From NCBI RefSeq assembly GCF_003387475.1, contig NZ_QUNO01000008.1, forward strand, positions 248,001-312,000: 64,000 nucleotides of DNA, written 5' to 3'. Source of the stretch: Kutzneria buriramensis (GTDB taxonomy: Bacteria; Actinomycetota; Actinomycetes; Mycobacteriales; Pseudonocardiaceae). Under the pieces are notes generated by a model. It made no database searches. It was not told where the DNA came from and saw nothing but the letters and a program-made list of their open reading frames with translations. This document shows positions 1-64,000 of the stretch, one piece after another; position 1 is the first letter of the stretch, and each line of letters opens with the position of its first letter. Position numbers and translations under genes: made by a program.

Positions 1-171
1 GCAGCAGCAGGCTACGGCGAGGCCGTCACGCGGAAGGCGATGCACGAGGGGGCCAGGGCCACCGGCCTGACCCGGGCCACGCTGCACGCCACCGAGGCCG
101 GTCGGCCGGTATACGAGCGGATCGGCTTTCTGCCGAATTCGCCGATCCACTTCCACGAGCTGCCGGACTGA
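1..171 (+). CDS. GNAT-family acetyltransferase, C-terminal part only
   Basis: The reading frame is open from the first base to a TGA at 169-171 and gives 56 residues. The segment [20 protein letters not shown], followed by [15 protein letters not shown], matches the acetyl-CoA-binding helix and the last strand of GNAT N-acetyltransferases (family knowledge). The N-terminus lies outside the window, so the substrate cannot be judged. It is separated from rpe by about 85 nt. Confidence 0.75.
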
Positions 172-243
172 TACGGCGGCCGGTGTGACCTACGGCCTAT
201 TCGGGGGCGCGGCGCGGGGCCTAATCCATGCGGTTCCGACAAC

Positions 244-249
244 TAGACT
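244..249 (+). promoter_or_regulatory. -10 box of a leaderless rpe transcript
   Basis: TAGACT lies 7 nt before the GTG at 257 and no Shine-Dalgarno sequence is visible. This TANNNT-plus-6-to-8-nt layout recurs before uvrC, the ArsR gene and both FKBP genes here, which fits leaderless transcription. No convincing -35 was found. Confidence 0.45.
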
Positions 250-256
250 CGGCCTC

Positions 257-916
257 GTGTCACAGTCGCCGCTGATCGCCCCGAGCATCCTGTCCGCCGA
301 CTTCGCCCGGCTGGGTGAGGAGGCCGACGCCGTCGCCGGCGCGGACTGGCTGCACGTGGACGTCATGGACGGCCACTTCGTGCCCAATCTGACCCTGGGC
401 CTGCCGGTGGTGCAGGCGATCCGCAAGGCCACCGACATCCCGCTCGACTGCCACCTGATGATCGACGACCCGGACCGCTGGGCCGTCGGCTACGCGGAGG
501 CCGGCTCCTACAACGTGACGGTGCACGTGGAGGCGGCCAAGGACCCGGTGGCGCTGGCCAAGAACCTGCGGGCGGCCGGCGCGAAAGCCGGCCTCTCGGT
601 CAAACCGGGCACGCCGCTCGAACCGTACGTGGACGTGCTCAAGCACTACGACACGCTGCTGGTGATGTCGGTGGAGCCTGGCTTCGGCGGCCAGTCGTTC
701 ATGCCGGAGGTCCTGGACAAGGTCCGCACCGCCCGCCGCCTGGTCGACACCGGCCACCTGACGCTGCTGGTGGAGATCGACGGCGGCATCAACGACGACA
801 CGATCGAGCAGGCGGCCGACGCGGGCGTGGACTGCTTCGTCGCCGGCTCGGCGGTGTACGGGGCGAAGGACCCGGCCGAGGCGGTCCGCCGGCTCCGGGC
901 CAAGGCCGTGCGATGA
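257..916 (+). CDS. rpe: Ribulose-phosphate 3-epimerase
   Basis: Rpe interconverts ribulose 5-phosphate and xylulose 5-phosphate in the cytosolic pentose phosphate pathway. The 219-aa product shows the TIM-barrel motifs [56 protein letters not shown] and FVAGSAVYG, including the metal-binding His and Asp residues. An open frame reaches back to GTG 185, but homology starts right after the GTG at 257, which also has a well-placed -10 box, so I chose 257. The stop overlaps the ribD start by 4 nt (ATGA), making rpe the first gene of a riboflavin operon that uses ribulose 5-phosphate as substrate. Confidence 0.96.
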
Positions 917-1929
917 CTCCCCAAGAGGCGATGCGCGCGGCGATCGCGGCCAGCGAGCGGGCCCGGGGCAACACCAGCCCGAACCCGCCGGTGGGCGCGG
1001 CGATCGTGGCCGCCGACGGCACCATCGCCGGCATCGGCTCCACCCAGCCGCCGGGCGGCCCGCACGCCGAGGTCATGGCGCTGCGCGAGGCGGGGGAGCG
1101 GGCCAAGGGCGGCACGGCGTACGTGACGCTGGAGCCGTGCTCGCACTACGGCCGCACGCCGCCGTGCACGCAGGCGCTGCTCGCCGCCGGCATCGAGAAG
1201 GTGTACTACGCGGTCGCGGACCCCAACCCCCGAGCGGCAGGCGGCGCCGACGTGCTGCGCGCGTCGGGCGTCGAGGTGGAGGGCGGCCTGCTCGGCGAGG
1301 ACGTGGAGCGCGGGCCGCTGCGCGCGTGGCTGCACTACGCGCGCACGGGGCGTCCGCACGTGACGTGGAAGTACGCGGCGAGCCTGGACGGCCGCGTCGC
1401 CGCGGCGGACGGCACGAGCCGCTGGATCAGCTCCCCGATGTCCCGCCAGGAAGTACACGACATCCGCCGCAAGGTCGACGCCATCGTCGCCGGCACCGGC
1501 ACCGTACGCACCGACGACCCGCAGCTCACCGCCCGTGAGGACGACGGCACCCTCTCCGCGCGGCAGCCGCTGCGCGTGGTCGTCGGCACGAGCGAAATAG
1601 ACCCGACCGCCCGCGTGTTGGACGACGCGGCGGAGACGCTGCACGTGCGTAGCCACGACCCGGACGAGGTGTTGGCCGCACTGGTCGAACGGGGTGTCGT
1701 GGACGTGTTGCTGGAGGGTGGTCCGCGGCTGGCGGGCGCGTTCCTCCGGGCGCACCGCGTCGACCGCGCCCTCGTTTACATAGCGCCGATGCTGCTGGGC
1801 GCCGGCCCGGCCGCGCTGCTGGACGCCGGCGTGAACACCATCACCCAGGCGCTGCCTTTCGGCATCGAAGACGTCACCATGAGCGGACCGGACGTGCGGA
1901 TCTCCGCGGTACCGGTCAAACCCGAGTAG
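913..1929 (+). CDS. ribD: Bifunctional riboflavin deaminase/reductase RibD
   Basis: The enzyme deaminates and then reduces the pyrimidine intermediate of riboflavin synthesis. The 338-aa protein has an N-terminal deaminase domain with the zinc motif HAEVMAL followed by [12 protein letters not shown] (about residues 50-85), and a C-terminal reductase domain from about residue 150 ([39 protein letters not shown]). Length is normal for the family. It overlaps rpe by 4 nt and precedes ribE by 11 nt, so it is probably co-transcribed and translationally coupled. Confidence 0.96.
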
Positions 1930-1940
1930 AGGGAGACCCC

Positions 1941-2551
1941 GTGTTCACCGGGATCGTGGAGGAACTGGGCGAGATAGTCGCCGTGGAGCAGCTGCCCAAC
2001 GCCGCGCGCCTGACAGTGCGCGGTCCGCTGGTGACATCGGATGCCAAGCACGGCGACTCCATCGCCGTGAACGGCGTGTGCCTGACCGTGGTCGAGACCG
2101 GCGACGGCACCTTCACCGTGGACGTGGTCGACGAGACGCTCCAGCGGTCCAGCCTGGACAAGATCCACGAGGGCGACGTGGTCAACCTGGAGCGCGCGAT
2201 GGCCGCCGGCCAGCGCCTCGGCGGCCACATCGTGCAGGGCCACGTGGACGGCGTCGGCCTGCTGCTCGAGCACAACGACGGCGGCCTGACCCGGTTCGCG
2301 ATCCCGGCCTCGCTGTCCCGCTACCTGGTGCAGAAGGGCTCCGTGACGGTCGACGGCATCTCGCTGACGGTCGTGGACGTCACCGACGAGAGCTTCGCCG
2401 TGGCGCTGATCCCCACCACGCTGGAGGTCACCACGCTCGGCCGGCGCCGGCCCGGCGACCGCGTCAACATCGAGGTGGACGTGCTCGCCAAGTACGTGGA
2501 GCGGCTGGCCACGCCGCACCTGGCCGCGCTGAGCGCGCACGAGGAGGTCCG

Positions 2552-2555
<4 letters not shown>
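1941..2555 (+). CDS. ribE: Riboflavin synthase, alpha subunit
   Basis: It dismutates two 6,7-dimethyl-8-ribityllumazine molecules into riboflavin. The 204-aa product has the typical internal duplication: [10 protein letters not shown] ... GVCLTVV in the first half and [12 protein letters not shown] ... ISLTVVDV in the second. It starts at GTG 1941 behind AGGGAGACCCC. The stop overlaps the ribBA start (GTGA, 2552-2555). In many actinobacteria this gene is also called ribC. Confidence 0.95.
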
Positions 2556-4784
<2,229 letters not shown>

Positions 4785-4791
4785 TTGTTTG

Positions 4792-4834
4792 GAAAGGACC
4801 ATTCCTGACGTTCGATGTCAGGAATGGTCCTTTC
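4792..4834. terminator. Perfect 18-bp hairpin between convergent genes
   Basis: Arms 4792-4809 and 4817-4834 are exact reverse complements (GAAAGGACCATTCCTGAC and its mate) with a 7-nt loop. It lies between the stop of the PH gene and the stop of the minus-strand regulator. It has no long U tract, as is usual in high-GC actinomycetes, and probably works in both directions. Confidence 0.8.
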
Positions 4835-4844
4835 ACACCATCGG

Positions 4845-6392
4845 TCAGGCCGTTCTGACGGCCCTGATCGCATCCTGGACCTCGCGGACGGCATTGATCT
4901 GGCGGTAGTGCGCCGATTCCGTCACGAAATCCTGCAGCTTGCGGCGCACCCGGCCGGACCGCAGCCGCACCACCATCGGCAGCACGGACTGGATCAGCTC
5001 GCACGCCGCCTCCGGCTCGCCGGTGGCCAGCCGCGTGCGGGCCAGGCCGATCACGTCGAACACCCGGCTGCGCACCTTGGACGGGTCGCGCAGCGCCAGC
5101 GCCCGGCGGATGTGCCGCTCGGCCAGCGGGGCCTGGGTGGGATCGTGCCGCGCCAGGTCGCGCAGCCGGGCGCCGATCACCCCCTCCATCTCCGCCTCGT
5201 CGAACGACGCGTTCCAGCGCGGCTCGCTCGCCCCGTCCCGCGCGGCGAAGCACTCCTGCGCGTGCCCGACCGCCCGGTGGAACTCGTTGACCCGGCCGAG
5301 CAGCGCGTACGCCCACGCCTCGCGGGTGTGCAGCAGCGCCCGCAGCCCGGGCGTGGCCGTGCGGCGGGTGCCGTACTGGCCGAGCTGCACCAGCTCCAGC
5401 CCGTCCTCGGGGCGTCCGAGGTCGAACATCTGCCGGGCCATCGAGGCCAGGCACAGCGCGCCGAACGGCTCGTTGCGGCTGGCCTTGGACATCCGCACCG
5501 CGAGCACGTAGTAGCGCTGCGCCGAGTCGTGCAGGCCGGCGTCGAACGACATGCTCGCCGCCATCTTGGCCAGCTCCGCGCCCACCTGGAACGCCTGCTG
5601 CGTGTTGGGCGAGTCCGGCGCCCTGCGCAGCCGCTCGGCCAGCTCGTTGAGCTGCCCGAGCACCGCCTTGCGGGCGACACCGCCGCCGCCCGACCAGCCG
5701 CGCAGTCCGTCGACGACCGTGCGCATCGCCGCCAGCTCGTCGCCGCTGATCGCGCCGCCGGCCGCCCATTTGGCCAGCGGCTGCAGCGGCGTCAGCCAGT
5801 GCTGCATCGGTTCGACGAGAGAGGGTCCTACCGCTATCGCGGCGCCTGCGGTCAGCGCCGCCCTTCTGCTGAGAGTCAAGTCGCTCCTCGTCACCTCTTC
5901 GGCGGACCGGGCAGTGCTCAGCGCGTCCCAGGACGGCGAGAAGACGTCCTGGGCCGATGAGCCCTCGGGGTCACGGGGTCGGGGAGGGCCCGTGCGGTCG
6001 AACCAGAGGCGTTCGGGCGGCACCCCGAGCACCTCGGCGAAGGCGCGCAGCTTGTCGATCCGGTCGATCGGGTTCTCCCCGTTCTCGTACCGGGACAGCT
6101 GCGCCTGGCTGATGCCGAGCCAGCCCGCCATCCGGTCCTGGGTGATCCGGTGCGGGTGCTGGGGGTGGTGCCGGTACGCGCCGATCAGCGCGCCCATGTC
6201 CTGGTCGGCGAACGCCTCGGCGAGCGCCGGGTGGTCCCAGAAGCCGTCCGCCAGCTGGGGCGGGCCGAAGCCGCCGGCCCGGCCGGCGCGGCGGCAGGCG
6301 GTGCACAGGCGGTCGGAGTTGTCCGCCGCGATGCGGGCGCCACACGGACATGTTCGTCCGGTGCTGGCCTGCCGTAACCTCACCGGTTCCAT
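4845..6392 (-). CDS. XRE-family regulator with N-terminal zinc-binding cysteines
   Basis: The 515-aa protein begins with a CPC...C..C cluster (Cys 15, 17, 30 and 33), then an XRE helix-turn-helix at about 85-110 (RMAGWLGISQAQLSRYENGE), a linker, and a long helical C-terminal half with TPR-like features (ALLHTREAWAYALLGRVNEFHRAVGHAQ). This matches a large actinomycete family of XRE-TPR proteins. These are usually pleiotropic regulators of unknown ligand. It is divergent from the gene at 6641, with a 248-bp gap that holds two GAGCGTGT copies (6413-6420 and 6442-6449). No target is evident. Confidence 0.8.
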   Translation of the reverse strand: MEPVRLRQASTGRTCPCGARIAADNSDRLCTACRRAGRAGGFGPPQLADGFWDHPALAEAFADQDMGALIGAYRHHPQHPHRITQDRMAGWLGISQAQLSRYENGENPIDRIDKLRAFAEVLGVPPERLWFDRTGPPRPRDPEGSSAQDVFSPSWDALSTARSAEEVTRSDLTLSRRAALTAGAAIAVGPSLVEPMQHWLTPLQPLAKWAAGGAISGDELAAMRTVVDGLRGWSGGGGVARKAVLGQLNELAERLRRAPDSPNTQQAFQVGAELAKMAASMSFDAGLHDSAQRYYVLAVRMSKASRNEPFGALCLASMARQMFDLGRPEDGLELVQLGQYGTRRTATPGLRALLHTREAWAYALLGRVNEFHRAVGHAQECFAARDGASEPRWNASFDEAEMEGVIGARLRDLARHDPTQAPLAERHIRRALALRDPSKVRSRVFDVIGLARTRLATGEPEAACELIQSVLPMVVRLRSGRVRRKLQDFVTESAHYRQINAVREVQDAIRAVRTA

Positions 6393-6412
6393 GGCACCTC
6401 GCCCCCGTCACT

Positions 6413-6449
6413 GAGCGTGTTCACAGTGTAATCGCTGGTGAGAGCGTGT
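6413..6449. promoter_or_regulatory. Intergenic direct repeat, possible operator
   Basis: GAGCGTGT occurs at 6413-6420 and 6442-6449, 29 bp apart, in the 248-bp gap between the XRE gene and the gene at 6641. Each copy is followed within a few bases by a TTCAC sequence. It may be a binding site for the neighbouring regulator; the evidence is weak. Nothing else was recognised in 6450-6620. Confidence 0.25.
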
Positions 6450-6640
6450 CTATTCACCTCATGCATGAAATCGCCTGCCCTTCATCCGGACCGGTGATGC
6501 AGCGGCCGGATAGAACCCATCCGGGTGCGGTTTGGCGGAGGCCCGGCGGGTCGGCGCACGCTGCACGGACACCAGGGCGCCCGGCGACGAACCCGCCGGC
6601 CAACGCCGCAGCGACCGCCCGACCCGGGAGGACGTCCGCC

Positions 6641-7141
6641 ATGCGTACCTCGACCCAGCCGCCACGAGCCCCGCAGGCCGTCGTGCAGCCGCCGCAGCCG
6701 CCGGAGGGCAGCTTCGGCCGGACCCTTGGCGAGGTCGTCGCCAACTACCGGATGCTCGGCTGGCGGGTCAACGTGACCGAGCAGGGCGTCCTGCTGCCGC
6801 TCGGGCCGACCACCACCGCGCTCGTGATGCCGGCCCGCATCGGCTCCGCCGTGCTCGCCGAGCTGCGGGCCCGCATGCTCGCCGGGCCGACGCTGGTCAT
6901 CCCCAGCCCGCAGGAGAACTGGGTGTTCCTGGCCGAGCTGGTCGCCCTGCTGCCGGCGCAGCTGCGCACCCCGTCCGAGATCCGGTTCGTGCGCTCGCCC
7001 AGCAGCATCGTGCTGCCGCCCACCATGACGCCGTACGGGCGGGTGCGGTGGGCCAACGCCCCCTCCTTCAGCCGGCACTGGCTGCCGCCGTTCACCGCCG
7101 TGCTGGCCGTGGCCAGGACGATCGCCAGCGCGGCCAACTGA
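6641..7141 (+). CDS. Uncharacterised actinobacterial protein
   Basis: The 166-aa product begins with a proline-rich stretch, then has a compact domain (LGWRVNVTEQGVLLPLGPTTTALVMPARIG, LVIPSPQENWVFLAE) that recalls the small proteins paired with XRE regulators in Pseudonocardiaceae; some resemble the N-terminal fold of bifunctional primase/polymerases (from memory, uncertain). No catalytic motif is visible. ATG 6641 with GGGAGG 8 nt upstream is preferred, although the frame is open from 6350. It is divergent from the XRE gene and may be its target. Confidence 0.6.
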   Translation: MRTSTQPPRAPQAVVQPPQPPEGSFGRTLGEVVANYRMLGWRVNVTEQGVLLPLGPTTTALVMPARIGSAVLAELRARMLAGPTLVIPSPQENWVFLAELVALLPAQLRTPSEIRFVRSPSSIVLPPTMTPYGRVRWANAPSFSRHWLPPFTAVLAVARTIASAAN

Positions 7142-7156
7142 CCCTGTCGCGGGGAA

Positions 7157-7195
7157 TCGGCGCCTACCCGCGTTCGGGGCGCGGGTAGGCGCCGA
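7157..7195. terminator. Convergent hairpin overlapping the kinase 3' end
   Basis: Arms 7157-7172 (TCGGCGCCTACCCGCG) and 7180-7195 are exact reverse complements around a 7-nt loop. The hairpin lies after the stop of the 6641 gene and includes the last codons of the minus-strand gene. Confidence 0.75.
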
Positions 7196-7694
7196 CCCGG
7201 CCGTCGACGGCGCGTTCCACCGCGAGCACGACGTCGGCGACCGGGCCGTCGGCCGACACCACGGCACCCAGCTCGAACAGGTTGTCCCGGACCTTGCGCC
7301 AGTGCACCGCGACCATCTCGCGCAGCGGCTCGCGGCCCGGGCGGCCCTTCTCGCGCGCCGTCACCGTCGCGAGATCGGCCCACAGCGTCACCACGTGCAG
7401 GTCCGCGCCCGCCGGCAGCGTGCGCGAGAACTGCTCGACCATGTCGGCGTCGTGAAACACGAAGTCGAACACCACCAGCTCGAATCCGGCGTCGAGATAC
7501 ACGCCGGTCGCCGCGCCGGCCACCCGGAACGACAGGCCGCGCGGCCGATGCCGGTCGCGCGTGACGACGAACGCCTTCAGCGCGTCCCCCTCGATCCACG
7601 CTCCGTTCGCCGTGCGGGCGGCCAGTTCGCGGGCCACCGTCGACTTTCCGATTCCGGCCGGGCCATTCAGGACGAGCACGCGCTGATCCGTCAC
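7164..7694 (-). CDS. P-loop nucleotide kinase-like protein
   Basis: The 176-aa protein has a Walker A motif near its N-terminus (LNGPAGIGKSTVARELA, about 8-25) and an AAA_33/shikimate-kinase-like layout, with HVVTLWADLATVTAREKGRPGRE resembling a lid region with arginines. Related proteins include small phosphotransferases that modify antibiotics, but nothing here fixes the substrate. It stands alone on the minus strand, divergent from the Rieske gene. Confidence 0.7.
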   Translation of the reverse strand: MTDQRVLVLNGPAGIGKSTVARELAARTANGAWIEGDALKAFVVTRDRHRPRGLSFRVAGAATGVYLDAGFELVVFDFVFHDADMVEQFSRTLPAGADLHVVTLWADLATVTAREKGRPGREPLREMVAVHWRKVRDNLFELGAVVSADGPVADVVLAVERAVDGRVGAYPRPERG

Positions 7695-7853
7695 AACGGA
7701 CAGTTTTCCGATGGCGTCCAGCGAATTTCTGAGGAACTCCCGAGGTTGCCATTCCAGGCGATTTCACAGCCAATGCGGATGAACCCCTGACCTGACATCC
7801 ACGTGTATCTGGTGGACTGTGTCTTCCCCACCACGCTCGCACGGAGGCTTGTC

Positions 7854-8315
7854 TTGACTACGCCCGAGGTCATCGCCAACCCGAACCGCCGCCAGGTGCT
7901 CTGCGGCCTGGTCGCCGCCCTGGTCGCCGGCGGCGCGGTCACGACGGCGTGCAGCAGCGCGTCCACCAGCGACGCGTCGGGCCCCGCGAACAACAACCAG
8001 CCGAAGGCCGCAGCCGGCACCGAGGTCGCGAAGCTGGCCGACGTCCCGGTCGGCGGCGGCACGCTGGTCGACGAGCCCGGTGGCACCGGCAAGCTGCTGC
8101 TCGTCCAGCCCAGCGCCGGCCAGGTGAAGGCGTTCAGCGCGGCGTGCCCGCACCAGGGCGTCACCGTCGGCACGCCGCAGGGCGGCACCATCACCTGCCC
8201 CGGCCACGGCAGCCAGTTCGACGCCAGCACCGGCGCCCTCAAGCGCGGCCCCGCGACGACCGGCCTGACCGCCGTCGACGTGAAGGTCAACGGCGCCGCC
8301 GTCGTCCTGGCCTGA
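7854..8315 (+). CDS. Rieske [2Fe-2S] lipoprotein
   Basis: The 153-aa protein carries a signal of mixed Tat/lipoprotein type (NRRQVLCGLVAALVAGGAVTTAC, lipobox Cys at about 33), a Ser/Ala-rich linker and a Rieske domain with both ligand boxes, CPHQGV and CPGHGSQFD. It is expected to sit on the outer face of the membrane and transfer electrons; the partner is unknown. The start is TTG 7854 with ACGGAGG 6 nt upstream; the frame extends to 7803 but lacks an RBS there. A Rieske-lipoprotein gene beside uvrC recalls the accessory genes at this site in other actinobacteria. Confidence 0.85.
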   Translation: MTTPEVIANPNRRQVLCGLVAALVAGGAVTTACSSASTSDASGPANNNQPKAAAGTEVAKLADVPVGGGTLVDEPGGTGKLLLVQPSAGQVKAFSAACPHQGVTVGTPQGGTITCPGHGSQFDASTGALKRGPATTGLTAVDVKVNGAAVVLA

Positions 8316-8322
8316 CGGCCCG

Positions 8323-8351
8323 CCCGCACGCGGTCGCCGACCGCGTGCGGG
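8323..8351 (+). terminator. Hairpin terminator after the Rieske gene
   Basis: CCCGCACGCGGT (8323-8334) pairs with 8340-8351 around a 5-nt loop, 7 nt after the stop codon and 20 nt before the uvrC -10 box. Confidence 0.65.
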
Positions 8352-8370
8352 AACTGTCGGACCACGGCCG

Positions 8371-8376
8371 TAGTCT
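8371..8376 (+). promoter_or_regulatory. -10 box of a leaderless uvrC transcript
   Basis: TAGTCT stands 6 nt before the GTG start of uvrC and no Shine-Dalgarno sequence is present, consistent with leaderless initiation. Confidence 0.5.
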
Positions 8377-8382
8377 TGACGG

Positions 8383-10326
8383 GTGGCCGACCCGTCGACC
8401 TATCGCCCAGCACCAGGCACGATCCCCGACAACCCTGGCGTGTACAAGTTCCGCGACCAGCACCGCCGGGTGATCTACGTCGGCAAGGCCAAGAGCCTCC
8501 GCAGTCGCCTGTCCTCGTACTTCGCCGACGTGACGACGCTGCATCCGCGCACCGCGCAGATGGTGACGACGGCGGCCAGCGTCGAGTGGACGGTGGTGGC
8601 GACCGAGGTCGAGGCGCTCCAGCTGGAGTACTCCTGGATCAAGGAGTTCGACCCCCGCTTCAACGTCCGCTACCGCGACGACAAGTCGTACCCGGTGCTG
8701 GCGGTGACGCTGCACGAGGAATTCCCGCGCCTGCACGTGTATCGCGGCCCCCGGCGCAAGGGCGTGCGCTACTTCGGCCCGTACTCGCACGCGTGGGCCA
8801 TCCGGGAGACGCTGGACCTGTTGCTGCGGGTGTTCCCGGCGCGGACGTGCTCGAACGGCGTGTTCAAGCGGCACGGCCAGATCGGCCGCCCCTGCCTGCT
8901 GGGCTATATCGACAAGTGCTCGGCCCCGTGCGTGGGCAAGGTGACCGCGGACGAACACCGGGAGATCGTCGAGGACTTCTGCGACTTCCTCGCGGGCAAG
9001 ACGGACGGCCTGATCAAGCGGCTCGAACGGGAGATGCTGGCGGCGTCGGAGGAGCTGGAGTTCGAGCGGGCGGCGCGACTGCGCGACGACCTGAACGCGG
9101 CGCGGATGGCGCTGGAGAAGCAGGCGGTCGTGCTCGGCGACGGCACCGATGCGGACGTGGTGGCGTTCGCGCAGGACGAGCTGGAGGCTGCGGTCCAGGT
9201 GTTCCACGTGCGCGGCGGCCGGGTTCGAGGCCAGCGCGGCTGGGTGGTGGACAAGGTCGAGGAGACCGACACCGCCGGCCTGGTGGACCAGTTCCTCAGC
9301 CAGTTCTACGGCGACCAGGCCGACATGGCCGAAGACGCCGAGCAGACGGGCAGCGCGGTGCCGCGCGAGGTGCTGGTGCCGGAGCTGCCGGACGACGCGG
9401 AGGCGATCACCGACTGGTTGTCCGGGTTGCGAGGTTCCCGCGTGCAGCTGCGCATCCCGCAGCGCGGCGACAAGCGCGCGCTGATGGAAACGGTGCAGCG
9501 CAACGCCAAGGAGGCGTTCGCCCAGCACAAGCTGCGCCGCGCGGGCGACCTGACGGCCCGGTCGGCGGCGTTGCAGGAGCTCCAGGACGCGCTCGGCCTG
9601 GACACCGCGCCGCTGCGCATCGAGTGCACGGACGTCAGCCACGTGCAGGGCACGGACGTGGTGGCGTCGCTGGTGGTCTTCGAGGACGGCCTGGCCCGCA
9701 AGTCGGAGTACCGCCGGTTCGCGATCCGCGAGGGCGCGGAGGGCGGCGACGTGGGCTCGATCGCCGAGGTGGTCCGCCGCCGGTTCGCGCGCTACCAGCA
9801 GGAGGCCGCCGGCGCGGTGGATCCGGACCGTCCCGGCATCGATCCGGAGACCGGTCGCCCGCGTAAGTTCGCGTATCCGCCGAACCTGTTGGTGGTGGAC
9901 GGCGGCGCGCCGCAGGTCGCCGTCGCCGCGGACGTGCTGGCCGAGCTCGGCGTCACCGACGTCGCGGTGATCGGCCTGGCCAAGCGCCTGGAGGAGGTGT
10001 GGGTCCCCGGTGAACCCGATCCGGTGATTCTGCCCCGCACCAGCGAGGCGCTGTACCTGTTGCAGCGCGTGCGGGACGAGGCTCACCGCTTCGCGATCTC
10101 CTACCACCGGCAGAAGCGCGGCCAGCGGATGACGACCTCGGAGCTGGACCAGGTGCCGGGCCTGGGGCAGACCCGCAAGGCCGCGCTGCTCAAGCACTTC
10201 GGGTCGGTGCGCAAGCTGCGTGAGGCCACCGTGGATGAGATCAGCGGGGTGCCCGGCGTCGGCCGGCGCACCGCCGAAGCCGTGCACGCCACCCTGGCGA
10301 GTGCCGGGAAGGAAAGGGAAAAGTAG
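8383..10326 (+). CDS. uvrC: Excinuclease ABC subunit C
   Basis: UvrC makes the dual incisions of nucleotide excision repair. The 647-aa protein has the N-terminal GIY-YIG nuclease ([26 protein letters not shown], about 17-45), a UvrB-binding UVR segment ([23 protein letters not shown], about 213-235), an RNase H-like nuclease ([23 protein letters not shown] ... LLVVDGG) and C-terminal helix-hairpin-helix motifs ([34 protein letters not shown]). It heads the conserved uvrC-rapZ-yvcK-whiA cluster. Confidence 0.97.
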
Positions 10327-10405
10327 TGAGTGAGCTTGCGAACGCACCATTGAGCGCAGTAGTGCTTGCACTCGCGAGCGCGCCGAGCGCCAGCGAGGTG
10401 CGCTC
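10327..10405 (+). repeat. GAGC-rich spacer element between uvrC and rapZ
   Basis: The whole 79-bp spacer consists of GAGC/GCGAG/AGTGAG units (such as AGTGAGTGAGCTTGCGAACG and GAGCGCGCCGAGCGCCAGCG) and supplies the GCGAGGTG stretch ahead of the rapZ start. It resembles the ribBA/ribH junction at 3786-3822. Confidence 0.5.
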
Positions 10406-11293
10406 GTGAGTGCACCCGCCAACAGCAAGTCGGGTATCGAAGTCGCCGTCGTGACGGGGCTGTCCGGCGCCGGCCGCAGCACCGCCGCGAAGTGCCTGGA
10501 GGACCTGGGCTGGTTCGTCGTGGACAACCTGCCGCCGGAGCTGATCGCCACCATGGTGGAGCTGGGGGCGCAGGCCCGCGGCGCGATCACCCGCGTCGCC
10601 GTGGTGATGGACGTCCGCAGCCGCGCCTTCACCGACGACCTGGCCGCGATCATCAAGGACCTGGACGCCCGCGGCTACAAGCCCCGCGTGCTGTTCCTGG
10701 AGGCCACCGACGACGTGCTGGTGCGCCGCTTCGAGTCGGTCCGCCGAGGCCACCCGATGCAGGGTGACGGCCGGCTGGCCGACGGCATCGCCGCCGAGCG
10801 GATGCTGCTGACCCCGCTGCGCGAGGCGGCCGACCTGGTGCTGGACACCAGCGCGCTGTCCGTGCACCAGCTGCGGGCCAAGATCGAGGACACGTTCGGC
10901 TCGGAGACCAGCGCCCGCACCCGGGTCACGGTGCTCTCCTTCGGCTACAAGTACGGCCTGCCGATGGACGCCGACCTGGTGATGGACGTGCGCTTCCTGC
11001 CCAACCCGTTCTGGATCCCGGAGCTGCGCGAGCAGACCGGCCTGGACGCGGACGTGCGCAACTACGTGCTGAGCCAGGAGGGCGCGGAGGAGTTCCTGGA
11101 CCGCTACCACGAGCTGCTCAAGCTGATCGGCGCCGGCTACCGGCGGGAGGGAAAGCGCTACCTGACGTTGGCGGTGGGCTGCACCGGTGGTAAGCACCGG
11201 AGCGTGGCAATATCCGAAGAACTTTCAGGACTGCTGTCGACGGAGGACGGGATGACGGTGAAGGTCGTGCACCGGGACCTGGGTCGCGAGTGA
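10406..11293 (+). CDS. rapZ: RNase adapter / nucleotide-binding protein RapZ
   Basis: The 295-aa P-loop protein has Walker A VTGLSGAGRSTAAKCLED (about 15-33), FVVDNLPPELI, VVMDVRSR, FLEATDDVLVRRFESVRRGHPM and a C-terminal domain (VTVLSFGYKYGLPMDADLVMDVRFLPNP, GCTGGKHRSVAISEEL). In E. coli RapZ binds GlcN6P and directs the RNase E control of glmS; the actinobacterial role is less defined. The usual Walker lysine is Arg here (GAGRST), as I recall for other actinobacterial copies. Its stop overlaps the yvcK start by 4 nt (GTGA). Confidence 0.93.
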   Translation: MSAPANSKSGIEVAVVTGLSGAGRSTAAKCLEDLGWFVVDNLPPELIATMVELGAQARGAITRVAVVMDVRSRAFTDDLAAIIKDLDARGYKPRVLFLEATDDVLVRRFESVRRGHPMQGDGRLADGIAAERMLLTPLREAADLVLDTSALSVHQLRAKIEDTFGSETSARTRVTVLSFGYKYGLPMDADLVMDVRFLPNPFWIPELREQTGLDADVRNYVLSQEGAEEFLDRYHELLKLIGAGYRREGKRYLTLAVGCTGGKHRSVAISEELSGLLSTEDGMTVKVVHRDLGRE

Positions 11294-12288
11294 TCCCCGT
11301 GCAGCCCGCCGGCGCGCATGACCAGCCCCTGCGAGCCGTCGCCCTCGGCGGCGGCCACGGATTGCAGGCGACGCTGCGTGCCCTTCGACTGCTGACGCCG
11401 GACGTGACGGCCGTGGTGACCGTCGCCGACGACGGCGGATCCTCCGGCCGCCTCCGCCGCGAGCTCGGCCTGCTGCCGCCCGGCGACCTGCGCAAGGCGC
11501 TGGCCGCGCTGGCCGCCGAGGACGACGCCGGCCGGATGTGGAGCGAGGTGTTCCAGCACCGGTTCGGCGGCAACGGGGCGCTGGCCGGGCACGCCGTGGG
11601 CAACCTGCTGATCGCCGGCCTGCTGGAGACGCTCGGCGATCCGGTCGCGGTGCTGGACGAGGTGGCGCGGCTGATGGGCCTGCGCGGCCGGGTGTTACCG
11701 ATGTGCAATGTTCCGCTGGACATCGAGGCGGACGTCACGGGACTCGACGAGGACGTCACCGCCGTTCGCCGGATCAGGGGACAGGTGGCGGTCGCCACCA
11801 CACCCGGTCAGGTACAGCGGATCCGGTTGCGGGCCGACCGCAACGGTCCGCCGACGGCGTGCCCGCAGGCCGTCCAGGCGGTGCTCGACGCGGACGTCGT
11901 GCTGCTCGGACCTGGATCTTGGTTCACCAGCGTGCTGCCGCACCTGCTCGTGCCGGAGCTGCACGAGGCGTTGGTGGACACGGCGGCGTGCAAGGTCGTC
12001 GTCCTAAACCTGGTCCCCCAACCAGGTGAGACCGCCGGTTTCTCCCCCGAACGCCACTTGGACGTACTCTGCCAACACGCACCGAGACTGCGGGTGGACG
12101 CCGTGGTGGCCGACGTGGACTCGGTGCCGACCCCGGAGCGGCTGCGCACTGCGGCGGCCTCCCTGGGGGCGACCGCGCACCTGTCGACCGTGACGGCCGG
12201 CGGCGCCGCCGACCGGCACGATCCGGCGGCGCTGGCGCTGAGCCTCCGGGACGCGCTGCAACTGCACGGACTGCACGACCGAGTGTGA
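11290..12288 (+). CDS. yvcK: YvcK/CofD-like gluconeogenesis factor
   Basis: The 332-aa protein has the 2-phospho-L-lactate transferase-like fold: ALGGGHGLQATLRALRL, VTVADDGGSSGRLRRELG, PPGDLRKALAALA, GNLLIAGLLE and VVLLGPGSWFTSVLPHLLV. Family members bind UDP-sugars and support cell-wall synthesis on gluconeogenic carbon (known for Bacillus and Mycobacterium). A second in-frame GTG at 11299 is possible. It is coupled to rapZ and lies 22 bp ahead of whiA. Confidence 0.93.
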   Translation: MIPVQPAGAHDQPLRAVALGGGHGLQATLRALRLLTPDVTAVVTVADDGGSSGRLRRELGLLPPGDLRKALAALAAEDDAGRMWSEVFQHRFGGNGALAGHAVGNLLIAGLLETLGDPVAVLDEVARLMGLRGRVLPMCNVPLDIEADVTGLDEDVTAVRRIRGQVAVATTPGQVQRIRLRADRNGPPTACPQAVQAVLDADVVLLGPGSWFTSVLPHLLVPELHEALVDTAACKVVVLNLVPQPGETAGFSPERHLDVLCQHAPRLRVDAVVADVDSVPTPERLRTAAASLGATAHLSTVTAGGAADRHDPAALALSLRDALQLHGLHDRV

Positions 12289-12310
12289 GTAGAAGCGGAG
12301 GGCACCACCC

Positions 12311-13306
12311 GTGGCGATGACCGGCGCGGTCAAGGACGAGCTGAGCCGGCTGGCCGTGGCCAAGACCTGTTGCCGTCGGGCCGAGGTCTCCTCGCTGCTG
12401 CGGTTCGCCGGCGGGCTGCACATCGTCGCCGGGCGGGTCGTCGTGGAGGCCGAGCTGGACACCGGCGCGGCCGCGCGCCGGCTGCGCAAGGAGATCCACG
12501 ACCTGTTCGGGCACCACTCGGACGTGCACGTGCTGACCTCTGGCGGGCTGCGCAAGGGCACCCGGTGGGTGGTGCGGGTGGTCAAGGACGGCGAGGGCCT
12601 GGCCCGCCAGACCGGGCTGCTGGACCCGCGCGGCCGGCCCGTGCGGGGGTTGCCGGCGCCGGTGGTGTCCGGCGGCACCTGCGACTCCGAGGCGGCCTGG
12701 CGCGGCGCCTTCCTGGCCCACGGCTCGCTGACGGAACCGGGGCGCTCCAGCGCGCTGGAGGTGACCTGCCCGGGCCCGGAGGCCGCGCTGGCGCTGGTCG
12801 GCGCCGCCCGGCGGATGGGCATCCAGGCCAAGTCCCGGGAGGTGCGCGGCGCCGACCGCGTCGTCGTCCGGGACGGCGACGCCATCGGCGCCCTGCTGAC
12901 CCGGTTGGGCGCGCACGACTCCGTGATGGCGTGGGAGGAGCGGCGGATGCGCCGCGAGGTCCGGGCCACCGCCAACCGCCTGGCCAACTTCGACGACGCC
13001 AACCTGCGCCGGTCCGCCCGCGCCGCCGTCGCCGCGGCCGCCCGCGTGGAGCGGGCGCTGGACATCCTCGGCCCGTCCGCGCCGAACCACCTGGTCACCG
13101 CCGGCCGGCTGCGGCTGAGCAACCGGCAGGCGTCGCTGGAGGAGCTGGGACAGCTGTCCGAGCCGCCGATGACCAAGGACGCCGTCGCCGGCCGGATCCG
13201 CCGCCTGCTGGCCATGGCCGACAAGCGGGCGCACGAGATGGGCGTGCCCGACACCGAGTCGGCCGTGACGCCGGAGATGCTGGAGGCCGAGGAGGCCGAC
13301 GTCTGA
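12311..13306 (+). CDS. whiA: Sporulation regulator WhiA
   Basis: WhiA acts with WhiB to start sporulation septation in Streptomyces and is conserved in Gram-positive bacteria. The 331-aa product has an N-terminal LAGLIDADG-like fold (AVKDELSRL ... [39 protein letters not shown]) and a C-terminal helix-turn-helix ([39 protein letters not shown]). GTG 12311 follows GCGGAGGG. Its presence supports a differentiating actinomycete but also occurs in non-sporulating relatives. Confidence 0.95.
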
Positions 13307-13427
13307 GCGGGCCCGCCGCTCCCCGGTCCTTGCCCCGGCAAACAGTCGGCTGCCACCCGATCCAGACCTTGCTGCCGAGCGCCGGTGCCGCGACCATGGC
13401 TGCGCTCGTCGCTGAGGGGAACGTGAC

Positions 13428-14168
13428 ATGACCGAGGACCGGTTAGCCGATCAGGTCCGCGCCCTGCTCCGGAACGCGGGTCGGACCAGGCCGTTCCGCC
13501 GGGGCGACGTGCTGATCGCCGAGGGCGCGCCGAGCGACGAGGTGCTGCTGATCGAGTCCGGCAAGGTCAAGGTGGTGCTGCACGGCGCGAACGGGGCCGA
13601 CTCGATCCTGGGCTTCTACGGCGCGGGCGAGCTGATGGGGGAGATGGGGGTGATGGGCGACCGGCCGCGCAGCGCGGACGTGATCGCCCGGACCCCGGGC
13701 GTCGCGCTGCACGTGGAGGCGCACACCTTCCGGAACCTGTTGCGGGAGCATCCGTCCCTGTTCGCGTTCGTCAGCGACGTGCTGAGCACCCGGCTGTTCC
13801 AGGCCGATCAGCGGCAGCGGCTGCACGCGTCGTTCGAGGTGTCGGTGCGGGTGGCGCGGCAGCTGCTGAGCTGGGCGCTGTCCAGCGGCGAGCCGGCGGC
13901 CGGCGGCGGGTTGCGGGTGAAGGGCCTGACCCAGCTGGAGATCGCGCAGTTCGTGACGGCGTCGGCCAAGACGGTCGACCACGTGCTCAAGCAGCTGCGC
14001 GGCGACCGGCTGCTGGAGACGGGGCGGCGCAGCTACCTGCTGCCCGACCCGCAGCTGCTGGAGCGCTGCCTCGCCGACCCGGACTGGCGGCCGGGTCGCG
14101 GCGATGTCTCCCGGTTTTCCGGGAGACCGGAGGACTTCGCGCCGCGAGACTCCACACGTGCGTGCTGA
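13428..14168 (+). CDS. Crp/Fnr-family transcriptional regulator
   Basis: The 246-aa protein has an N-terminal cyclic-nucleotide-binding-type beta barrel (FRRGDVLIAEGAPSDEVLLIESGKVKVVL ... GELMGEMGVMGDRPRSADVIA) and a C-terminal Crp winged helix (LTQLEIAQFVTASAKTVDHVLKQLRGDRLLE). In the nucleotide-binding loop, the usual RSA of CRP appears as RPRSADV. It is followed after 25 nt by a cyclase-like protein, a pairing I recall from other actinomycetes, where Crp-type regulators accompany nucleotidyl-cyclase-like partners. The 121-bp gap to whiA shows no clear terminator. Confidence 0.85.
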   Translation: MTEDRLADQVRALLRNAGRTRPFRRGDVLIAEGAPSDEVLLIESGKVKVVLHGANGADSILGFYGAGELMGEMGVMGDRPRSADVIARTPGVALHVEAHTFRNLLREHPSLFAFVSDVLSTRLFQADQRQRLHASFEVSVRVARQLLSWALSSGEPAAGGGLRVKGLTQLEIAQFVTASAKTVDHVLKQLRGDRLLETGRRSYLLPDPQLLERCLADPDWRPGRGDVSRFSGRPEDFAPRDSTRAC

Positions 14169-14193
14169 CCCTGAGCCAGTTGGAGGCCTCCAC

Positions 14194-14949
14194 GTGACCA
14201 CCGCCGCCGAATTCCGCACGCTGCTGGGCGTGGATGTGATCGAGTCCGCCAGCACCGCCCCGCACCTGCTGCCGCAGGTCACGACCGTGCTCGAGACGCT
14301 GCTGGCCGGCGGCATGGACGCCGCGGGCGTGCCGCGCGACGACGCCGTGGACGCGCAGTACACCGGCGACGGCTGGCTCTACGCCTTCCCGAGCGCGCTG
14401 CTGGGGCAGGCCGTCGACCTGGGGCCCGCGCTGGCCCCGATCGTCGCCGAGCACAACAAGTGGAACAAGCTGGAGCTGCGGCTGCGGCTGGCCGTCGAGG
14501 TGGGGCCGCTGCCCGACGGGCAGGGCTTCCACCCGTCCAACATCGCCCGCGCCCGGCTGCTGGAGGCGCCCGCGTTCAAGGCGCTGGCCCGCCGCTGCAT
14601 GGCCGAGCGGCCGGACGGCTCGATGAGCACCGCGATCATCGTCTCCGACGCCGTCTACCAGAGCGTCTTCCGTCACGACTGGGCCAGGCACGCGCGGCCG
14701 ACGGACTTCGCCGAGCTGGCCGTGACCAACAAGGAGTTCACCGCTCGCGCCTGGGTCGCGGTGCCGGGTTTCGACGCCCGTACTCTGGCCGCCTTCATCG
14801 CCGAGGACCTCCCGCAGGCTTCTGCACCGGTCGAGGAGACGGATGCCACGCGGCCGGGCCCGGTGACGAGCGTCATGAACGCCGGCGAGAACTACGGTGT
14901 CCAGGCTCACGTCATCAACGGCGGTGTCGTCCAGAACCACCGCCGTTGA
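14194..14949 (+). CDS. Degenerate nucleotidyl-cyclase-like protein with C-terminal amyloid-like motif
   Basis: The 251-aa protein starts at GTG 14194 behind TTGGAGG. Two segments resemble the metal-binding parts of class III cyclases: VDVIES (Asp14) and TGDGWLYAFPS (Gly58-Asp59-Gly60), followed by LRLRLAVEVGPL and NIARARLLEAPAFKAL. Catalytic transition-state residues cannot be confirmed, so activity is uncertain. After a Pro/Thr linker the last 23 residues (229-251) contain ENYGVQAHVINGGVVQNH, a Gly-, Asn- and Val-rich motif like the short amyloid signalling motifs of actinomycete NLR systems. It follows a Crp/Fnr gene and is probably co-transcribed with it. Confidence 0.6.
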   Translation: MTTAAEFRTLLGVDVIESASTAPHLLPQVTTVLETLLAGGMDAAGVPRDDAVDAQYTGDGWLYAFPSALLGQAVDLGPALAPIVAEHNKWNKLELRLRLAVEVGPLPDGQGFHPSNIARARLLEAPAFKALARRCMAERPDGSMSTAIIVSDAVYQSVFRHDWARHARPTDFAELAVTNKEFTARAWVAVPGFDARTLAAFIAEDLPQASAPVEETDATRPGPVTSVMNAGENYGVQAHVINGGVVQNHRR

Positions 14950-15011
14950 TGACGGTCGCATTTGACGCACATGTGGCCCCGGACATCGGATCCGGCGCGA
15001 AGCGAGGGGCA

Positions 15012-15023
15012 TGGTCTGGACCA
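15012..15023. promoter_or_regulatory. DasR-like operator (dre) upstream of gap
   Basis: TGGTCTGGACCA matches 11 of 12 core bases of the DasR-responsive element TGGTCTAGACCA (known from Streptomyces, GntR-family DasR). It lies 172 bp before the gap start and suggests control of glycolysis by the N-acetylglucosamine/phosphosugar state. Confidence 0.5.
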
Positions 15024-15092
15024 ATAAAGAGGGCCGCCTAGCCCGAACGGAGCAGCCTCGGCTGGCTCGATCAAGAAAGCTGCCATACCACT

Positions 15093-16199
<1,107 letters not shown>

Positions 16200-16213
16200 G
16201 AGGGCAACCGCAA

Positions 16214-17419
16214 GTGAAGACTCTCGACGACCTGATCGCCGAGGGCGTGCAGGGTCGGCACGTCTTGGTGCGTGCCGACCTCAACGTCCCGCTGGACGGC
16301 GACAAGATCACTGACGACGGCCGCATCCGGGCGTTCCTGCCCACCGCCAAGCGCCTCAGCGAGGCCGGCGCGCGGGTCGTCGTCACCGCCCACCTGGGCC
16401 GCCCCAAGGGCGAGCCGGACGCCAAGTACTCGCTCGCCCCCGCCGCCGCCCGGCTGGGCGAGCTGCTGGGCGCCGAGGTCGCGCTCGCCGCCGACGTCGT
16501 CGGCGACTCGGCCCGGTCCGTGGTCGGGGCGCTCACCGACGGCGGTGTGGCGCTGCTGGAGAACATCCGGTTCGACCCGCGCGAGACCAGCAAGGACGCC
16601 GCCGAGCGCGAGGCGCTCGCCGACGACCTGGTGTCGCTGGTCGGCGACAAGGCCGCCTTCGTCTCCGACGGCTTCGGTGTCGTGCACCGCAAGCAGGCGT
16701 CGGTCTACGACGTGGCCGCCAAGCTGCCGCACTACGCCGGCGGCCTGGTGCTGGCCGAGGTCGAGGTGCTGCGCAAGCTCACCGAAGACACCGCTCGGCC
16801 GTATGTCGTCGTCCTCGGCGGCGCGAAGGTGTCCGACAAGCTCGGCGTCATCGCGAACCTGCTGACCAAGGTCGACCGGCTGCTCATCGGCGGCGGCATG
16901 GCGTACACCTTCCTCAAGGCCCAGGGCCACGAGGTCGGCAACTCGCTGCTCCAGGCCGACCAGCTCGACCAGGTCAGGGGCTTCCTGGCCGAGGCCGAGA
17001 AGCGCGGCGTCGAGCTGGTGCTGCCGGTCGACGTGCTGGCCGCGACGACCTTCGCCGAGGACGCGCCGTACGAGGTCGTGCCCACCGACGCGATCCCGGC
17101 CGACCGCGAGGGCCTGGACATCGGCCCGAAGACCCGCGAGCTGTTCGCGAGCAAGCTCGCGGACGCGAAGACGGTGTTCTGGAACGGGCCGATGGGCGTG
17201 TTCGAGTTCGCGGCATTCGCCGGCGGCACCCGTGCCGTCGCGCAGGCGCTGGTCGCCTCCGACGCGTTCACCGTGGTCGGCGGCGGCGACTCGGCCGCGG
17301 CCGTGCGCCAGCTGGGTCTGCCCGAGGACGGCTTCTCGCACATCTCCACCGGCGGCGGCGCGTCGCTGGAGTACCTGGAGGGCAAGGAGCTCCCGGGCGT
17401 GAAGGTGTTGGAGGACTGA
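16214..17419 (+). CDS. pgk: Phosphoglycerate kinase
   Basis: Pgk transfers phosphate from 1,3-bisphosphoglycerate to ADP. The 401-aa protein has [66 protein letters not shown] and [15 protein letters not shown] with [20 protein letters not shown] 16214, 14 nt after the gap stop and behind AGAGGG, is the correct start; the frame continues back into gap. The next gene begins 1 nt after its stop. Confidence 0.97.
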
Positions 17420-17420
17420 G

Positions 17421-18206
17421 ATGGCACGGCTTCCGCTGATCGCGGGCAACTGGAAGATGAACCTCAACCACCTCGAGGCCATCGCCCTGACCCAGAAGAT
17501 CGCCTTCTCGCTGCCGGAGAAGTACTTCGCCAAGGTCGAGGTGGCGGTGCTGCCGCCGTTCATCTCGCTGCGCAGCGTGCAGACCCTGGTCGACGGGGAC
17601 AAGCTGCTGCTCAAGTACGGCGCGCAGGACCTGTCCCAGCACGACTCGGGCGCCTACACCGGCGACGTGTCCGGGGCGCAGCTGGCCAAGCTGGGCTGCA
17701 CCTACGTGGTGGTCGGGCACTCCGAGCGGCGCGAGTACCACAACGAGGACGACGAGCTGGTCAACCGCAAGGTCAAGGCCGCGCTCAAGCACGGGCTCAC
17801 GCCGATCCTGTGCGTCGGCGAGAAGCTGGAGGTCCGGGAGGCCGACGGCCACCTGGAGCACTGCAACACCCAGCTGATCGCCGGCCTGAAGGGCCTCAAG
17901 GCCGAGCAGGTGGCGAAGGTGGTGATCGCCTACGAGCCGGTGTGGGCGATCGGCACCGGCAAGGTGGCCACCCCGTCGGACGCGCAGGAGGTCTGCGGGT
18001 CGATCCGGGCCGCCATCGCCGAGAAGTACGGCCAGGAGGTCGCCGACACCGTCCGCGTGCTCTACGGCGGCTCGGTGAAGTCCGGCAGCATCGCCGACCT
18101 GGTGAAGCAGCCCGACATCGACGGCGGCCTGGTCGGCGGGGCGAGCCTGGACGGCGACGAGTTCGCCAAGCTGTGCGCGCTCGCGGCCGGCGGGCCGCTG
18201 CCGTAG
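17421..18206 (+). CDS. tpiA: Triosephosphate isomerase
   Basis: TpiA interconverts dihydroxyacetone phosphate and glyceraldehyde 3-phosphate. The 261-aa protein shows [15 protein letters not shown] with the substrate Lys, [10 protein letters not shown] with the catalytic His, [22 protein letters not shown] with the catalytic Glu and flexible loop, and [11 protein letters not shown] ... [11 protein letters not shown]. It is a 1-nt neighbour of pgk. Confidence 0.97.
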
Positions 18207-18221
18207 ATCGTTGTCGCAGGT

Positions 18222-18253
18222 CGGGGCCCCGGCGCTGGCGCGGCGGGGCCCCG
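18222..18253 (+). terminator. GC-rich hairpin after tpiA
   Basis: CGGGGCCCCG occurs at 18222-18231 and again at 18244-18253, and the two copies can pair across a 12-nt loop. It lies 16 nt after the tpiA stop, so secG may rely on readthrough or on its own promoter in 18254-18350. Confidence 0.5.
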
Positions 18254-18350
18254 GTGCGTTTTCCGTGACCGCGCCTTTCCGGACCGTGCTCCGAAGCCGG
18301 GGCCGGAACAGGTAACCTGTAGCGTCTATACGCCTTACAGCGAGGGTGAG

Positions 18351-18584
18351 ATGAACCTGTTCCTGCAGATCCTGTTGATCGTCGCCAGCCTGCTGCTGAT
18401 CCTGCTGGTGCTGCTGCACCGCGGCCGGGGTGGCGGTCTGTCCTCGCTGTTCGGCGGCGGCATGCAGTCGAGCCTGTCCGGTTCCAGTGTGGTCGAGAAG
18501 AACCTGGACCGGATCACCCTGTTCGTCGCCGCGATCTGGGTGATCGCCATTCTCGGCATCGGCCTGCTGGCCAAGCTCGGCTGA
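18351..18584 (+). CDS. secG: Protein translocase subunit SecG
   Basis: The 77-aa membrane protein has two hydrophobic segments (about 2-22 and 54-74) around the conserved loop HRGRGGGLSSLFGGGMQSSLSGSSVVEKNLDRIT. SecG joins SecYE in the export channel. Its position after tpiA is typical of actinobacteria. ATG 18351 follows GAGGGTGAG. Confidence 0.93.
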   Translation: MNLFLQILLIVASLLLILLVLLHRGRGGGLSSLFGGGMQSSLSGSSVVEKNLDRITLFVAAIWVIAILGIGLLAKLG

Positions 18585-18638
18585 GCACCGCGTCCAACTG
18601 GGGTTGTTCAACCACGTCCTGTGGGAGTGTGAGGGTCG

Positions 18639-18986
18639 ATGACTGGCGGTAACGCGATCCGCGGTACCCGAGTCGGATCGGGCCCGATGGGCGAGTCGGA
18701 GCGCGGCGAGTCCGCGCCCCGGCATCGGGTGTCGTACTGGTGCGCCAACGGCCACGAGTCCCGCCCGTCGTTCGCCCTGGAGGCCGAGGAGCCGGAGTCG
18801 TGGGACTGCCCGCGGTGCGGGCTGCCCGCCGGGCGGGATGAGAAGGCCCCGCCGGCGCCACCGCGCAACGAGCCGTACAAGACGCATCTGGCGTACGTGA
18901 AGGAGCGGCGCTCCGACGCGGACGGCGAGGCGATCCTGGCCGAGGCGCTGGCCAAGCTCCGGGCCCAGCGCGAGGGCGAGTTCTAG
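18639..18986 (+). CDS. rbpA: RNA polymerase-binding protein RbpA
   Basis: RbpA stabilises open complexes of sigma-A/HrdB-type RNA polymerase in actinobacteria. The 115-aa protein has the basic N-terminal region NAIRGTRVGSGPMGESERGE, the zinc-binding-like core VSYWCANGHESRPSFALEAE ... WDCPRCG, and the C-terminal sigma-interacting helix ERRSDADGEAILAEALAKLRAQR. It lies 54 nt after secG and is followed by a terminator. In many genomes the gene after secG is ppc or pgl. Confidence 0.95.
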   Translation: MTGGNAIRGTRVGSGPMGESERGESAPRHRVSYWCANGHESRPSFALEAEEPESWDCPRCGLPAGRDEKAPPAPPRNEPYKTHLAYVKERRSDADGEAILAEALAKLRAQREGEF

Positions 18987-19015
18987 CACCCTCAGCGCGA
19001 TCCGATGTGAACGCG

Positions 19016-19057
19016 AAAAGCCGCCTTGCTCCCGAATTCGAGGGCAAGGCGGCTTTT
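19016..19057 (+). terminator. Intrinsic terminator after rbpA
   Basis: AAAAGCCGCCTTGC (19016-19029) pairs with GCAAGGCGGCTTTT (19044-19057), giving a 14-bp stem and a T run. This is the most classical terminator in the window. Confidence 0.9.
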
Positions 19058-19075
19058 GCTGCTCGTAGCGGCGGA

Positions 19076-19113
19076 GGTTGGGAGGGATACCCGCGCCGGC
19101 GTCCCTCCCAACC
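19076..19113 (-). terminator. Hairpin downstream of the histidine kinase
   Basis: GGTTGGGAGGGA (19076-19087) pairs perfectly with 19102-19113 across a 14-nt loop, 5 nt beyond the stop of the minus-strand kinase gene. Confidence 0.7.
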
Positions 19114-19118
19114 GCCTT

Positions 19119-20438
19119 CTACGCGTGCTGGGGAGCCTGCGGCGCCGCCACCCCGGGCAGGGCGAGCGGGAACCGTGAGGTCACCACGAACCCACCGTCC
19201 CGACTCGGCTCGGCGTGACAGCTGCCTCCCAGCAGCTCGGCCCGTTCGGAGAGTCCGACCAGGCCATGGCCGCCAGAGGGCAGGGCAGGGGTCCGCTGTC
19301 CTCGGGGCCGTCCGTTGCGCACCCGCACCACCAGCTCGTCCTCGCCCAGCTGGACGAGCACGGACACGGCGGCCGACGGGGCGTGCTTTCCCACATTGGT
19401 CAGTGCTTCTTGCACGGTCCGGTACGCGGCGGCCGACACCGGGGCGGGGATCGCCTCGATGTCGCCGTCGACGTTGAGCGTGACGGCCAGGCCGCAGTCG
19501 GAGACCAGGCGGCGCAGGTCGGTCAGGTCGGGGCGGCCGTCGTCGTCGCCGGCGGTGCGCAGCACACCCACGAGCTGGCGCAGCTCCTCCAGCGTCTTGG
19601 TGGACAGCCGGCGGATGGTGTTGGCGATCTCGCGCGACTCGGCGTCGGTCACGGTCATCTTGAGCGCGCCGGCCTGCATGGCGATGAGGGTGACCTGGTG
19701 CGACACCACGTCGTGCATCTCGCGGGCCAGCCGGGTGCGTTCCTCCAGGCGGATGGCCTCGGCCTGTAGCTGCTGCTTGCGCTCGCGGGTGGCGGCGAGC
19801 TCGGTGACCCGGCGGACCAGCTCCTTGCGGGTGGTGACGAGCAGGCCCAGCGCCAGCGGCATGCCGGCGTCGACCACGGCCCACAGCAGGTTCTCCACCT
19901 GGTGCGCCCAGTCCTGGGCGAAGAACTCGTCGAGCGGCCACACCACGAACCGGCACAGCATCATCAGCACCGCGCCGGCCATCGTCTGCCAGCGCCAGGC
20001 CTGCTTCTTGGCCAGCGTGTAGAGCCCGATCATGCCGGCGAGCTGGGACCAGCCGGCGAGGTAGCCGGGCACCGTGGCCAGCAGCACGAGGAACGGGAAG
20101 CGGCGGCGCAGCACCAGCGCGAGGCAGGCGACGCCGGACAGGATGTACGAGTAGAGCTCGGCGTCCTTGGGGACCACCAGCAGCACGTCCAGCAGCCCCA
20201 GCGCGATGGCGCCGACGTCGCTGAGCGGGCCGCTGTGGCGGCGCAGGAAGCGCACCGCGCGGTCGCGGAGCTCGCGGGTGGGCGCCGGCTCGTGCAGGAC
20301 GGTGCTGACGAGGTCGGCCGCTTCGGCGCCGCTCATCGGCTCGCCGGGCCAGATCCTGTCGTCGTTGTCGCGCTGGGCCGGCACACCGACCGGGGGCATG
20401 TCGGGACCGTTCACGGCGTGGCGCGGCCGGTTCGGCAC
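19119..20438 (-). CDS. Orphan sensor histidine kinase (HisKA_3 type)
   Basis: The 439-aa protein has about five hydrophobic segments between residues 75 and 205, then the NarL-type dimerisation/phosphoacceptor helix RLAREMHDVVSHQVTLIAMQAG with the phosphorylated His in EMHD, and a HATPase domain (VQEALTNVGKHAP, GGHGLVGLSERAELLGG). The signal is unknown. No response regulator is adjacent, so its partner lies elsewhere. GTG 20438 has GAGGAGGACGGAG upstream. It is the first gene of the accessory insert. Confidence 0.85.
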   Translation of the reverse strand: MPNRPRHAVNGPDMPPVGVPAQRDNDDRIWPGEPMSGAEAADLVSTVLHEPAPTRELRDRAVRFLRRHSGPLSDVGAIALGLLDVLLVVPKDAELYSYILSGVACLALVLRRRFPFLVLLATVPGYLAGWSQLAGMIGLYTLAKKQAWRWQTMAGAVLMMLCRFVVWPLDEFFAQDWAHQVENLLWAVVDAGMPLALGLLVTTRKELVRRVTELAATRERKQQLQAEAIRLEERTRLAREMHDVVSHQVTLIAMQAGALKMTVTDAESREIANTIRRLSTKTLEELRQLVGVLRTAGDDDGRPDLTDLRRLVSDCGLAVTLNVDGDIEAIPAPVSAAAYRTVQEALTNVGKHAPSAAVSVLVQLGEDELVVRVRNGRPRGQRTPALPSGGHGLVGLSERAELLGGSCHAEPSRDGGFVVTSRFPLALPGVAAPQAPQHA

Positions 20439-20684
20439 GGCTCCGTCCTCCTCGGGCAGGGCGAGTGAGTCTTGTGCTCTTAGACAGTCCTAACACTCGT
20501 TCGGGACGCGCCGTCCGAAACTTGTGTGCAGATGCACACGCCGGGTGCTCGTCCCGTCACCCCATGTATCCACTGACCTGCGGATTTGCCGGGAGGCTAG
20601 CACGTTTCGTCACACGCCGTATCGACCGAGATACCTGTTAACGGTGTTCAGAGCCAGCCGAAAAGACCAGACCTTCGGCGGTTG
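20439..20684. other. Intergenic region without recognised gene
   Basis: These 246 bp upstream of the kinase gene and downstream of the MFS gene are less GC-rich than their surroundings and must hold the kinase promoter. I saw no ORF, RNA or clear hairpin. Confidence 0.4.
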
Positions 20685-21869
20685 TCAGATCCGGTCAACC
20701 GAGTCCGGAGTGTCACCGGCCAACCGGATCAGGCCCGGCAGGGCGAGCAGCGGCAGCAGCGCGACCACCGCGAACACCGGCCGCAGGCCCAGCAGGTCGG
20801 CCAGAACTCCGCCGAGCGCAGCACCCAGCGGTTTCGTGCCCCAGCCGACGAGCCGGTGCGCGCTGTTGAGCCGGCCGAGCAGGTGGTCCGGTGTGAGGCG
20901 CTGGCGCAGCGACACCATCACGATGTTGGTCACCATTACGCCGACACCGCTGGTGAACAGCGCGATGCCGACGGCGACCGGATCGGTGGTCACGGTCGGC
21001 GTCGCGATGGTCACAGCACCGACCAGATAGGAGATCCACAGCGCCCGGGACCGGCCCAGCGCGCGCTCGATCCGTTCGGCCAGCACCGAGCCGACCAGGC
21101 TGCCCACGGCCGTGCCGGTGAGCAACACGCCGTAGGCCTGCTCGGACAGACCCATCGGGCCCTTCGGGGCGACCGCGTAGAGCACGAGCATCGTGAACGC
21201 GGCGCTGGTGGCGAGGTTGAACAGGCCGACCGAGACGGTGAACGTGCGCAGCACCGGATGCCGCCACAGGAACCGCAGACCCTCGGCGATGTCGGCCCTG
21301 ATCGTGCTGGGCTCGGATCGTTCGACCCGGTAGCGGCCGGGCAGCGTCGCGAGGACGGCCACGGAGGCGGCCCAGAGTGCGATTGGCGCACCGAATGCGG
21401 CCATGGTGGCAAGGCCGACGAGCAGCCCGGCCAGCGGCGGCCCGGCGAACTCGTTGGCCATCAGCTCGACCGCGTACAGGCGGCCGTTGGCTCGCGGCAG
21501 CTGATCGCGGCCGACGAGCTGCGGCACGATCGACTGCGCCGACGTGTCGTAGATCGTCTCCGTGACGCCGACACAGAGCGCGACCGCGTAGAGCGCCCAG
21601 ATGGAGGGGGCGCCCAGCAGCACGATCAGCAGGGCGCCCCGGATCGCGTTGGCGACCAGCATCGCCCGCTTGCGGTCCAGCCGGTCGACCAGCGCGCCCG
21701 CCGGCAGCGCGCACACCAGCCAAGGCAGTGTGAACGCCACGCCCAGGCCGGCGATCAGCGTGGGGGAGCGGGTCAGGCCGGCCGCGATCAGCGGCACGGC
21801 CACCTTGAGCACGCCGTCGGCCAGGTTCGACAACCCGTCCGAAATCCACAGTCGCCAGTACGGGGTCAC
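20685..21869 (-). CDS. MFS transporter (EntS/MFS_3-like)
   Basis: The 394-aa protein has about 12 hydrophobic segments and MFS loop motifs (GALVDRLDRKRAMLVAN after TM2, LAERIERALGRSRALW). MFS_3 proteins export small molecules such as siderophores or drugs; the substrate is unknown. The frame is open to 22079, through the divergent regulator. I prefer GTG 21869, with GGGAG 11 nt upstream, because two operator-like elements fill 21871-21906; ATG 21887 and ATG 21905 are alternatives that would place the start inside them. It is probably repressed by the adjacent ArsR-type protein. Confidence 0.8.
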   Translation of the reverse strand: MTPYWRLWISDGLSNLADGVLKVAVPLIAAGLTRSPTLIAGLGVAFTLPWLVCALPAGALVDRLDRKRAMLVANAIRGALLIVLLGAPSIWALYAVALCVGVTETIYDTSAQSIVPQLVGRDQLPRANGRLYAVELMANEFAGPPLAGLLVGLATMAAFGAPIALWAASVAVLATLPGRYRVERSEPSTIRADIAEGLRFLWRHPVLRTFTVSVGLFNLATSAAFTMLVLYAVAPKGPMGLSEQAYGVLLTGTAVGSLVGSVLAERIERALGRSRALWISYLVGAVTIATPTVTTDPVAVGIALFTSGVGVMVTNIVMVSLRQRLTPDHLLGRLNSAHRLVGWGTKPLGAALGGVLADLLGLRPVFAVVALLPLLALPGLIRLAGDTPDSVDRI

Positions 21870-21870
21870 C

Positions 21871-21906
21871 GATGGAGTATCTCCCATCGATGGGGAAAAC
21901 TCCATC
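21871..21906. promoter_or_regulatory. Tandem GATGG-N8-CCATC operators
   Basis: Two 18-bp elements of the form GATGG-N8-CCATC lie back to back (21871-21888 and 21889-21906) between the divergent MFS and ArsR-type genes. The second is part of a longer palindrome, CATCGATGG/CCATCGATG (21885-21893/21902-21910). They are the likely binding sites of the ArsR-type regulator. Confidence 0.65.
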
Positions 21907-21910
21907 GATG

Positions 21911-21916
21911 TAGGCT
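21911..21916 (+). promoter_or_regulatory. -10 box of the leaderless ArsR-type gene
   Basis: TAGGCT ends 7 nt before ATG 21924 and there is no Shine-Dalgarno sequence. It directly abuts the tandem operators, consistent with autoregulation. Confidence 0.45.
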
Positions 21917-21923
21917 GTCCACC

Positions 21924-22439
21924 ATGGCTCTGCCGCATCGTGACGCCTCCGACCGTGAGGCGAAGGCCCTGGCCCATCCGCTGCGGCTGCGCATCCTGCG
22001 GCTGTGCTGGCAGCAGGAGCTGACCAACAAGCAGCTGGCCGAGCGGCTCGACCGGGATCCCGGCACGGTGCTGTACCACGTGCGGCAGCTGGTCGCCGCC
22101 GGGCTGCTGGAGCAGGCACCGGTGCGCAGCGGCGACAGCGGGGCGTTGGAGAAGCCGTACCGGTCGAAGGCGCGCTCGTGGTGGCTCGACGACCAGCCCG
22201 GCACCGGCGCGGACGCCGCGTTCGCGCCTGTCGAGGCGCTACAGCACGAGCTACGGGCCGCCGGTCCCGAGTCGGTGCGGACCTTCGTCCGATTCGCGCT
22301 CCACCTGTCGGCCTCGGATGCGGCGGAGCTCGACCGTCGGCTGATGGCGCTGCTGGACGAGTACACCACCGGCGACGATCAGCGCGCGGACCAGCCGGCC
22401 TACGGCGGCATCGTGGTCCTGCACCGGCTGGCCGACTGA
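21924..22439 (+). CDS. ArsR-like winged-helix regulator
   Basis: The 171-aa protein has an N-terminal HTH_20/ArsR-type domain (EAKALAHPLRLRILRLCWQQ, LTNKQLAERLDRDPGTVLYHVRQLVAAGLLEQ, about 12-65) and a C-terminal helical part with a possible ligand-binding role. No metal-binding cysteine pair typical of ArsR/SmtB is present, so it probably senses an organic ligand or dimer state. It is divergent from the MFS gene with operator repeats between them, a standard repressor/exporter pair. Confidence 0.85.
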   Translation: MALPHRDASDREAKALAHPLRLRILRLCWQQELTNKQLAERLDRDPGTVLYHVRQLVAAGLLEQAPVRSGDSGALEKPYRSKARSWWLDDQPGTGADAAFAPVEALQHELRAAGPESVRTFVRFALHLSASDAAELDRRLMALLDEYTTGDDQRADQPAYGGIVVLHRLAD

Positions 22440-22440
22440 G

Positions 22441-23022
22441 TCAGACGAAGTCGTACGCCACCGCGAATTCGTCGGCCCACGGCTCGTCCTGGTCGCGCTC
22501 GAACGCCGTCAACAGCCGGTCGCGAACCTCGCTCCGATGAGCCCAGTCGTCGGTTGTCGTCAGGACGTAAGCCGCCAGATGCCGGTCCGGCGCCGAACCC
22601 GGTGGCCACGATTCGAGGAAACGGTCCGGATTGGGCACCGCCCGCAGGAAGGTCGGCACGTCGTGGAACGCGCCCAGGTTCGGCGGGAAATCCGCCAGTA
22701 GCTGCCGCCAGACCACGTCCAGGAAACGCGCGACCGCCTGCCGCTCGTGCTCGGGCCAGCTGGGCGCGACCTTGCCGAGGACGATGCTTGGGTCGAGTTC
22801 GTCGCCGGTGACGAGGTTCCGGAGCAGCGTCGGCAGGAGGGCCTTCACGTCGGCCTCGGCGCCGACGGTGTTGCCCAACCGGATCGTCAGGGAGAACAGG
22901 TCGTGGTCCTCGACCCGGACATCGCCGACACAGTGCGGGCAGCCCTCCAGTACCGCCCGCCGTGGGTAGCCGGCGAACGTCGCCTCGACGTCGTCAATCG
23001 CCTTCGCCAGCGCGGGATCCAT
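22441..23022 (-). CDS. Conserved hypothetical protein
   Basis: The 193-aa soluble protein is not recognised. It starts MDPALAKAIDDVEATFAGYPRRAVLEGCPHCVGDVRVEDHDLFSL, with a lone CPHC pair, and has acidic and Trp-rich helical segments (RQAVARFLDVVWRQLLADFPP, TTTDDWAHRSEVRDRLLTAFE). No signal peptide or membrane segment is present. It is convergent with the ArsR-type gene, 1 nt apart, and divergent from the lipoprotein at 23037 with only 14 bp between starts. Confidence 0.65.
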   Translation of the reverse strand: MDPALAKAIDDVEATFAGYPRRAVLEGCPHCVGDVRVEDHDLFSLTIRLGNTVGAEADVKALLPTLLRNLVTGDELDPSIVLGKVAPSWPEHERQAVARFLDVVWRQLLADFPPNLGAFHDVPTFLRAVPNPDRFLESWPPGSAPDRHLAAYVLTTTDDWAHRSEVRDRLLTAFERDQDEPWADEFAVAYDFV

Positions 23023-23036
23023 GGTGACATTGTGGG

Positions 23037-23420
23037 ATGAGGTCGGTGCTGCTGCTCGTACCCCTCCTGTTCCTCGTGGCCTGCGGGCGCTGCAACCTGC
23101 CGATGATTCCGTCGCCCGGCATCGGGTTGAACGCCGCGGCCTGGTTCGCGACCCATCCCGGCGACACGCTGCATGCCTGTGTCGGCGAACGCTGCCAGTC
23201 CGTCACCAAGGCCGACGCGAAACGCCCCGTGCAGTTGATGATCCCGGCCAGGGCCGACCCGTCGGCGACGATGCGGCTCACCGTCACCGACGGGTCGGGT
23301 TTGACCGTGCGCCGTGACTTCGCCCCGGTGCAGCACTCCGTTGACGGTGCGTGCGGCACCGTGACGTGGTGGGAGACGCCCGCCACGCTGACCGGCGACG
23401 GGCGTCTCCAACCCGGCTAG
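23037..23420 (+). CDS. Small lipoprotein of unknown function
   Basis: The 127-aa product has a lipoprotein signal (MRSVLLLVPLLFLVACGRC, lipobox LVAC, Cys16) and further cysteines in HACVGERCQSV and DGACGTV that could form disulfides in an exported Ig-like fold (MRLTVTDGSGLTVRRDF). No function is recognised. Its 3' end overlaps the stop of the nitrilase-like gene by 4 nt in convergent orientation. Confidence 0.65.
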   Translation: MRSVLLLVPLLFLVACGRCNLPMIPSPGIGLNAAAWFATHPGDTLHACVGERCQSVTKADAKRPVQLMIPARADPSATMRLTVTDGSGLTVRRDFAPVQHSVDGACGTVTWWETPATLTGDGRLQPG

Positions 23421-24370
23421 AAGCCGGCCCTGTCCTCGCTGCGCGGGTCGTCGCGGATGAGGTGCGGCTCGTAGACGCCGTCGCGGGCGGTGCGCCGCCA
23501 CGGCCGGGCCAGGTTCTCCGCGTTGCCGTCGATGTCCGCGACGGCGATCGGCTCGTCGCCGGTGCGGGCCAGCCACTCGCCGGCCGGCGAGAGGACGCCG
23601 GCCGAGGTGTCGGCGGCGTAGCCGACCCAGTAGCTGTTGGTCGCGGCATGGGCCTGCGCCTCGGTGGCGAACACCTCGGTCGGGGCGGCGGTCGCGAACA
23701 GCACGACGTCCACGTCGAGGCGCTCGTACTCCAGGAACAGCTCCGGGAAGTGCGCCTCCATGCCCAGCGCCAGCCCGATCCGCACGCCGTCGACCTCGAA
23801 GGTCACCGGCGCCGATCCCGGCGTGTACATGAAGCTGACCTTGGTGTTGGACAGCATCCGCTCGTCGTAGCGGGTGACGACCTCGCCCTTGTCGGACAGC
23901 ACGTACAGGCTGTTGTGCGGGCGGTTCGGCGGCGTCAGCCGGTGCACGGCGCCGACCACCGTCCACAGCCCCAGCTCCCGGGCCAGGTCGGCGATCCGGC
24001 CCAGCTCGTCGCGCAGCACGTCCCACTCGACCAGGCCCCAGTCGGCCGGACCCACGCGGTTCGGGTCCGCCGACATGATCCGCTTGTGCGGGGAGCAGGT
24101 GGCGCCCTCCGGGAACACCACCAGCCGCGCGCCCGCCGCGTAGGCGTCACGCATCAGCCGGCGGATCTCCCGCCCGCTCTCCCGCAGCAGTTCGGCGTCC
24201 CGCGGATCCTGGCGCAGCGTGGTGCGCGCCGCCGCGAGCCGCAGGGTCTTCGTCTTCGGCATCTCGTCTCCCGATGTCCGACGGAAGTGCCGAAGCGCGG
24301 TCGTGTAGGACTGCCCGGTCCTGGCCGCTCGGGCCCGGACCCGGCGCTTGAAGTTCCCTCTGGCGGTCAC
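23417..24370 (-). CDS. Nitrilase-superfamily protein lacking Lys and Cys of the triad
   Basis: The 317-aa product has the nitrilase fold signatures LVVFPEGATCSP (Glu88), LGLWTVVGAVHR, NSLYVLSDKGEVVTRYDER and VRIGLALGMEAHFPELF. In active members the second catalytic segment has Lys (Y.K..L) and the third Cys (G..ICY...FPE). Here the equivalents are Glu170 and Gly203, so amidase activity is unlikely. GTG 24370, with GGAAGG 7 nt upstream, adds a basic N-terminal tail (NFKRRVRARAARTGQ) that I recall from other actinobacterial proteins; internal ATG 24262 is the alternative start. Confidence 0.7.
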   Translation of the reverse strand: MTARGNFKRRVRARAARTGQSYTTALRHFRRTSGDEMPKTKTLRLAAARTTLRQDPRDAELLRESGREIRRLMRDAYAAGARLVVFPEGATCSPHKRIMSADPNRVGPADWGLVEWDVLRDELGRIADLARELGLWTVVGAVHRLTPPNRPHNSLYVLSDKGEVVTRYDERMLSNTKVSFMYTPGSAPVTFEVDGVRIGLALGMEAHFPELFLEYERLDVDVVLFATAAPTEVFATEAQAHAATNSYWVGYAADTSAGVLSPAGEWLARTGDEPIAVADIDGNAENLARPWRRTARDGVYEPHLIRDDPRSEDRAGF

Positions 24371-24543
24371 GTCTCGGCCTTCCACGTCCCGGACCGGCGA
24401 TCCCCCAGCGACGCACGCGCCCGGAACGGACGGCTTCGGACGACGACCCGAGACAGGAAGTCCCTTTGCCTCCGCGGGGAGCCGGGCTGGGGCCGGCTCG
24501 TGGAGGTTGGGCGTGGGCCACGCCGTGCGAACCGTAGCACGGG

Positions 24544-25497
24544 CTACGGCGTGACGACGACCTTGCCGCGGGCCTGCCCGGACCGCACGTGGCGGATGGC
24601 GGCAACGGCGTCGCTGAGCGGGAAAGTGCGGTCGACGGCGGGCGTGACGGCGCCGTCCTCGATCAGCCGGCGCAGCTCGCGCAGGTCTTCGGCTCGCGCG
24701 GTGGCGAACAGGCCGCGGAGTTGCTGGCCGACGAAGGGGGAGAGGAGGGCCGCGCGCAGGGTTCGGGCGACGCCGCCGACGAACCGGCCGCCGCCCTCGC
24801 CGCCGACGATGATCAGGGTGCCCTTGGGCGTGAGGTGTTGGCGTAGCTGGGAAAGCGGCCGGTCGCCGGCGGTGTCGAGGATGACGTCGTACCGGCCGGT
24901 GAGCGGTTCCCGCTTGTAGTCGACGACGTCGTCCGCGCCGAGGGATCGGACCAGCTCGGTCTTGGCGGTGCTGCACAGACCGGTGACGTGCGCGCCGAGA
25001 GCCTTGGCCAACTGCACCGCGTAGGTGCCGACCCCGCCGCCGGCGCCGATGACCAGAGCACGCTGTCCGGGGTGGACGGTGCGAAGTCCTTGTAGGGCAG
25101 TGCATGCCGACACCGGAACGGCGGCGGCCTGCTCGAAGGTCAGGTTCGACGGCTTCGGCACGACCCGGGTGGCCGCGGTGACGGCGTACTCGGCGAACGA
25201 ACCGTTGGCGGTGCCGAAAACCTCGTCACCGGGACGGAATTCGGTGACACCGGGGCCGATTTCCTCGATGACACCGGCAAGATCGAGCCCGGGCACGGGT
25301 CTTTTGGGTCTGCGTAAACCGTAGCCCATCAACCGGATCAGGTACGGCTCGCCGCTGGTGAGGTGCCAGATGCTCGGGTCGACGCCGGCGGCGCGGACCC
25401 GTACCAGCACCTGTCCGGGGCCGGGCGCGGGCCGCTCGACGTCGTCGAACCGCAGCACGTCCAGCGGGCCGTAGCCGTCGCGGACGATCGCCTTCAT
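24544..25497 (-). CDS. NAD(P)-dependent zinc-free alcohol dehydrogenase/quinone oxidoreductase
   Basis: The 317-aa MDR-family enzyme has the GroES-like N-terminus (MKAIVRDGYGPLDVLRFDDV, PGLDLAGVIEEIGPGVTEFRPGDEVFG) and a Rossmann domain with ALVIGAGGGVGTYAVQLAKALGA. The zinc-ligand cysteines of alcohol dehydrogenases are absent, so it is closer to quinone oxidoreductases and probably reduces quinones or enones with NADPH. Its ATG overlaps the stop of the XRE gene (ATGA), making it the last gene of a three-gene operon. The 173 bp beyond its stop hold no recognised gene. Confidence 0.85.
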   Translation of the reverse strand: MKAIVRDGYGPLDVLRFDDVERPAPGPGQVLVRVRAAGVDPSIWHLTSGEPYLIRLMGYGLRRPKRPVPGLDLAGVIEEIGPGVTEFRPGDEVFGTANGSFAEYAVTAATRVVPKPSNLTFEQAAAVPVSACTALQGLRTVHPGQRALVIGAGGGVGTYAVQLAKALGAHVTGLCSTAKTELVRSLGADDVVDYKREPLTGRYDVILDTAGDRPLSQLRQHLTPKGTLIIVGGEGGGRFVGGVARTLRAALLSPFVGQQLRGLFATARAEDLRELRRLIEDGAVTPAVDRTFPLSDAVAAIRHVRSGQARGKVVVTP

Positions 25498-25718
25498 GGG
25501 GATTCTCCTTCCGGGTACTGGAAAACGTCGTCGAGCGGGACGCCGAACACGCGGGCGATCTGGAACGCCACCTCCAGCGAGGGCGAGTACCGGCCCTGCT
25601 CGATCGCGATCACGGTCTGCCGGGTGACGCCGATCCGGTCGCCCAGCTCGGCCTGCGTCATCTCGCCCGCGGCGAAGCGCAGCGCCCGGATCGAGTTGGT
25701 CACCCTGGTCGGCTTCAC
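25494..25718 (-). CDS. Short XRE/Cro-type regulator
   Basis: The 74-aa protein is almost only an HTH_3 domain (TQAELGDRIGVTRQTVIAIEQGRYSPSLEVAFQIARVFGVPLDDVF), of the small YozG-like type that typically sits beside a membrane protein. GTG 25718 overlaps the stop of the membrane-protein gene (GTGA), and its own stop overlaps the dehydrogenase ATG. The palindrome at 26173-26203 is a candidate operator. Confidence 0.85.
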   Translation of the reverse strand: MKPTRVTNSIRALRFAAGEMTQAELGDRIGVTRQTVIAIEQGRYSPSLEVAFQIARVFGVPLDDVFQYPEGESP

Positions 25719-26140
25719 CACGTCTGGAACCCCCGGCGGTAGCCGACGATCCGGGCCACCGAGCCCAGCACCGCCGACAGCGTGAACGCCAGGTAGATGG
25801 CATTGGCGATCCAGAACTGGTCCAGCCGGAAGATGGCCAGGAACATCGCCAGCACGCCGCCGACCACCACGAACGACTGGCCGATCCGGTCGCCGAACCG
25901 CCCGATCTCCCGGTCGCGCTGGTCCCGCTTGCTGTCCCGCGGCGACGCGATCGACACCGCGATGTTCAGCACGATCGTCGCCACGATCGACCCGCCGGTG
26001 ATCCACAGCAGCGTGGCCGCGTACGGCGCCGCGGTCAGCGGCCCGGGGCCCGATCTGCTCAGTACCAGCACGGCGTAGGCCGCGTAGGCGGCCACCGACA
26101 CCACCAGCATGATCCACGCGCGCTTCTCTTCGTACGCCAC
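25715..26140 (-). CDS. Four-helix membrane protein paired with XRE regulator
   Basis: The 141-aa product has four hydrophobic segments (about 9-28, 41-62, 88-106 and 110-130) with a basic cytoplasmic loop SPRDSKRDQRDREIGRFGDR. It resembles DUF2178-type proteins, whose genes usually precede a small XRE regulator. GTG 26140 follows GAGGGAGGGCAG, while the upstream ATG at 26164 has no RBS, so 26140 is preferred. The function is unknown. Confidence 0.75.
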   Translation of the reverse strand: MAYEEKRAWIMLVVSVAAYAAYAVLVLSRSGPGPLTAAPYAATLLWITGGSIVATIVLNIAVSIASPRDSKRDQRDREIGRFGDRIGQSFVVVGGVLAMFLAIFRLDQFWIANAIYLAFTLSAVLGSVARIVGYRRGFQTW

Positions 26141-26166
26141 GGCTCTGCCCTCCCTCGACGGCATCG

Positions 26167-26203
26167 AATGTAAAGAATCTCAGACACGATGTCAGACATT
26201 CTT
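26167..26203 (-). promoter_or_regulatory. Promoter with palindromic operator of the XRE operon
   Basis: On the minus strand CTGACA (26195-26190) and TACATT (26172-26167) are spaced by 17 bp, a good sigma-70-type promoter 27 bp before GTG 26140. A 31-bp imperfect palindrome (26173-26203, AAGAAT...ATTCTT ends) covers the spacer and -35, so bound repressor would block RNA polymerase. Confidence 0.65.
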
Positions 26204-26238
26204 AACACGCTGTCGGGCCCCTTCGGCACCATGTCCGG

Positions 26239-26799
26239 GTGATCGTTGAGGTGGCGAGCAAGCGGCGGAGAACCCCGTTCCCGGCGGACGTGGCAGTGGT
26301 GGACGTGACCTCGCGCGGGCCGGAACCGTGGGTGCGGCTGAGCCCGTTCTACCCGCACGGCGGCATCCCGGTGCCGCTGTCGCCGGGCGAGGTCGGGACG
26401 TCCGTCGAGGGCATCTGGCAGGCGCTCAAGGTCTTCGCCGAGGCGGACGTGGACGTGTCGAAGCTGACTGTCGCGAGGATGTCCGGTCTCAAGAGGACGG
26501 TCCGCAGGTTCGGGCCGGTGCTGGGACATCGGGACGGGCTGCGGGGGAGCGGGCTGCTGGACTACGAGACCGCGCGGCGGCGGATCTACCTGCCGGCCTA
26601 CCGGTGGGTGCTGGACAACTGCGTGTCGGACGTGCTGGAGGAGTTACGTGAGCTCGGCGCCGAGCGGCCGTTGGTGCTGCTGGACTACACGACGAACGGC
26701 GACGTCGCGAACCTGGCCACGCCGCTGTCACACGCGGCGCTGGTCGCGCGGCACCTGACGGGGCGCTGGGACGACTCGAAAACCGTTGCGGGCCGATGA
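26239..26799 (+). CDS. Conserved actinobacterial protein (DUF6939-like)
   Basis: The 186-aa protein contains VVDVTSRGPEPWVRLSPFYPHGGIPVP, a strongly conserved-looking stretch I associate with DUF6939 proteins (from memory, moderate certainty), then IWQALKVFAEADVDVSKLTV and YLPAYRWVLDNCVSDVLEELREL. No catalytic function is known. It starts at GTG 26239, divergent from the XRE operon, and ends 12 nt before the S4 gene. Confidence 0.65.
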   Translation: MIVEVASKRRRTPFPADVAVVDVTSRGPEPWVRLSPFYPHGGIPVPLSPGEVGTSVEGIWQALKVFAEADVDVSKLTVARMSGLKRTVRRFGPVLGHRDGLRGSGLLDYETARRRIYLPAYRWVLDNCVSDVLEELRELGAERPLVLLDYTTNGDVANLATPLSHAALVARHLTGRWDDSKTVAGR

Positions 26800-26811
26800 C
26801 ATAGTGGGGAG

Positions 26812-27177
26812 GTGGAGTCCACCCGAGTGGACCGCTGGCTCTGGGCGGTCCGGCTGACGAAGACCCGCCCGGACGCCGCGGCGGCGTGCCGGGGCGGTCA
26901 CGTGCGCGTGAACGACAAGCCCGCGAAGCCGGCGACCACCGTGTCGCCCGGTGACGAGGTGCGCGCCCGGGTCGGCGACAAGACGAAGGTCGTCGAGGTC
27001 GTGCGGGTGATCCAGAAGCGGGTAGGCGCCGCGGACGCCGCGACGTGCTTCATCGACCGCACGCCCGCGCCCCCGCCGGAGGCCGCGATCCCGGTTGCCC
27101 GCCGCGAGCGGGGAGCCGGCCGGCCCACCAAGCGGGAGCGGCGCGTGCTGGACAAGTTCCGGTTCGGCCAGTTCTAG
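26812..27177 (+). CDS. S4-domain RNA-binding protein (Hsp15-like)
   Basis: The 121-aa basic protein has an N-terminal S4 domain (TRVDRWLWAVRLTKTRPDAAAACRGGHVRVNDKPAKPATTVSPGDEVRA, residues 3-50) and an Arg/Lys-rich tail (RRERGAGRPTKRERRVLDKFRFGQF). Hsp15/HslR recycles stalled 50S subunits carrying peptidyl-tRNA in E. coli; a similar role is inferred here. GTG 26812 has GGGGAGG just upstream. Confidence 0.85.
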   Translation: MESTRVDRWLWAVRLTKTRPDAAAACRGGHVRVNDKPAKPATTVSPGDEVRARVGDKTKVVEVVRVIQKRVGAADAATCFIDRTPAPPPEAAIPVARRERGAGRPTKRERRVLDKFRFGQF

Positions 27178-27183
27178 TCGGCT

Positions 27184-27933
27184 TTAGTCAAGGAAGTCGG
27201 CGAGGATCGGCAGCAGCAGGTCGGCGCGGCGGGTGACCGTCATGTGGGTGGTGTTCGGCAGCACCGCGAGGTGCGAGCCGGGGATCAGCTGCTTCATGAG
27301 GCCGCCGTGCTCGATGGTGACGAAGTCGTGGTCGCCCATCACCAGCAGGGTCGGCGCGGTGATGCCGGCCAGTTGGTTGTCGCTCCAGCCCTGGAGGTCG
27401 GCGTTGGACGCGGACAGCGTCGCCATGAACTTCTCGAAGTTCTCGGGGTGCGGCGACAGGCGCTGGTAGGCGTCCCGCATGGCGGCGAAGTCCTCGGCCG
27501 TCGGCATCCGCGTCGACGTGGCGTGCTTGGACGGGTCCATCAGGTCCTCGTGCATGCCGTCCGTCCGCACGCTGGCCGAGATCGGCACCATCGAGAGCAG
27601 CCGGTCCGGGTGGCTCACGGCCAGTTCGAGCGCGACCGCCGCGCCCATGCTGTGTCCGAGCACGTGCGCCCGGTCGATGGCGAGGTGGTCCAGCAGCGCG
27701 ACGACGTCGCCGGCCAGGGCCGCAGGGGTGATCGACCGGTCGATGTCGGCGGTTCGGCCGTGGCCCTGGAGTTCGACGCCGATCACCTGGTGGCGCTGCG
27801 CCAGCGTGGGGATCAGGCCGGCGAAGTTCAGGTCGATGGTCAGCAAGCCGCCGTGCAGCAGGACCAGCGGGGCGCCGGCCTCGCCGTGCCGCTCGTAGTA
27901 CATGTGCAGGCCGTTCACGTCCGCGTAGCCCAT
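27184..27933 (-). CDS. Alpha/beta hydrolase
   Basis: The 249-aa protein has the oxyanion motif LVLLHGG (about 23-29), the nucleophile elbow LGHSMGAA (Ser about 95), a possible acid in VMGDHDFVT and the catalytic His in NTTHMTVTRR. The fold fits esterases, lactonases or C-C hydrolases; the substrate is unknown. It stands alone, 6 nt from the convergent S4 gene. Confidence 0.85.
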   Translation of the reverse strand: MGYADVNGLHMYYERHGEAGAPLVLLHGGLLTIDLNFAGLIPTLAQRHQVIGVELQGHGRTADIDRSITPAALAGDVVALLDHLAIDRAHVLGHSMGAAVALELAVSHPDRLLSMVPISASVRTDGMHEDLMDPSKHATSTRMPTAEDFAAMRDAYQRLSPHPENFEKFMATLSASNADLQGWSDNQLAGITAPTLLVMGDHDFVTIEHGGLMKQLIPGSHLAVLPNTTHMTVTRRADLLLPILADFLD

Positions 27934-28019
27934 GGCCGTTTCCTCTCAGCGCAACCCGTGTTGTCACCACTGCGTCGAACGGGGGATCACCGCGATCGAC
28001 ACCACCCTAGAGTTTTTTC

Positions 28020-29549
28020 GTGACGACTTTCCGCGTCGACGACGTGCGGCCGCCGACCGAGCCGCTGCCCACCCGGCGCCTGGCCGACGTCTACGACGAC
28101 GTGCTGGCGCTCGGCGGTGACCCGGACACGCCGCTGATCGAGCCGGACGGCGTGCACCCGCTGCTCGACGCGGTGTCCCGGGCGTTCGCGGACCACCGGA
28201 CGCTGGTGCTGTCGCCGGACGCGATCTGGCTGACCATCGCCCAGGGCGTCGCCCAGCACGTCCGGCTCAACGCCGAGGAGCTGCGGCCGAAGCTGGTCGG
28301 GCATGCCGGCCGGGAGGCACTCACGCTGTCGGTGCCCAGCCTGCCGGCCGACCCCGAGGTCTGGCATGACCTGATCGAGGAGTTCGGCAAGGAGGTGGCC
28401 AGCCGGGCCGCGGGGGCCGACCTGTTCGAGTGCGACTTCACCACCAGCACGAGCGTGGAGCGGACGGCCGGCCGGATAGTGCTGCTCGACGGCTACTCGC
28501 CGTACTTCTCGTACTGGCTGAAGTTCGTCTGCGGCATCCCGAGGATCACGCTGACCGGCACGGTCGAGGACTGGCGCAAGATCCGGTCGAAAATGGACCG
28601 GCTGCCCGAGTTTGGGCTGGAGAAGTGGGTCCGGTCGCTGGCGCCGATCGCCGACGAGTTCGTGCGGGCGGCCGACGGCGACCCGAACCTCTGGTTCTGG
28701 CAGCGCATCTACAACCCGGCCGACGCCTACGGCGGGAAACTGATCACCGGCTGGATCGCGCGGTTCTACCCCTACCTCCGCTACAACGGCGTCGCCGACA
28801 ACCCGAATCCCCTGCTCGACCTGCCGATCGGCGAGCCGCGCAATGTGGTCGTCGACCGACACGGCGGGGCCGACTGCCCGTCGATCCGGACCGACTACGT
28901 GCCGGCCACCCTGTCCCAGGCGGTGGTGCGGATCAACAACCCGGTGGCCCGCGAGAACAAGTCGGTTGCGCTGCATGCCGGCCTGGTCGGCGTCACCCAG
29001 AGCCCCAACTGGGAACTGAAGCCGATCGCCGGCTGGTACGTCACCGAGGCGACCCCGGAGATGGGCCCGGTGCTGGACCGGATCCTCCGCGAGCACGAGA
29101 CCACCCCGGCGGTCCGGCCGCCAGTCGAGGCCCGCCTGTGGACCGCGTCCGCCGAGGTCGTCGAGCTCTACGAGCGGATCGGCTCGGCCACCGCCGTGGA
29201 CGGCCGATGGCGGATCGTGCCGTTGGCCGAATACCGCAGGGCCTACGACGTGGACGCCCGGCCAGGGCTCGCCGGTTTTGTCGAACTGGCCGACGGGCGG
29301 CACATCGCGATGGTGTTCGGCTCCCAGGGCTTCCATTGGGTGCTGTGCCGGTTCGAGCCGGCAGACCTGCCGCTGGAGGTGGCCGGTCAGGCCCGCCGAT
29401 GCCGGCTGGCCGGGAGCCGGAGCGACATGCCGGTGTTGGGTGACTCACTGGCGGTGATCCTGGACGTCATCCTCGACGGCGACGACCCCGCCCGGCTGGA
29501 GACCTGCCGGTTGTCCGAGCTCGACGTGCGGAACTCATGGGGCGAGTAG
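28020..29549 (+). CDS. DUF4419-domain protein
   Basis: The 509-aa protein carries the hallmarks of DUF4419: LSPDAIWLTIAQGVAQHVRLNAEELR, FECDFTTST, LLDGYSPYFSYWLKFVCGIPRITLTGTVEDW, FWQRIYNPADAYGGKLITGWIARFYPYL. The domain is widespread in fungi and bacteria and has no established activity. The C-terminal third (from about 370) is a separate region ending VLCRFEPADLPLEVAGQARRC. It has its own short upstream gap of 86 bp. Confidence 0.8.
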   Translation: MTTFRVDDVRPPTEPLPTRRLADVYDDVLALGGDPDTPLIEPDGVHPLLDAVSRAFADHRTLVLSPDAIWLTIAQGVAQHVRLNAEELRPKLVGHAGREALTLSVPSLPADPEVWHDLIEEFGKEVASRAAGADLFECDFTTSTSVERTAGRIVLLDGYSPYFSYWLKFVCGIPRITLTGTVEDWRKIRSKMDRLPEFGLEKWVRSLAPIADEFVRAADGDPNLWFWQRIYNPADAYGGKLITGWIARFYPYLRYNGVADNPNPLLDLPIGEPRNVVVDRHGGADCPSIRTDYVPATLSQAVVRINNPVARENKSVALHAGLVGVTQSPNWELKPIAGWYVTEATPEMGPVLDRILREHETTPAVRPPVEARLWTASAEVVELYERIGSATAVDGRWRIVPLAEYRRAYDVDARPGLAGFVELADGRHIAMVFGSQGFHWVLCRFEPADLPLEVAGQARRCRLAGSRSDMPVLGDSLAVILDVILDGDDPARLETCRLSELDVRNSWGE

Positions 29550-30377
29550 CAGGATCGCCCGGGTGTAGAGCAGGTCGAAGCCGCGGCCCTGGAGGTTCTG
29601 CTGCGACTTGGTGCCGGGGCCGGTCGTGACGGTGGCGATGTCGCAGCCGGCTTCGAGCGCGCCGGTCAGGCGCGCGGCGATCAGCGCGGACTGGACGCCG
29701 CGGCGGCGGTAGGCCGGAACCGTGGCGGCGCCGGCGAAGTGGGCGATGCCTTCGCTCATGCGAACGGCGCCGGTGCCGATCGGGACGCCGTCGATCAGGG
29801 CGAGGTAGCGGAGGGTGTCGGCGGCGGTCTCCATGTCGTTGACGGCGTTGCGCAGCACGTCGCGGGGGAAGTCCTCCTCGGCGGCGTTGCCCTGGGTGTC
29901 GGGCTCGTCGATGGCCTCCATCAGCAGGTCGAGGGTGGCATCCCGCTCGTCGTCCCGGCGGAGCCGGACCTCGATGCCGGGCGGCGGCTCGGGCACGCTC
30001 AGACCGTCCAGCGCTGCGCCGAGGACGTTCTCGTAGAACGAGAGACGGTAGCCGCGGCCGGTCAGCAGTTCGCCGACGGCCGGATCGGCGAGGTTCGGCA
30101 GCTCGACGCCGACGGGCGCGCCGAGCTCGTGGAACGCCTTCTCGACCTCGGCCAGCTCGTCCGCGGCCGGGACGCCGGCGAAGCCGAGGCCCGCCACCTT
30201 GTTGAACGGGGAGCCGGCCTCGGCGTAGCTGGCGATGCCGCCGGCGATCGGCCGGACGAAGCCATCCCGGCCGCCGGGGCGGGTGCGGGCCGCCGCGCTC
30301 GCCTTGGCGACCAGTTCCGCCTCGACGCGTTCGATCCGTTCGGCCAGGTCCGTGCCGCAGAACAGTGGTTTCCTCAT
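29535..30377 (-). CDS. GNAT-family N-acetyltransferase
   Basis: The 280-aa product has a divergent N-terminal half (LAERIERVEAELVAKASAA, PIAGGIASYAEAGSPFNKVAGLGF) and a C-terminal GNAT core with MSEGIAHFAGAATVPAYRRRGVQSALIAARLTGALEAG, including the acetyl-CoA-binding RRRGVQ loop. The target is unknown. Its 3' end overlaps the DUF4419 gene by 15 nt in convergent orientation. Confidence 0.8.
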   Translation of the reverse strand: MRKPLFCGTDLAERIERVEAELVAKASAAARTRPGGRDGFVRPIAGGIASYAEAGSPFNKVAGLGFAGVPAADELAEVEKAFHELGAPVGVELPNLADPAVGELLTGRGYRLSFYENVLGAALDGLSVPEPPPGIEVRLRRDDERDATLDLLMEAIDEPDTQGNAAEEDFPRDVLRNAVNDMETAADTLRYLALIDGVPIGTGAVRMSEGIAHFAGAATVPAYRRRGVQSALIAARLTGALEAGCDIATVTTGPGTKSQQNLQGRGFDLLYTRAILLLAP

Positions 30378-30445
30378 GGTGCTCCGCAGTCTCGTGAGCG
30401 GCGTGGCCGCGCGGCAAACGGTTTTCGTGTGGGAGTCTGCTGCAC

Positions 30446-31594
30446 GTGCGAGTGGCCGTCGTCGCTGGGCCGGATGCCGGTCACGTCTTCCCCGCGGTCG
30501 CGCTGTGCCTGCGGTTCGCCGCGGCCGGCGACGAGCCGTTCCTGTTCACCGACGATCGGTGGCGCGACGCCGCGGTCGCCGCCGGGGTGCAGGTGCCCGA
30601 ACTGCCGTGGCTGGCGTTGCGGCACGAGGCCGACATCGGGCGTTGGCTGTACGGGCAGGCCGCCGAGCTGGCGCGGGACCTCGTGCCGAGCCTCGCGGCC
30701 GTGCGGCCCGACCTGGTCGTCTCGGACGTGCTGGCGACCTGTGGCGGCATGGCGGCCGAGCTGTCCGGGCTGCCGTGGGTCGAGCTGTCGCCGCATCCGC
30801 TCTACCAGCCGTCTCGCGGCCTGCCGCCGATCGGCAGCGGCCTTGCTCCCGGCGTCGGCGTTCGTGGTCGCCTGCGTGACGCCGTGCTGCGCCTCGCCAC
30901 CGCCCGTTCGCTGCGACAAGGTGATCAGCAACGTACGGCCGCCCGGGTCGGAATCGGTTTGCCGGCAACGGATCCCGGGCCTGCGGCACGGTTGATCGCC
31001 ACCCTGCCGGCACTGGAGGTGCCCCGCCCGGACTGGCCGTCGAACGCGCACGTGATCGGCCCGCTGCTGTGGGATCCGATGCCGACCGGACTCGTGCCGC
31101 CGCCGGGGGAGGAGCCGCTGGTGATCGTCGCGCCGTCCACGGCGACCGGTGGAGCCGCCGACCTGCTGGCCACAACCCTTGCGGCGCTTGATGATCTGGG
31201 CGTGCAGGCCGCCGTCTCCACCTTCCAGCCGCCTGGAGACGGGCTGCCGCCGTGGGCGAGGGCCGGCGCCGGCGGCCAGGACGACCTGCTGCGGCAGGCC
31301 TCCGTCGTGGTGTGCGGCGCTGGGCATGGCTTGCTGGCCAAGGCATTGCTCGCCGGCGTTCCTGTCGTCGCAGTGCCCGGCGGTGGCGACCAATGGGAGC
31401 TCGCCAACCGCGCCGCCCGCCAGGGCAGTGCCGTCATCGTCCGTCCACCGTCCGTGGCGGACATTCGCGGCGCGGTGGAGTTGGTGCTTCGCGACGGGCG
31501 CTTCGCGGCGGCTGCCGCCGACGCGGCGAAGACCGTCACCGAGGTAAGTGATCCAATTGTGGTGTGCCGGACGGTGATCGGGGAGGCACGATGA
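30446..31594 (+). CDS. GT1-like glycosyltransferase
   Basis: The 382-aa protein begins RVAVVAGPDAGHVFPAVALCLRFAAAGDEP, the N-terminal acceptor-side Rossmann fold of GT-B enzymes, and ends with a nucleotide-sugar-binding-like region (LRQASVVVCGAGHGLLAKALLAGVPVVAVPGGGDQWELANRAARQGSAVIV) equivalent to the GxGT...PxxxDQ motif of macrolide glycosyltransferases. The usual His of HGG is present as AGHGLL. The acceptor is unknown. The downstream formamidase starts 1 nt after its stop, so the two are probably one transcript. Confidence 0.8.
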   Translation: MRVAVVAGPDAGHVFPAVALCLRFAAAGDEPFLFTDDRWRDAAVAAGVQVPELPWLALRHEADIGRWLYGQAAELARDLVPSLAAVRPDLVVSDVLATCGGMAAELSGLPWVELSPHPLYQPSRGLPPIGSGLAPGVGVRGRLRDAVLRLATARSLRQGDQQRTAARVGIGLPATDPGPAARLIATLPALEVPRPDWPSNAHVIGPLLWDPMPTGLVPPPGEEPLVIVAPSTATGGAADLLATTLAALDDLGVQAAVSTFQPPGDGLPPWARAGAGGQDDLLRQASVVVCGAGHGLLAKALLAGVPVVAVPGGGDQWELANRAARQGSAVIVRPPSVADIRGAVELVLRDGRFAAAAADAAKTVTEVSDPIVVCRTVIGEAR

Positions 31595-31595
31595 G

Positions 31596-32507
31596 GTGGT
31601 GGCCGAACTCCGTCTCGATCCCACCGCCGACACCGTCGTCGACTACTTCGACCGGGACCGGCCGCCGGTCCTGACGGTCGACCCCGGCGACACGCTGATC
31701 GTCCGCAGCCTCAACGCGTACGGGCATCTGGGCGAGGACGAGCACGGCCCGAGGCTTATCCGGGACTCCCAGGGGCACTGCCTGACGGGCCCGATCGCGG
31801 TGCGCGGCGCCGAGCCCGGGATGATGCTGGCGGTGCGGCTGGAGTCGTTGCGGCCGGACGACTGGGGCGTGACCGTGGCGGCGGTGCGGGACAACTCGCT
31901 CAACCGGCGGCTGGGCGTGGTGCCGGGCGAGCCCGTGCGGCTGCACTGGACGATCAAGGACGGCCGCGCCGTCAACAACCTCGGGTTTCAGGTGGCGCTG
32001 TCGCCGTTCCTGGGCGTGATCGGCGTGCCGCCGGACGAGCCGGGCCGGCACTCGACGTTGCCGCCGCGCCCGTGCGGGGGCAACATCGACTGCCGCGAGC
32101 TGGTGGCCGGCTCGACGCTGTATCTGCCGGTCACGGTGCCGGAAGCGTTGCTGTGCCTCGGCGACGGCCATGGGGCGCAGGGCGACGGCGAGGTGTCGGG
32201 GACGGCGATCGAGTGCGGCATGACCAGCCGGCTGGTGCTGGATCTGGTCGAAGATCCCCCGATCCGGACGGCGCATGCCCGCACACCGGCCGGCGCAGTG
32301 ACTTTCGGCTTTGATTCGGACCTGAACGAGGCGTCGGCGCAGGCGCTGAGCGCGATGTTGGACTGGATGGGGGCGCGCTACGGCGTCGATCGGACGACTG
32401 CCCTCGCGTTGGCCAGCCCAGTGCTGGATCTGCGCGTGACGCAAGTGGCCAACCCGGTGTGGGGCGTGCACGCCGTGCTGGCTGACGGGGCGCTGACCAG
32501 CGTGTGA
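31596..32507 (+). CDS. Acetamidase/formamidase family protein
   Basis: The 303-aa protein has FmdA_AmdA family segments: VLTVDPGDTLIVRSLNAYG, TGPIAVRGAEPGMMLAVRLESL, PPRPCGGNIDCRELVAGSTLYLPVTVPEALLCLGDGHGAQGDGEVSGTAIEC. The last motif, with metal-ligating His and Asp, is highly typical. The enzyme hydrolyses short amides to ammonia and acid. GTG 31596 follows GGGGAGG and lies 1 nt after the glycosyltransferase stop. Confidence 0.9.
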   Translation: MVAELRLDPTADTVVDYFDRDRPPVLTVDPGDTLIVRSLNAYGHLGEDEHGPRLIRDSQGHCLTGPIAVRGAEPGMMLAVRLESLRPDDWGVTVAAVRDNSLNRRLGVVPGEPVRLHWTIKDGRAVNNLGFQVALSPFLGVIGVPPDEPGRHSTLPPRPCGGNIDCRELVAGSTLYLPVTVPEALLCLGDGHGAQGDGEVSGTAIECGMTSRLVLDLVEDPPIRTAHARTPAGAVTFGFDSDLNEASAQALSAMLDWMGARYGVDRTTALALASPVLDLRVTQVANPVWGVHAVLADGALTSV

Positions 32508-32602
32508 ACGATACCGGCGGGCCTACCGGAGTCACGTTCCAGCTGCTACTCGTAGTGATCGCGTCAGCCCGGTCCGCTATGCCTTCGAAAACGGAGACAT
32601 CC

Positions 32603-33394
32603 ATGCGTCGTCTGGCCCTGTTGCTCGCCCCCCTGTTCGCGATCCTGTTACCCGCCACGGCCTTCGCCGCCCCGGCCGCCGGCGGCAGATACGTCGCCCT
32701 CGGCGATTCGTACGCCACCGGCGTCGGCACCTACACGTACGACAATCCCAACGACGCGTGTCGCCGCGGGCCGCTGGAGTACAGCCGCCTGTGGGCCGCC
32801 GCGCACCCGTCCACCACGTACGTCGAGGAGTCCTGCTCCGGCGCGTTGGTGGCCGACGTCGTCAACCAGGCGGCGGCCGGCCTGACCCCCGACACCACGC
32901 TGGTCAGCGTGCAGGTCGGCGGCAACGACGTCGGCTTCGTCGACACGCTGGAGACGTGCATCCTCAACCTGCCCGACTCCACCTGCATCAACGCCGTCAA
33001 CAACGCCATCGCCACCGGCCGCTCGGTGCTGCCGGGGTCCCTGGCCAACCTGTACGCCGGCATCCGCGCCAAGGCCCCGTCCGCGCAGGTGGTCGTGATG
33101 GGCTACCCGCGCATGTACAAGATCGGCGGCAACTGCATCTTCGGGCTCAGCGACACCAAGCGCTCCGCACTGAACAACGCCGCCGACGTGCTCGACGGCA
33201 TCATCCAGACCGCCGCCGCCAACGCCGGGTTCAGTTTCGTGGACGCCCGCACGGTGTTCGCCGGCCACGAGATCTGCTCCGGCAACTCGGTGTGGATGAC
33301 CAGCCTCCAGTGGGACAAGCTCAACGAGTCGTACCACCCGAACGCCAGCGGGCACCGCGGCTACTACGGCGCGCTGACCGCCATCACCGGCTGA
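32603..33394 (+). CDS. Secreted SGNH/GDSL hydrolase
   Basis: The 263-aa precursor has a Sec signal (MRRLALLLAPLFAILLPATAFAAP) and the SGNH blocks YVALGDSYATGVGT (catalytic Ser), Gly in block II, VQVGGNDVGF (Asn) and SYHPNASGHRGYYGAL (catalytic His). Six paired cysteines fit the disulfide-rich Streptomyces lipase/esterase type. It is expected to act outside the cell on lipid or ester substrates. ATG 32603 with GGAG upstream is preferred over the frame start at 32504. Confidence 0.9.
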   Translation: MRRLALLLAPLFAILLPATAFAAPAAGGRYVALGDSYATGVGTYTYDNPNDACRRGPLEYSRLWAAAHPSTTYVEESCSGALVADVVNQAAAGLTPDTTLVSVQVGGNDVGFVDTLETCILNLPDSTCINAVNNAIATGRSVLPGSLANLYAGIRAKAPSAQVVVMGYPRMYKIGGNCIFGLSDTKRSALNNAADVLDGIIQTAAANAGFSFVDARTVFAGHEICSGNSVWMTSLQWDKLNESYHPNASGHRGYYGALTAITG

Positions 33395-33402
33395 TTCCCC
33401 TG

Positions 33403-33432
33403 CGGTGGAGGGCAGTTCGCTGCCCTCCACCG
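33403..33432 (+). terminator. UUCG-loop terminator after the SGNH hydrolase gene
   Basis: CGGTGGAGGGCAG (33403-33415) pairs perfectly with 33420-33432 around TTCG, an extra-stable tetraloop, 8 nt after the stop codon. Confidence 0.85.
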
Positions 33433-33524
33433 TCCAAACGTGACGGTCGCCTTGAGTGCTCCGTGCGGGTGATTCGACTGGGTGGTCCGGCCCGCCACCC
33501 GCATCGCCGTCGCAGACTGCTGGC

Positions 33525-35606
33525 GTGGCTGAGTCGCCGAACGTACGCAACGACCTCAGCGGCACGGTGCTCGGGAACGTGGTCCAGGTCGGGTCCCTGC
33601 ACGGTGTCGCCGAGGCCGTCGAGCGGCCTCGACAGCTGCCGCTGGCGATCGGGCAGTTCACCGGTCGGTCCGCCCAGCTGGCGGCGTTGGACGCACTGGT
33701 CCCGAGCGACACCGTCGTCATCACCGCGATGGACGGCGCGGCCGGCATCGGCAAGACGATGCTCGCCGTGACCTGGGCGCACCGGGTTCAGCACCGCTTT
33801 CCCGACGGCACGCTGTTCGCGAACCTACGCGGCTACGGACCCGGCGCGCCCGCGCCCGCCGAGGAAGTGCTTGATGGCTTCCTGCGGGCGCTCGGCGTCG
33901 CCGCCGACCGGATTCCGGTCGGCGTCGAGGCCAAGTCGGCCCGGTTCCGTTCGCTGCTCGCGGGGCGTCGGGTGCTGATCGTCCTGGACAACGCCGGCAG
34001 CGCCGAGCAGGTGCGGCCGCTGCTGCCCGGTGAGCAGGGGGCGATGGTGGTCGTGACCAGTCGGGACAGCATGCACGGCCTCGTCGTCACCGAGTCCGCG
34101 CATCGGTTGACCGTCGACCTCCTGTCGGACGCCGAGGCGGTGGAGTTGGTCACGCGCATCGTGGGGTCGGAACGCGCCGCAGAGGAGGCGGCGGCGGTGA
34201 CGGCGCTCGTCCAGCTGTGCGGGCGATTGCCGTTGGCACTGCGCATCGCGGCGAGTCGGGTCGCCGCGTCGCCGTACAACAGCGTGACGGGGATCGTCGC
34301 GGAGCTGGGTGACGAGCGGAGTCGCCTGGACGTGCTCAGCAGCGACAGTGACGAGCGGTCCGCGGTTCGTGCGGTGCTCGGCTGGTCGTACCAACGACTG
34401 CCCGACGACCAGGCGGTTCTGTTTCGCCGCCTGGGTTTGCATGCCGGTCCCGAGTTCAGCGTGCCGGCCGCCGCCGCAGTGGCTGGGCTGGATTTGCCGC
34501 AGGCGCGTCGGCTCGTCGAGGCATTGGCGGCCGCGCACCTGACCGAACCGGTGGCGCGAGACCGTTATCGCTGCCACGACCTGTTGCGGGCGTACGCGGC
34601 GGAGCTCGCGGAGCGCTGCGATGCGCCGGAGGTACGGAGAAAAGCGTTGGCCGGGCTGGCGACCTGGTACGCCCGAGTGGCTTGGGAATGCGATCGGGTG
34701 GCCTTCCCAGGACGTTTTCGGCTCCCATTTAGGGAGCCATTCGCAGGGCCGCCGATCGCTGAAATCGGTGAGGCCTTGGCCTGGCTCGACACGGAGCGGG
34801 TCAATCTAATCGCACTCCTGCATGTGGTGGTGCGATATGAGCTCGACGAGCAGGTGATGCGACTGGCGGACGGCCTGCGGTTTCTGTTCATGCGAAGTGA
34901 ATTGGAAGACGCGATCGAGGTGCACGAACTTGCCCGACGTGCCGCCTGTCGCCGGCGCGATCGTCTCGCAGAGTTCTGGTTCTGTATCAGCCTGACGGAG
35001 GACCTTTCTCCCTTCAGGCGGTGGGCTGACGCTGCTGCCGCGAACGATCGGGCCAGTGAGTTGGCGGCCGAGCTGGGCACTCCGCTGCTCGCGGGCATTG
35101 TGGTGATGAATTCTGCCCACCTGCACAATCAACGCGGCGAGTTCTTGGAAGGCCTGAAATGCGCGCGGCGAGGGTTTGCGGCGATGTGCGGCACCGACAA
35201 CAGTCGTTGGGAAGCCGTGGCTAGGGACGTCACGGCGGCGGCGCTCAACGGGCTCGGACGATATGAAGAGGCTCGGCGTCACAGCGAAAAAGGCTTGGCG
35301 CTGCGGCGACACGTGCGGGACGTGATCGGCGAGGCCCTGGCGATGCGTCAGTTGGCTATCGCCTGGCAGGGCCTCGGTGATGACCGGAAGGCCGTCGACG
35401 TGTGTCGGCGGGCGATTGCGATCGGCCGTGCGTCGAGCTACCTGGTGGACGCCGTTGCCGAGCCGCTCTGTGTCATGGCGGTGTCGTTGCACCGCATGGG
35501 AAATGTGGAGGAAGCCGACGAGTGCTGGCGCGAGGCGGCGGAGTTGTTCGCGGACAACGGGCTCCCCCTGCTGGCTGAGCGGGCACGGGGCAACATCGCC
35601 GGCTAG
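33525..35606 (+). CDS. NB-ARC/TPR protein with N-terminal RHIM-like motif
   Basis: The 693-aa protein starts at GTG 33525, 6 nt after a CAGACT box. Residues 9-28 read NDLSGTVLGNVVQVGSLHGV, close to the short amyloid motifs of actinomycete NLR proteins, with the VQVG core also found in RHIMs. Then come an NB-ARC ATPase (Walker A DGAAGIGKTMLA at about 70, Walker B RVLIVLDNA, sensor VVVTSRDS, GRLPLALRIAASR, HDLLRAYAAE) and C-terminal TPR-like helices (AAALNGLGRYEEARRHSEKGLALRR). The architecture is that of a signal-transducing STAND ATPase. Its second half is visibly less GC-rich than its neighbours, hinting at transfer. Confidence 0.8.
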   Translation: MAESPNVRNDLSGTVLGNVVQVGSLHGVAEAVERPRQLPLAIGQFTGRSAQLAALDALVPSDTVVITAMDGAAGIGKTMLAVTWAHRVQHRFPDGTLFANLRGYGPGAPAPAEEVLDGFLRALGVAADRIPVGVEAKSARFRSLLAGRRVLIVLDNAGSAEQVRPLLPGEQGAMVVVTSRDSMHGLVVTESAHRLTVDLLSDAEAVELVTRIVGSERAAEEAAAVTALVQLCGRLPLALRIAASRVAASPYNSVTGIVAELGDERSRLDVLSSDSDERSAVRAVLGWSYQRLPDDQAVLFRRLGLHAGPEFSVPAAAAVAGLDLPQARRLVEALAAAHLTEPVARDRYRCHDLLRAYAAELAERCDAPEVRRKALAGLATWYARVAWECDRVAFPGRFRLPFREPFAGPPIAEIGEALAWLDTERVNLIALLHVVVRYELDEQVMRLADGLRFLFMRSELEDAIEVHELARRAACRRRDRLAEFWFCISLTEDLSPFRRWADAAAANDRASELAAELGTPLLAGIVVMNSAHLHNQRGEFLEGLKCARRGFAAMCGTDNSRWEAVARDVTAAALNGLGRYEEARRHSEKGLALRRHVRDVIGEALAMRQLAIAWQGLGDDRKAVDVCRRAIAIGRASSYLVDAVAEPLCVMAVSLHRMGNVEEADECWREAAELFADNGLPLLAERARGNIAG

Positions 35607-36049
35607 ACCAGGGCTTCCAGTTCGCAGACAATCTCCTCCAACGGCGCCGCAGCGTCGATCTCCAGGGTGCAGGTGGCCCGCAGCAAGGGTTCCACCGCCG
35701 CCAGGTTGGCGAGGATCTCGGCGCGGTCTTCGGGGGACTTGCCGTACGGGTTGTCGGTGCGGGCGGCGATGCGGGCCATGAGCACCGGCGCTGGGGCGCT
35801 GAGCAGGACGATGTAGTCGAACAGGGGGTAGAAGCGGCCCTGGTTGGACTTGCAACCGGCGACGAACAGCACGCCGGGAGCGTGCAGCAGCTCGGTCATG
35901 GCGTCCTCGTGCCAGATCCAGTCGCTGCCCTCCCAACGGCTCCAGCGCGACGAATCGGTGTCGACGGTGCGGTGCCCGCGGGCGGCGAGGGCGCGGAGGG
36001 CCGACGACTTGCCGGTGCCGGACATGCCGGTGACGAGGACCTTGGTCAC
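35603..36049 (-). CDS. Small P-loop ATPase/kinase-like protein
   Basis: The 148-aa protein has Walker A VTGMSGTGKSSALRALAARGHRTVDTD (about 5-31), the layout of shikimate or adenylate kinases, and FDYIVLLSAPAPVLMARIAARTDNPYGKSPEDR as a lid-like Arg-containing part. The substrate is unknown. It overlaps the upstream isochorismatase gene by 4 nt (ATGA) and converges on the NB-ARC gene with a 4-nt overlap. Confidence 0.75.
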   Translation of the reverse strand: MTKVLVTGMSGTGKSSALRALAARGHRTVDTDSSRWSRWEGSDWIWHEDAMTELLHAPGVLFVAGCKSNQGRFYPLFDYIVLLSAPAPVLMARIAARTDNPYGKSPEDRAEILANLAAVEPLLRATCTLEIDAAAPLEEIVCELEALV

Positions 36050-36594
36050 GAGGTCCAGTCGGCGATGGTGACGACGTCGGCCTGGCCGGGGAAGACGGCG
36101 GTGGTGAGCACGCGGTGCACCTCGGGGTCGGCGTCGAGGCAGCCGTCGGACAGCACGGTGAGCCGGTAGTCGAGGTCGAAGGCCTGGCGCACGGTGGACA
36201 GCACGCAGCCGCTGGTGGCGATGCCGGCGAGCACGAGGTGACGGATGCCGGAGGAGCGCAGCACGAGGTCGAGGTCGGTGCCGGCGAAGGCGCTGACCCG
36301 CTTCTTGGTGAAGACGGGGTCGCCGGGGGCGGGGGCGATGTCGGGGTGGATCTCGGCGCCGGGGTCGGCGGGGGTGAAGGCGTCGGTGCCGATCATCCGG
36401 CCGAAGGTGGCGTTGGCCGGGCTGACCTCGGGGTGCCCGGGGCGGAAGCCGACGGCGACGTGGCCGACGAGCACGTCGGTGGCCCGGGCGTGGGCGATGG
36501 CCTGGCGCAGGCGCGGCAGGTAGTCGGGGTCGGAGCCGAAGCGCGACACCATCGAGCGCTGCACGTCCATGACCAGCAGGGCGGTCTCAGTCAT
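36046..36594 (-). CDS. Isochorismatase-like cysteine hydrolase
   Basis: The 182-aa protein has the family's catalytic triad: Asp in LLVMDVQRSM, Lys in PVFTKKRVSAFAGTDLDLVLRS and Cys in IATSGCVLSTVRQAFDLDY. Members hydrolyse isochorismate, nicotinamide or other amides; the substrate is not evident. It overlaps the alpha/beta hydrolase gene upstream (36587-36594) and the kinase-like gene downstream, so the three form one minus-strand operon. Confidence 0.88.
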   Translation of the reverse strand: MTETALLVMDVQRSMVSRFGSDPDYLPRLRQAIAHARATDVLVGHVAVGFRPGHPEVSPANATFGRMIGTDAFTPADPGAEIHPDIAPAPGDPVFTKKRVSAFAGTDLDLVLRSSGIRHLVLAGIATSGCVLSTVRQAFDLDYRLTVLSDGCLDADPEVHRVLTTAVFPGQADVVTIADWTS

Positions 36595-37390
36595 GCAGCC
36601 ATTCCACCACGTCGAGGATCCGGTCCAGCACGGAGATGTGACCGTCCGAAGGGGACGGTCGCAGCGTCGCGCCGGGGATGTGCTTGGCGAGCCATCCGCC
36701 GTGGGAGAACGGAATCACCCGGTCCTCGACGCCGTGCAGGAGCAGCGTGGGACAACGGATGTCCTCGACGGAGAAGCCCCACGGGACGACGTAGGCGAGG
36801 TCGTCGTCGATCATGCCGCCGAGGCCGTTGGCGGTGGCGAGGTCGGAGTTGCGGCCGAGGTCGGACCAGGCGCCGCCGGAGACGGCGGCATGGTCGGCGG
36901 CGGTGAAGGAGTTCTCGTCGAACAGGCCCTCGGCGAGCTGGGCGGCCAGAGCCTCGCGGCCGACCACGGAGGCGCGCAGCTCCTCGGGGGCGACCATGCC
37001 GGCCCACCAGTCCAGGTCCGTCGGCTCGAACGGGGCGAGCGCGGCGGCGGAGACGCAGCGGGTGACCCGATCCGGCAGCAGGGCGGCGCAGGCCAGGGCG
37101 TGGTTGGCCCCGCCGGAGTGACCCAGCACGGAAAAGCGCGTGACGCCAAGGGAATCCGCGATCGCGGCGATGTCGGCGGCGGCCGAGCCGACGGTGCGGC
37201 CGGGGGAGTCCGTCGAGCCGCCGTAGCCGGGACGGTCGTAGGACAGCCAGCGGATCCCTTGCAGCGCAAGGAGAGGCGTGGGCACGGCGCCGATCTGGGG
37301 CGTGCCGTGATGCCAGAACACGGGCGTGCCCGAGCCGGTGTCGTAGACGTGCAGGGTGCGGCCGTCGGGCAGCGGCAGGTCGGTCTCCAC
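36587..37390 (-). CDS. Alpha/beta hydrolase
   Basis: The 267-aa protein shows PVFWHHGTPQIG (oxyanion region), WLSYDRPGYGGS, the nucleophile elbow LGHSGGANHALACAALLP and a late HGVEDRVIPFSHG with the catalytic Asp, plus GHISVLD with His. It resembles proline iminopeptidase and haloperoxidase-type hydrolases. It is the first gene of the three-gene minus-strand operon ending at 35603. Confidence 0.85.
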   Translation of the reverse strand: METDLPLPDGRTLHVYDTGSGTPVFWHHGTPQIGAVPTPLLALQGIRWLSYDRPGYGGSTDSPGRTVGSAAADIAAIADSLGVTRFSVLGHSGGANHALACAALLPDRVTRCVSAAALAPFEPTDLDWWAGMVAPEELRASVVGREALAAQLAEGLFDENSFTAADHAAVSGGAWSDLGRNSDLATANGLGGMIDDDLAYVVPWGFSVEDIRCPTLLLHGVEDRVIPFSHGGWLAKHIPGATLRPSPSDGHISVLDRILDVVEWLHD

Positions 37391-37428
37391 GGCGGGAGCT
37401 TAGCCGCGGCCCGGAGGACAGAGTGGGA

Positions 37429-37460
37429 AGATGGCCCCGGCCGTTGAGCCGGGGCCATCT
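37429..37460 (-). terminator. Terminator of the pentose phosphate operon
   Basis: AGATGGCCCCGGC (37429-37441) pairs exactly with 37448-37460 around a 6-nt loop, 4 nt past the pgl stop on the minus strand. Confidence 0.8.
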
Positions 37461-37464
37461 GCCT

Positions 37465-38190
37465 TCAGGAGATCTTTGCGGCGGCGGCCGCGTCCAGCAG
37501 CCAGAGGGTGCGGCGGAGTCCGCGGGCGCCGGCGGCGGGGATCTCGACCTCGGTGGCCCCGGCCAGGGCCCGGGCCACCGGGTCGGCCTTGGCCTCGCCG
37601 GTGGTCATCAGCCACACCTCCTGGGCGTGGCGGATCGCCGGCAGGGTAAGGGAAACCCGGGTCGGCGGGGGCTTGGGGCAGTCGCGGACGGCGACGACCG
37701 CCAGCGAGTTCTCGTGCACGGCGGGGGAGTCGGGGAAGATCGAGGCGGTGTGCCCCTCCTCGCCGACGCCCAGCAGGAACACGTCGAACGCCGGCACCGT
37801 GGAGCCGAGCACGCGGGCGTAGTCGGCGGCGGCGGCATCCGGGTCGTCGCCGAAACGGCCGTCGGACGGCTCCATGACGTGCACCCGAGCGGGATCGAGC
37901 TCGATGTGGTCGAGCAGCGCCTCCCGAGCCTGCGTCTCGTTCCGGTCGGGATGGCCGGCCGGCAGGAAACGCTCATCGCCCCAGTACAGGTCCACCCGAG
38001 ACCAGTCGACGGCCTCGCGGGCGGGACTGTCCCGGACGTGCGCCATGACGGCATTGCCGGTCCGCCCGCCGGTCAGCACGAGCGACGCGACACCGCGCGC
38101 GGCCTGGGCGTCCACGAGACTGGTGATCAGGCGTGCCGCAGCGGCGGCGGCCAGGAGGTCGCCGCCGCTGTGCACCACCACATCGGTCAC
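37465..38190 (-). CDS. pgl: 6-phosphogluconolactonase
   Basis: Pgl hydrolyses 6-phosphogluconolactone in the oxidative pentose phosphate pathway. The 241-aa protein has SLVLTGGRTGNAVMAHV, VDLYWGDERFLPAGHPDRNETQARE, LLGVGEEGHTASIFPDSPAV and VSLTLPAIRHAQEVWLMTTGEAKADPV, all typical. GTG 38190 overlaps the opcA stop (GTGA). It is the last gene of the tkt-to-pgl operon. Confidence 0.95.
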   Translation of the reverse strand: MTDVVVHSGGDLLAAAAAARLITSLVDAQAARGVASLVLTGGRTGNAVMAHVRDSPAREAVDWSRVDLYWGDERFLPAGHPDRNETQAREALLDHIELDPARVHVMEPSDGRFGDDPDAAAADYARVLGSTVPAFDVFLLGVGEEGHTASIFPDSPAVHENSLAVVAVRDCPKPPPTRVSLTLPAIRHAQEVWLMTTGEAKADPVARALAGATEVEIPAAGARGLRRTLWLLDAAAAAKIS

Positions 38191-39263
38191 GAGTCGGCCT
38201 TCGCCGGTGCCTTCTTCGCCGCCGCCCGCTTCGGCTTGGCCTCGGCGGCCGGAGCGGCCTCCTTGGCCTCCGGAACCTTGGCCTTGGCGGCGGGCTTCGC
38301 CGCCGGCTTGGCGGCAGGCTTCGCCGCCGGCGCCCCGCCGGGCCGACCCTTGGCGACCTTCGGGACCGCCTTCAGCGCGGCCTCGTAGATCTCGTCCGGG
38401 TCCAGCCGCCGCAGCTCCTCGGCCAGACAGTCCTTCACCGAACGCCGTTGCAGCGCGATCCGGCGGTCGGGCTGCCCGGGCTGGGTGAGGGTGCCGGTCT
38501 TGCCGTCCGGCCGGAGCAGGTCGACGGCCCCGGACCGGCGGGTCAACGTCACCTGGACGATGCCCTCGCCGGTGGTGGCCTTGGCCCGGCTCACCGGCAC
38601 GTTCAGCCGCGAGGCGAACCAGCCGGCCAGCAGCTCCGAGGACGGCGAGTCGGCCTCGCCTACGACGGCGGCCTGCGTGACCTTCTCGTACGGCGGCAGG
38701 TCCAGCGCCGAGGCCAGCTGCGCCCGCCAGTTGGTCAACCGCGTCCAGGCCAGATCGGTGTCGCCGTCCACATAGGACTTTCGGCGGGCCTCCAGCGCCT
38801 TGATCGGGTTCTTCTCGGCGGCGGAGTCGGTGATCCGGCGGGTGGCCAGCTGCCCGATCGCGTCCTCGGCCGGCACCTCGGGCGCCTCCGACGGCCACCA
38901 CGCCACCACCGGCGCGTCCGGCAGCAGCAGCGGCACCACGCAGCTCGCCGCCTGGTCGGCCAGCGGCCCGTAGAGCCGCAACACGATGACGTCGCTCGCG
39001 CCGGCGTCGCCGCCGACCCGGATCTGGGCGTCCAGCCGCGCGGCGGCCTTGCGGGCGCCGCGGGCCAGCACGATCACCCGGCACGGGTGCTCGCGGCTGG
39101 CCTCGTTGGCGGCCTGGATGGCGTCCTCGGTCTTCGCGCTGTCGTCGGTGACGATCACCAGCGTCAGCACGCGGCCCAGGGCCACGGCCCCGCCGGTCTC
39201 GCGGACCTCCACCAGCTTGCTGTTGACCTGTGCGGTCGTGGTGGACGGCAGGTCGATGATCAC
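38187..39263 (-). CDS. opcA: Glucose-6-phosphate dehydrogenase assembly protein OpcA
   Basis: OpcA is needed for full activity of actinobacterial and cyanobacterial G6PDH. The 358-aa protein begins IIDLPSTTTAQVNSKLVEVRETGGAVALGRVLTLVIVT and has CRVIVLARG, VVPLLLPDAPVVAWWPSEAP and LDLPPYEKV, as in the family. From about residue 310 it carries an Ala/Pro/Lys-rich tail (PAAKPAAKPAAKPAAK) not needed for the fold and probably disordered. GTG 39263 follows GGAGG. It overlaps zwf by 4 nt and pgl by 4 nt. Confidence 0.93.
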   Translation of the reverse strand: MIIDLPSTTTAQVNSKLVEVRETGGAVALGRVLTLVIVTDDSAKTEDAIQAANEASREHPCRVIVLARGARKAAARLDAQIRVGGDAGASDVIVLRLYGPLADQAASCVVPLLLPDAPVVAWWPSEAPEVPAEDAIGQLATRRITDSAAEKNPIKALEARRKSYVDGDTDLAWTRLTNWRAQLASALDLPPYEKVTQAAVVGEADSPSSELLAGWFASRLNVPVSRAKATTGEGIVQVTLTRRSGAVDLLRPDGKTGTLTQPGQPDRRIALQRRSVKDCLAEELRRLDPDEIYEAALKAVPKVAKGRPGGAPAAKPAAKPAAKPAAKAKVPEAKEAAPAAEAKPKRAAAKKAPAKADS

Positions 39264-40786
39264 GGGCGCCTCCAATGACGACCGGTGCGGGTGAGCATCT
39301 GGTCGGCCGAGGGCGGACCCCAGCTGCCGGGGGCGTAGCTCTCCGGCATGCCCTGCTTGGCCCAGTTGTAGAGCACCGGGTCCAGGATCTCCCAGGACAG
39401 CTCGACCTCTTCGTTCATCGGGAACAGCGACGGCTCGCCGAGCAGCACGTCCAGGATGAGCCGCTCGTAGGCCTCGGGCGAGGACTCGGTGAAGGCATGG
39501 CCGTAGCCGAAGTCCATCGTGACGTCTCGGACCTCCATGGCGTTGCCCGGCACCTTGGAGCCGAACCGCATGGTCACGCCCTCGTCCGGCTGCACCCGGA
39601 TGACCAGGGCGTTCTGCCCCAGCTCCTCGGTGGCCGTGGAGTCGAACGGCAGGTGCGGAGCCCGCTTGAAGACCACCGCGATCTCGGTGACCTTGCGGCC
39701 CAGCCGCTTGCCGTGGCGCAGGTAGAACGGCACGCCCGCCCAGCGCCGGGTGTTGATCTCCAGCGTGATGGCGGCGTAGGTCTCGGTCTTGGAGTCCTTG
39801 GCGAAGCCGCCCTCCTCCAGCAGGCCGGGCACCTTCTGGCCGCCCTGCCACCCGCCGACGTACTGGCCGCGCGCGCAGGTCTCGTCGTACGGCGTGGGAA
39901 CCCGCGCCGCCGACAGCACCTTGATCTTCTCGGCGCGCAGCGCCCGCGGGTGGAAGGAGACCGGCTCCTCCATCGCGGTCAGCGCCATCAGCTGGAGCAG
40001 GTGGTTCTGGATCACGTCGCGCGCCGCGCCGATGCCGTCGTAGTAGCCGGCGCGACCGCCCAGGCCGATGTCCTCGGCCATGGTGATCTGCACGTGGTCC
40101 ACGTAGTTGGCGTTCCAGATCGGCTCGAACATCTGGTTGGCGAAGCGCAGCGCCAGGATGTTCTGCACCGTCTCCTTGCCGAGGTAGTGGTCGATGCGGA
40201 ACACCGAGTCCTCGGGGAACACGTCGTTGACGACGTTGTTGAGCTCCTTGGCCGACTTCAGGTCGTGCCCGAACGGCTTCTCGATGACGACCCGGCGCCA
40301 CTGCTCGGCGTCCTGCTCGGCCAGCCCGGCCCGGGCCAGCTGCTTGGTCACCACCGGGAACGCGCTCGGCGGGATGGACAGGTAGAACGCGTGGTTGCCA
40401 CCCGTGCCGCGCTGCTCGTCGAGCTCCCGGACCGTCTTGGCCAGGTTGTCGAACGCGTTGTCGTCGTCGAAGGTGCCCTGCACGAACCGGATGCCCTCGG
40501 ACAGCTGGTTCCAGACCTCGGGCCGGTACGGCGTGCGGGCGTGGTCCTTGACGGCCTGGTGCACGACCTCGCCGAAGTCCTCGTTGGCCCAGTCCCGCCG
40601 GGCGAAACCGGTCAGCGCGAAGCCCGGCGGCAGCAGCCCCCGGTTGGCCAGGTCGTAGATCGCGGGCATCAGCTTCTTGCGCGACAGGTCGCCGGTCACG
40701 CCGAAGATCACCAGGCCGCACGGCCCGGCGATCCGCGGCAGCCGCTTGTCGCGCTCGTCCCGCAGCGGATTGCGCCAGCTGCTCAC
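39260..40786 (-). CDS. zwf: Glucose-6-phosphate 1-dehydrogenase
   Basis: Zwf starts the oxidative pentose phosphate pathway and makes NADPH. The 508-aa protein has the coenzyme motif VIFGVTGDLSRKKLMPAIYDLA, EKPFGHDL, the active-site RIDHYLGKETVQNILALRFAN, and substrate residues in PFYLRHGKRLGRKVTEIAVVFK. GTG 40786 with AGGAGG 8 nt upstream overlaps the pgi stop (GTGA); a longer frame upstream lies inside pgi and is not used. Confidence 0.97.
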   Translation of the reverse strand: MSSWRNPLRDERDKRLPRIAGPCGLVIFGVTGDLSRKKLMPAIYDLANRGLLPPGFALTGFARRDWANEDFGEVVHQAVKDHARTPYRPEVWNQLSEGIRFVQGTFDDDNAFDNLAKTVRELDEQRGTGGNHAFYLSIPPSAFPVVTKQLARAGLAEQDAEQWRRVVIEKPFGHDLKSAKELNNVVNDVFPEDSVFRIDHYLGKETVQNILALRFANQMFEPIWNANYVDHVQITMAEDIGLGGRAGYYDGIGAARDVIQNHLLQLMALTAMEEPVSFHPRALRAEKIKVLSAARVPTPYDETCARGQYVGGWQGGQKVPGLLEEGGFAKDSKTETYAAITLEINTRRWAGVPFYLRHGKRLGRKVTEIAVVFKRAPHLPFDSTATEELGQNALVIRVQPDEGVTMRFGSKVPGNAMEVRDVTMDFGYGHAFTESSPEAYERLILDVLLGEPSLFPMNEEVELSWEILDPVLYNWAKQGMPESYAPGSWGPPSADQMLTRTGRHWRRP

Positions 40787-42396
40787 CTCTTGACCTCCTG
40801 AACGGCCTTGGCCAGCTCGACCAGGCCGGCGGCCCGGTCCGTCAGGTGCAGGCGCAGCACCGGCCGGCCGTGGTCGGCGAGCACCGAACCGTCGCCGAGG
40901 GCCTGCGCGTGCTGGAGCACGCCCAGCGTGTACGGGCGGTCCGGCACGTCGAGGTCCTGCTCCACCGCGCCGGTGATCTGCAAGAAGACGCCGTTCTGGT
41001 GGCCGCCCTTGTGGTACTGGCCGGTGGAGTGCAGGAACCGCGGGCCCCAGCCGAACGTGGTCTGGAGCCGGCTGGCCCGCGCGACGGCCGGCCGCAGCAC
41101 GGCGGCGGAGGCGTCGTCGAGTCGGTCCAGGTACGCCTGCACGGCCACGTAACCATGATCGGGCGCGGCGGCTAGGAATGCGTTCAGAACATCGGCCAGC
41201 GTGGTCGCCGTGGCCGGCAGCCACTCGCCGCTCTCGTGCACCTCGATCGAGCCGACGGTGAGCGCCGGGGCGGCCTCGTCACCACCGACGGGCTTGTCGA
41301 GAAGCGAGCGCGCCGCGACCTTGGCCGCTTCCACGTCGGGCTGGTCGAACGGGTTGATGCCGATCAGGCGGCCGGCGATCGCGGTGGCGAACTCCCACAG
41401 CAGGAACAGGCCGCCGAGCTCGCCGGCGGTGCTCATGAACGCCGCGTCCACGTCCGGGCCGATGGCGATCGGAGTCGCGTCGGTGCCGGCGGTCACGAAG
41501 CCCGGCGCGTCCGCGTTCTCCACGGCCACCGGCAGCAGGCCGGTGCCCTGCTTGCCGGTGGACTCGGCGATCAGCTGCTCCGCCCAGTCGGGGAAGCCCT
41601 TCACGCCGGAGCCGGTGTCGGCCAGGATGACCTTCTCGGCGCCCTGCGCGTGCGCCGCGCCCCACGCCGCACCCAGCCACAGCGCCGGGTTGTTCTCGTC
41701 GTCGCGGGACACCAGCTCGAACGCCGCGGCGGCGTCGTTGAGCAGCGTGTTGATGTCCGCGCCGGCCAGGCCGGCCGGCACCAGGCCGAACGCGGTCAGC
41801 GCCGAGTAGCGGCCGCCGACGTGCGGGTCGGCGGTGAAGACCTTGCGGTAGCCCGCGTCCTCGGCCAGCTTCTGCAGCGGCGAGCCCGGGTCGGTGACCA
41901 CGATGATGCGGCTCTTCGCGTCGATGCCGGCCTCGGTGAAGGCCTTCTCGAAGATGCGGCGGTGGCTGTCGGTCTCGACGGTGCCGCCGGACTTGGAGGA
42001 GACGACGATCGCGGTCCGGGTCAGGTCCCCGGCCAGCGCGTCGGCCACCTGGCCGGGGTCGGTGGTGTCCAGCACGACCAGCGGCACACCCGCGGTCGCG
42101 GTGATCACCTCCGGCGCCAGCGAGGAGCCGCCCATGCCGGCCAGCACGATCCGGTCGATGCCCTCGCCGGCCAGCTCGGCCGACAGCGCCTCGATCTCGC
42201 CGACCAGCGGCCGGGACGACTCGTGCAGCGTGGTCCACGAGAGCCGGATCGACGACTCGGGCTCGGCGTCCGGGCCCCACAGCGTCGGGTCCTGCGCGGC
42301 CAGCTTGGAGGCGACCTTGTCCGCGATCAGCTGGTCCACCAGCGGACGCGCCTGCTCGGCGAGTCCGTCGTGGACGATGTCGACGGAAATCCCCAC
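40783..42396 (-). CDS. pgi: Glucose-6-phosphate isomerase
   Basis: Pgi links glycolysis and the pentose phosphate pathway. The 537-aa protein shows RIVLAGMGGSSLAPEVI, VVSSKSGGTVETDSHRRIFEKAF, VGGRYSALTAFGLVPAGLAG, INPFDQPDVEAAKVAARS and STGQYHKGGHQNGVFLQITG, matching the type often found between tal and zwf in actinobacteria. Start GTG 42396 follows GAGG and lies 8 nt after the tal stop. Confidence 0.93.
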   Translation of the reverse strand: MGISVDIVHDGLAEQARPLVDQLIADKVASKLAAQDPTLWGPDAEPESSIRLSWTTLHESSRPLVGEIEALSAELAGEGIDRIVLAGMGGSSLAPEVITATAGVPLVVLDTTDPGQVADALAGDLTRTAIVVSSKSGGTVETDSHRRIFEKAFTEAGIDAKSRIIVVTDPGSPLQKLAEDAGYRKVFTADPHVGGRYSALTAFGLVPAGLAGADINTLLNDAAAAFELVSRDDENNPALWLGAAWGAAHAQGAEKVILADTGSGVKGFPDWAEQLIAESTGKQGTGLLPVAVENADAPGFVTAGTDATPIAIGPDVDAAFMSTAGELGGLFLLWEFATAIAGRLIGINPFDQPDVEAAKVAARSLLDKPVGGDEAAPALTVGSIEVHESGEWLPATATTLADVLNAFLAAAPDHGYVAVQAYLDRLDDASAAVLRPAVARASRLQTTFGWGPRFLHSTGQYHKGGHQNGVFLQITGAVEQDLDVPDRPYTLGVLQHAQALGDGSVLADHGRPVLRLHLTDRAAGLVELAKAVQEVKR

Positions 42397-42404
42397 AGTG
42401 ATCC

Positions 42405-43517
42405 TCAGCCCTTCGCCTTGTCCAGCTGGGCCTGCACCGTCACGAGCAGCTCGGCCCAGGACTTGTCGAACTTCTCGACGCCCTCGCTCTCGAGCACGTC
42501 GTAGACGTCGTCGATGTCGATGCCGGCCTGCTCCAGCGCGTCGAACGACTCCTGCGCCTGCTCCTCGGTGCCGGACACCGTGTCGCCGCGCAGGTTCGCG
42601 TGGTCGGCCACCGCGTCCAGGGTCTTCTCCGGCATGGTGTTCACCACGTTGTCGACCACGAGCTCGTCGACGTAGCGGGTGTCGGAGTAGGCCGGGTCCT
42701 TCACGCCGGTGGACGCCCACAGTGGACGCTGCGCGTGCGCGCCCTCGGCGGCCAGCTCCTGCCAGCGCGGCGTGCTGAACGCGCCGACGTAGGCGGCGTA
42801 GGCCAGGCGGGCGTTGGCGATCGCGGCCTCGCCCAGCAGCGCCTCGGCCTCCGGCGTGCCGATGGCCTTGAGGCGCTTGTCCACCTCGGTGTCCACACGG
42901 GACACGAAGAAGGAGGCGACCGACTGGATGCCGGAGATGTCGTGGCCGTTGGCCTTCGCCTGCTCGATGCCGGCGATGAAGGCGTCCATGACGTCCAGGT
43001 AGCGCTGCACCGAGAAGATCAGCGTCACGTTCACGCTGACGCCCTCGGCCAGCGTGCGGGTGATCGCCGGCAGGCCCTCGACGGTGGCCGGGATCTTCAC
43101 CATCAGGTTCGGGCGGTCGACCGCCTTCCACAGCTCCAGTGCCTGCGCGACGGTGCCGTCGGTGTCGTGCGCCAGCTTGGGCTCGACCTCGATGGACACC
43201 CGGCCGTCCTTGCCGCCGGAGGCCTGCCAGGTCTCGCGGAACACGTCGCAGGCGTTGCGCACGTCGGTCGTGGTCAGCTCGCGCACGACCGCGTCCACGT
43301 CGGCGCCGCGGGCGGCCAGCTCGCGCACCTGCGCGTCGTAGGCCTCGCCGTCGGACAGCGCGTTGGCGAAGATCGTCGGGTTGGTGGTGACCCCCACGAC
43401 GTGCTTGTCCTTGATCAACGACACCAGGTTGCCACTGGTGAGCCGGCTCCGCGACAGGTCGTCGAGCCAGATCGACACGCCGGCCTCGCTGAGCGCGGCC
43501 AGATTGTTGGCGCTCAT
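42405..43517 (-). CDS. tal: Transaldolase
   Basis: The 370-aa protein has [60 protein letters not shown] (Schiff-base Lys), [26 protein letters not shown] and [16 protein letters not shown]. It moves dihydroxyacetone units in the non-oxidative pentose phosphate branch. It starts at ATG 43517, 2 nt after the tkt stop. Confidence 0.96.
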
Positions 43518-43519
43518 CT

Positions 43520-45616
<2,097 letters not shown>

Positions 45617-45915
45617 GGACCTGAGCTCCCACTCTTCACGTCAGGCGGAAAGGGGCCGGACGGCGCTGGTCGACGGTGTCTGAATCGATCCCGTGAGCCG
45701 CCCGTTCTCAGCCCTTCCCGCTCGCTTCGATCGTCGGCCGCAAGCCTAGTCCGGACGGGTCGGATATGTGATCTCAACGTGGCCGTACGGGTCGTGACGG
45801 ACCTCGCAACGACCCCTCCCGAGCGCGTCGGTGGCACGCGGTTACGATTCACCTGACTGGCAAGACCCGCCCGCCGGTCCACATTCTTCGTCAACTGCCC
45901 GATTCGAGGAGCGAG
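45617..45915. promoter_or_regulatory. Divergent promoter region of tkt and ctaB
   Basis: This 299-bp gap must drive the pentose phosphate operon to the left and ctaB to the right. No long hairpin, repeated operator or small ORF was recognised; a TTACGATT stretch near 45840 is a possible -10 for ctaB. Confidence 0.4.
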
Positions 45916-46881
45916 ATGCCGCCGGTGAGCCCCGCCAAGGGAATGCCTGGCAGCACCGCCGTCGACGCCACCACCACACCCGGTCGCTCAGCGCTCGCCG
46001 TGGTCAAGGCCTATGTGGCCCTGATGAAACCGCGCGTGATCGAACTGCTGCTGGTGACGACGATCCCAGCGATGTTGCTCGCACAGCGTGGAATTCCGTC
46101 GGTGTGGCTGGTGCTGGCCACCCTGCTCGGCGGCACCATGGCCGCCGGCAGCGCCAACGCGCTCAACTGCGTCTGGGACGCCGACATCGACGCGGTGATG
46201 AAGCGCACCAAGGCGCGCCCGCTGGCCAAGCACGACGTGCCGGTCCGCAACGCGCTGGTGTTCGGGCTGGCCCTGGGCGTCGCCTCGTTCGCGTTCCTGT
46301 GGCTGACCACGAACCTGCTGTCCGCGGTGCTGGCCGTGGCCACGATCATGTTCTACGTCCTCGTCTACACGATGGTGCTCAAGCGCCGCACGGCGCAGAA
46401 CATCGTGTGGGGCGGCGCCGCCGGCTGCATGCCGGTGGTGATCGGCTGGTCCGCCGTCACCGGCACCGTCGGCTGGCAGCCGCTGGTCATGTTCGGGGTG
46501 ATCTTCTGCTGGACGCCGCCGCATTTCTGGGCGCTGGCAATGAAGTTCAAGGACGACTACGCCGCGGTGAACGTGCCGATGCTGCCGGTGGTCGCCACCC
46601 GCGAGCAGGTTTCGCGGCAGATCGTCGCCTACTCGTGGGCGATGGTCGGGCTGTCGCTGTTGCTGCTGCCCGCGACCAGTTGGATCTACGGAGTGTTCGC
46701 CGTCGTGTTCGGCGCGTGGTTCCTGGCGTTCGCCCACCGTTTGCACAATGAGGTGAAGCGGGGCCAGGAAGGCAATCCCATGAAGCTCTTCCACCTCTCC
46801 AACACGTATCTGATGCTGGTGTTCGTGGCACTGGCCGCGGACGCCGTGGTGGGCCTGCCGGTCTTCGGCCTGCCCTTCTGA
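45916..46881 (+). CDS. ctaB: Protohaem IX farnesyltransferase
   Basis: CtaB converts haem B to haem O for cytochrome c oxidase. The 321-aa membrane protein has about nine hydrophobic segments, the prenyltransferase Asp-rich motif [23 protein letters not shown], a second motif in [16 protein letters not shown], and [19 protein letters not shown] 45916 follows GAGGAG. It faces the tkt operon, as in other actinobacteria. Confidence 0.96.
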
Positions 46882-46936
46882 GTTTTTGCCGCGCGTTCCG
46901 CGCGGGGCTCGGCCGCTCGAAGGCGGTGCCTGTCCC

Positions 46937-47008
46937 TTGCCAGATTTCGAGCGCCGCGTCGGCTCAGTGGTGGGGCCGCTTTGTGCGGCGGCGCTCGAAA
47001 TCTGGCAA
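46937..47008. repeat. 21-bp inverted repeat with 30-bp spacer
   Basis: Bases 46937-46957 (starting TTGCCAGATTTCGAGCG) and 46988-47008 are exact reverse complements. The element lies between convergent ctaB and the 47064 gene. It could be a terminator, but the long, unpaired 30-nt spacer and the long perfect arms also fit a dispersed palindromic repeat or a MITE-like remnant. Confidence 0.7.
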
Positions 47009-47063
47009 CCGGGCCAAGCACCGGCGCGGCCTCGCGATCCGACCGGTGCGTCGACGTGATCCG

Positions 47064-47531
47064 TCAGAGGGTGATCGACGGCGTGGTGAGTGACACGTCC
47101 GTGGCGCTCACGACCAGGTGGGCCGGGCCGTGGCGCAGGCCGTTGATGGTGAACCGGCCGTGCACGTCGCTGCGGGTGCACAGCCGCTGGTCCGGGGTGC
47201 GCAGCTCCACGTCGTGGCTGCCGGGCGGGGACAGCCGCCCGTCCATCCGCACCGTGCCGTCCCGGTTGACGCCGACGCTGAGGCTGATGGTCAGCGAGTC
47301 GCTGTCGAAGGTGATGCGGCCGACGTCCTCGGAGCCGGTGCGCTGCCGGCACACCGCCACGGACTTCGGCGCGAAGCGCAGGCCGGACAGGGCGACCGCG
47401 CAGCGGCAGCGGTCGACCAGGTCGGCCGGCGGCGGGTCGGCGGCCGTCCACAGGTCCCGCACCGCGGCCAGTATGCGCAGGTCCAGCTCGTCGATCGGGT
47501 CGTCGGCGCCGGCCGGTCGTAGCGTCGTCAT
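47064..47531 (-). CDS. Sigma-factor partner protein with C-terminal beta-sandwich
   Basis: The 155-aa protein begins with a helical region (DDPIDELDLRILAAVRDLWTAADPPPADLVDRCRCAVALSGLRF) like the small proteins encoded after actinobacterial ECF sigma factors, then a beta-rich part (VNRDGTVRMDGRLSPPGSHDVELRTPDQRLCTRSDVHGRFTINGLRHGPAHLVV) resembling carboxypeptidase-regulatory-like domains. It has no membrane segment. Its ATG overlaps the sigma-factor stop (ATGA). A cytosolic anti-sigma role is an inference from position. Confidence 0.6.
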   Translation of the reverse strand: MTTLRPAGADDPIDELDLRILAAVRDLWTAADPPPADLVDRCRCAVALSGLRFAPKSVAVCRQRTGSEDVGRITFDSDSLTISLSVGVNRDGTVRMDGRLSPPGSHDVELRTPDQRLCTRSDVHGRFTINGLRHGPAHLVVSATDVSLTTPSITL

Positions 47532-48157
47532 CCCCACTCTCCTTCCGGGTCGGAGATCAAGAGCTCGCGCAGCTTCGCCAGGCACCGGCCGCGGGTGGGG
47601 CCGATGCTGCCGCGCGGCATGCCCAGTCGGGTCGCGACCAGGCCGTAGTCCGGGCGGGGCGTGAACGCGACCACCCGCAGCAGCTGCTGGCAGCGGGTGG
47701 ACAGCTGGTCGACGGCCTTCCACAGGCGGCGGCGCTGGTCGGCGACCAGCGCCTGCTCCACCGGGCCGGGGCCGGCGTCCAGCAGGTCGGCGAACGCGTC
47801 GTCGCCGGTGAGCGTCTCGCCGCGGTACGCGTCCTTGGCCCGCCACGCCTCCCGCTTGGTGGCGGTCACCAGCCACGCGGTCAGCGCGGCCGGGGTGTGG
47901 ATGTCGGCCAGCGACCGCAGCAGGTTCAGCCAGGTGGTCTGCACCACGTCGGCGCAGACGGCCGCGTCCAGGCCCTGCGCCCGCGCCACGTGCCAGAGCA
48001 GCGGCGTCAGCTCGGTGATCAGCGGGTCCATGCCGCCCCGCGGGTCGGCGCGGGCGGCCTCCAGCAGGCCGGCGATCTGTTCGTAGCGGTTGTCGGTGTC
48101 CCCGTCACCCATGTCGGTCGGTGGCGTTCCCGGTCCGTGCCGCGGGCCTCCCACCAT
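47528..48157 (-). CDS. ECF-like RNA polymerase sigma factor
   Basis: The 209-aa protein has a sigma-2 region (PLITELTPLLWHVARAQGLDAAVCADVVQTTWLNLLRSLADIHTPAALTAWLVTATKREAWR) and a sigma-4 region (LSTRCQQLLRVVAFTPRPDYGLVATRLGMPRGSIGPTRGRCLAKLRELL). ATG 48157 with GGAGGAGG 3 nt upstream is preferred over ATG 48112. It is translationally coupled to the downstream partner gene. The target regulon is unknown. Confidence 0.85.
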   Translation of the reverse strand: MVGGPRHGPGTPPTDMGDGDTDNRYEQIAGLLEAARADPRGGMDPLITELTPLLWHVARAQGLDAAVCADVVQTTWLNLLRSLADIHTPAALTAWLVTATKREAWRAKDAYRGETLTGDDAFADLLDAGPGPVEQALVADQRRRLWKAVDQLSTRCQQLLRVVAFTPRPDYGLVATRLGMPRGSIGPTRGRCLAKLRELLISDPEGEWG

Positions 48158-48285
48158 TGCCTCCTCCGCTCCCTCGTCCTGGTAATCAGGGACGGGACGG
48201 CCCGGCGGGGATACCTGCCGGTAGATCACGAACAGGTAACGCGATGGGCTTGTCCAACTCGGGCCCGTAACGTGACCGCGCCAAT

Positions 48286-48291
48286 TACGCT
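48286..48291 (+). promoter_or_regulatory. -10 box of a leaderless FKBP gene
   Basis: TACGCT lies 8 nt before ATG 48300 with no Shine-Dalgarno sequence; the paralogue at 48940 has TAGGCT at the same distance. Confidence 0.45.
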
Positions 48292-48299
48292 TGTCAGTT

Positions 48300-48878
48300 A
48301 TGCGCAGAGCCGGCCTCACGGCCCTTGTTCTCGTCACCCTGCTCGGAGCAGTCGCCTGCGGCGCCCGGCCCGAGACGGTGGCGGCCACCCAGCCGAACTC
48401 GTCGACGAGCGCGGCCCCCACCACCACGAACGACCCCAGGCCGCCCTGCGCCGCGAAGGACGTGAAGGTCACCGGCGGGCTCAACGCCAAGCCGAAGGTC
48501 ACCATCCCGGACAACTGCGCGCCGCCGACCTCGCTGCTCACCCGCGACCTCGTGCCCGGCGACGGCAACACCAAGCCCGGCCCCGGCGCGACCGTCAAGG
48601 TGTTCTTCGACCTCGTCGCCTGGTCGACCAAGCAGGACGTGGACTCCTCCTGGGCGCACACGCCGGTGAAGCCGATCACCGTGATGCCGAGCGACGCCAA
48701 GTACGGGCCCGTCGTCAAGGGCCTGGCCGCCGGCCTGGTGGACGTCCCGCAGGGCTCGCGGCGGCTGGTGATCGTGCCGCCGAGCCAGGGCTACGGCGAC
48801 AAGGGCGCGCAGGGCGTGAAGCCCAACGAGACGCTGGTGTTCGTCGTCGACACCCAGTGGGTCGTCCCGAACGCCTGA
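48300..48878 (+). CDS. FKBP-type peptidyl-prolyl isomerase lipoprotein
   Basis: The 192-aa precursor has a lipoprotein signal (MRRAGLTALVLVTLLGAVACG, lipobox AVAC), a Thr/Ser/Pro linker and an FKBP domain (GDGNTKPGPGATVKVFFDLVAW ... VVKGLAAGLVDVPQGSRRLVIVPPSQGYGDKG, PNETLVFVVDTQWV). It should fold proteins on the outer membrane face; several active-site aromatics differ from classic FKBPs, so isomerase activity is not certain. It is a tandem paralogue of the next gene. Confidence 0.85.
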   Translation: MRRAGLTALVLVTLLGAVACGARPETVAATQPNSSTSAAPTTTNDPRPPCAAKDVKVTGGLNAKPKVTIPDNCAPPTSLLTRDLVPGDGNTKPGPGATVKVFFDLVAWSTKQDVDSSWAHTPVKPITVMPSDAKYGPVVKGLAAGLVDVPQGSRRLVIVPPSQGYGDKGAQGVKPNETLVFVVDTQWVVPNA

Positions 48879-48903
48879 TCCCGCGCGAACCACACCTGCT
48901 TGG

Positions 48904-48924
48904 CGGGCCCCGGAAGGGGGCCCG
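48904..48924 (+). terminator. Hairpin between the two FKBP genes
   Basis: CGGGCCCC (48904-48911) pairs with GGGGCCCG (48917-48924) around a 5-nt loop; the second FKBP gene then has its own -10 box at 48926. Confidence 0.6.
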
Positions 48925-48925
48925 T

Positions 48926-48931
48926 TAGGCT
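48926..48931 (+). promoter_or_regulatory. -10 box of the second FKBP gene
   Basis: TAGGCT lies 8 nt before ATG 48940, directly after the hairpin, again without a Shine-Dalgarno sequence. Confidence 0.45.
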
Positions 48932-48939
48932 CGCGTGCC

Positions 48940-49479
48940 ATGCGCAAAGCCGGCCTCGCGGCCCTGATCCTCGCCACCCTGCTCGGGGCGGCCGCCTGCG
49001 GCAGTTCGTCGTCCGCGGGCGGCCAGCCCTCGACGTCGAACACTCCGAAGAAGGCCTGCACGGCCGATGACGTGCAGGTCGGCGGGGCGTTCGGCGCGAA
49101 GCCGACGATCACCATCCCGGACAGCTGCACGCCGCCGACCACGCTGCTCACCAAGGACCTCACGCCGGGCACCGGCGCGGCGGTCAAGGCCGGCGACGCC
49201 GCCGCCGTGTACTACGACCTGGTGACCTGGTCGGACAAGCAGGAGGCCGACTCGTCCTGGGCGCACCCGCCGCTCCAGCCGTTCACCGTGCAGCCGGTCG
49301 GTCAGGCCTCGGTCATCCAGGGCTGGAACGACGGCCTGGTCGGGCTCAAGCAGGGCGGCCGCCGGCTGCTCATCGTGCCGCCGAACGAGGGCTACGGGCC
49401 CGACGGCAACCAGGGCATCAAGGGCAACGAGACGCTGGTGTTCGTCGTCGACGCCGTGACGGTCACGCCGGCGGCCTGA
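48940..49479 (+). CDS. FKBP-type lipoprotein, tandem paralogue
   Basis: The 179-aa precursor has signal MRKAGLAALILATLLGAAACG and an FKBP domain (VIQGWNDGLVGLKQGGRRLLIVPPNEGYGPDGNQG, NETLVFVVDAVTV) that is closer to classic FKBPs than its neighbour. The N-terminal signal, the ITIPDSCTPPTTLLTKDL region and the C-terminus align closely with the gene at 48300, so the pair arose by duplication. Confidence 0.88.
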   Translation: MRKAGLAALILATLLGAAACGSSSSAGGQPSTSNTPKKACTADDVQVGGAFGAKPTITIPDSCTPPTTLLTKDLTPGTGAAVKAGDAAAVYYDLVTWSDKQEADSSWAHPPLQPFTVQPVGQASVIQGWNDGLVGLKQGGRRLLIVPPNEGYGPDGNQGIKGNETLVFVVDAVTVTPAA

Positions 49480-49536
49480 CCTGCGGAAACGGTACCTGCG
49501 GTCCGGCCGGGTCCGGCCGGACCGTATGGTGCGCTG

Positions 49537-49746
49537 GTGACCGGAGACGATGAGGAGGCCGAGTTCGTCGCGGACTCGGTGGCCGAGAAGATGTACACCG
49601 TGTGCCACCAGTGCGGTGGCATCGGCGAGGTGCCGATCCCGGTGCTCGCCGTGCTCGGCGGCGTCGGCCGCACCGCCACGGCCAACCGCACCTGCCACGT
49701 CTGCGACACCAACGGTCGGCTGACCGGCATGGTGCCGCCCATCTGA
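49537..49746 (+). CDS. Small CxxC zinc-ribbon protein
   Basis: The 69-aa protein has two CxxC knuckles, CHQCGGIGEV and CHVCDTNGRLTG, like the DnaJ zinc-binding repeat CxxCxGxG. It has no other recognisable domain. It starts at GTG 49537 and sits between the FKBP genes and the glyA riboswitch. The role is unknown; zinc binding is inferred. Confidence 0.65.
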   Translation: MTGDDEEAEFVADSVAEKMYTVCHQCGGIGEVPIPVLAVLGGVGRTATANRTCHVCDTNGRLTGMVPPI

Positions 49747-49870
49747 GTTGTCCACAGGCCCCAACTTGTCCACAGCCGCCCCGCCAGCAAGATCGATCCG
49801 GGCTCGGGGACGGTAGGCTGGACCGGGGACGCCCCCCTGGGAGCGGTGGGGGATGCGGTTAGGATCGTCC

Positions 49871-49950
49871 AGGGTCGCGACTGGCGTGTAGGGGTGGAAT
49901 CGACCACCGGGGAGCGACGGGGAAACGGTGGCGTCGCGCGCCTGGGTGTC
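49871..49950 (+). promoter_or_regulatory. ZTP (pfl) riboswitch upstream of glyA
   Basis: The leader contains GGGTCGCGACTGGCG, then GTGGAATCGACCACCGGGGAG and CGACGG, and downstream the hallmark CGCGCGCCTGGGT, in the order and spacing of the pfl motif that binds ZTP/ZMP. pfl riboswitches control one-carbon genes such as glyA in other bacteria, so ligand-dependent control of serine hydroxymethyltransferase is expected when folate-linked purine synthesis stalls. No separate expression platform could be drawn by eye. Confidence 0.82.
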
Positions 49951-49985
49951 AGCTGCCACAACCGCATTGACTCGGGAGTTTGACG

Positions 49986-51248
49986 ATGCATCAGCCCGCA
50001 CTCCACGCCCTGACCGCCACCGACCCCGAGCTGGCCGGACTGGTCGAGTCCGAGGCCAGGCGGCAGCACGACAAGATCCGCCTGATCGCCTCCGAGAACT
50101 ACGTCTCCACCGCCGTGCTCGAGGCCACCGGCACCGTGCTGACCAACAAGTACTCCGAGGGCTACGCCGGCAAGCGCTACTACGAGGGCCAGCAGTTCAT
50201 CGACCCGATCGAGCTGCTCGCCGTGCAGCGGGCCAAGGACGTGTTCGGCGTCGAGCACGCCAACGTGCAGCCGTACTCCGGCTCGCCGGCCAACCTGGCC
50301 ATCTACCTGGCGTTCCTCAAGCCCGGTGAGACCGTGATGGGCATGGGCCTGCCGTCGGGCGGCCACCTGACCCACGGCTGGACCGTGTCGGCCACCGGCA
50401 AGTGGTTCAACGCCGTCCGCTACGGCGTGACCAAGGAGACCGGCCGCGTCGACATGGACGAGGTGCGCGACCTGGCGCTGGCCGAGCGGCCGAAGGTGAT
50501 CTTCTGCGGCGGCACCGCGATCCCGCGCACCATCGACTTCCCGGCGTTCGCCGAGATCGCCCGCGAGGTCGGCGCCGTGCTGGCCGCGGACATCGCGCAC
50601 ATCGCCGGCCTGATCGCCGGCGGCGCGCACCCGTCGCCGGTCGGCCACGCCAACGTGATCTCCACGACCACGCACAAGACGCTGCGCGGCCCGCGCGGCG
50701 CGATGCTGATGTCCGACGCCGAGCACGCCTCCGCGCTGGACAAGGCCGTGTTCCCGGGCCTTCAGGGCGGCCCGCACAACCACACCACGGCCGGCATCGC
50801 GGTGGCGCTCAAGGAAGCCGGCACCGAGGACTTCCGGACGTACGCGCACAACGTGGTGGCCAACGCCAAGGCGCTGGCGGAGGCGTTGGCGGAGCGCGGT
50901 TTCGACCTGGTCTCCGGCGGCACCGACAACCACCTGCTGCTGATCGACCTGACGTCCAAGAACGTCGCCGGCAAGCCGGCGGCCAAGGCGCTGGACCGGG
51001 CCGGCATCGAGCTCAACTACAACACGGTGCCGTTCGACCCGCGTAAGCCGTTCGACCCCTCCGGCATCCGGCTGGGCACCGCCGCGATCACCACCCGCGG
51101 CCTCGGCGTCGAGCAGATGCCGCAGCTGGCGGCGTGGATCGACCGGGTCGTGACGGCCGCCGCCGACGGCGACGAGTCCGTGGTGGACGCCACCGCCGCC
51201 GAGATCGCCGAGCTGCTGGCGGGCTACCCGATGCCGGGCTGGGCCTGA
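49986..51248 (+). CDS. glyA: Serine hydroxymethyltransferase
   Basis: GlyA converts serine and tetrahydrofolate into glycine and methylene-THF. The 420-aa protein has KIRLIASENYVSTAVLEATG, TNKYSEGYAGKRYYEGQQFID, VQPYSGSPANLAIYLA, LSHGW-like SGGHLTHGW, the PLP-Lys motif VISTTTHKTLRGPRGAML and GTAAITTRGLG. ATG 49986 follows CTCGGGAG. It lies behind a ZTP riboswitch, and recD2 starts 3 nt after its stop. Confidence 0.97.
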   Translation: MHQPALHALTATDPELAGLVESEARRQHDKIRLIASENYVSTAVLEATGTVLTNKYSEGYAGKRYYEGQQFIDPIELLAVQRAKDVFGVEHANVQPYSGSPANLAIYLAFLKPGETVMGMGLPSGGHLTHGWTVSATGKWFNAVRYGVTKETGRVDMDEVRDLALAERPKVIFCGGTAIPRTIDFPAFAEIAREVGAVLAADIAHIAGLIAGGAHPSPVGHANVISTTTHKTLRGPRGAMLMSDAEHASALDKAVFPGLQGGPHNHTTAGIAVALKEAGTEDFRTYAHNVVANAKALAEALAERGFDLVSGGTDNHLLLIDLTSKNVAGKPAAKALDRAGIELNYNTVPFDPRKPFDPSGIRLGTAAITTRGLGVEQMPQLAAWIDRVVTAAADGDESVVDATAAEIAELLAGYPMPGWA

Positions 51249-51251
51249 CCG

Positions 51252-53453
51252 ATGACCGCCGACTCCCTCGGCTACGCGGTGGTCGAGGGGTCGCTCGAGC
51301 GGATCACCTACGCCAACGAGGAGACCGGGTACACCGTCGCCAAGGTCGACACCGGCCGCGGCGCCGGTGACCTGCTCACCGTCGTCGGATCGCTGCTGGG
51401 CGCGCAGCCGGGGGAGAGCCTCCGGCTGCGCGGCCGCTGGGGCAGCCATCCCCAGTACGGCAAGCAGTTCCTGGTCGACTCGTACAGCACCGTGCTGCCG
51501 GCGACCGTGCAGGGCATCCGCCGGTACCTGGGATCGGGGCTGGTCAAGGGCATCGGGCCGCGCATCGCGGACCGGATCGTGGAGCACTTCGGGCTGACCG
51601 CGCTGGACGTCATCGAGACCGATGTCGGGCGGCTGATCGAGGTGCCGGGGCTGGGCCCCAAGCGCACCAAGCTGATCGCCGGCGCCTGGGAGGAACAGAA
51701 GGCCATCAAGGAGGTCATGCTGTTCCTCCAGGAGGTCGGCGTGTCGACGTCGCTGGGGGTGCGGATCTACAAGACCTACCGGGACGACTCGATCCGGGTG
51801 GTCAAGGAGGAGCCGTACAAGCTGGCCGCGGACGTGTGGGGCATCGGCTTCAAGACCGCCGACACGCTGGCGCAGGCCGTCGGCATTCCGCACGACAGCC
51901 CGCAGCGGGTGAAGGCCGGCATCCAGTACACGCTGTCGCAGGCCTCCGACGACGGCAACTGCTTCCTGCCGCAGGACGAGCTGATCGCCAAGGCGGTGGA
52001 GATCCTGTCGGTCTCCAGTGTGCTGGTGACCGACTGCCTGCGCGAGCTCGTTGCTGAGGAAGGGGTTGTCCGGGAGGAGATCTTCGAGGGCGACCCGGCG
52101 GCGATCTACCTGGTTCCCTTCCACCGCGCGGAGATCTCGCTGGCGGGGCAGCTGACCCGGCTGCTGCGGTCCGATGTGGACAGAATGGACGCGTTCGGCT
52201 CGGTGGACTGGGACCGGGCGCTGGACTGGCTGCGGCGGTCGACCGGCACCACGTTGGCGCCCGAGCAGGAGCAGGCGGTCCGGTTGGCGCTGACCGAGAA
52301 GGTGGCGGTGCTGACCGGGGGGCCGGGCTGCGGCAAGAGTTTCACCGTGCGGTCGATCGTGATGCTGGCCAAGGCCAAGAACGCCAAGGTGATGCTGGCC
52401 GCGCCGACCGGGCGGGCGGCCAAGCGGCTGGCCGAGCTGACCGGCGTGGACGCCGCGACCGTGCACCGGATGCTGGAGCTCAAGCCCGGCGGCGACGCGG
52501 CGTACGACCGGGACCGGCCGCTGGACGTGGATCTGCTCGTCGTCGACGAGGTGTCGATGCTGGATCTGTTGCTGGCCAACAAGTTGCTCAAGGCGGTGCC
52601 GCCGGGGGCGCACGTGCTGCTGGTGGGCGACGTCGACCAGCTGCCCAGCGTCGGGGCCGGCGAGGTGCTGCGGGACCTGCTGGCGGCCGAGCCGGTGCCG
52701 CGGGTGCGGCTGACCCAGATCTTCCGGCAGGCGCAGCAGTCGGGCGTCGTCACCAATGCGCACCTGATCAACTCCGGGCGGCAGCCGGTGACGGACGGGC
52801 TGCCGGACTTCTTCCTGTTCGCCCAGGACGACACCGATGCCGTCGCTGCGCTGACGGTCGACGTGGTGGCCAACCGGATCCCGCGCAAGTTCGGCCTCGA
52901 CCCGCGCCGGGACGTGCAGGTGTTGGCGCCCATGCACCGGGGTCCGGCCGGGGCCGGCGCGTTGAACACGCTGTTGCAGGAGGCCTTGACCCCGTCCAAG
53001 CCGTCACTGCCGGAACGGCGGTTCGGCGGGCGGATCTTTCGTGTCGGCGACAAGGTCACGCAGATCCGGAACAACTACGACAAGGGCGTGGCCGGCGTGT
53101 TCAACGGCACGGTCGGCGTGGTGACGGCGCTGTCGGTGGAGGAGCAGACGCTGACCGTGCGGACCGACGAGGACGAGGACGTCGACTACGAGTTCGGGGA
53201 GCTGGACGAGCTCGTGCACGCCTACGCCATCACCATCCACCGGTCGCAGGGCAGCGAATACCCGTGCGTGGTCATCCCGATCACCACCAGCGCCTGGATG
53301 ATGCTCCAGCGCAACCTGCTCTACACCGCCGTCACCCGCGCCAAGAAGCTGGTGGTCCTCGTCGGCTCCCGGCGCGCCATCCAGCAGGCCGTCCGCACCC
53401 CCTCCACCGGCCGCCGCTACACCGCCCTAGCCCACCGCATCCGCGTGTCTTAA
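51252..53453 (+). CDS. recD2: RecD2-like ATP-dependent DNA helicase
   Basis: The 733-aa SF1B helicase has an N-terminal OB-like and HhH region (RYLGSGLVKGIGPRIADRIVEHFG, LIEVPGLGPKRTKLI), then motif I LTGGPGCGKSFTVRSI (about 353-368), motif II LLVVDEVSMLDLLL, motif III LLVGDVDQLPSVGAGEVLRDLL, TQIFRQAQQS, and motif VI YTAVTRAKKLVVLVGSRRAI. RecD2 works without RecBC in replication-linked repair. It probably shares a transcript with glyA. Confidence 0.93.
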   Translation: MTADSLGYAVVEGSLERITYANEETGYTVAKVDTGRGAGDLLTVVGSLLGAQPGESLRLRGRWGSHPQYGKQFLVDSYSTVLPATVQGIRRYLGSGLVKGIGPRIADRIVEHFGLTALDVIETDVGRLIEVPGLGPKRTKLIAGAWEEQKAIKEVMLFLQEVGVSTSLGVRIYKTYRDDSIRVVKEEPYKLAADVWGIGFKTADTLAQAVGIPHDSPQRVKAGIQYTLSQASDDGNCFLPQDELIAKAVEILSVSSVLVTDCLRELVAEEGVVREEIFEGDPAAIYLVPFHRAEISLAGQLTRLLRSDVDRMDAFGSVDWDRALDWLRRSTGTTLAPEQEQAVRLALTEKVAVLTGGPGCGKSFTVRSIVMLAKAKNAKVMLAAPTGRAAKRLAELTGVDAATVHRMLELKPGGDAAYDRDRPLDVDLLVVDEVSMLDLLLANKLLKAVPPGAHVLLVGDVDQLPSVGAGEVLRDLLAAEPVPRVRLTQIFRQAQQSGVVTNAHLINSGRQPVTDGLPDFFLFAQDDTDAVAALTVDVVANRIPRKFGLDPRRDVQVLAPMHRGPAGAGALNTLLQEALTPSKPSLPERRFGGRIFRVGDKVTQIRNNYDKGVAGVFNGTVGVVTALSVEEQTLTVRTDEDEDVDYEFGELDELVHAYAITIHRSQGSEYPCVVIPITTSAWMMLQRNLLYTAVTRAKKLVVLVGSRRAIQQAVRTPSTGRRYTALAHRIRVS

Positions 53454-53459
53454 CCCCGG

Positions 53460-53551
53460 CGAGTCGCGCTCTCGGACACCCCGAATGTAGGTTTCAGGCA
53501 GACCCCCGCGAGTCCCGCCCAGCGTCACACCGAAGTTCGGTTCTAGGCAGA
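53460..53551. repeat. Two imperfect 43-bp direct repeats
   Basis: 53460-53502 and 53509-53551 have the same length, begin CGAGTC and end GGCAGA, and agree at 31 of 43 positions (hand alignment). They fill the gap between convergent recD2 and the epimerase gene and run into the last codons of the latter. They look like copies of a dispersed intergenic repeat. Confidence 0.6.
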
Positions 53552-54532
53552 TTCCCAGGCCGCCAGCACCTTCTGCTCCTTCTCCTTCGAGATCCCGAAC
53601 GGATGCGCGCCGGCCACGGCCCGGACTTCACCGCCCGAGCGCAGCCACTCCCACGTGTCCCGAACCGTCTCCGCGAACGGCCGGAGCCGCAACCCCGCCG
53701 CTTTAGCACTGGCGCCCGACACCGACCAGAATGCGCCGCCGCCGGGAATCCACAGCGGCAGCTCGGCCCAGGGCTGAACGCCTTGCGCCAGCAGGAATCC
53801 CTCGTCCATCCACATCGCTTCGGCATCAGAACCGGTGGCCCGCACGCAGTCGTCGAGCAGTCGGCCCATGGTGGTGTTCGGCCCGTCCGGCACGACGTTG
53901 TGCACGCCGCCCCGCCGCGCCTCGACCTGGTCCAGCACGAAGGCGGCGAGGTCGCGGGCGTCGATCAGTTGCAGGCCACGGCCGGGGTCACCGGGGGCGA
54001 TGAACGGGCCGCCGACGGCGATTCTTCCCAGCCACCACGGCAGTTGCCCCACGTTGTCGTGCGGGCCGACGATCATGCCGGCGCGGGCGATCAGGCCCTG
54101 CGACCCGTACGTCTGCTCGACCGCCAGCTCGCACCCCCGCTTGCGCGGCCCGAGCGTGGTCAGGTCGGCGGGATCGCCGTCCTCGTCGGCCACGCCGGGC
54201 CACGTCGCCGCCGACTCGTCCGTCCCCGCGGCATCGAGTGCCCGGTAGACGGCCGTGGTCGAGACGAACGCGTAGAACGGCGCGTACTTCGCCCACGCGG
54301 TGCGCAGCACCTGGAGCGGCACCTGCCCGCTCGGGTCGACCACCGCGTCGAAGGTCCGGCCGGCGAGCACCCCCAGTTCGGTGGACCGGTCGCCCCGCAG
54401 CGCCTCGACGCCGGCCACGTCCGCGCCGGTCAGCCCGCGATTGACCGTCGTGACGAGGTGTCCCCGGCCAACGGCGTCCTCGACGATCGCCCGCCCGACG
54501 AACGACGTGCCACCGAATACCAACAGCCTCAT
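53543..54532 (-). CDS. NAD-dependent epimerase/dehydratase family protein
   Basis: The 329-aa protein begins MRLLVFGGTSFVGRAIVEDAVGRGHLVTTVNRG, an extended SDR Rossmann fold with TGXXGXXG-like GGTSFVG, and has FVSTTAVY and a shifted active-site region (RKRGCELAVEQ) instead of the canonical YxxxK. This form is typical of atypical SDRs related to isoflavone-reductase-like or NmrA-like proteins. ATG 54532, behind GGGGGAGG, is preferred over 54595. It is divergent from the HTH protein at 54616, with operator-like repeats between. Confidence 0.8.
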   Translation of the reverse strand: MRLLVFGGTSFVGRAIVEDAVGRGHLVTTVNRGLTGADVAGVEALRGDRSTELGVLAGRTFDAVVDPSGQVPLQVLRTAWAKYAPFYAFVSTTAVYRALDAAGTDESAATWPGVADEDGDPADLTTLGPRKRGCELAVEQTYGSQGLIARAGMIVGPHDNVGQLPWWLGRIAVGGPFIAPGDPGRGLQLIDARDLAAFVLDQVEARRGGVHNVVPDGPNTTMGRLLDDCVRATGSDAEAMWMDEGFLLAQGVQPWAELPLWIPGGGAFWSVSGASAKAAGLRLRPFAETVRDTWEWLRSGGEVRAVAGAHPFGISKEKEQKVLAAWESA

Positions 54533-54545
54533 GCGTCCTCCCCCT

Positions 54546-54605
54546 TGTTGACAACAGATGTTGTCGAGGCGGACCATGGTGGGAGTCGTAAACACTTGTT
54601 GTCAA
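54546..54605. promoter_or_regulatory. GTTGTC operator sites between epimerase and HTH genes
   Basis: TGTTGACAACA (54546-54556) and GACAACAGATGTTGTC (54550-54565) overlap, and TTGACAAC (54548-54555) recurs inverted as GTTGTCAA at 54598-54605, 50 bp away, about five helical turns. The 83-bp gap between the divergent genes is thus dominated by one motif, likely bound by the HTH protein encoded at 54616. Confidence 0.6.
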
Positions 54606-54615
54606 GGAGTCGCCG

Positions 54616-55350
54616 GTGCGGGATCTGTCCAACGAGCAACGCGCCGATCTGGCCGCCGCCGTCGACCGGCTGGCCTCGTCGACGGCCGGGGAAACCGTGG
54701 GCCTGGAGGCCGACGGACGGCAGTTGTGGCTGGCCACGCTGACGTCGCTGCTCGCGATCCGGGACAGCGCCGAGCAGCTGGCGGCGTCCGCGGCGCTGTC
54801 GGCGGCCGAACACGGAGCCGACTACCCCGAGATCGGCGCCGCGGCCGGAATGACCAGGCAGGGGGCGCGGCGCAAGTGGCCCGGGCTGGCGGGGCTGGCC
54901 ACCCAGGGGCAGCGGAAGCTCCTGTGGTGGCACGATCACCGCGACCAGTTCCTGGACTGCGCCACGGCGGTGCTGGACATCGCCCAGGACTCGCCGTGGC
55001 TGACGAACATGCGGACCCGGATGGAAAGCGCCGAGGTCGACGCGCTGCTGATCGACGCACACGCCGTGGCGATGAACGATCCCAGCGACGCCCGTGAGAT
55101 CGGGCTGCTGGCCGCGCTCACCGCCGACGCGTACGCCGCCACCAACGGTGAACTGATCAACCGTGAGGCCAAGGCCTGTGCCACACCGGACTGTCCACAA
55201 AGGGCGGTGGTGGCGCTGTTCAGGACTGGTCACGATGTGGTGCCGGCCTGCCGGGACCATGCCGTGGAGGCACTCCGGCAGCCGGCTGTCCGCATCGTGG
55301 CCGCCTTCCAACCGGACGTGGCGCTGGAGATCTTCACGGAGTCCAGGTGA
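54616..55350 (+). CDS. HTH protein divergent from the epimerase gene
   Basis: The 244-aa protein has a probable helix-turn-helix, HGADYPEIGAAAGMTRQGARRKWPGLAG (about 75-102), followed by a long helical region and a cysteine pair in ACATPDCPQRAVVALF ... ACRDHA that may bind a metal. It is not a standard TetR or MarR protein. GTG 54616 with AAGGAG 6 nt upstream is the start. It is the likely regulator of the divergent epimerase gene; its stop overlaps the P450 3' end by 17 nt. Confidence 0.7.
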   Translation: MRDLSNEQRADLAAAVDRLASSTAGETVGLEADGRQLWLATLTSLLAIRDSAEQLAASAALSAAEHGADYPEIGAAAGMTRQGARRKWPGLAGLATQGQRKLLWWHDHRDQFLDCATAVLDIAQDSPWLTNMRTRMESAEVDALLIDAHAVAMNDPSDAREIGLLAALTADAYAATNGELINREAKACATPDCPQRAVVALFRTGHDVVPACRDHAVEALRQPAVRIVAAFQPDVALEIFTESR

Positions 55351-56542
55351 CCGGCAGCTCGTGCACGCCGTAGATGTTCATGTCGGTCCGCAGCTTCACC
55401 TCGTCGGCGGGAACGGCCAGCCGCAGCGACGGGAACCGCCGCAGCAGCCCGTCGAAGCCGGCCCGCATCTCGATCCGCGCCAGCTGCTGGCCCAGGCACT
55501 GGTGCACGCCATGCCCGAACGACACGTGACCGCGCGCCTTGCGGTGGATGGCCAGGCGCTCCGGGTTCTCGAAACGCTCGGGGTCGCGGTTGGCGGCCAG
55601 CAGCGACACCACGACGGTGGATCCCGCAGCGATGGTCTCGCCGCCGAGTTCGAGGTCCTCGCTGGCGTAGCGGTAGAAGATGTCCGCCACGGACAGGTAG
55701 CGCATGAGCTCCTCGACGGCGTCGGGCATCAGCTCCGGGTCCGCGCGCAGCTCGGCCAGCTGGTCCGGGTTCTCCAACAGCGCGAAGGTGCCCAGCGACA
55801 GCATGTTGGCGGTGGTCTCGTGCCCGGCGAGCAGCAGCAGGAAGGCGATGCCGACCAGCTCCTCGATGCTCAGGTCCTCGTCACGGGCCAGGTCGGACAG
55901 GATGTCCTCGCCCGGCTCGGCCCGCTTGCCGATCACCAGCTGCGCCAGGTACGAGGTCATCGCCCCGTAGGCGCCCATCTTCTCCTCCACGGTCTGCTCC
56001 CGGACCAGGAACTGCGCGGAGTTGAGCTGGAAGGTGTCCCGGTCGGCGTAGGGCACGCCGAGCAGCTCGCAGATCACCAGCGACGGCACCGGCAGCGCGA
56101 AGTGCTTGACCAGGTCGACCGGCGGGGCCAGCCGAGCCAGCTCGTCCAGCTGCCGCTCGACGATCTCGGCGATGTGCTCCTCCAGCGCCCGCATCCGCTT
56201 CACGGTGAACGCGCCGATGAGCTTGCGCCGCAGCCGGCCGTGGTCCGGCGGGTCCATGGCGATGAACAGGCCCGGGATCTGCGGCGACGGCTCGGTCGCC
56301 ACCGGCATACCGGGGGTCTCGTACGGCACGTGCACGACGCCGAGGTCCTGGCGCGAGCTGAACCGGGTGTCGGCCATCATCTGGCGCACCGCCTCGTAGC
56401 CGGTGACCAGCCAGCCCTGGTGGCCGTCGGGGAAGGCCAGCGGGCTGACCGGCCGGTCCGCGCGCAGCCGGGTGATGGCGCTGGGCGGCGCGAACGGGCC
56501 CGCGTCGCGATCCATCGGCAGGCCCTGAACGATGTCGGTCAT
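55334..56542 (-). CDS. Cytochrome P450
   Basis: The 402-aa P450 has the I-helix AFLLLLAGHETTANML, the ExxR motif in VEELMRYL, and the haem-binding loop VSFGHGVHQCLGQQLARIEM with the Cys ligand. The N-terminus (LPMDRDAGPFAPPSAITRLRADRPVSPLAFPDG) fits the actinomycete CYP105 group, which oxidises diverse secondary metabolites or xenobiotics. No ferredoxin gene is adjacent. Its promoter carries three 11-bp-spaced repeats also found before the ABC operon, linking it to the SARP regulator next door. Confidence 0.92.
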   Translation of the reverse strand: MTDIVQGLPMDRDAGPFAPPSAITRLRADRPVSPLAFPDGHQGWLVTGYEAVRQMMADTRFSSRQDLGVVHVPYETPGMPVATEPSPQIPGLFIAMDPPDHGRLRRKLIGAFTVKRMRALEEHIAEIVERQLDELARLAPPVDLVKHFALPVPSLVICELLGVPYADRDTFQLNSAQFLVREQTVEEKMGAYGAMTSYLAQLVIGKRAEPGEDILSDLARDEDLSIEELVGIAFLLLLAGHETTANMLSLGTFALLENPDQLAELRADPELMPDAVEELMRYLSVADIFYRYASEDLELGGETIAAGSTVVVSLLAANRDPERFENPERLAIHRKARGHVSFGHGVHQCLGQQLARIEMRAGFDGLLRRFPSLRLAVPADEVKLRTDMNIYGVHELPVTWTP

Positions 56543-56590
56543 CGGATTTCCTTCGGTCGCGGTGGTGTTGGTACGACCATCGCCGGGACG

Positions 56591-56620
56591 GCTGACACGC
56601 GGCTGTCACGGCCCTGACAC
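56591..56620 (-). promoter_or_regulatory. SARP-type direct repeats upstream of the P450 gene
   Basis: On the plus strand GCTGACAC (56591), GCTGTCAC (56602) and CCTGACAC (56613) are spaced exactly 11 bp. Read toward the P450 they are GTGTCAGG, GTGACAGC and GTGTCAGC, followed 9 nt later by a GATGGT hexamer in the place of a -10. Three heptamers at 11-bp intervals about 8 nt before the -10 is the known SARP operator layout. Confidence 0.75.
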
Positions 56621-56670
56621 CGGCTCCGAACCGGCCGCCCCGGCGGGCTGACCATGGCAAAATCGGCCCG

Positions 56671-59600
56671 GTGCAGATCGGGATACTGGGGCCGTTCGAG
56701 GTGCGTACGGACGACGGCGCGCCGGTCGACGTGCCGGGCGCCCGGCTGCGTGGGCTGCTGGCCGCCCTCGCGCTCGAACCGGGCCACGTCGTGTCGAAGA
56801 CGGCGCTGATCGACTGGATCTGGGGTGAGAACCCGCCGTCGGACGCGGCGAATGCCTTGCAGCGCCTGGTTTCCCGGCTGCGGAAGGTGCTGCCGGTCGA
56901 GGGTCTGCCGACCGGCTACCGGCTGACGGTCGATCCCGACGCCGTCGACGCCGTCCGGTTCGAGCGGCTCATCGGCGACGCCGACGATCTGGGGCGGCTG
57001 CGTGCGGCCCTCGCTTTGTGGCGGGGCTCGGCCATGCAGGACGTCGGATTGCAGGACAGCGAGGCGTTCGACGCGGCGGTCACCCGGCTGGAGGGCCTGC
57101 GCCTGACCGCGATGGAGGACCGCTTCGACGCGGAGATCGGCCTCGGTCACGGGGCGAAGGTCGTCGGCGAGCTCACCGATCTGGTGGCCGCGAATCCGGT
57201 GCGCGAACGGCTGGTCGCCGCGCTGATGCGGGCGCTGGCCGCGGCCGGCCGCGGCAACGAGGCGCTGCTCGTGTACCAGCGGACCAGGGAAACCCTGGCC
57301 GACACGCTGGGTGTCGACCCCTCGCCGGAACTGTCCGAACTGCACGTCGCGTTGCTGCGGGGCGAGCTCGGGCGGCGGGAGGAGACCCGGCGGACCAACC
57401 TGCGCGCCGAGCTGACCAGCTACGTCGGCAAGGACGACGACGTCGCCACGGTCCGCGGTCTCGTCGCCGAGCACCGGCTCACCACGCTGATCGGCCCCGG
57501 CGGCGCGGGAAAGACCAGGCTGGCCACGGAAACCGTACGCACGATGCTCGACGACCTGCCCGACGGGGCCTGGGTGATCGAGCTCGCGGCCATCAGCGCC
57601 GACGGCGATGTGGCGCAGGCGACACTCGGCGCGCTGAAGTTGCGCGACGCGCTGCTGGGCGACGCCCCGGACGCGGAGCCGACGGACCGGGTCATCGCCG
57701 CCCTGCGCGAGCGCGAGGCGCTGCTGATCCTGGACAACTGCGAGCACGTGATCGAGCCGGCGGCGGAGTTCGCGCACCGGGTGCTCGGCGAGTGCCGGCG
57801 GCTGCGGATCCTTGCCACGAGCCGGGAACCGCTGGGCATCACCGGCGAGGCGCTGTGGCCGGTCGCGCCGCTGATGCTGCCGTTGGAGGACGCCGATCCA
57901 GCCGAGATCGAGGCCGTGCCGGCCGTCCGGCTGCTCCGGGACCGAGCCGCCGCCGTGCGCAAGGACTTCGTCGCTGACGCCCGCACCATGGCGCGGGTCT
58001 GCCGTGCGCTGGACGGGATGCCGCTCGCGATCGAGCTCGCGGCGGCCCGGCTGCGCACCATGTCCTTGGAGCAGCTGGCCAATCGGCTCGACGACCGGTT
58101 CCGCCTGCTGACCGGCGGCAGCCGCACCTCGCTGCCGCGGCACCGCACGTTGCGCGCGGTGATCGACTGGAGCTGGGAGCTGCTCAGCGACGACGAACGG
58201 ATCGTGCTGCGCCGGCTGTCGGCGTTCGCCGGCGGCGCGAGCCTGGAGGCGGCCGAGCGGGTGTGCGACGCCGACGACGTGCTCGAGCTGTTGACGGCCT
58301 TGACCGAGAAATCGCTGGTGGTCACCTACGGCGACGACGCTCCGCGGTACCGGATGCTCGGCACCATCAAGGAATACGCGCAGCAGCGGCTGGCCGAGGC
58401 GGGCGAGGAGGAGCTGACGCGCCGGGCGCATCTCGCGTACTTCACGGAGCTTGCCGAGACCGCCGAGCCACATCTCCGCCGCGCCCAGCAGCTGGAATGG
58501 CTTGCGGTGCTTGAGTCCGAGCACGACAACATCGGCGCCGCCATGCGCGGCGCGCTCGCCGCCGGCGAGGCCGAGCCGGCGATGCGGCTCGCCGCGGCCG
58601 CCGGCTGGTATTGGTGGCTCGGCGGCCACAAGGCCGAGGGCAACGAGCTGATCATGGCGGCGGTGGCGCTGCCGGGCGAGGTCCCCGACGAGATCGTGGC
58701 CGTGGTCTACGCCTACGTCACGATGTTCGTGGTGTCCGGCCGGAGCGACCAGTTCGAGGCGCAGGAATGGATCCGCAAGGCTTCTGATGTCGGCCGGCGC
58801 GTCCAGAGCCGCCATCCCGCGCCGAGAGTCGTGCCGTCGCTGATCCGGCTGCTGGAACCGGATGGGGCCCTGACCGCGTGGGAACCGTTGCTGGTCGACG
58901 AGGATCCGTGGGTGCGGGCCCTCGGCCGGCTGCACTCCGGCAAGATCAGGATCCTGCTCGGCGACGGCGGGCGGGATGCGGACGCATACCTGGAGCAGGC
59001 GCTCGACGAGTTCCGCGCGATCGGCGAGCGGTGGGGAATCTCCTTCGCCCTCAACGAGTTGGCCCATCGCATCGCCATGCGCGGCGACTTCGCCGGCGCG
59101 TGTGCGTACTACGAGCAGGCGATCGCGGTCGTCACGGAGACCGGAGCCTTCGAGGACATCGTGTCATGGCGGGCGGAACAGGCCCAGTTCTCCTGGCTGG
59201 CCGGCGATCCGGAGTCGAGCGCGGCCGCCATGGCCGAGGCGCAGCGGTACGCGGAACGCGTCGCCTGGCCGGACGCGTTGGCCGAACTTGCGCTGGCCAA
59301 GGCGGAGCTCGCGCGGTGGGGCGGCGACAACGAGCAGGCGCGGCGGCACCTCGACGTCGCGACGAAGGTGTTGGGGGCCAAGGCGGAGCAGGGAAACTCG
59401 CGGTCGGTGATCGAGGAGCTGCTGGGCTACCTGGCCGAGGACCTGGACGAGGCCCGTGCGCACCATGCCGCGGCGCTGGAGGCCGCGTCCCGGGCCGGCA
59501 ACTCCGTCCAGATCGCCCGGGTGCTCGTGGGCATCGCCGATCTGGCGCTGCGCCGCGACCAGCACGAGCAGGCCGCGCGGCTGCTCGCGGCCAGCGCCGC

Positions 59601-59754
59601 CGTGCGCGGGCTGCCGGATCTCTCCCAGCCGGACGTGGCCCGGATCGGGCAGGCGACGCGAAATCGCCTCGGTGACACGAAGTTCACCGAGGCGACTGGC
59701 GAGGGGGAGCGGGCGGCCTGGCCCGAGCTGGTGGCGGTCACGCTCGCTTCTTGA
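56671..59754 (+). CDS. AfsR-like SARP regulator with NB-ARC and TPR domains
   Basis: The 1027-aa protein has an N-terminal OmpR-type winged helix (MQIGILGPFEVRTDDGAPVDVPGARLRGLLAALAL, about 1-90), a bacterial transcriptional activation domain (FERLIGDADD ... LALWRGSAMQDVGL ... LVAANPVRERLVAALMRALAAAGRGNEALLVYQRTRETLADTLGVDPSPELSELH, to about 240), an NB-ARC ATPase (LIGPGGAGKTRLATE at about 273, LLILDNCEHVIE, ILATSREPLGI, GMPLAIELAAARL), and C-terminal TPR-like repeats. AfsR-type proteins activate secondary-metabolism genes. GTG 56671 is leaderless-like, with CAAAAT upstream. Confidence 0.9.
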   Translation: MQIGILGPFEVRTDDGAPVDVPGARLRGLLAALALEPGHVVSKTALIDWIWGENPPSDAANALQRLVSRLRKVLPVEGLPTGYRLTVDPDAVDAVRFERLIGDADDLGRLRAALALWRGSAMQDVGLQDSEAFDAAVTRLEGLRLTAMEDRFDAEIGLGHGAKVVGELTDLVAANPVRERLVAALMRALAAAGRGNEALLVYQRTRETLADTLGVDPSPELSELHVALLRGELGRREETRRTNLRAELTSYVGKDDDVATVRGLVAEHRLTTLIGPGGAGKTRLATETVRTMLDDLPDGAWVIELAAISADGDVAQATLGALKLRDALLGDAPDAEPTDRVIAALREREALLILDNCEHVIEPAAEFAHRVLGECRRLRILATSREPLGITGEALWPVAPLMLPLEDADPAEIEAVPAVRLLRDRAAAVRKDFVADARTMARVCRALDGMPLAIELAAARLRTMSLEQLANRLDDRFRLLTGGSRTSLPRHRTLRAVIDWSWELLSDDERIVLRRLSAFAGGASLEAAERVCDADDVLELLTALTEKSLVVTYGDDAPRYRMLGTIKEYAQQRLAEAGEEELTRRAHLAYFTELAETAEPHLRRAQQLEWLAVLESEHDNIGAAMRGALAAGEAEPAMRLAAAAGWYWWLGGHKAEGNELIMAAVALPGEVPDEIVAVVYAYVTMFVVSGRSDQFEAQEWIRKASDVGRRVQSRHPAPRVVPSLIRLLEPDGALTAWEPLLVDEDPWVRALGRLHSGKIRILLGDGGRDADAYLEQALDEFRAIGERWGISFALNELAHRIAMRGDFAGACAYYEQAIAVVTETGAFEDIVSWRAEQAQFSWLAGDPESSAAAMAEAQRYAERVAWPDALAELALAKAELARWGGDNEQARRHLDVATKVLGAKAEQGNSRSVIEELLGYLAEDLDEARAHHAAALEAASRAGNSVQIARVLVGIADLALRRDQHEQAARLLAASAAVRGLPDLSQPDVARIGQATRNRLGDTKFTEATGEGERAAWPELVAVTLAS

Positions 59755-60481
59755 ACGTCGAGGACGCCCAGAGGTAGCCGACCAGCGCGATCCCCACGCA
59801 CCAGGCCAGGGCGGCGATCACGTCGCTCGTGGCCGGGGCGCCGTTGAGCAGGCCGCGCAGCGTCTCGATGATCGGCGTGAACGGCTGGTACTCGGCGAAC
59901 TGCCGGACGCCCTGCCCCATCTTGTCCGCCGGCACGATCGCGCTGCTGAAGAACGGCAGCATGACCAGCGGCACCGAGGCCAGGCCGGCGGTCTCCGGGG
60001 ACTTCGCCGCCAGGCCGAGGGCGACCGTGAACCAGCCCGTCGTGAAACCCAGCAGCGCCACCATGCCGATCACGGCGAGCCAGTCGAGCGGACTCGCCGC
60101 CGGGTGGAAGCCCAGCAGGAACGCGACGCCCACGATTGCCGCCATGGCAACTAGATTCGTGAGCAGGCTGGCGACGACGTGCCCGGTCAGCACCGCGTCG
60201 CGGGACACGTCCATCACCTTGAAGCGGTTGATGATGCCCTTGGTCATGTCGGAATTCACTGCTGTGGCAACGGATCCCAGGCCGTAGCAGACGGCCAGCA
60301 GCAGCATGCCCGGGGTGGCGTAGTCGACGTAGTCGACGCCCACGTTGAACGCGCCGCCCAGGAGGTAGACGAACATCAGCATGACCACGACCGGCATCAG
60401 GACCGCGTTGAACACCGAGGTGGGATTCCGGGCGATGTGCTTGAAGTTGCGGCGCAGCATCACCGTCGAGTGGGACTTCAT
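59738..60481 (-). CDS. ABC-2 type transporter permease (DrrB-like)
   Basis: The 247-aa membrane protein has about six hydrophobic segments, MPVVVMLMFVYLLGGAFNVGVDYVDYATPGMLL near the start and the ABC-2 signature region TAGLASVPLVMLPFFSSAIVPADKMGQGVRQFAEYQPFTPIIETLRGLL. It pairs with the ATPase encoded just upstream (ATGA overlap) to form a drug or metabolite exporter like DrrAB. Its stop overlaps the SARP gene end by 17 nt. Confidence 0.9.
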   Translation of the reverse strand: MKSHSTVMLRRNFKHIARNPTSVFNAVLMPVVVMLMFVYLLGGAFNVGVDYVDYATPGMLLLAVCYGLGSVATAVNSDMTKGIINRFKVMDVSRDAVLTGHVVASLLTNLVAMAAIVGVAFLLGFHPAASPLDWLAVIGMVALLGFTTGWFTVALGLAAKSPETAGLASVPLVMLPFFSSAIVPADKMGQGVRQFAEYQPFTPIIETLRGLLNGAPATSDVIAALAWCVGIALVGYLWASSTFKKRA

Positions 60482-61410
60482 TTCGCGAGCACCTCCGTGG
60501 TGTGGCCGGTCAGGGCCAGGAAGACGTCATCGAGATCGGGCGTGTGGACGGCGAACCCGTCCGCGTCGAGCGAGTGCTCGTCGAGGCGGTCCAGCAGGCC
60601 CCGCAACGACTTCGTGCCGCCGTCGCTGGGCACCCGCAGCGTCAGGGCCTCGTCGTCGCGCGTGCTGCCGGCGATGATCCGAGCGGCCGAGTCGAGGTCC
60701 GCGGCGGTGGCGAAGCGGAGCCGGACGTGTGTGCCGGGGATGCGGCGCTTGAGCTCGTCCGGCGTGCCCTGAGCGACCAGGCGGCCCTGGTCCAGCACCG
60801 CGATCCGGTCCGCGAGCTGGTCGGCCTCCTCCAGGTACTGGGTGGTGAGGAAGATCGTCACGCCGTCGGAGACCAGGTCGCGGATGATCGTCCACATGGT
60901 GCGGCGGCTGCGCGGGTCCAGGCCGGTGGTCGGCTCGTCGAGGAAGATGATCCGCGGCTTGCCGACCAGCGTCATCGCCAGGTCGAGCTTGCGGCGCATG
61001 CCCCCGGAGTAGGTGGACGCCGGCTTGCGCGCCGCGTCGACCAGGTCGAACCGTTCGAGCAGCTCCTCGACGCTGCGCTTGCCGGCCTTCCGGTTCAGGT
61101 CGACCATCAGCTGCAGGTTCTCGCGGCCCGTCAGCAGTTCGTCCACCGCCGCGAACTGGCCGGTGACGCCGATCGCCGCCCGTACCGCGTTGGGGTTGGT
61201 CGCCACGTCGTGCCCCGCGACGCGGACGGCGCCGCCATCGGCCGTGATCAACGTGGTGAGCACGTTCACCGTGGTCGTCTTGCCGGCCCCGTTCGGGCCG
61301 AGCAGGGAGAACACCGTGCCGGCGGCGACGTTCAGGTCGATGCCGTCGAGCACCGTCTTGTCCTTGTAGGCCTTCCGCAACCCGGAGGCCGTGATCGCTG
61401 GCTCTGTCAT
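60478..61410 (-). CDS. ABC transporter ATPase (DrrA-like)
   Basis: The 310-aa protein has Walker A LLGPNGAGKTTTVNVL, the Q-loop IGVTGQFAAVDELLTGRENL, signature YSGGMRRKLDLAMTL, Walker B IIFLDEPTTGLDPRSR and H-loop IFLTTQYLEEAD, followed by the DrrA-type C-terminal domain ending LTGHTTEVLAK. A GTG at 61440 is in frame, but ATG 61410 is preferred because the SARP repeats occupy 61433-61462. It is coupled to the permease gene. Confidence 0.92.
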   Translation of the reverse strand: MTEPAITASGLRKAYKDKTVLDGIDLNVAAGTVFSLLGPNGAGKTTTVNVLTTLITADGGAVRVAGHDVATNPNAVRAAIGVTGQFAAVDELLTGRENLQLMVDLNRKAGKRSVEELLERFDLVDAARKPASTYSGGMRRKLDLAMTLVGKPRIIFLDEPTTGLDPRSRRTMWTIIRDLVSDGVTIFLTTQYLEEADQLADRIAVLDQGRLVAQGTPDELKRRIPGTHVRLRFATAADLDSAARIIAGSTRDDEALTLRVPSDGGTKSLRGLLDRLDEHSLDADGFAVHTPDLDDVFLALTGHTTEVLAK

Positions 61411-61432
61411 GGGAACCACTGTCAGCGGGGCG

Positions 61433-61462
61433 GCTGACACGGCCCTGACACGGCGCCGCCAC
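61433..61462 (-). promoter_or_regulatory. SARP-type direct repeats upstream of the ABC operon
   Basis: On the plus strand GCTGACAC (61433), CCTGACAC (61444) and a degenerate GCCGCCAC (61455) are spaced 11 bp. In the direction of the ABC genes the last repeat is followed after 9 nt by GACAGT, then 7 nt to ATG 61410, which suggests a leaderless message. The layout copies that of the P450 promoter. Confidence 0.7.
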
Positions 61463-61514
61463 GGTGTCCGAATCCTTCAATACGGCGCGGGCGCGGCCGT
61501 GGCAGGGTGCATGT

Positions 61515-62378
61515 ATGACCTTCGACCTCGGCCGCGCCACATCGTTCATGGCGGCCCACGCGCGCATCCTCGACCGCCGGCGATTCGCTTCGGACAGTGC
61601 CGGTGTGCTGGCGGCGGTCGACGCGTACTGCAATGCGGACGGCGGTTACGGGTGGGGTCTCGAACCCGATCTCCGCGCGCCCGAGAGCCAACCCGGCGGT
61701 GCGCTGCACGCGTTGGAGGCGATCGCGGACGCTTCGGCTTCACCCCACACCGTCGCCCTGCTCGACTGGCTCCTCTCGATCACCCTGGACGACGGCGGGT
61801 TGCCGTTCGCGCTGCCCGTCGCCGATCCCACCGCGTGCGCACCGTTCTGGGTTCAGGCCGACCCGCACACGTCCTCGTTGCAGATCACCGCAGCCGTTGC
61901 CGCCCAGGCGCATCGGGTTGCTCGCCGGGACGAGCGCGCGAGGAATCACCCTTGGCTCGCGACAGCGACGAAGTACTGCTTCGGGGCGATCCAGGACATG
62001 AACGAGCCCCCGTTCGCGTATGTCCTGTCGTTCGCCCTCCAGCTCCTCGACGCCGCCACGGACACCCATCCCGAGGCGCACGAGCTGCTGCGTCACCTCG
62101 GCCGCTTCGTGCCCGCGGACGGGGCGATGCCCGTCGTCGGCGGTGCCGAGGGCGAAACGCTGCACCTGCTCGACTTCGCGCCCGAACCCGGCCGTCCGGT
62201 GCGCGGTCTGCTCGATCCGGACGCCGTCGTCGCCGACCTCGACCGTGTCGCGAACGGCCAACAACCCGACGGCGGCTGGGCCGTCGACTTCTCCAGCTAC
62301 TCCCCGGCGGCCGCAATGGAATGGCGGGGTTACGCGACTGTCCGCGCCGTCACGACGCTCCGCTTGAACGGCCGCTGA
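61515..62378 (+). CDS. Prenyltransferase/squalene-cyclase-repeat protein
   Basis: The 287-aa protein has QW-like alpha-toroid repeats: VDAYCNADGGYGWGLEPDLRAPESQPGGALHALEAI, LDDGGLPFALPVADP, NGQQPDGGWAVDFSSYSP. These occur in terpene cyclases and prenyltransferase beta subunits, but the DxDD motif of class II cyclases is not visible, so no reaction is assigned. ATG 61515 is preferred over the frame start at 61464. It is divergent from the ABC operon, close to the SARP repeats. Confidence 0.7.
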   Translation: MTFDLGRATSFMAAHARILDRRRFASDSAGVLAAVDAYCNADGGYGWGLEPDLRAPESQPGGALHALEAIADASASPHTVALLDWLLSITLDDGGLPFALPVADPTACAPFWVQADPHTSSLQITAAVAAQAHRVARRDERARNHPWLATATKYCFGAIQDMNEPPFAYVLSFALQLLDAATDTHPEAHELLRHLGRFVPADGAMPVVGGAEGETLHLLDFAPEPGRPVRGLLDPDAVVADLDRVANGQQPDGGWAVDFSSYSPAAAMEWRGYATVRAVTTLRLNGR

Positions 62379-63050
62379 TCACCACGGGACCGTCTTGCCG
62401 TAGCGGTCCAGGAACTGGAGGCCGTCCGCGCCGGCCTGGGCCTCGAGGACGTCGACCACCAGCGGCATGGTCTCGTCCGGGTCGAGCGGGGCGTCCGGGC
62501 CGCCCAGCCGGGTCCGGTTGTGGCCCGGGTCGATGAGCAGCTTCGTGTGGCCGTCGTCGGCGTGGCGCGTGGCGTAGCTGCGCATCAGCTGGTTGAGGGC
62601 GGCCTTGCTCGCCTTGTACAGCTCGTAGCCCGGCTCGGTGTTGCCGGCGATGCTGCCCTGCTCGGACGACATGACCGCCACGGTTCCGCCCGGTGCGACC
62701 AGTCCGCGCAGGGCTTCCAGCGTCCTCAACGGGCTCAGCGCGTTGGTGATCATCACCTCGGTGAACATGTCGGTCGGGACCTCCGTGATCGGCAGGTCGC
62801 CCTGGTCGATCGCGGCGTTGACGAACAACAGGTCCAGCCGACGGTCGGCCAGCCGCTCGGCTAACCCGGCCAGCTCTGCCGGGCTGGTCATGTCCAGAGA
62901 TTCGACCGTCAGTCGCTCCTTCCCGGGCAGCACGGTGCCCCGGGTCGTGGCGGTGACGTGCCAGCCCCGTCGGAGGAACTCGTCGGTGAGGGCGAGACCC
63001 AGCCCTCGGGAGGCTCCGACGATCAGGGCGTGGCGGGCAGTGGCGGACAC
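62379..63050 (-). CDS. Short-chain dehydrogenase/reductase
   Basis: The 223-aa SDR has the cofactor motif HALIVGASRGLGLALTDEF (GASRGLG), LDLLFVNAAIDQGD, the catalytic Ser in VAVMSSEQGS and YELYKASKAALNQL with the YxxxK motif. An Arg in TATTRG after the second strand suggests NADPH preference. GTG 63050 follows GAAGGAG. It is controlled by a duplicated palindromic operator just upstream; no regulator gene is beside it in this window. Confidence 0.88.
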   Translation of the reverse strand: MSATARHALIVGASRGLGLALTDEFLRRGWHVTATTRGTVLPGKERLTVESLDMTSPAELAGLAERLADRRLDLLFVNAAIDQGDLPITEVPTDMFTEVMITNALSPLRTLEALRGLVAPGGTVAVMSSEQGSIAGNTEPGYELYKASKAALNQLMRSYATRHADDGHTKLLIDPGHNRTRLGGPDAPLDPDETMPLVVDVLEAQAGADGLQFLDRYGKTVPW

Positions 63051-63134
63051 AGTGACTCCTTCGCTGTCTAGACGCAACGTTGCGTCTAGACAGTGACTCC
63101 TTCGCTGTCTAGACGCAACGTTGCGTCTAGACAG
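63051..63134. repeat. Perfect 41-bp tandem duplication with two palindromic operators
   Basis: 63051-63091 and 63092-63132 are identical. Each copy contains, with its edge, a perfect 30-bp palindrome of half-site CTGTCTAGACGCAAC (63064-63093 and 63105-63134) and a GAAGGAGT ribosome-binding site. The palindrome has the form of TetR-family operators with an ACGCAACGTTGCGT core. Confidence 0.85.
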
Positions 63135-63190
63135 TAGCGTAGAGCGTGCCGCTGGCCCGCGGGAATTGTCGGTGGTTGCTTGTTGGCCGC

Positions 63191-63481
63191 TCACCGCTCC
63201 CGGAACAGGACCTCGATGTGCATGATCCGGTCGTGGACGACGTCGATGTTGAGCATGCCTTCCTCGGGCAGCAGTGCGATCATGCGGTGGCCGTAGCCGT
63301 AAGGGGTGCCGGGCGGGTGTTCGGCGGTGTAGATGCTCCGGCAGAAATCGTCCCCACAGTCGCAATAGGCGACGAGCGGGACGAACAGCACGGAGACGGC
63401 CAGGGAGAATTCGCCCTCGGCCCGCAGTAGCTCGGCCAGTTCGGCGATGAGTTCGGGATGGGCGTCGCGGACAAGCGTCAC
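63191..63481 (-). CDS. Small conserved hypothetical protein
   Basis: The 96-aa product (GTG 63481) has a helical start (PELIAELAELLRAEGEFSLAVSVL) and a cluster AYCDCGDDFCRSIYTAEHPPG with three cysteines that may bind a metal. No function is recognised. It lies upstream of the operator region and on the same strand as the SDR gene. Confidence 0.55.
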   Translation of the reverse strand: MTLVRDAHPELIAELAELLRAEGEFSLAVSVLFVPLVAYCDCGDDFCRSIYTAEHPPGTPYGYGHRMIALLPEEGMLNIDVVHDRIMHIEVLFRER

Positions 63482-63522
63482 GGCGAGGGAGGGTAAGCGC
63501 GAAAGACGGCCGCAGACAGCGA

Positions 63523-64000
63523 TTATCGGGCCCGGGCGGTGGAGTCGCGGATGGTGAGCGTGAGCGGAGCGGTGACCTGGGTGGGGTCGGCGCCGTTCAT
63601 GTCGGCGAGCAGGGCCTGCACGGCGAGGCGGCCGAGCTCCTCGGCGGGGATGGCGACGGAGGTGGCCTCGGGGGAGAGGTAGCGGGCGAGGTCGACGTCG
63701 TTGAAGCCGACGAGGGAAAGCTGGGTGGGAACGGCGATGTCGAGCCGGGCGCAGGCTCGGTAGAGGGCGGCGACGAGGATGTCGTCGTCGCAGAAGAGCG
63801 CGGTCACGTCGGTGCGGCGCAGGAATTCGACGGCGCGGAGGGTGGCCTCGTCGATGTCGAACGGGGAGCGGTAGCGCCAGTCGGGGCGCAGGCGGATGCC
63901 GTGACGCGCCAGCTCGCTGGTGAGGAACTGCTCGCGCAGCTGGAAGGTGCGCCGGTGCATGTCGGCCTGGGCATGCCCGATGCGCCGGTGGCCGAGGTCG
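63523..64000 (-). CDS. LacI/PurR-family regulator, C-terminal part
   Basis: The frame runs off the window edge. The visible 158 codons hold the LacI effector-binding domain: DLGHRRIGH at the edge, ELARHGIRLRPDWRY, TALFCDDDILVAALYRACARLDIAVPTQLSLVGFNDVDLARYLSPEATSVAIPAEELGRLAVQALL. The N-terminal HTH lies beyond 64000. It is a sugar- or nucleoside-type repressor by family; the target is unknown. Confidence 0.88.
   Translation of the reverse strand, partial: DLGHRRIGHAQADMHRRTFQLREQFLTSELARHGIRLRPDWRYRSPFDIDEATLRAVEFLRRTDVTALFCDDDILVAALYRACARLDIAVPTQLSLVGFNDVDLARYLSPEATSVAIPAEELGRLAVQALLADMNGADPTQVTAPLTLTIRDSTARAR

Follow-up and report, generated by a model that had tools for sequence, protein, structure and literature searches.

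A putative STAND-type SARP and its putative triple-repeat operators before P450 and ABC exporter genes in Kutzneria buriramensis and related actinomycetes

A putative STAND-type regulator of the SARP family is likely to activate a dispersed P450-plus-exporter regulon in response to a signal, and the regulatory part of this proposal is well supported by comparative genomics. The window analysed is a 64,000-nucleotide stretch of one Kutzneria buriramensis contig, and the features that carry the argument are as follows.

55334–56542, minus strand: cytochrome P450, CYP105-like, 402 aa (PF00067; ATG at 56542)
56576–56581, minus strand: GATGGT, −10-like hexamer (GANNGT) of the P450 promoter
56592–56620, minus strand: putative operator array 1, aimed at the P450; heptamers at 56614–56620, 56603–56609 and 56592–56598, reading GTGTCAG-N4-GTGACAG-N4-GTGTCAG on the target strand
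56671–59754, plus strand: large SARP regulator, 1027 aa, GTG start; winged helix, BTAD, NOD/NB-ARC-like and TPR-like parts
59738–60481, minus strand: ABC-2 permease, 247 aa (PF01061 above cut-off; 4-nt overlap with the ATPase gene)
60478–61410, minus strand: DrrA-type ABC ATPase, 310 aa (TIGR01188, drrA)
61418–61423, minus strand: GACAGT, −10-like hexamer (GANNGT) of the ABC promoter
61434–61462, minus strand: putative operator array 2, aimed at the ABC operon; heptamers at 61456–61462, 61445–61451 and 61434–61440, reading GTGGCGG-N4-GTGTCAG-N4-GTGTCAG on the target strand

Results

Arrays, regulator and target genes in the window

The six octamers reported in the initial annotation lie where it placed them (56591, 56602 and 56613; 61433, 61444 and 61455), each step being 11 bp. 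At both arrays a GANNGT hexamer begins 10 nt after the last heptamer, which is the same position as the 9 nt after the octamer given originally. Array 1 falls inside the 128-bp divergent gap between the P450 and SARP genes, which leaves orientation and the comparative data as the grounds for assigning it to the P450. The ATPase ATG, at 61410, sits 7 nt beyond the GACAGT hexamer, and the ABC mRNA is therefore predicted to be leaderless. Comparison across genomes supports the arrays as a real, conserved element of the P450 and ABC promoters with the geometry of SARP sites.

The 1027-aa protein has the N-terminal OmpR-type winged helix and following BTAD of the SARP family (Trans_reg_C, PF00486, 35.0 bits; BTAD, PF03704, 119.8 bits; both above the Pfam cut-offs), while its NB-ARC match (20.2 bits, cut-off 23.5) and TPR_12 match (24.9 bits, cut-off 30.1) lie below theirs. 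A sequence search against structure chains matched AfsR and EmbR. The AfsR of PDB 8k60 aligns with residues 2–576, that is, through the NOD, and the AfsR sequence matches settle the predicted fold of the DNA-binding half. The predicted domain order is the same as in AfsR of Streptomyces coelicolor, and the SARP domains align (8hvr, E = 6.7e-29). The possibility that the protein is an AfsR ortholog was rejected, as it scores 141.7 bits with the AfsR equivalog model NF053617 against a cut-off of 1430.

The nearest solved chain to the P450 is CYP105AS1 (4oqs, E = 8.9e-116, residues 8–401), a likeness judged by match E-value; P450s are placed in the CYP105 family when they share over 40% identity with its members. 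Other CYP105-type chains among the 60 matches listed are P450-SU1 (2zby) and CYP105Q4 (8swl). Set against DrrAB-type drug exporters, the ATPase passes the drrA model (TIGR01188, 319.9 bits against 312.45, for the longer form of the ORF that starts at 61440), whereas the permease falls short of the DrrB cut-offs (TIGR01247, 42.9 of 223.05 bits; TIGR00025, 69.9 of 146.9 bits).

Conservation across ortholog loci

The comparison covered 102 distinct loci, the window among them, in which the 1027-aa SARP has an ortholog. Because the named loci are the best 80 of 590, close relatives are over-represented in the ortholog counts, which are also not phylogenetically independent. The module spans 24 named genera. 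An array lies upstream of the P450 gene in 47 of 52 cases and of the ABC ATPase gene in 73 of 79. No array in its own orientation precedes the SARP gene (0/102) or the permease gene (0/77), the latter being consistent with the permease as an operon member. Block shuffles of the upstream regions gave no array in 20 runs. In a control with altered repeat spacing, 12 bp gave 11 matches and 15 bp one match among the 79 ATPase genes, and all other counts were zero. Among 1182 ORFs called in these loci, an array with a correctly placed xAxxxT is found before ABC ATPase (64/70), P450 (43/50) and DUF4097 genes (6/24), and before a single one of the 862 ORFs outside the named classes.

Where gene order and orientation differ between loci, the array moves with its gene. 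Within the stretch compared, the P450 is absent from 50 of the 102 loci and the ATPase from 24, and P450 genes away from the SARP still carry the array, on another contig in one genome (G015) and 1.6 Mb off in another (G039). Given the count of 0/102 above, a role of the array for the SARP gene itself was rejected, and no autoregulation through it is indicated. An array lies less than 200 nt from 32 of the 102 SARP genes on the opposite strand, as expected because the gap is shared with the P450.

The conserved neighbourhood is a four-gene core; the next gene families occur in at most 13 of the 102 loci, and the family that reaches 13 looks like an antisense frame. Mean P450 identity across genera is 80% (n = 51), which favours one conserved type of substrate. 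Both observations weigh against pathway-specific regulation, in which the P450 and exporter would provide tailoring or self-resistance for an undetected secondary-metabolite cluster. CYP105-type P450s serve biosynthesis too, which counts for such a cluster, and cluster SARPs typically have triple heptamers at 11-bp steps. According to passages of PMC10972967, SARPs known so far mostly control biosynthetic clusters, and DnrI, ActII-ORF4, VlmI and FdmR1 have three heptamers upstream of their target promoters. These four are cluster-situated with biosynthetic targets, whereas the module here recurs in 24 named genera and its contig carries neither of the core types searched for: none of the 58 ketosynthase (PF00109) and 63 condensation (PF00668) matches lies on the 467-kb contig C8. 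The earlier remark that no biosynthetic core gene is obvious thus stands for these two core types, and we regard a cluster-bound role as unlikely.

Co-occurrence with the SARP and a second repeat code

Arrays are present in 19 of 25 genomes with a SARP ortholog and in 7 of 75 without one (Fisher p = 5e-10, uncorrected for kinship); at two mismatches, six of the 25 have none. Among the seven array-bearing genomes that lack a close ortholog, several arrays adjoin SARP homologs of 29–37% identity, and the repeat may thus serve other SARPs as well. Distances between SARPs covary with those between P450s (r = 0.69, n = 49, 0/999 permutations) and less with those between ATPases (r = 0.41, n = 77, 0/999 permutations). 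On a tree of 77 SARPs, genus labels need 30 changes (minimum 21, shuffled mean 55.2), so that genera are clustered but not clean, and the tree settles neither vertical descent nor transfer.

The K. buriramensis genome encodes several SARP paralogs at about 40–45% identity. Sixteen paralog loci were scanned for three mutually similar heptamers and none was found (block-shuffled control, 0.2). A second code, CTGNCAG/NTGTGCG/NTGNCAG, precedes the loci's own ATPase in 8 of the 16 (8 sites), with xAxxxT at offset 10 in 8/8; it was spotted by eye and counted on the same 16 loci, and the count is descriptive rather than independent. It gave no matches at other spacings, in 20 shuffles or in the 102 ortholog loci. 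Residue 65 of the SARP is Ser in all eight second-code SARPs and Arg in at least 90% of orthologs. Ser is also found in three SARPs without a second-code match (L075, L077 and L085), and among SARPs that adjoin GTGTCAG arrays, those of L070 and L226 have Ala and that of L228 has Thr. The residue appears to be loosely tied to the repeat code.

These data bear on whether the arrays, though real, have a paralogous SARP as their main regulator or are shared by several SARPs. The presence of own-genome paralogs at 42–45% identity, the small differences between paralog helix strings and the arrays beside distant homologs all lend this some weight. On the other side, the array tracks the ortholog locus in the genome counts above, and half of the paralog loci use a second code that the ortholog loci lack. 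We consider paralogous or shared control improbable, and are highly confident that the window SARP or its direct orthologs would bind the arrays.

Promoter geometry and comparison with AfsR

As in SARP targets generally, the heptameric direct repeats here come in 11-bp units and keep a fixed distance from the −10. An xAxxxT hexamer stands at offset 10 from the heptamer in 46 of 47 P450 promoters and 73 of 73 ABC promoters (119/120 together), and the stricter GAxxGT at the same offset in 43/47 and 55/73, respectively. The ABC start codon follows the heptamer by 22–23 nt in 69 of the 73 array-bearing promoters. Promoters with arrays have a poor −10 and no recognisable −35.

Passages of PMC10936776 describe AfsR sites as 11-bp direct repeats with contacts to the first 8 bp but none to the last 3. 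The arrays here share this layout, as CGTGTCAG plus 3 variable bp, and a poor −10 is common to both (CACTGT in the AfsR target afsS, GANNGT here). Arg69 of the window SARP aligns with AfsR Arg92, and Arg65 with the base-contacting Thr88 of AfsR. The repeats themselves differ, with three of GTGTCAG type here against two of CGTT(T/C)ATCGNN for AfsR (AfsR consensus from passages of PMC10972967), as do the targets: afsS for AfsR, and a P450, an exporter and scattered genes here.

The same geometry speaks to the sign of regulation. Passages of PMC10972967 report negative regulation by Atr32, a medium-sized SARP, and the window SARP might likewise repress the P450 and ABC promoters; however, the repeats are placed where AfsR activates, upstream of the poor −10, and their fixed 10-nt register suits contact with polymerase. 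Repression is accordingly very unlikely in our judgement, and the SARP very probably acts as an activator, as far as promoter layout can tell.

Rarity of the repeat and arrays beyond the locus

In the window, heptamer pairs with up to three mismatches are as frequent as in shuffled sequence (8 found, 8.03 expected). Triples with up to three mismatches occur at 5 sites in the 11.97-Mb genome, with no site for the reversed pattern; at up to two mismatches, 100 genomes including this one hold 56 sites in 26 genomes, again with none reversed. A class-wide scan of 296 genomes gave 44 triple sites in 28 genomes and 2 reversed sites. Chance repetition in GC-rich DNA, with which the pair frequency agrees, is refuted by the triples set against their reversed controls in the own genome and the 100 genomes, and by the retention of the array across the 102 loci.

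The initial annotation took the regulon to be self-contained and proposed a genome search for further arrays. Three were found outside 56,591–61,462, on contigs C6, C18 and C37, one before a DUF4097 gene and two at contig-cut DUF4097-like starts, and the description as self-contained was wrong. A regulon confined to the locus is rejected by these and by arrays elsewhere in relatives: in the 100-genome scan, 29 arrays outside the loci precede DUF4097, serine-hydrolase, CPBP, alpha/beta-hydrolase, pentapeptide, P450 and ABC genes, and relatives also have arrays before MMPL genes.

Discussion

We propose that the SARP is a STAND-type switch, in which an AfsR-like winged-helix/BTAD half is joined to a nucleotide-binding, TPR-like sensor half that would perceive a chemical or envelope signal. 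The switched-on protein would align along three 11-bp CGTGTCAG-type repeats directly ahead of the weak GANNGT −10 and, by analogy with AfsR, recruit RNA polymerase. It would thereby turn on the CYP105-like P450, the DrrA-type exporter with its predicted leaderless start, and DUF4097-type genes elsewhere. The regulon would serve inducible oxidation, export and envelope protection, and not the control of a biosynthetic cluster.

Detoxification or resistance is on balance the favoured purpose of the regulon; the module may act in xenobiotic or antibiotic tailoring, as first suggested. More tentatively, and with slightly less than even confidence, it could be a pan-actinomycete chemical-defence regulon under a STAND-type SARP, a bacterial counterpart of the response to xenobiotics by P450 and exporter (phase I plus phase III), with dispersed envelope and hydrolase genes. 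It might then be one of several sister modules, each SARP clade addressing its own exporter by its own triple-repeat code, with GTGTCAG three times over here and the second code in a related clade.

SARPs have been studied as switches of antibiotic clusters. Here, the predicted targets of a large SARP are few and sharply defined, and the set is conserved over 24 named genera. In the open-licence literature searched, we recognised no description of the repeat, of the P450/exporter pair or of such a SARP regulon. What induces the AfsR sensor domain is still called elusive in passages of PMC10936776. The genes in the target set suggest that the signal sensed here is a toxic small molecule or envelope stress, and the fixed operator with the predicted leaderless exporter promoter offers a ready reporter for ligand finding. 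With very few control matches, the operator also annotates new regulon members genome-wide. If the P450 and exporter are a detoxification pair, the regulon would be relevant to intrinsic drug tolerance in actinomycetes and to the choice of P450s for biocatalysis.

Arrays flanking the SARP gene

Both arrays placed in the window by the initial annotation were confirmed by sequence inspection, exactly where it had put them. Each comprises three GTGTCAG-type heptamers at 11-bp steps, read on the strand of the target gene:

55334–56542, minus: P450 gene
56592–56620: upstream array, directed at the P450
56671–59754, plus: 1027-aa SARP gene, between both arrays
60478–61410 and 59738–60481, minus: ABC operon
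61434–61462: second array, directed at the ABC operon

The upstream array sits within the 128-bp gap common to the P450 and SARP genes. A 304-aa protein encoded divergently from the ABC operon (61464–62378, plus), which may resemble prenyltransferase/squalene-cyclase repeat proteins, gave no Pfam match; homologs (55–56%) adjoin the SARP/ABC locus in loci L236 (6114–7028) and L237 (1165–2037).

The winged helix and BTAD of the SARP exceed Pfam cut-offs, NB-ARC and TPR score under theirs, and an AfsR chain aligns up to residue 576. Assignment as AfsR itself was rejected (141.7 bits against 1430 required). The ABC ATPase scores above the DrrA-type cut-off and the permease below the DrrB one, and the nearest solved chain to the P450 is CYP105AS1.

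Array placement at ortholog loci

SARP orthologs (at least 65% identity) occur in 25 of 100 genomes, counting the own genome and two partial matches. Stretches of 15 kb from these genomes, together with the 80 top matches among 590 named relatives (24 named genera plus an unnamed bin), gave, once two duplicates were taken out, 102 distinct loci, window counted. In 100 of these (two were left out for stops), conservation is lowest in the sensor half: residues are as in the window SARP at 63% of it, against 79% of the DNA-binding part and 81% of the nucleotide-binding part.

With up to 4 mismatches over the 21 positions and a limit of 200 nt upstream of a gene, an array precedes 47/52 P450 genes (exceptions L063, L067, L150, L154 and L165) and 73/79 ABC ATPase genes (exceptions L055, L117, L120, L122, L128 and L149). 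None was found in the gene's own orientation before 102 SARP or 77 permease genes, nor in 20 block shuffles of the same regions. Among spacings of 7 to 16 bp other than 11, 12 bp gave 11 ATPase genes, 15 bp gave one and the rest none. The P450 was not found in the examined stretch of 50 of the 102 loci, nor the ATPase in 24. Counting ORFs from a home-made caller, and demanding an array with a correctly placed xAxxxT, gave the following.

Array plus xAxxxT before ORFs of the loci
ATPase: 64/70
P450: 43/50
DUF4097: 6/24
Alpha/beta hydrolase: 2/7
Serine hydrolase: 1/4
CPBP: 1/1
SARP: 0/101
Permease: 0/60
Three other window proteins: 0/3
Remaining ORFs: 1/862

The predicted regulation of the P450 and the ABC operon by the SARP through these arrays is well supported by such comparisons.

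Promoter geometry

The xAxxxT hexamer begins exactly 10 nt past the last heptamer in 46/47 P450 and 73/73 ATPase promoters, and reads GAxxGT in 43/47 and 55/73, respectively. The ATPase start codon lies 22–23 nt past the heptamer in 69/73, and a leaderless mRNA is therefore predicted; the P450 start is farther away, mostly 47–59 nt. Leaderless mRNAs are described as common in actinomycetes, at 22.2% in S. avermitilis, in one account (PMC8780764).

Mobility and co-occurrence

Across loci, the P450 and ABC genes vary in both side and orientation relative to the SARP gene, and the array moves with its target gene. A genome-wide search of seven genomes lacking the P450 in the SARP stretch recovered it in two, G039 (1.6 Mb away) and G015 (57% SARP; another contig), and both distant genes carry the array, that of G015 with its −10 register shifted relative to the reported triple by one further degenerate repeat.

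Arrays (at most 2 mismatches) occurred in 19/25 genomes with the ortholog versus 7/75 without (Fisher p = 5e-10, uncorrected for kinship). At this threshold, G013, G029, G045, G079, G082 and G083 have the ortholog without an array; G015, with its more diverged SARP, G043, and five genomes (G020, G026, G027, G073 and G094) whose array stretch also contains a more remote SARP homolog, have an array without the ortholog. In L226 and L228, a 36–37% SARP homolog is divergent from an array directed at a membrane-like or SGNH-hydrolase-like protein (named by eye); the GTGTCAG repeat is not confined to this ortholog group. The Streptomyces nigrescens HEK616 plasmid SNP1 (1.07 Mb; L129) carries a SARP/P450 locus with array, its P450 85% identical to that of the window; this location suggests that transfer of the module across genera is possible.

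Arrays beyond the locus

Heptamer pairs were uninformative as to chance. A genome-wide search yielded five triples (at most 3 mismatches) in the own 11.97-Mb genome versus none of the reversed pattern. At most 2 mismatches gave 56 triples spread over 26/100 genomes, own included, versus no controls, and 44 in 28/296 genomes of the class versus two. Part of the class matches, for example in G152 and G167, resemble simple tandem repeats.

The regulon had been called self-contained, which these arrays refute: 27 of the 56 lie inside ortholog loci and 29 outside, including own-genome contigs C6, C18 and C37. All 29 were retrieved and their downstream ORFs read. They precede DUF4097 genes (7), two further contig-cut genes of the own genome whose first 16 codons resemble DUF4097, serine hydrolases of the Pfam Beta-lactamase family (7), P450s (2), CPBP proteases (2), ABC ATPases (2), alpha/beta hydrolases (2, of which L221 was assigned by eye alone) and a pentapeptide gene (1); four received no class. 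Pfam was checked on one representative per DUF4097, hydrolase, CPBP and pentapeptide class, plus a second serine-hydrolase type. The C6 array leads into a DUF4097 gene, then an alpha/beta-hydrolase-like gene. The contig ends of C18 and C37 (L202/L203) open with near-identical sequence, array plus DUF4097-like gene start, which points to a probable assembly break within a duplicated target gene.

Twenty of the 39 class-scan places outside the own genome, an unrepresentative sample hand-picked to favour the genus g109 and clean repeats, gave 12 ATPase, 1 P450, 5 MMPL and 1 weak DUF4097 target, and 1 none. The MMPL-family transporter genes (L233, L234, L235, L240 and L241; Pfam MMPL confirmed on one) are all from g109, and four are predicted leaderless, starting 22–23 nt past the heptamer, with L241 at 58 nt.

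A second repeat code

In eight of sixteen loci of more distant SARPs (40–57%), the locus's own ABC ATPase is preceded by CTGNCAG-N4-NTGTGCG-N4-NTGNCAG, a count that describes these loci rather than tests them, because the pattern was first read off them. As for the first code, xAxxxT lies at offset 10 (8/8). The second code was found in 0/102 ortholog loci, and controls gave 0. In the own genome, L074 (G000:C7:142000–157000) holds a SARP paralog (42% identity; C7:147558–150608) some 3.5 kb from NRPS condensation domains (C7:142755–144104); the paralog's own ABC ATPase follows a second-code array.

Proposed mechanism

According to PMC10936776, every AfsR protomer makes contact with the initial 8 bp of its 11-bp repeat, with Arg92 on the T at the third position and Thr88 on a different base, and STAND proteins are inactive until inducer and nucleotide are bound. 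The repeat here is CGTGTCAG plus three variable bases; its third base is likewise T, and Arg69 of the SARP occupies the Arg92 position, so that by analogy three protomers, where AfsR has two, probably dock side by side ahead of a poor −10. An inducer would switch the SARP on, and with it oxidation (P450) and export (ABC); elsewhere in the genomes, the switch would turn on DUF4097 and hydrolase genes. From the kinds of gene involved, we infer that the target set may serve a detoxification or envelope-protection response. The SARP and its predicted targets would form a regulon that is not part of a biosynthetic cluster, in which the predicted operator is conserved and the target set dispersed.
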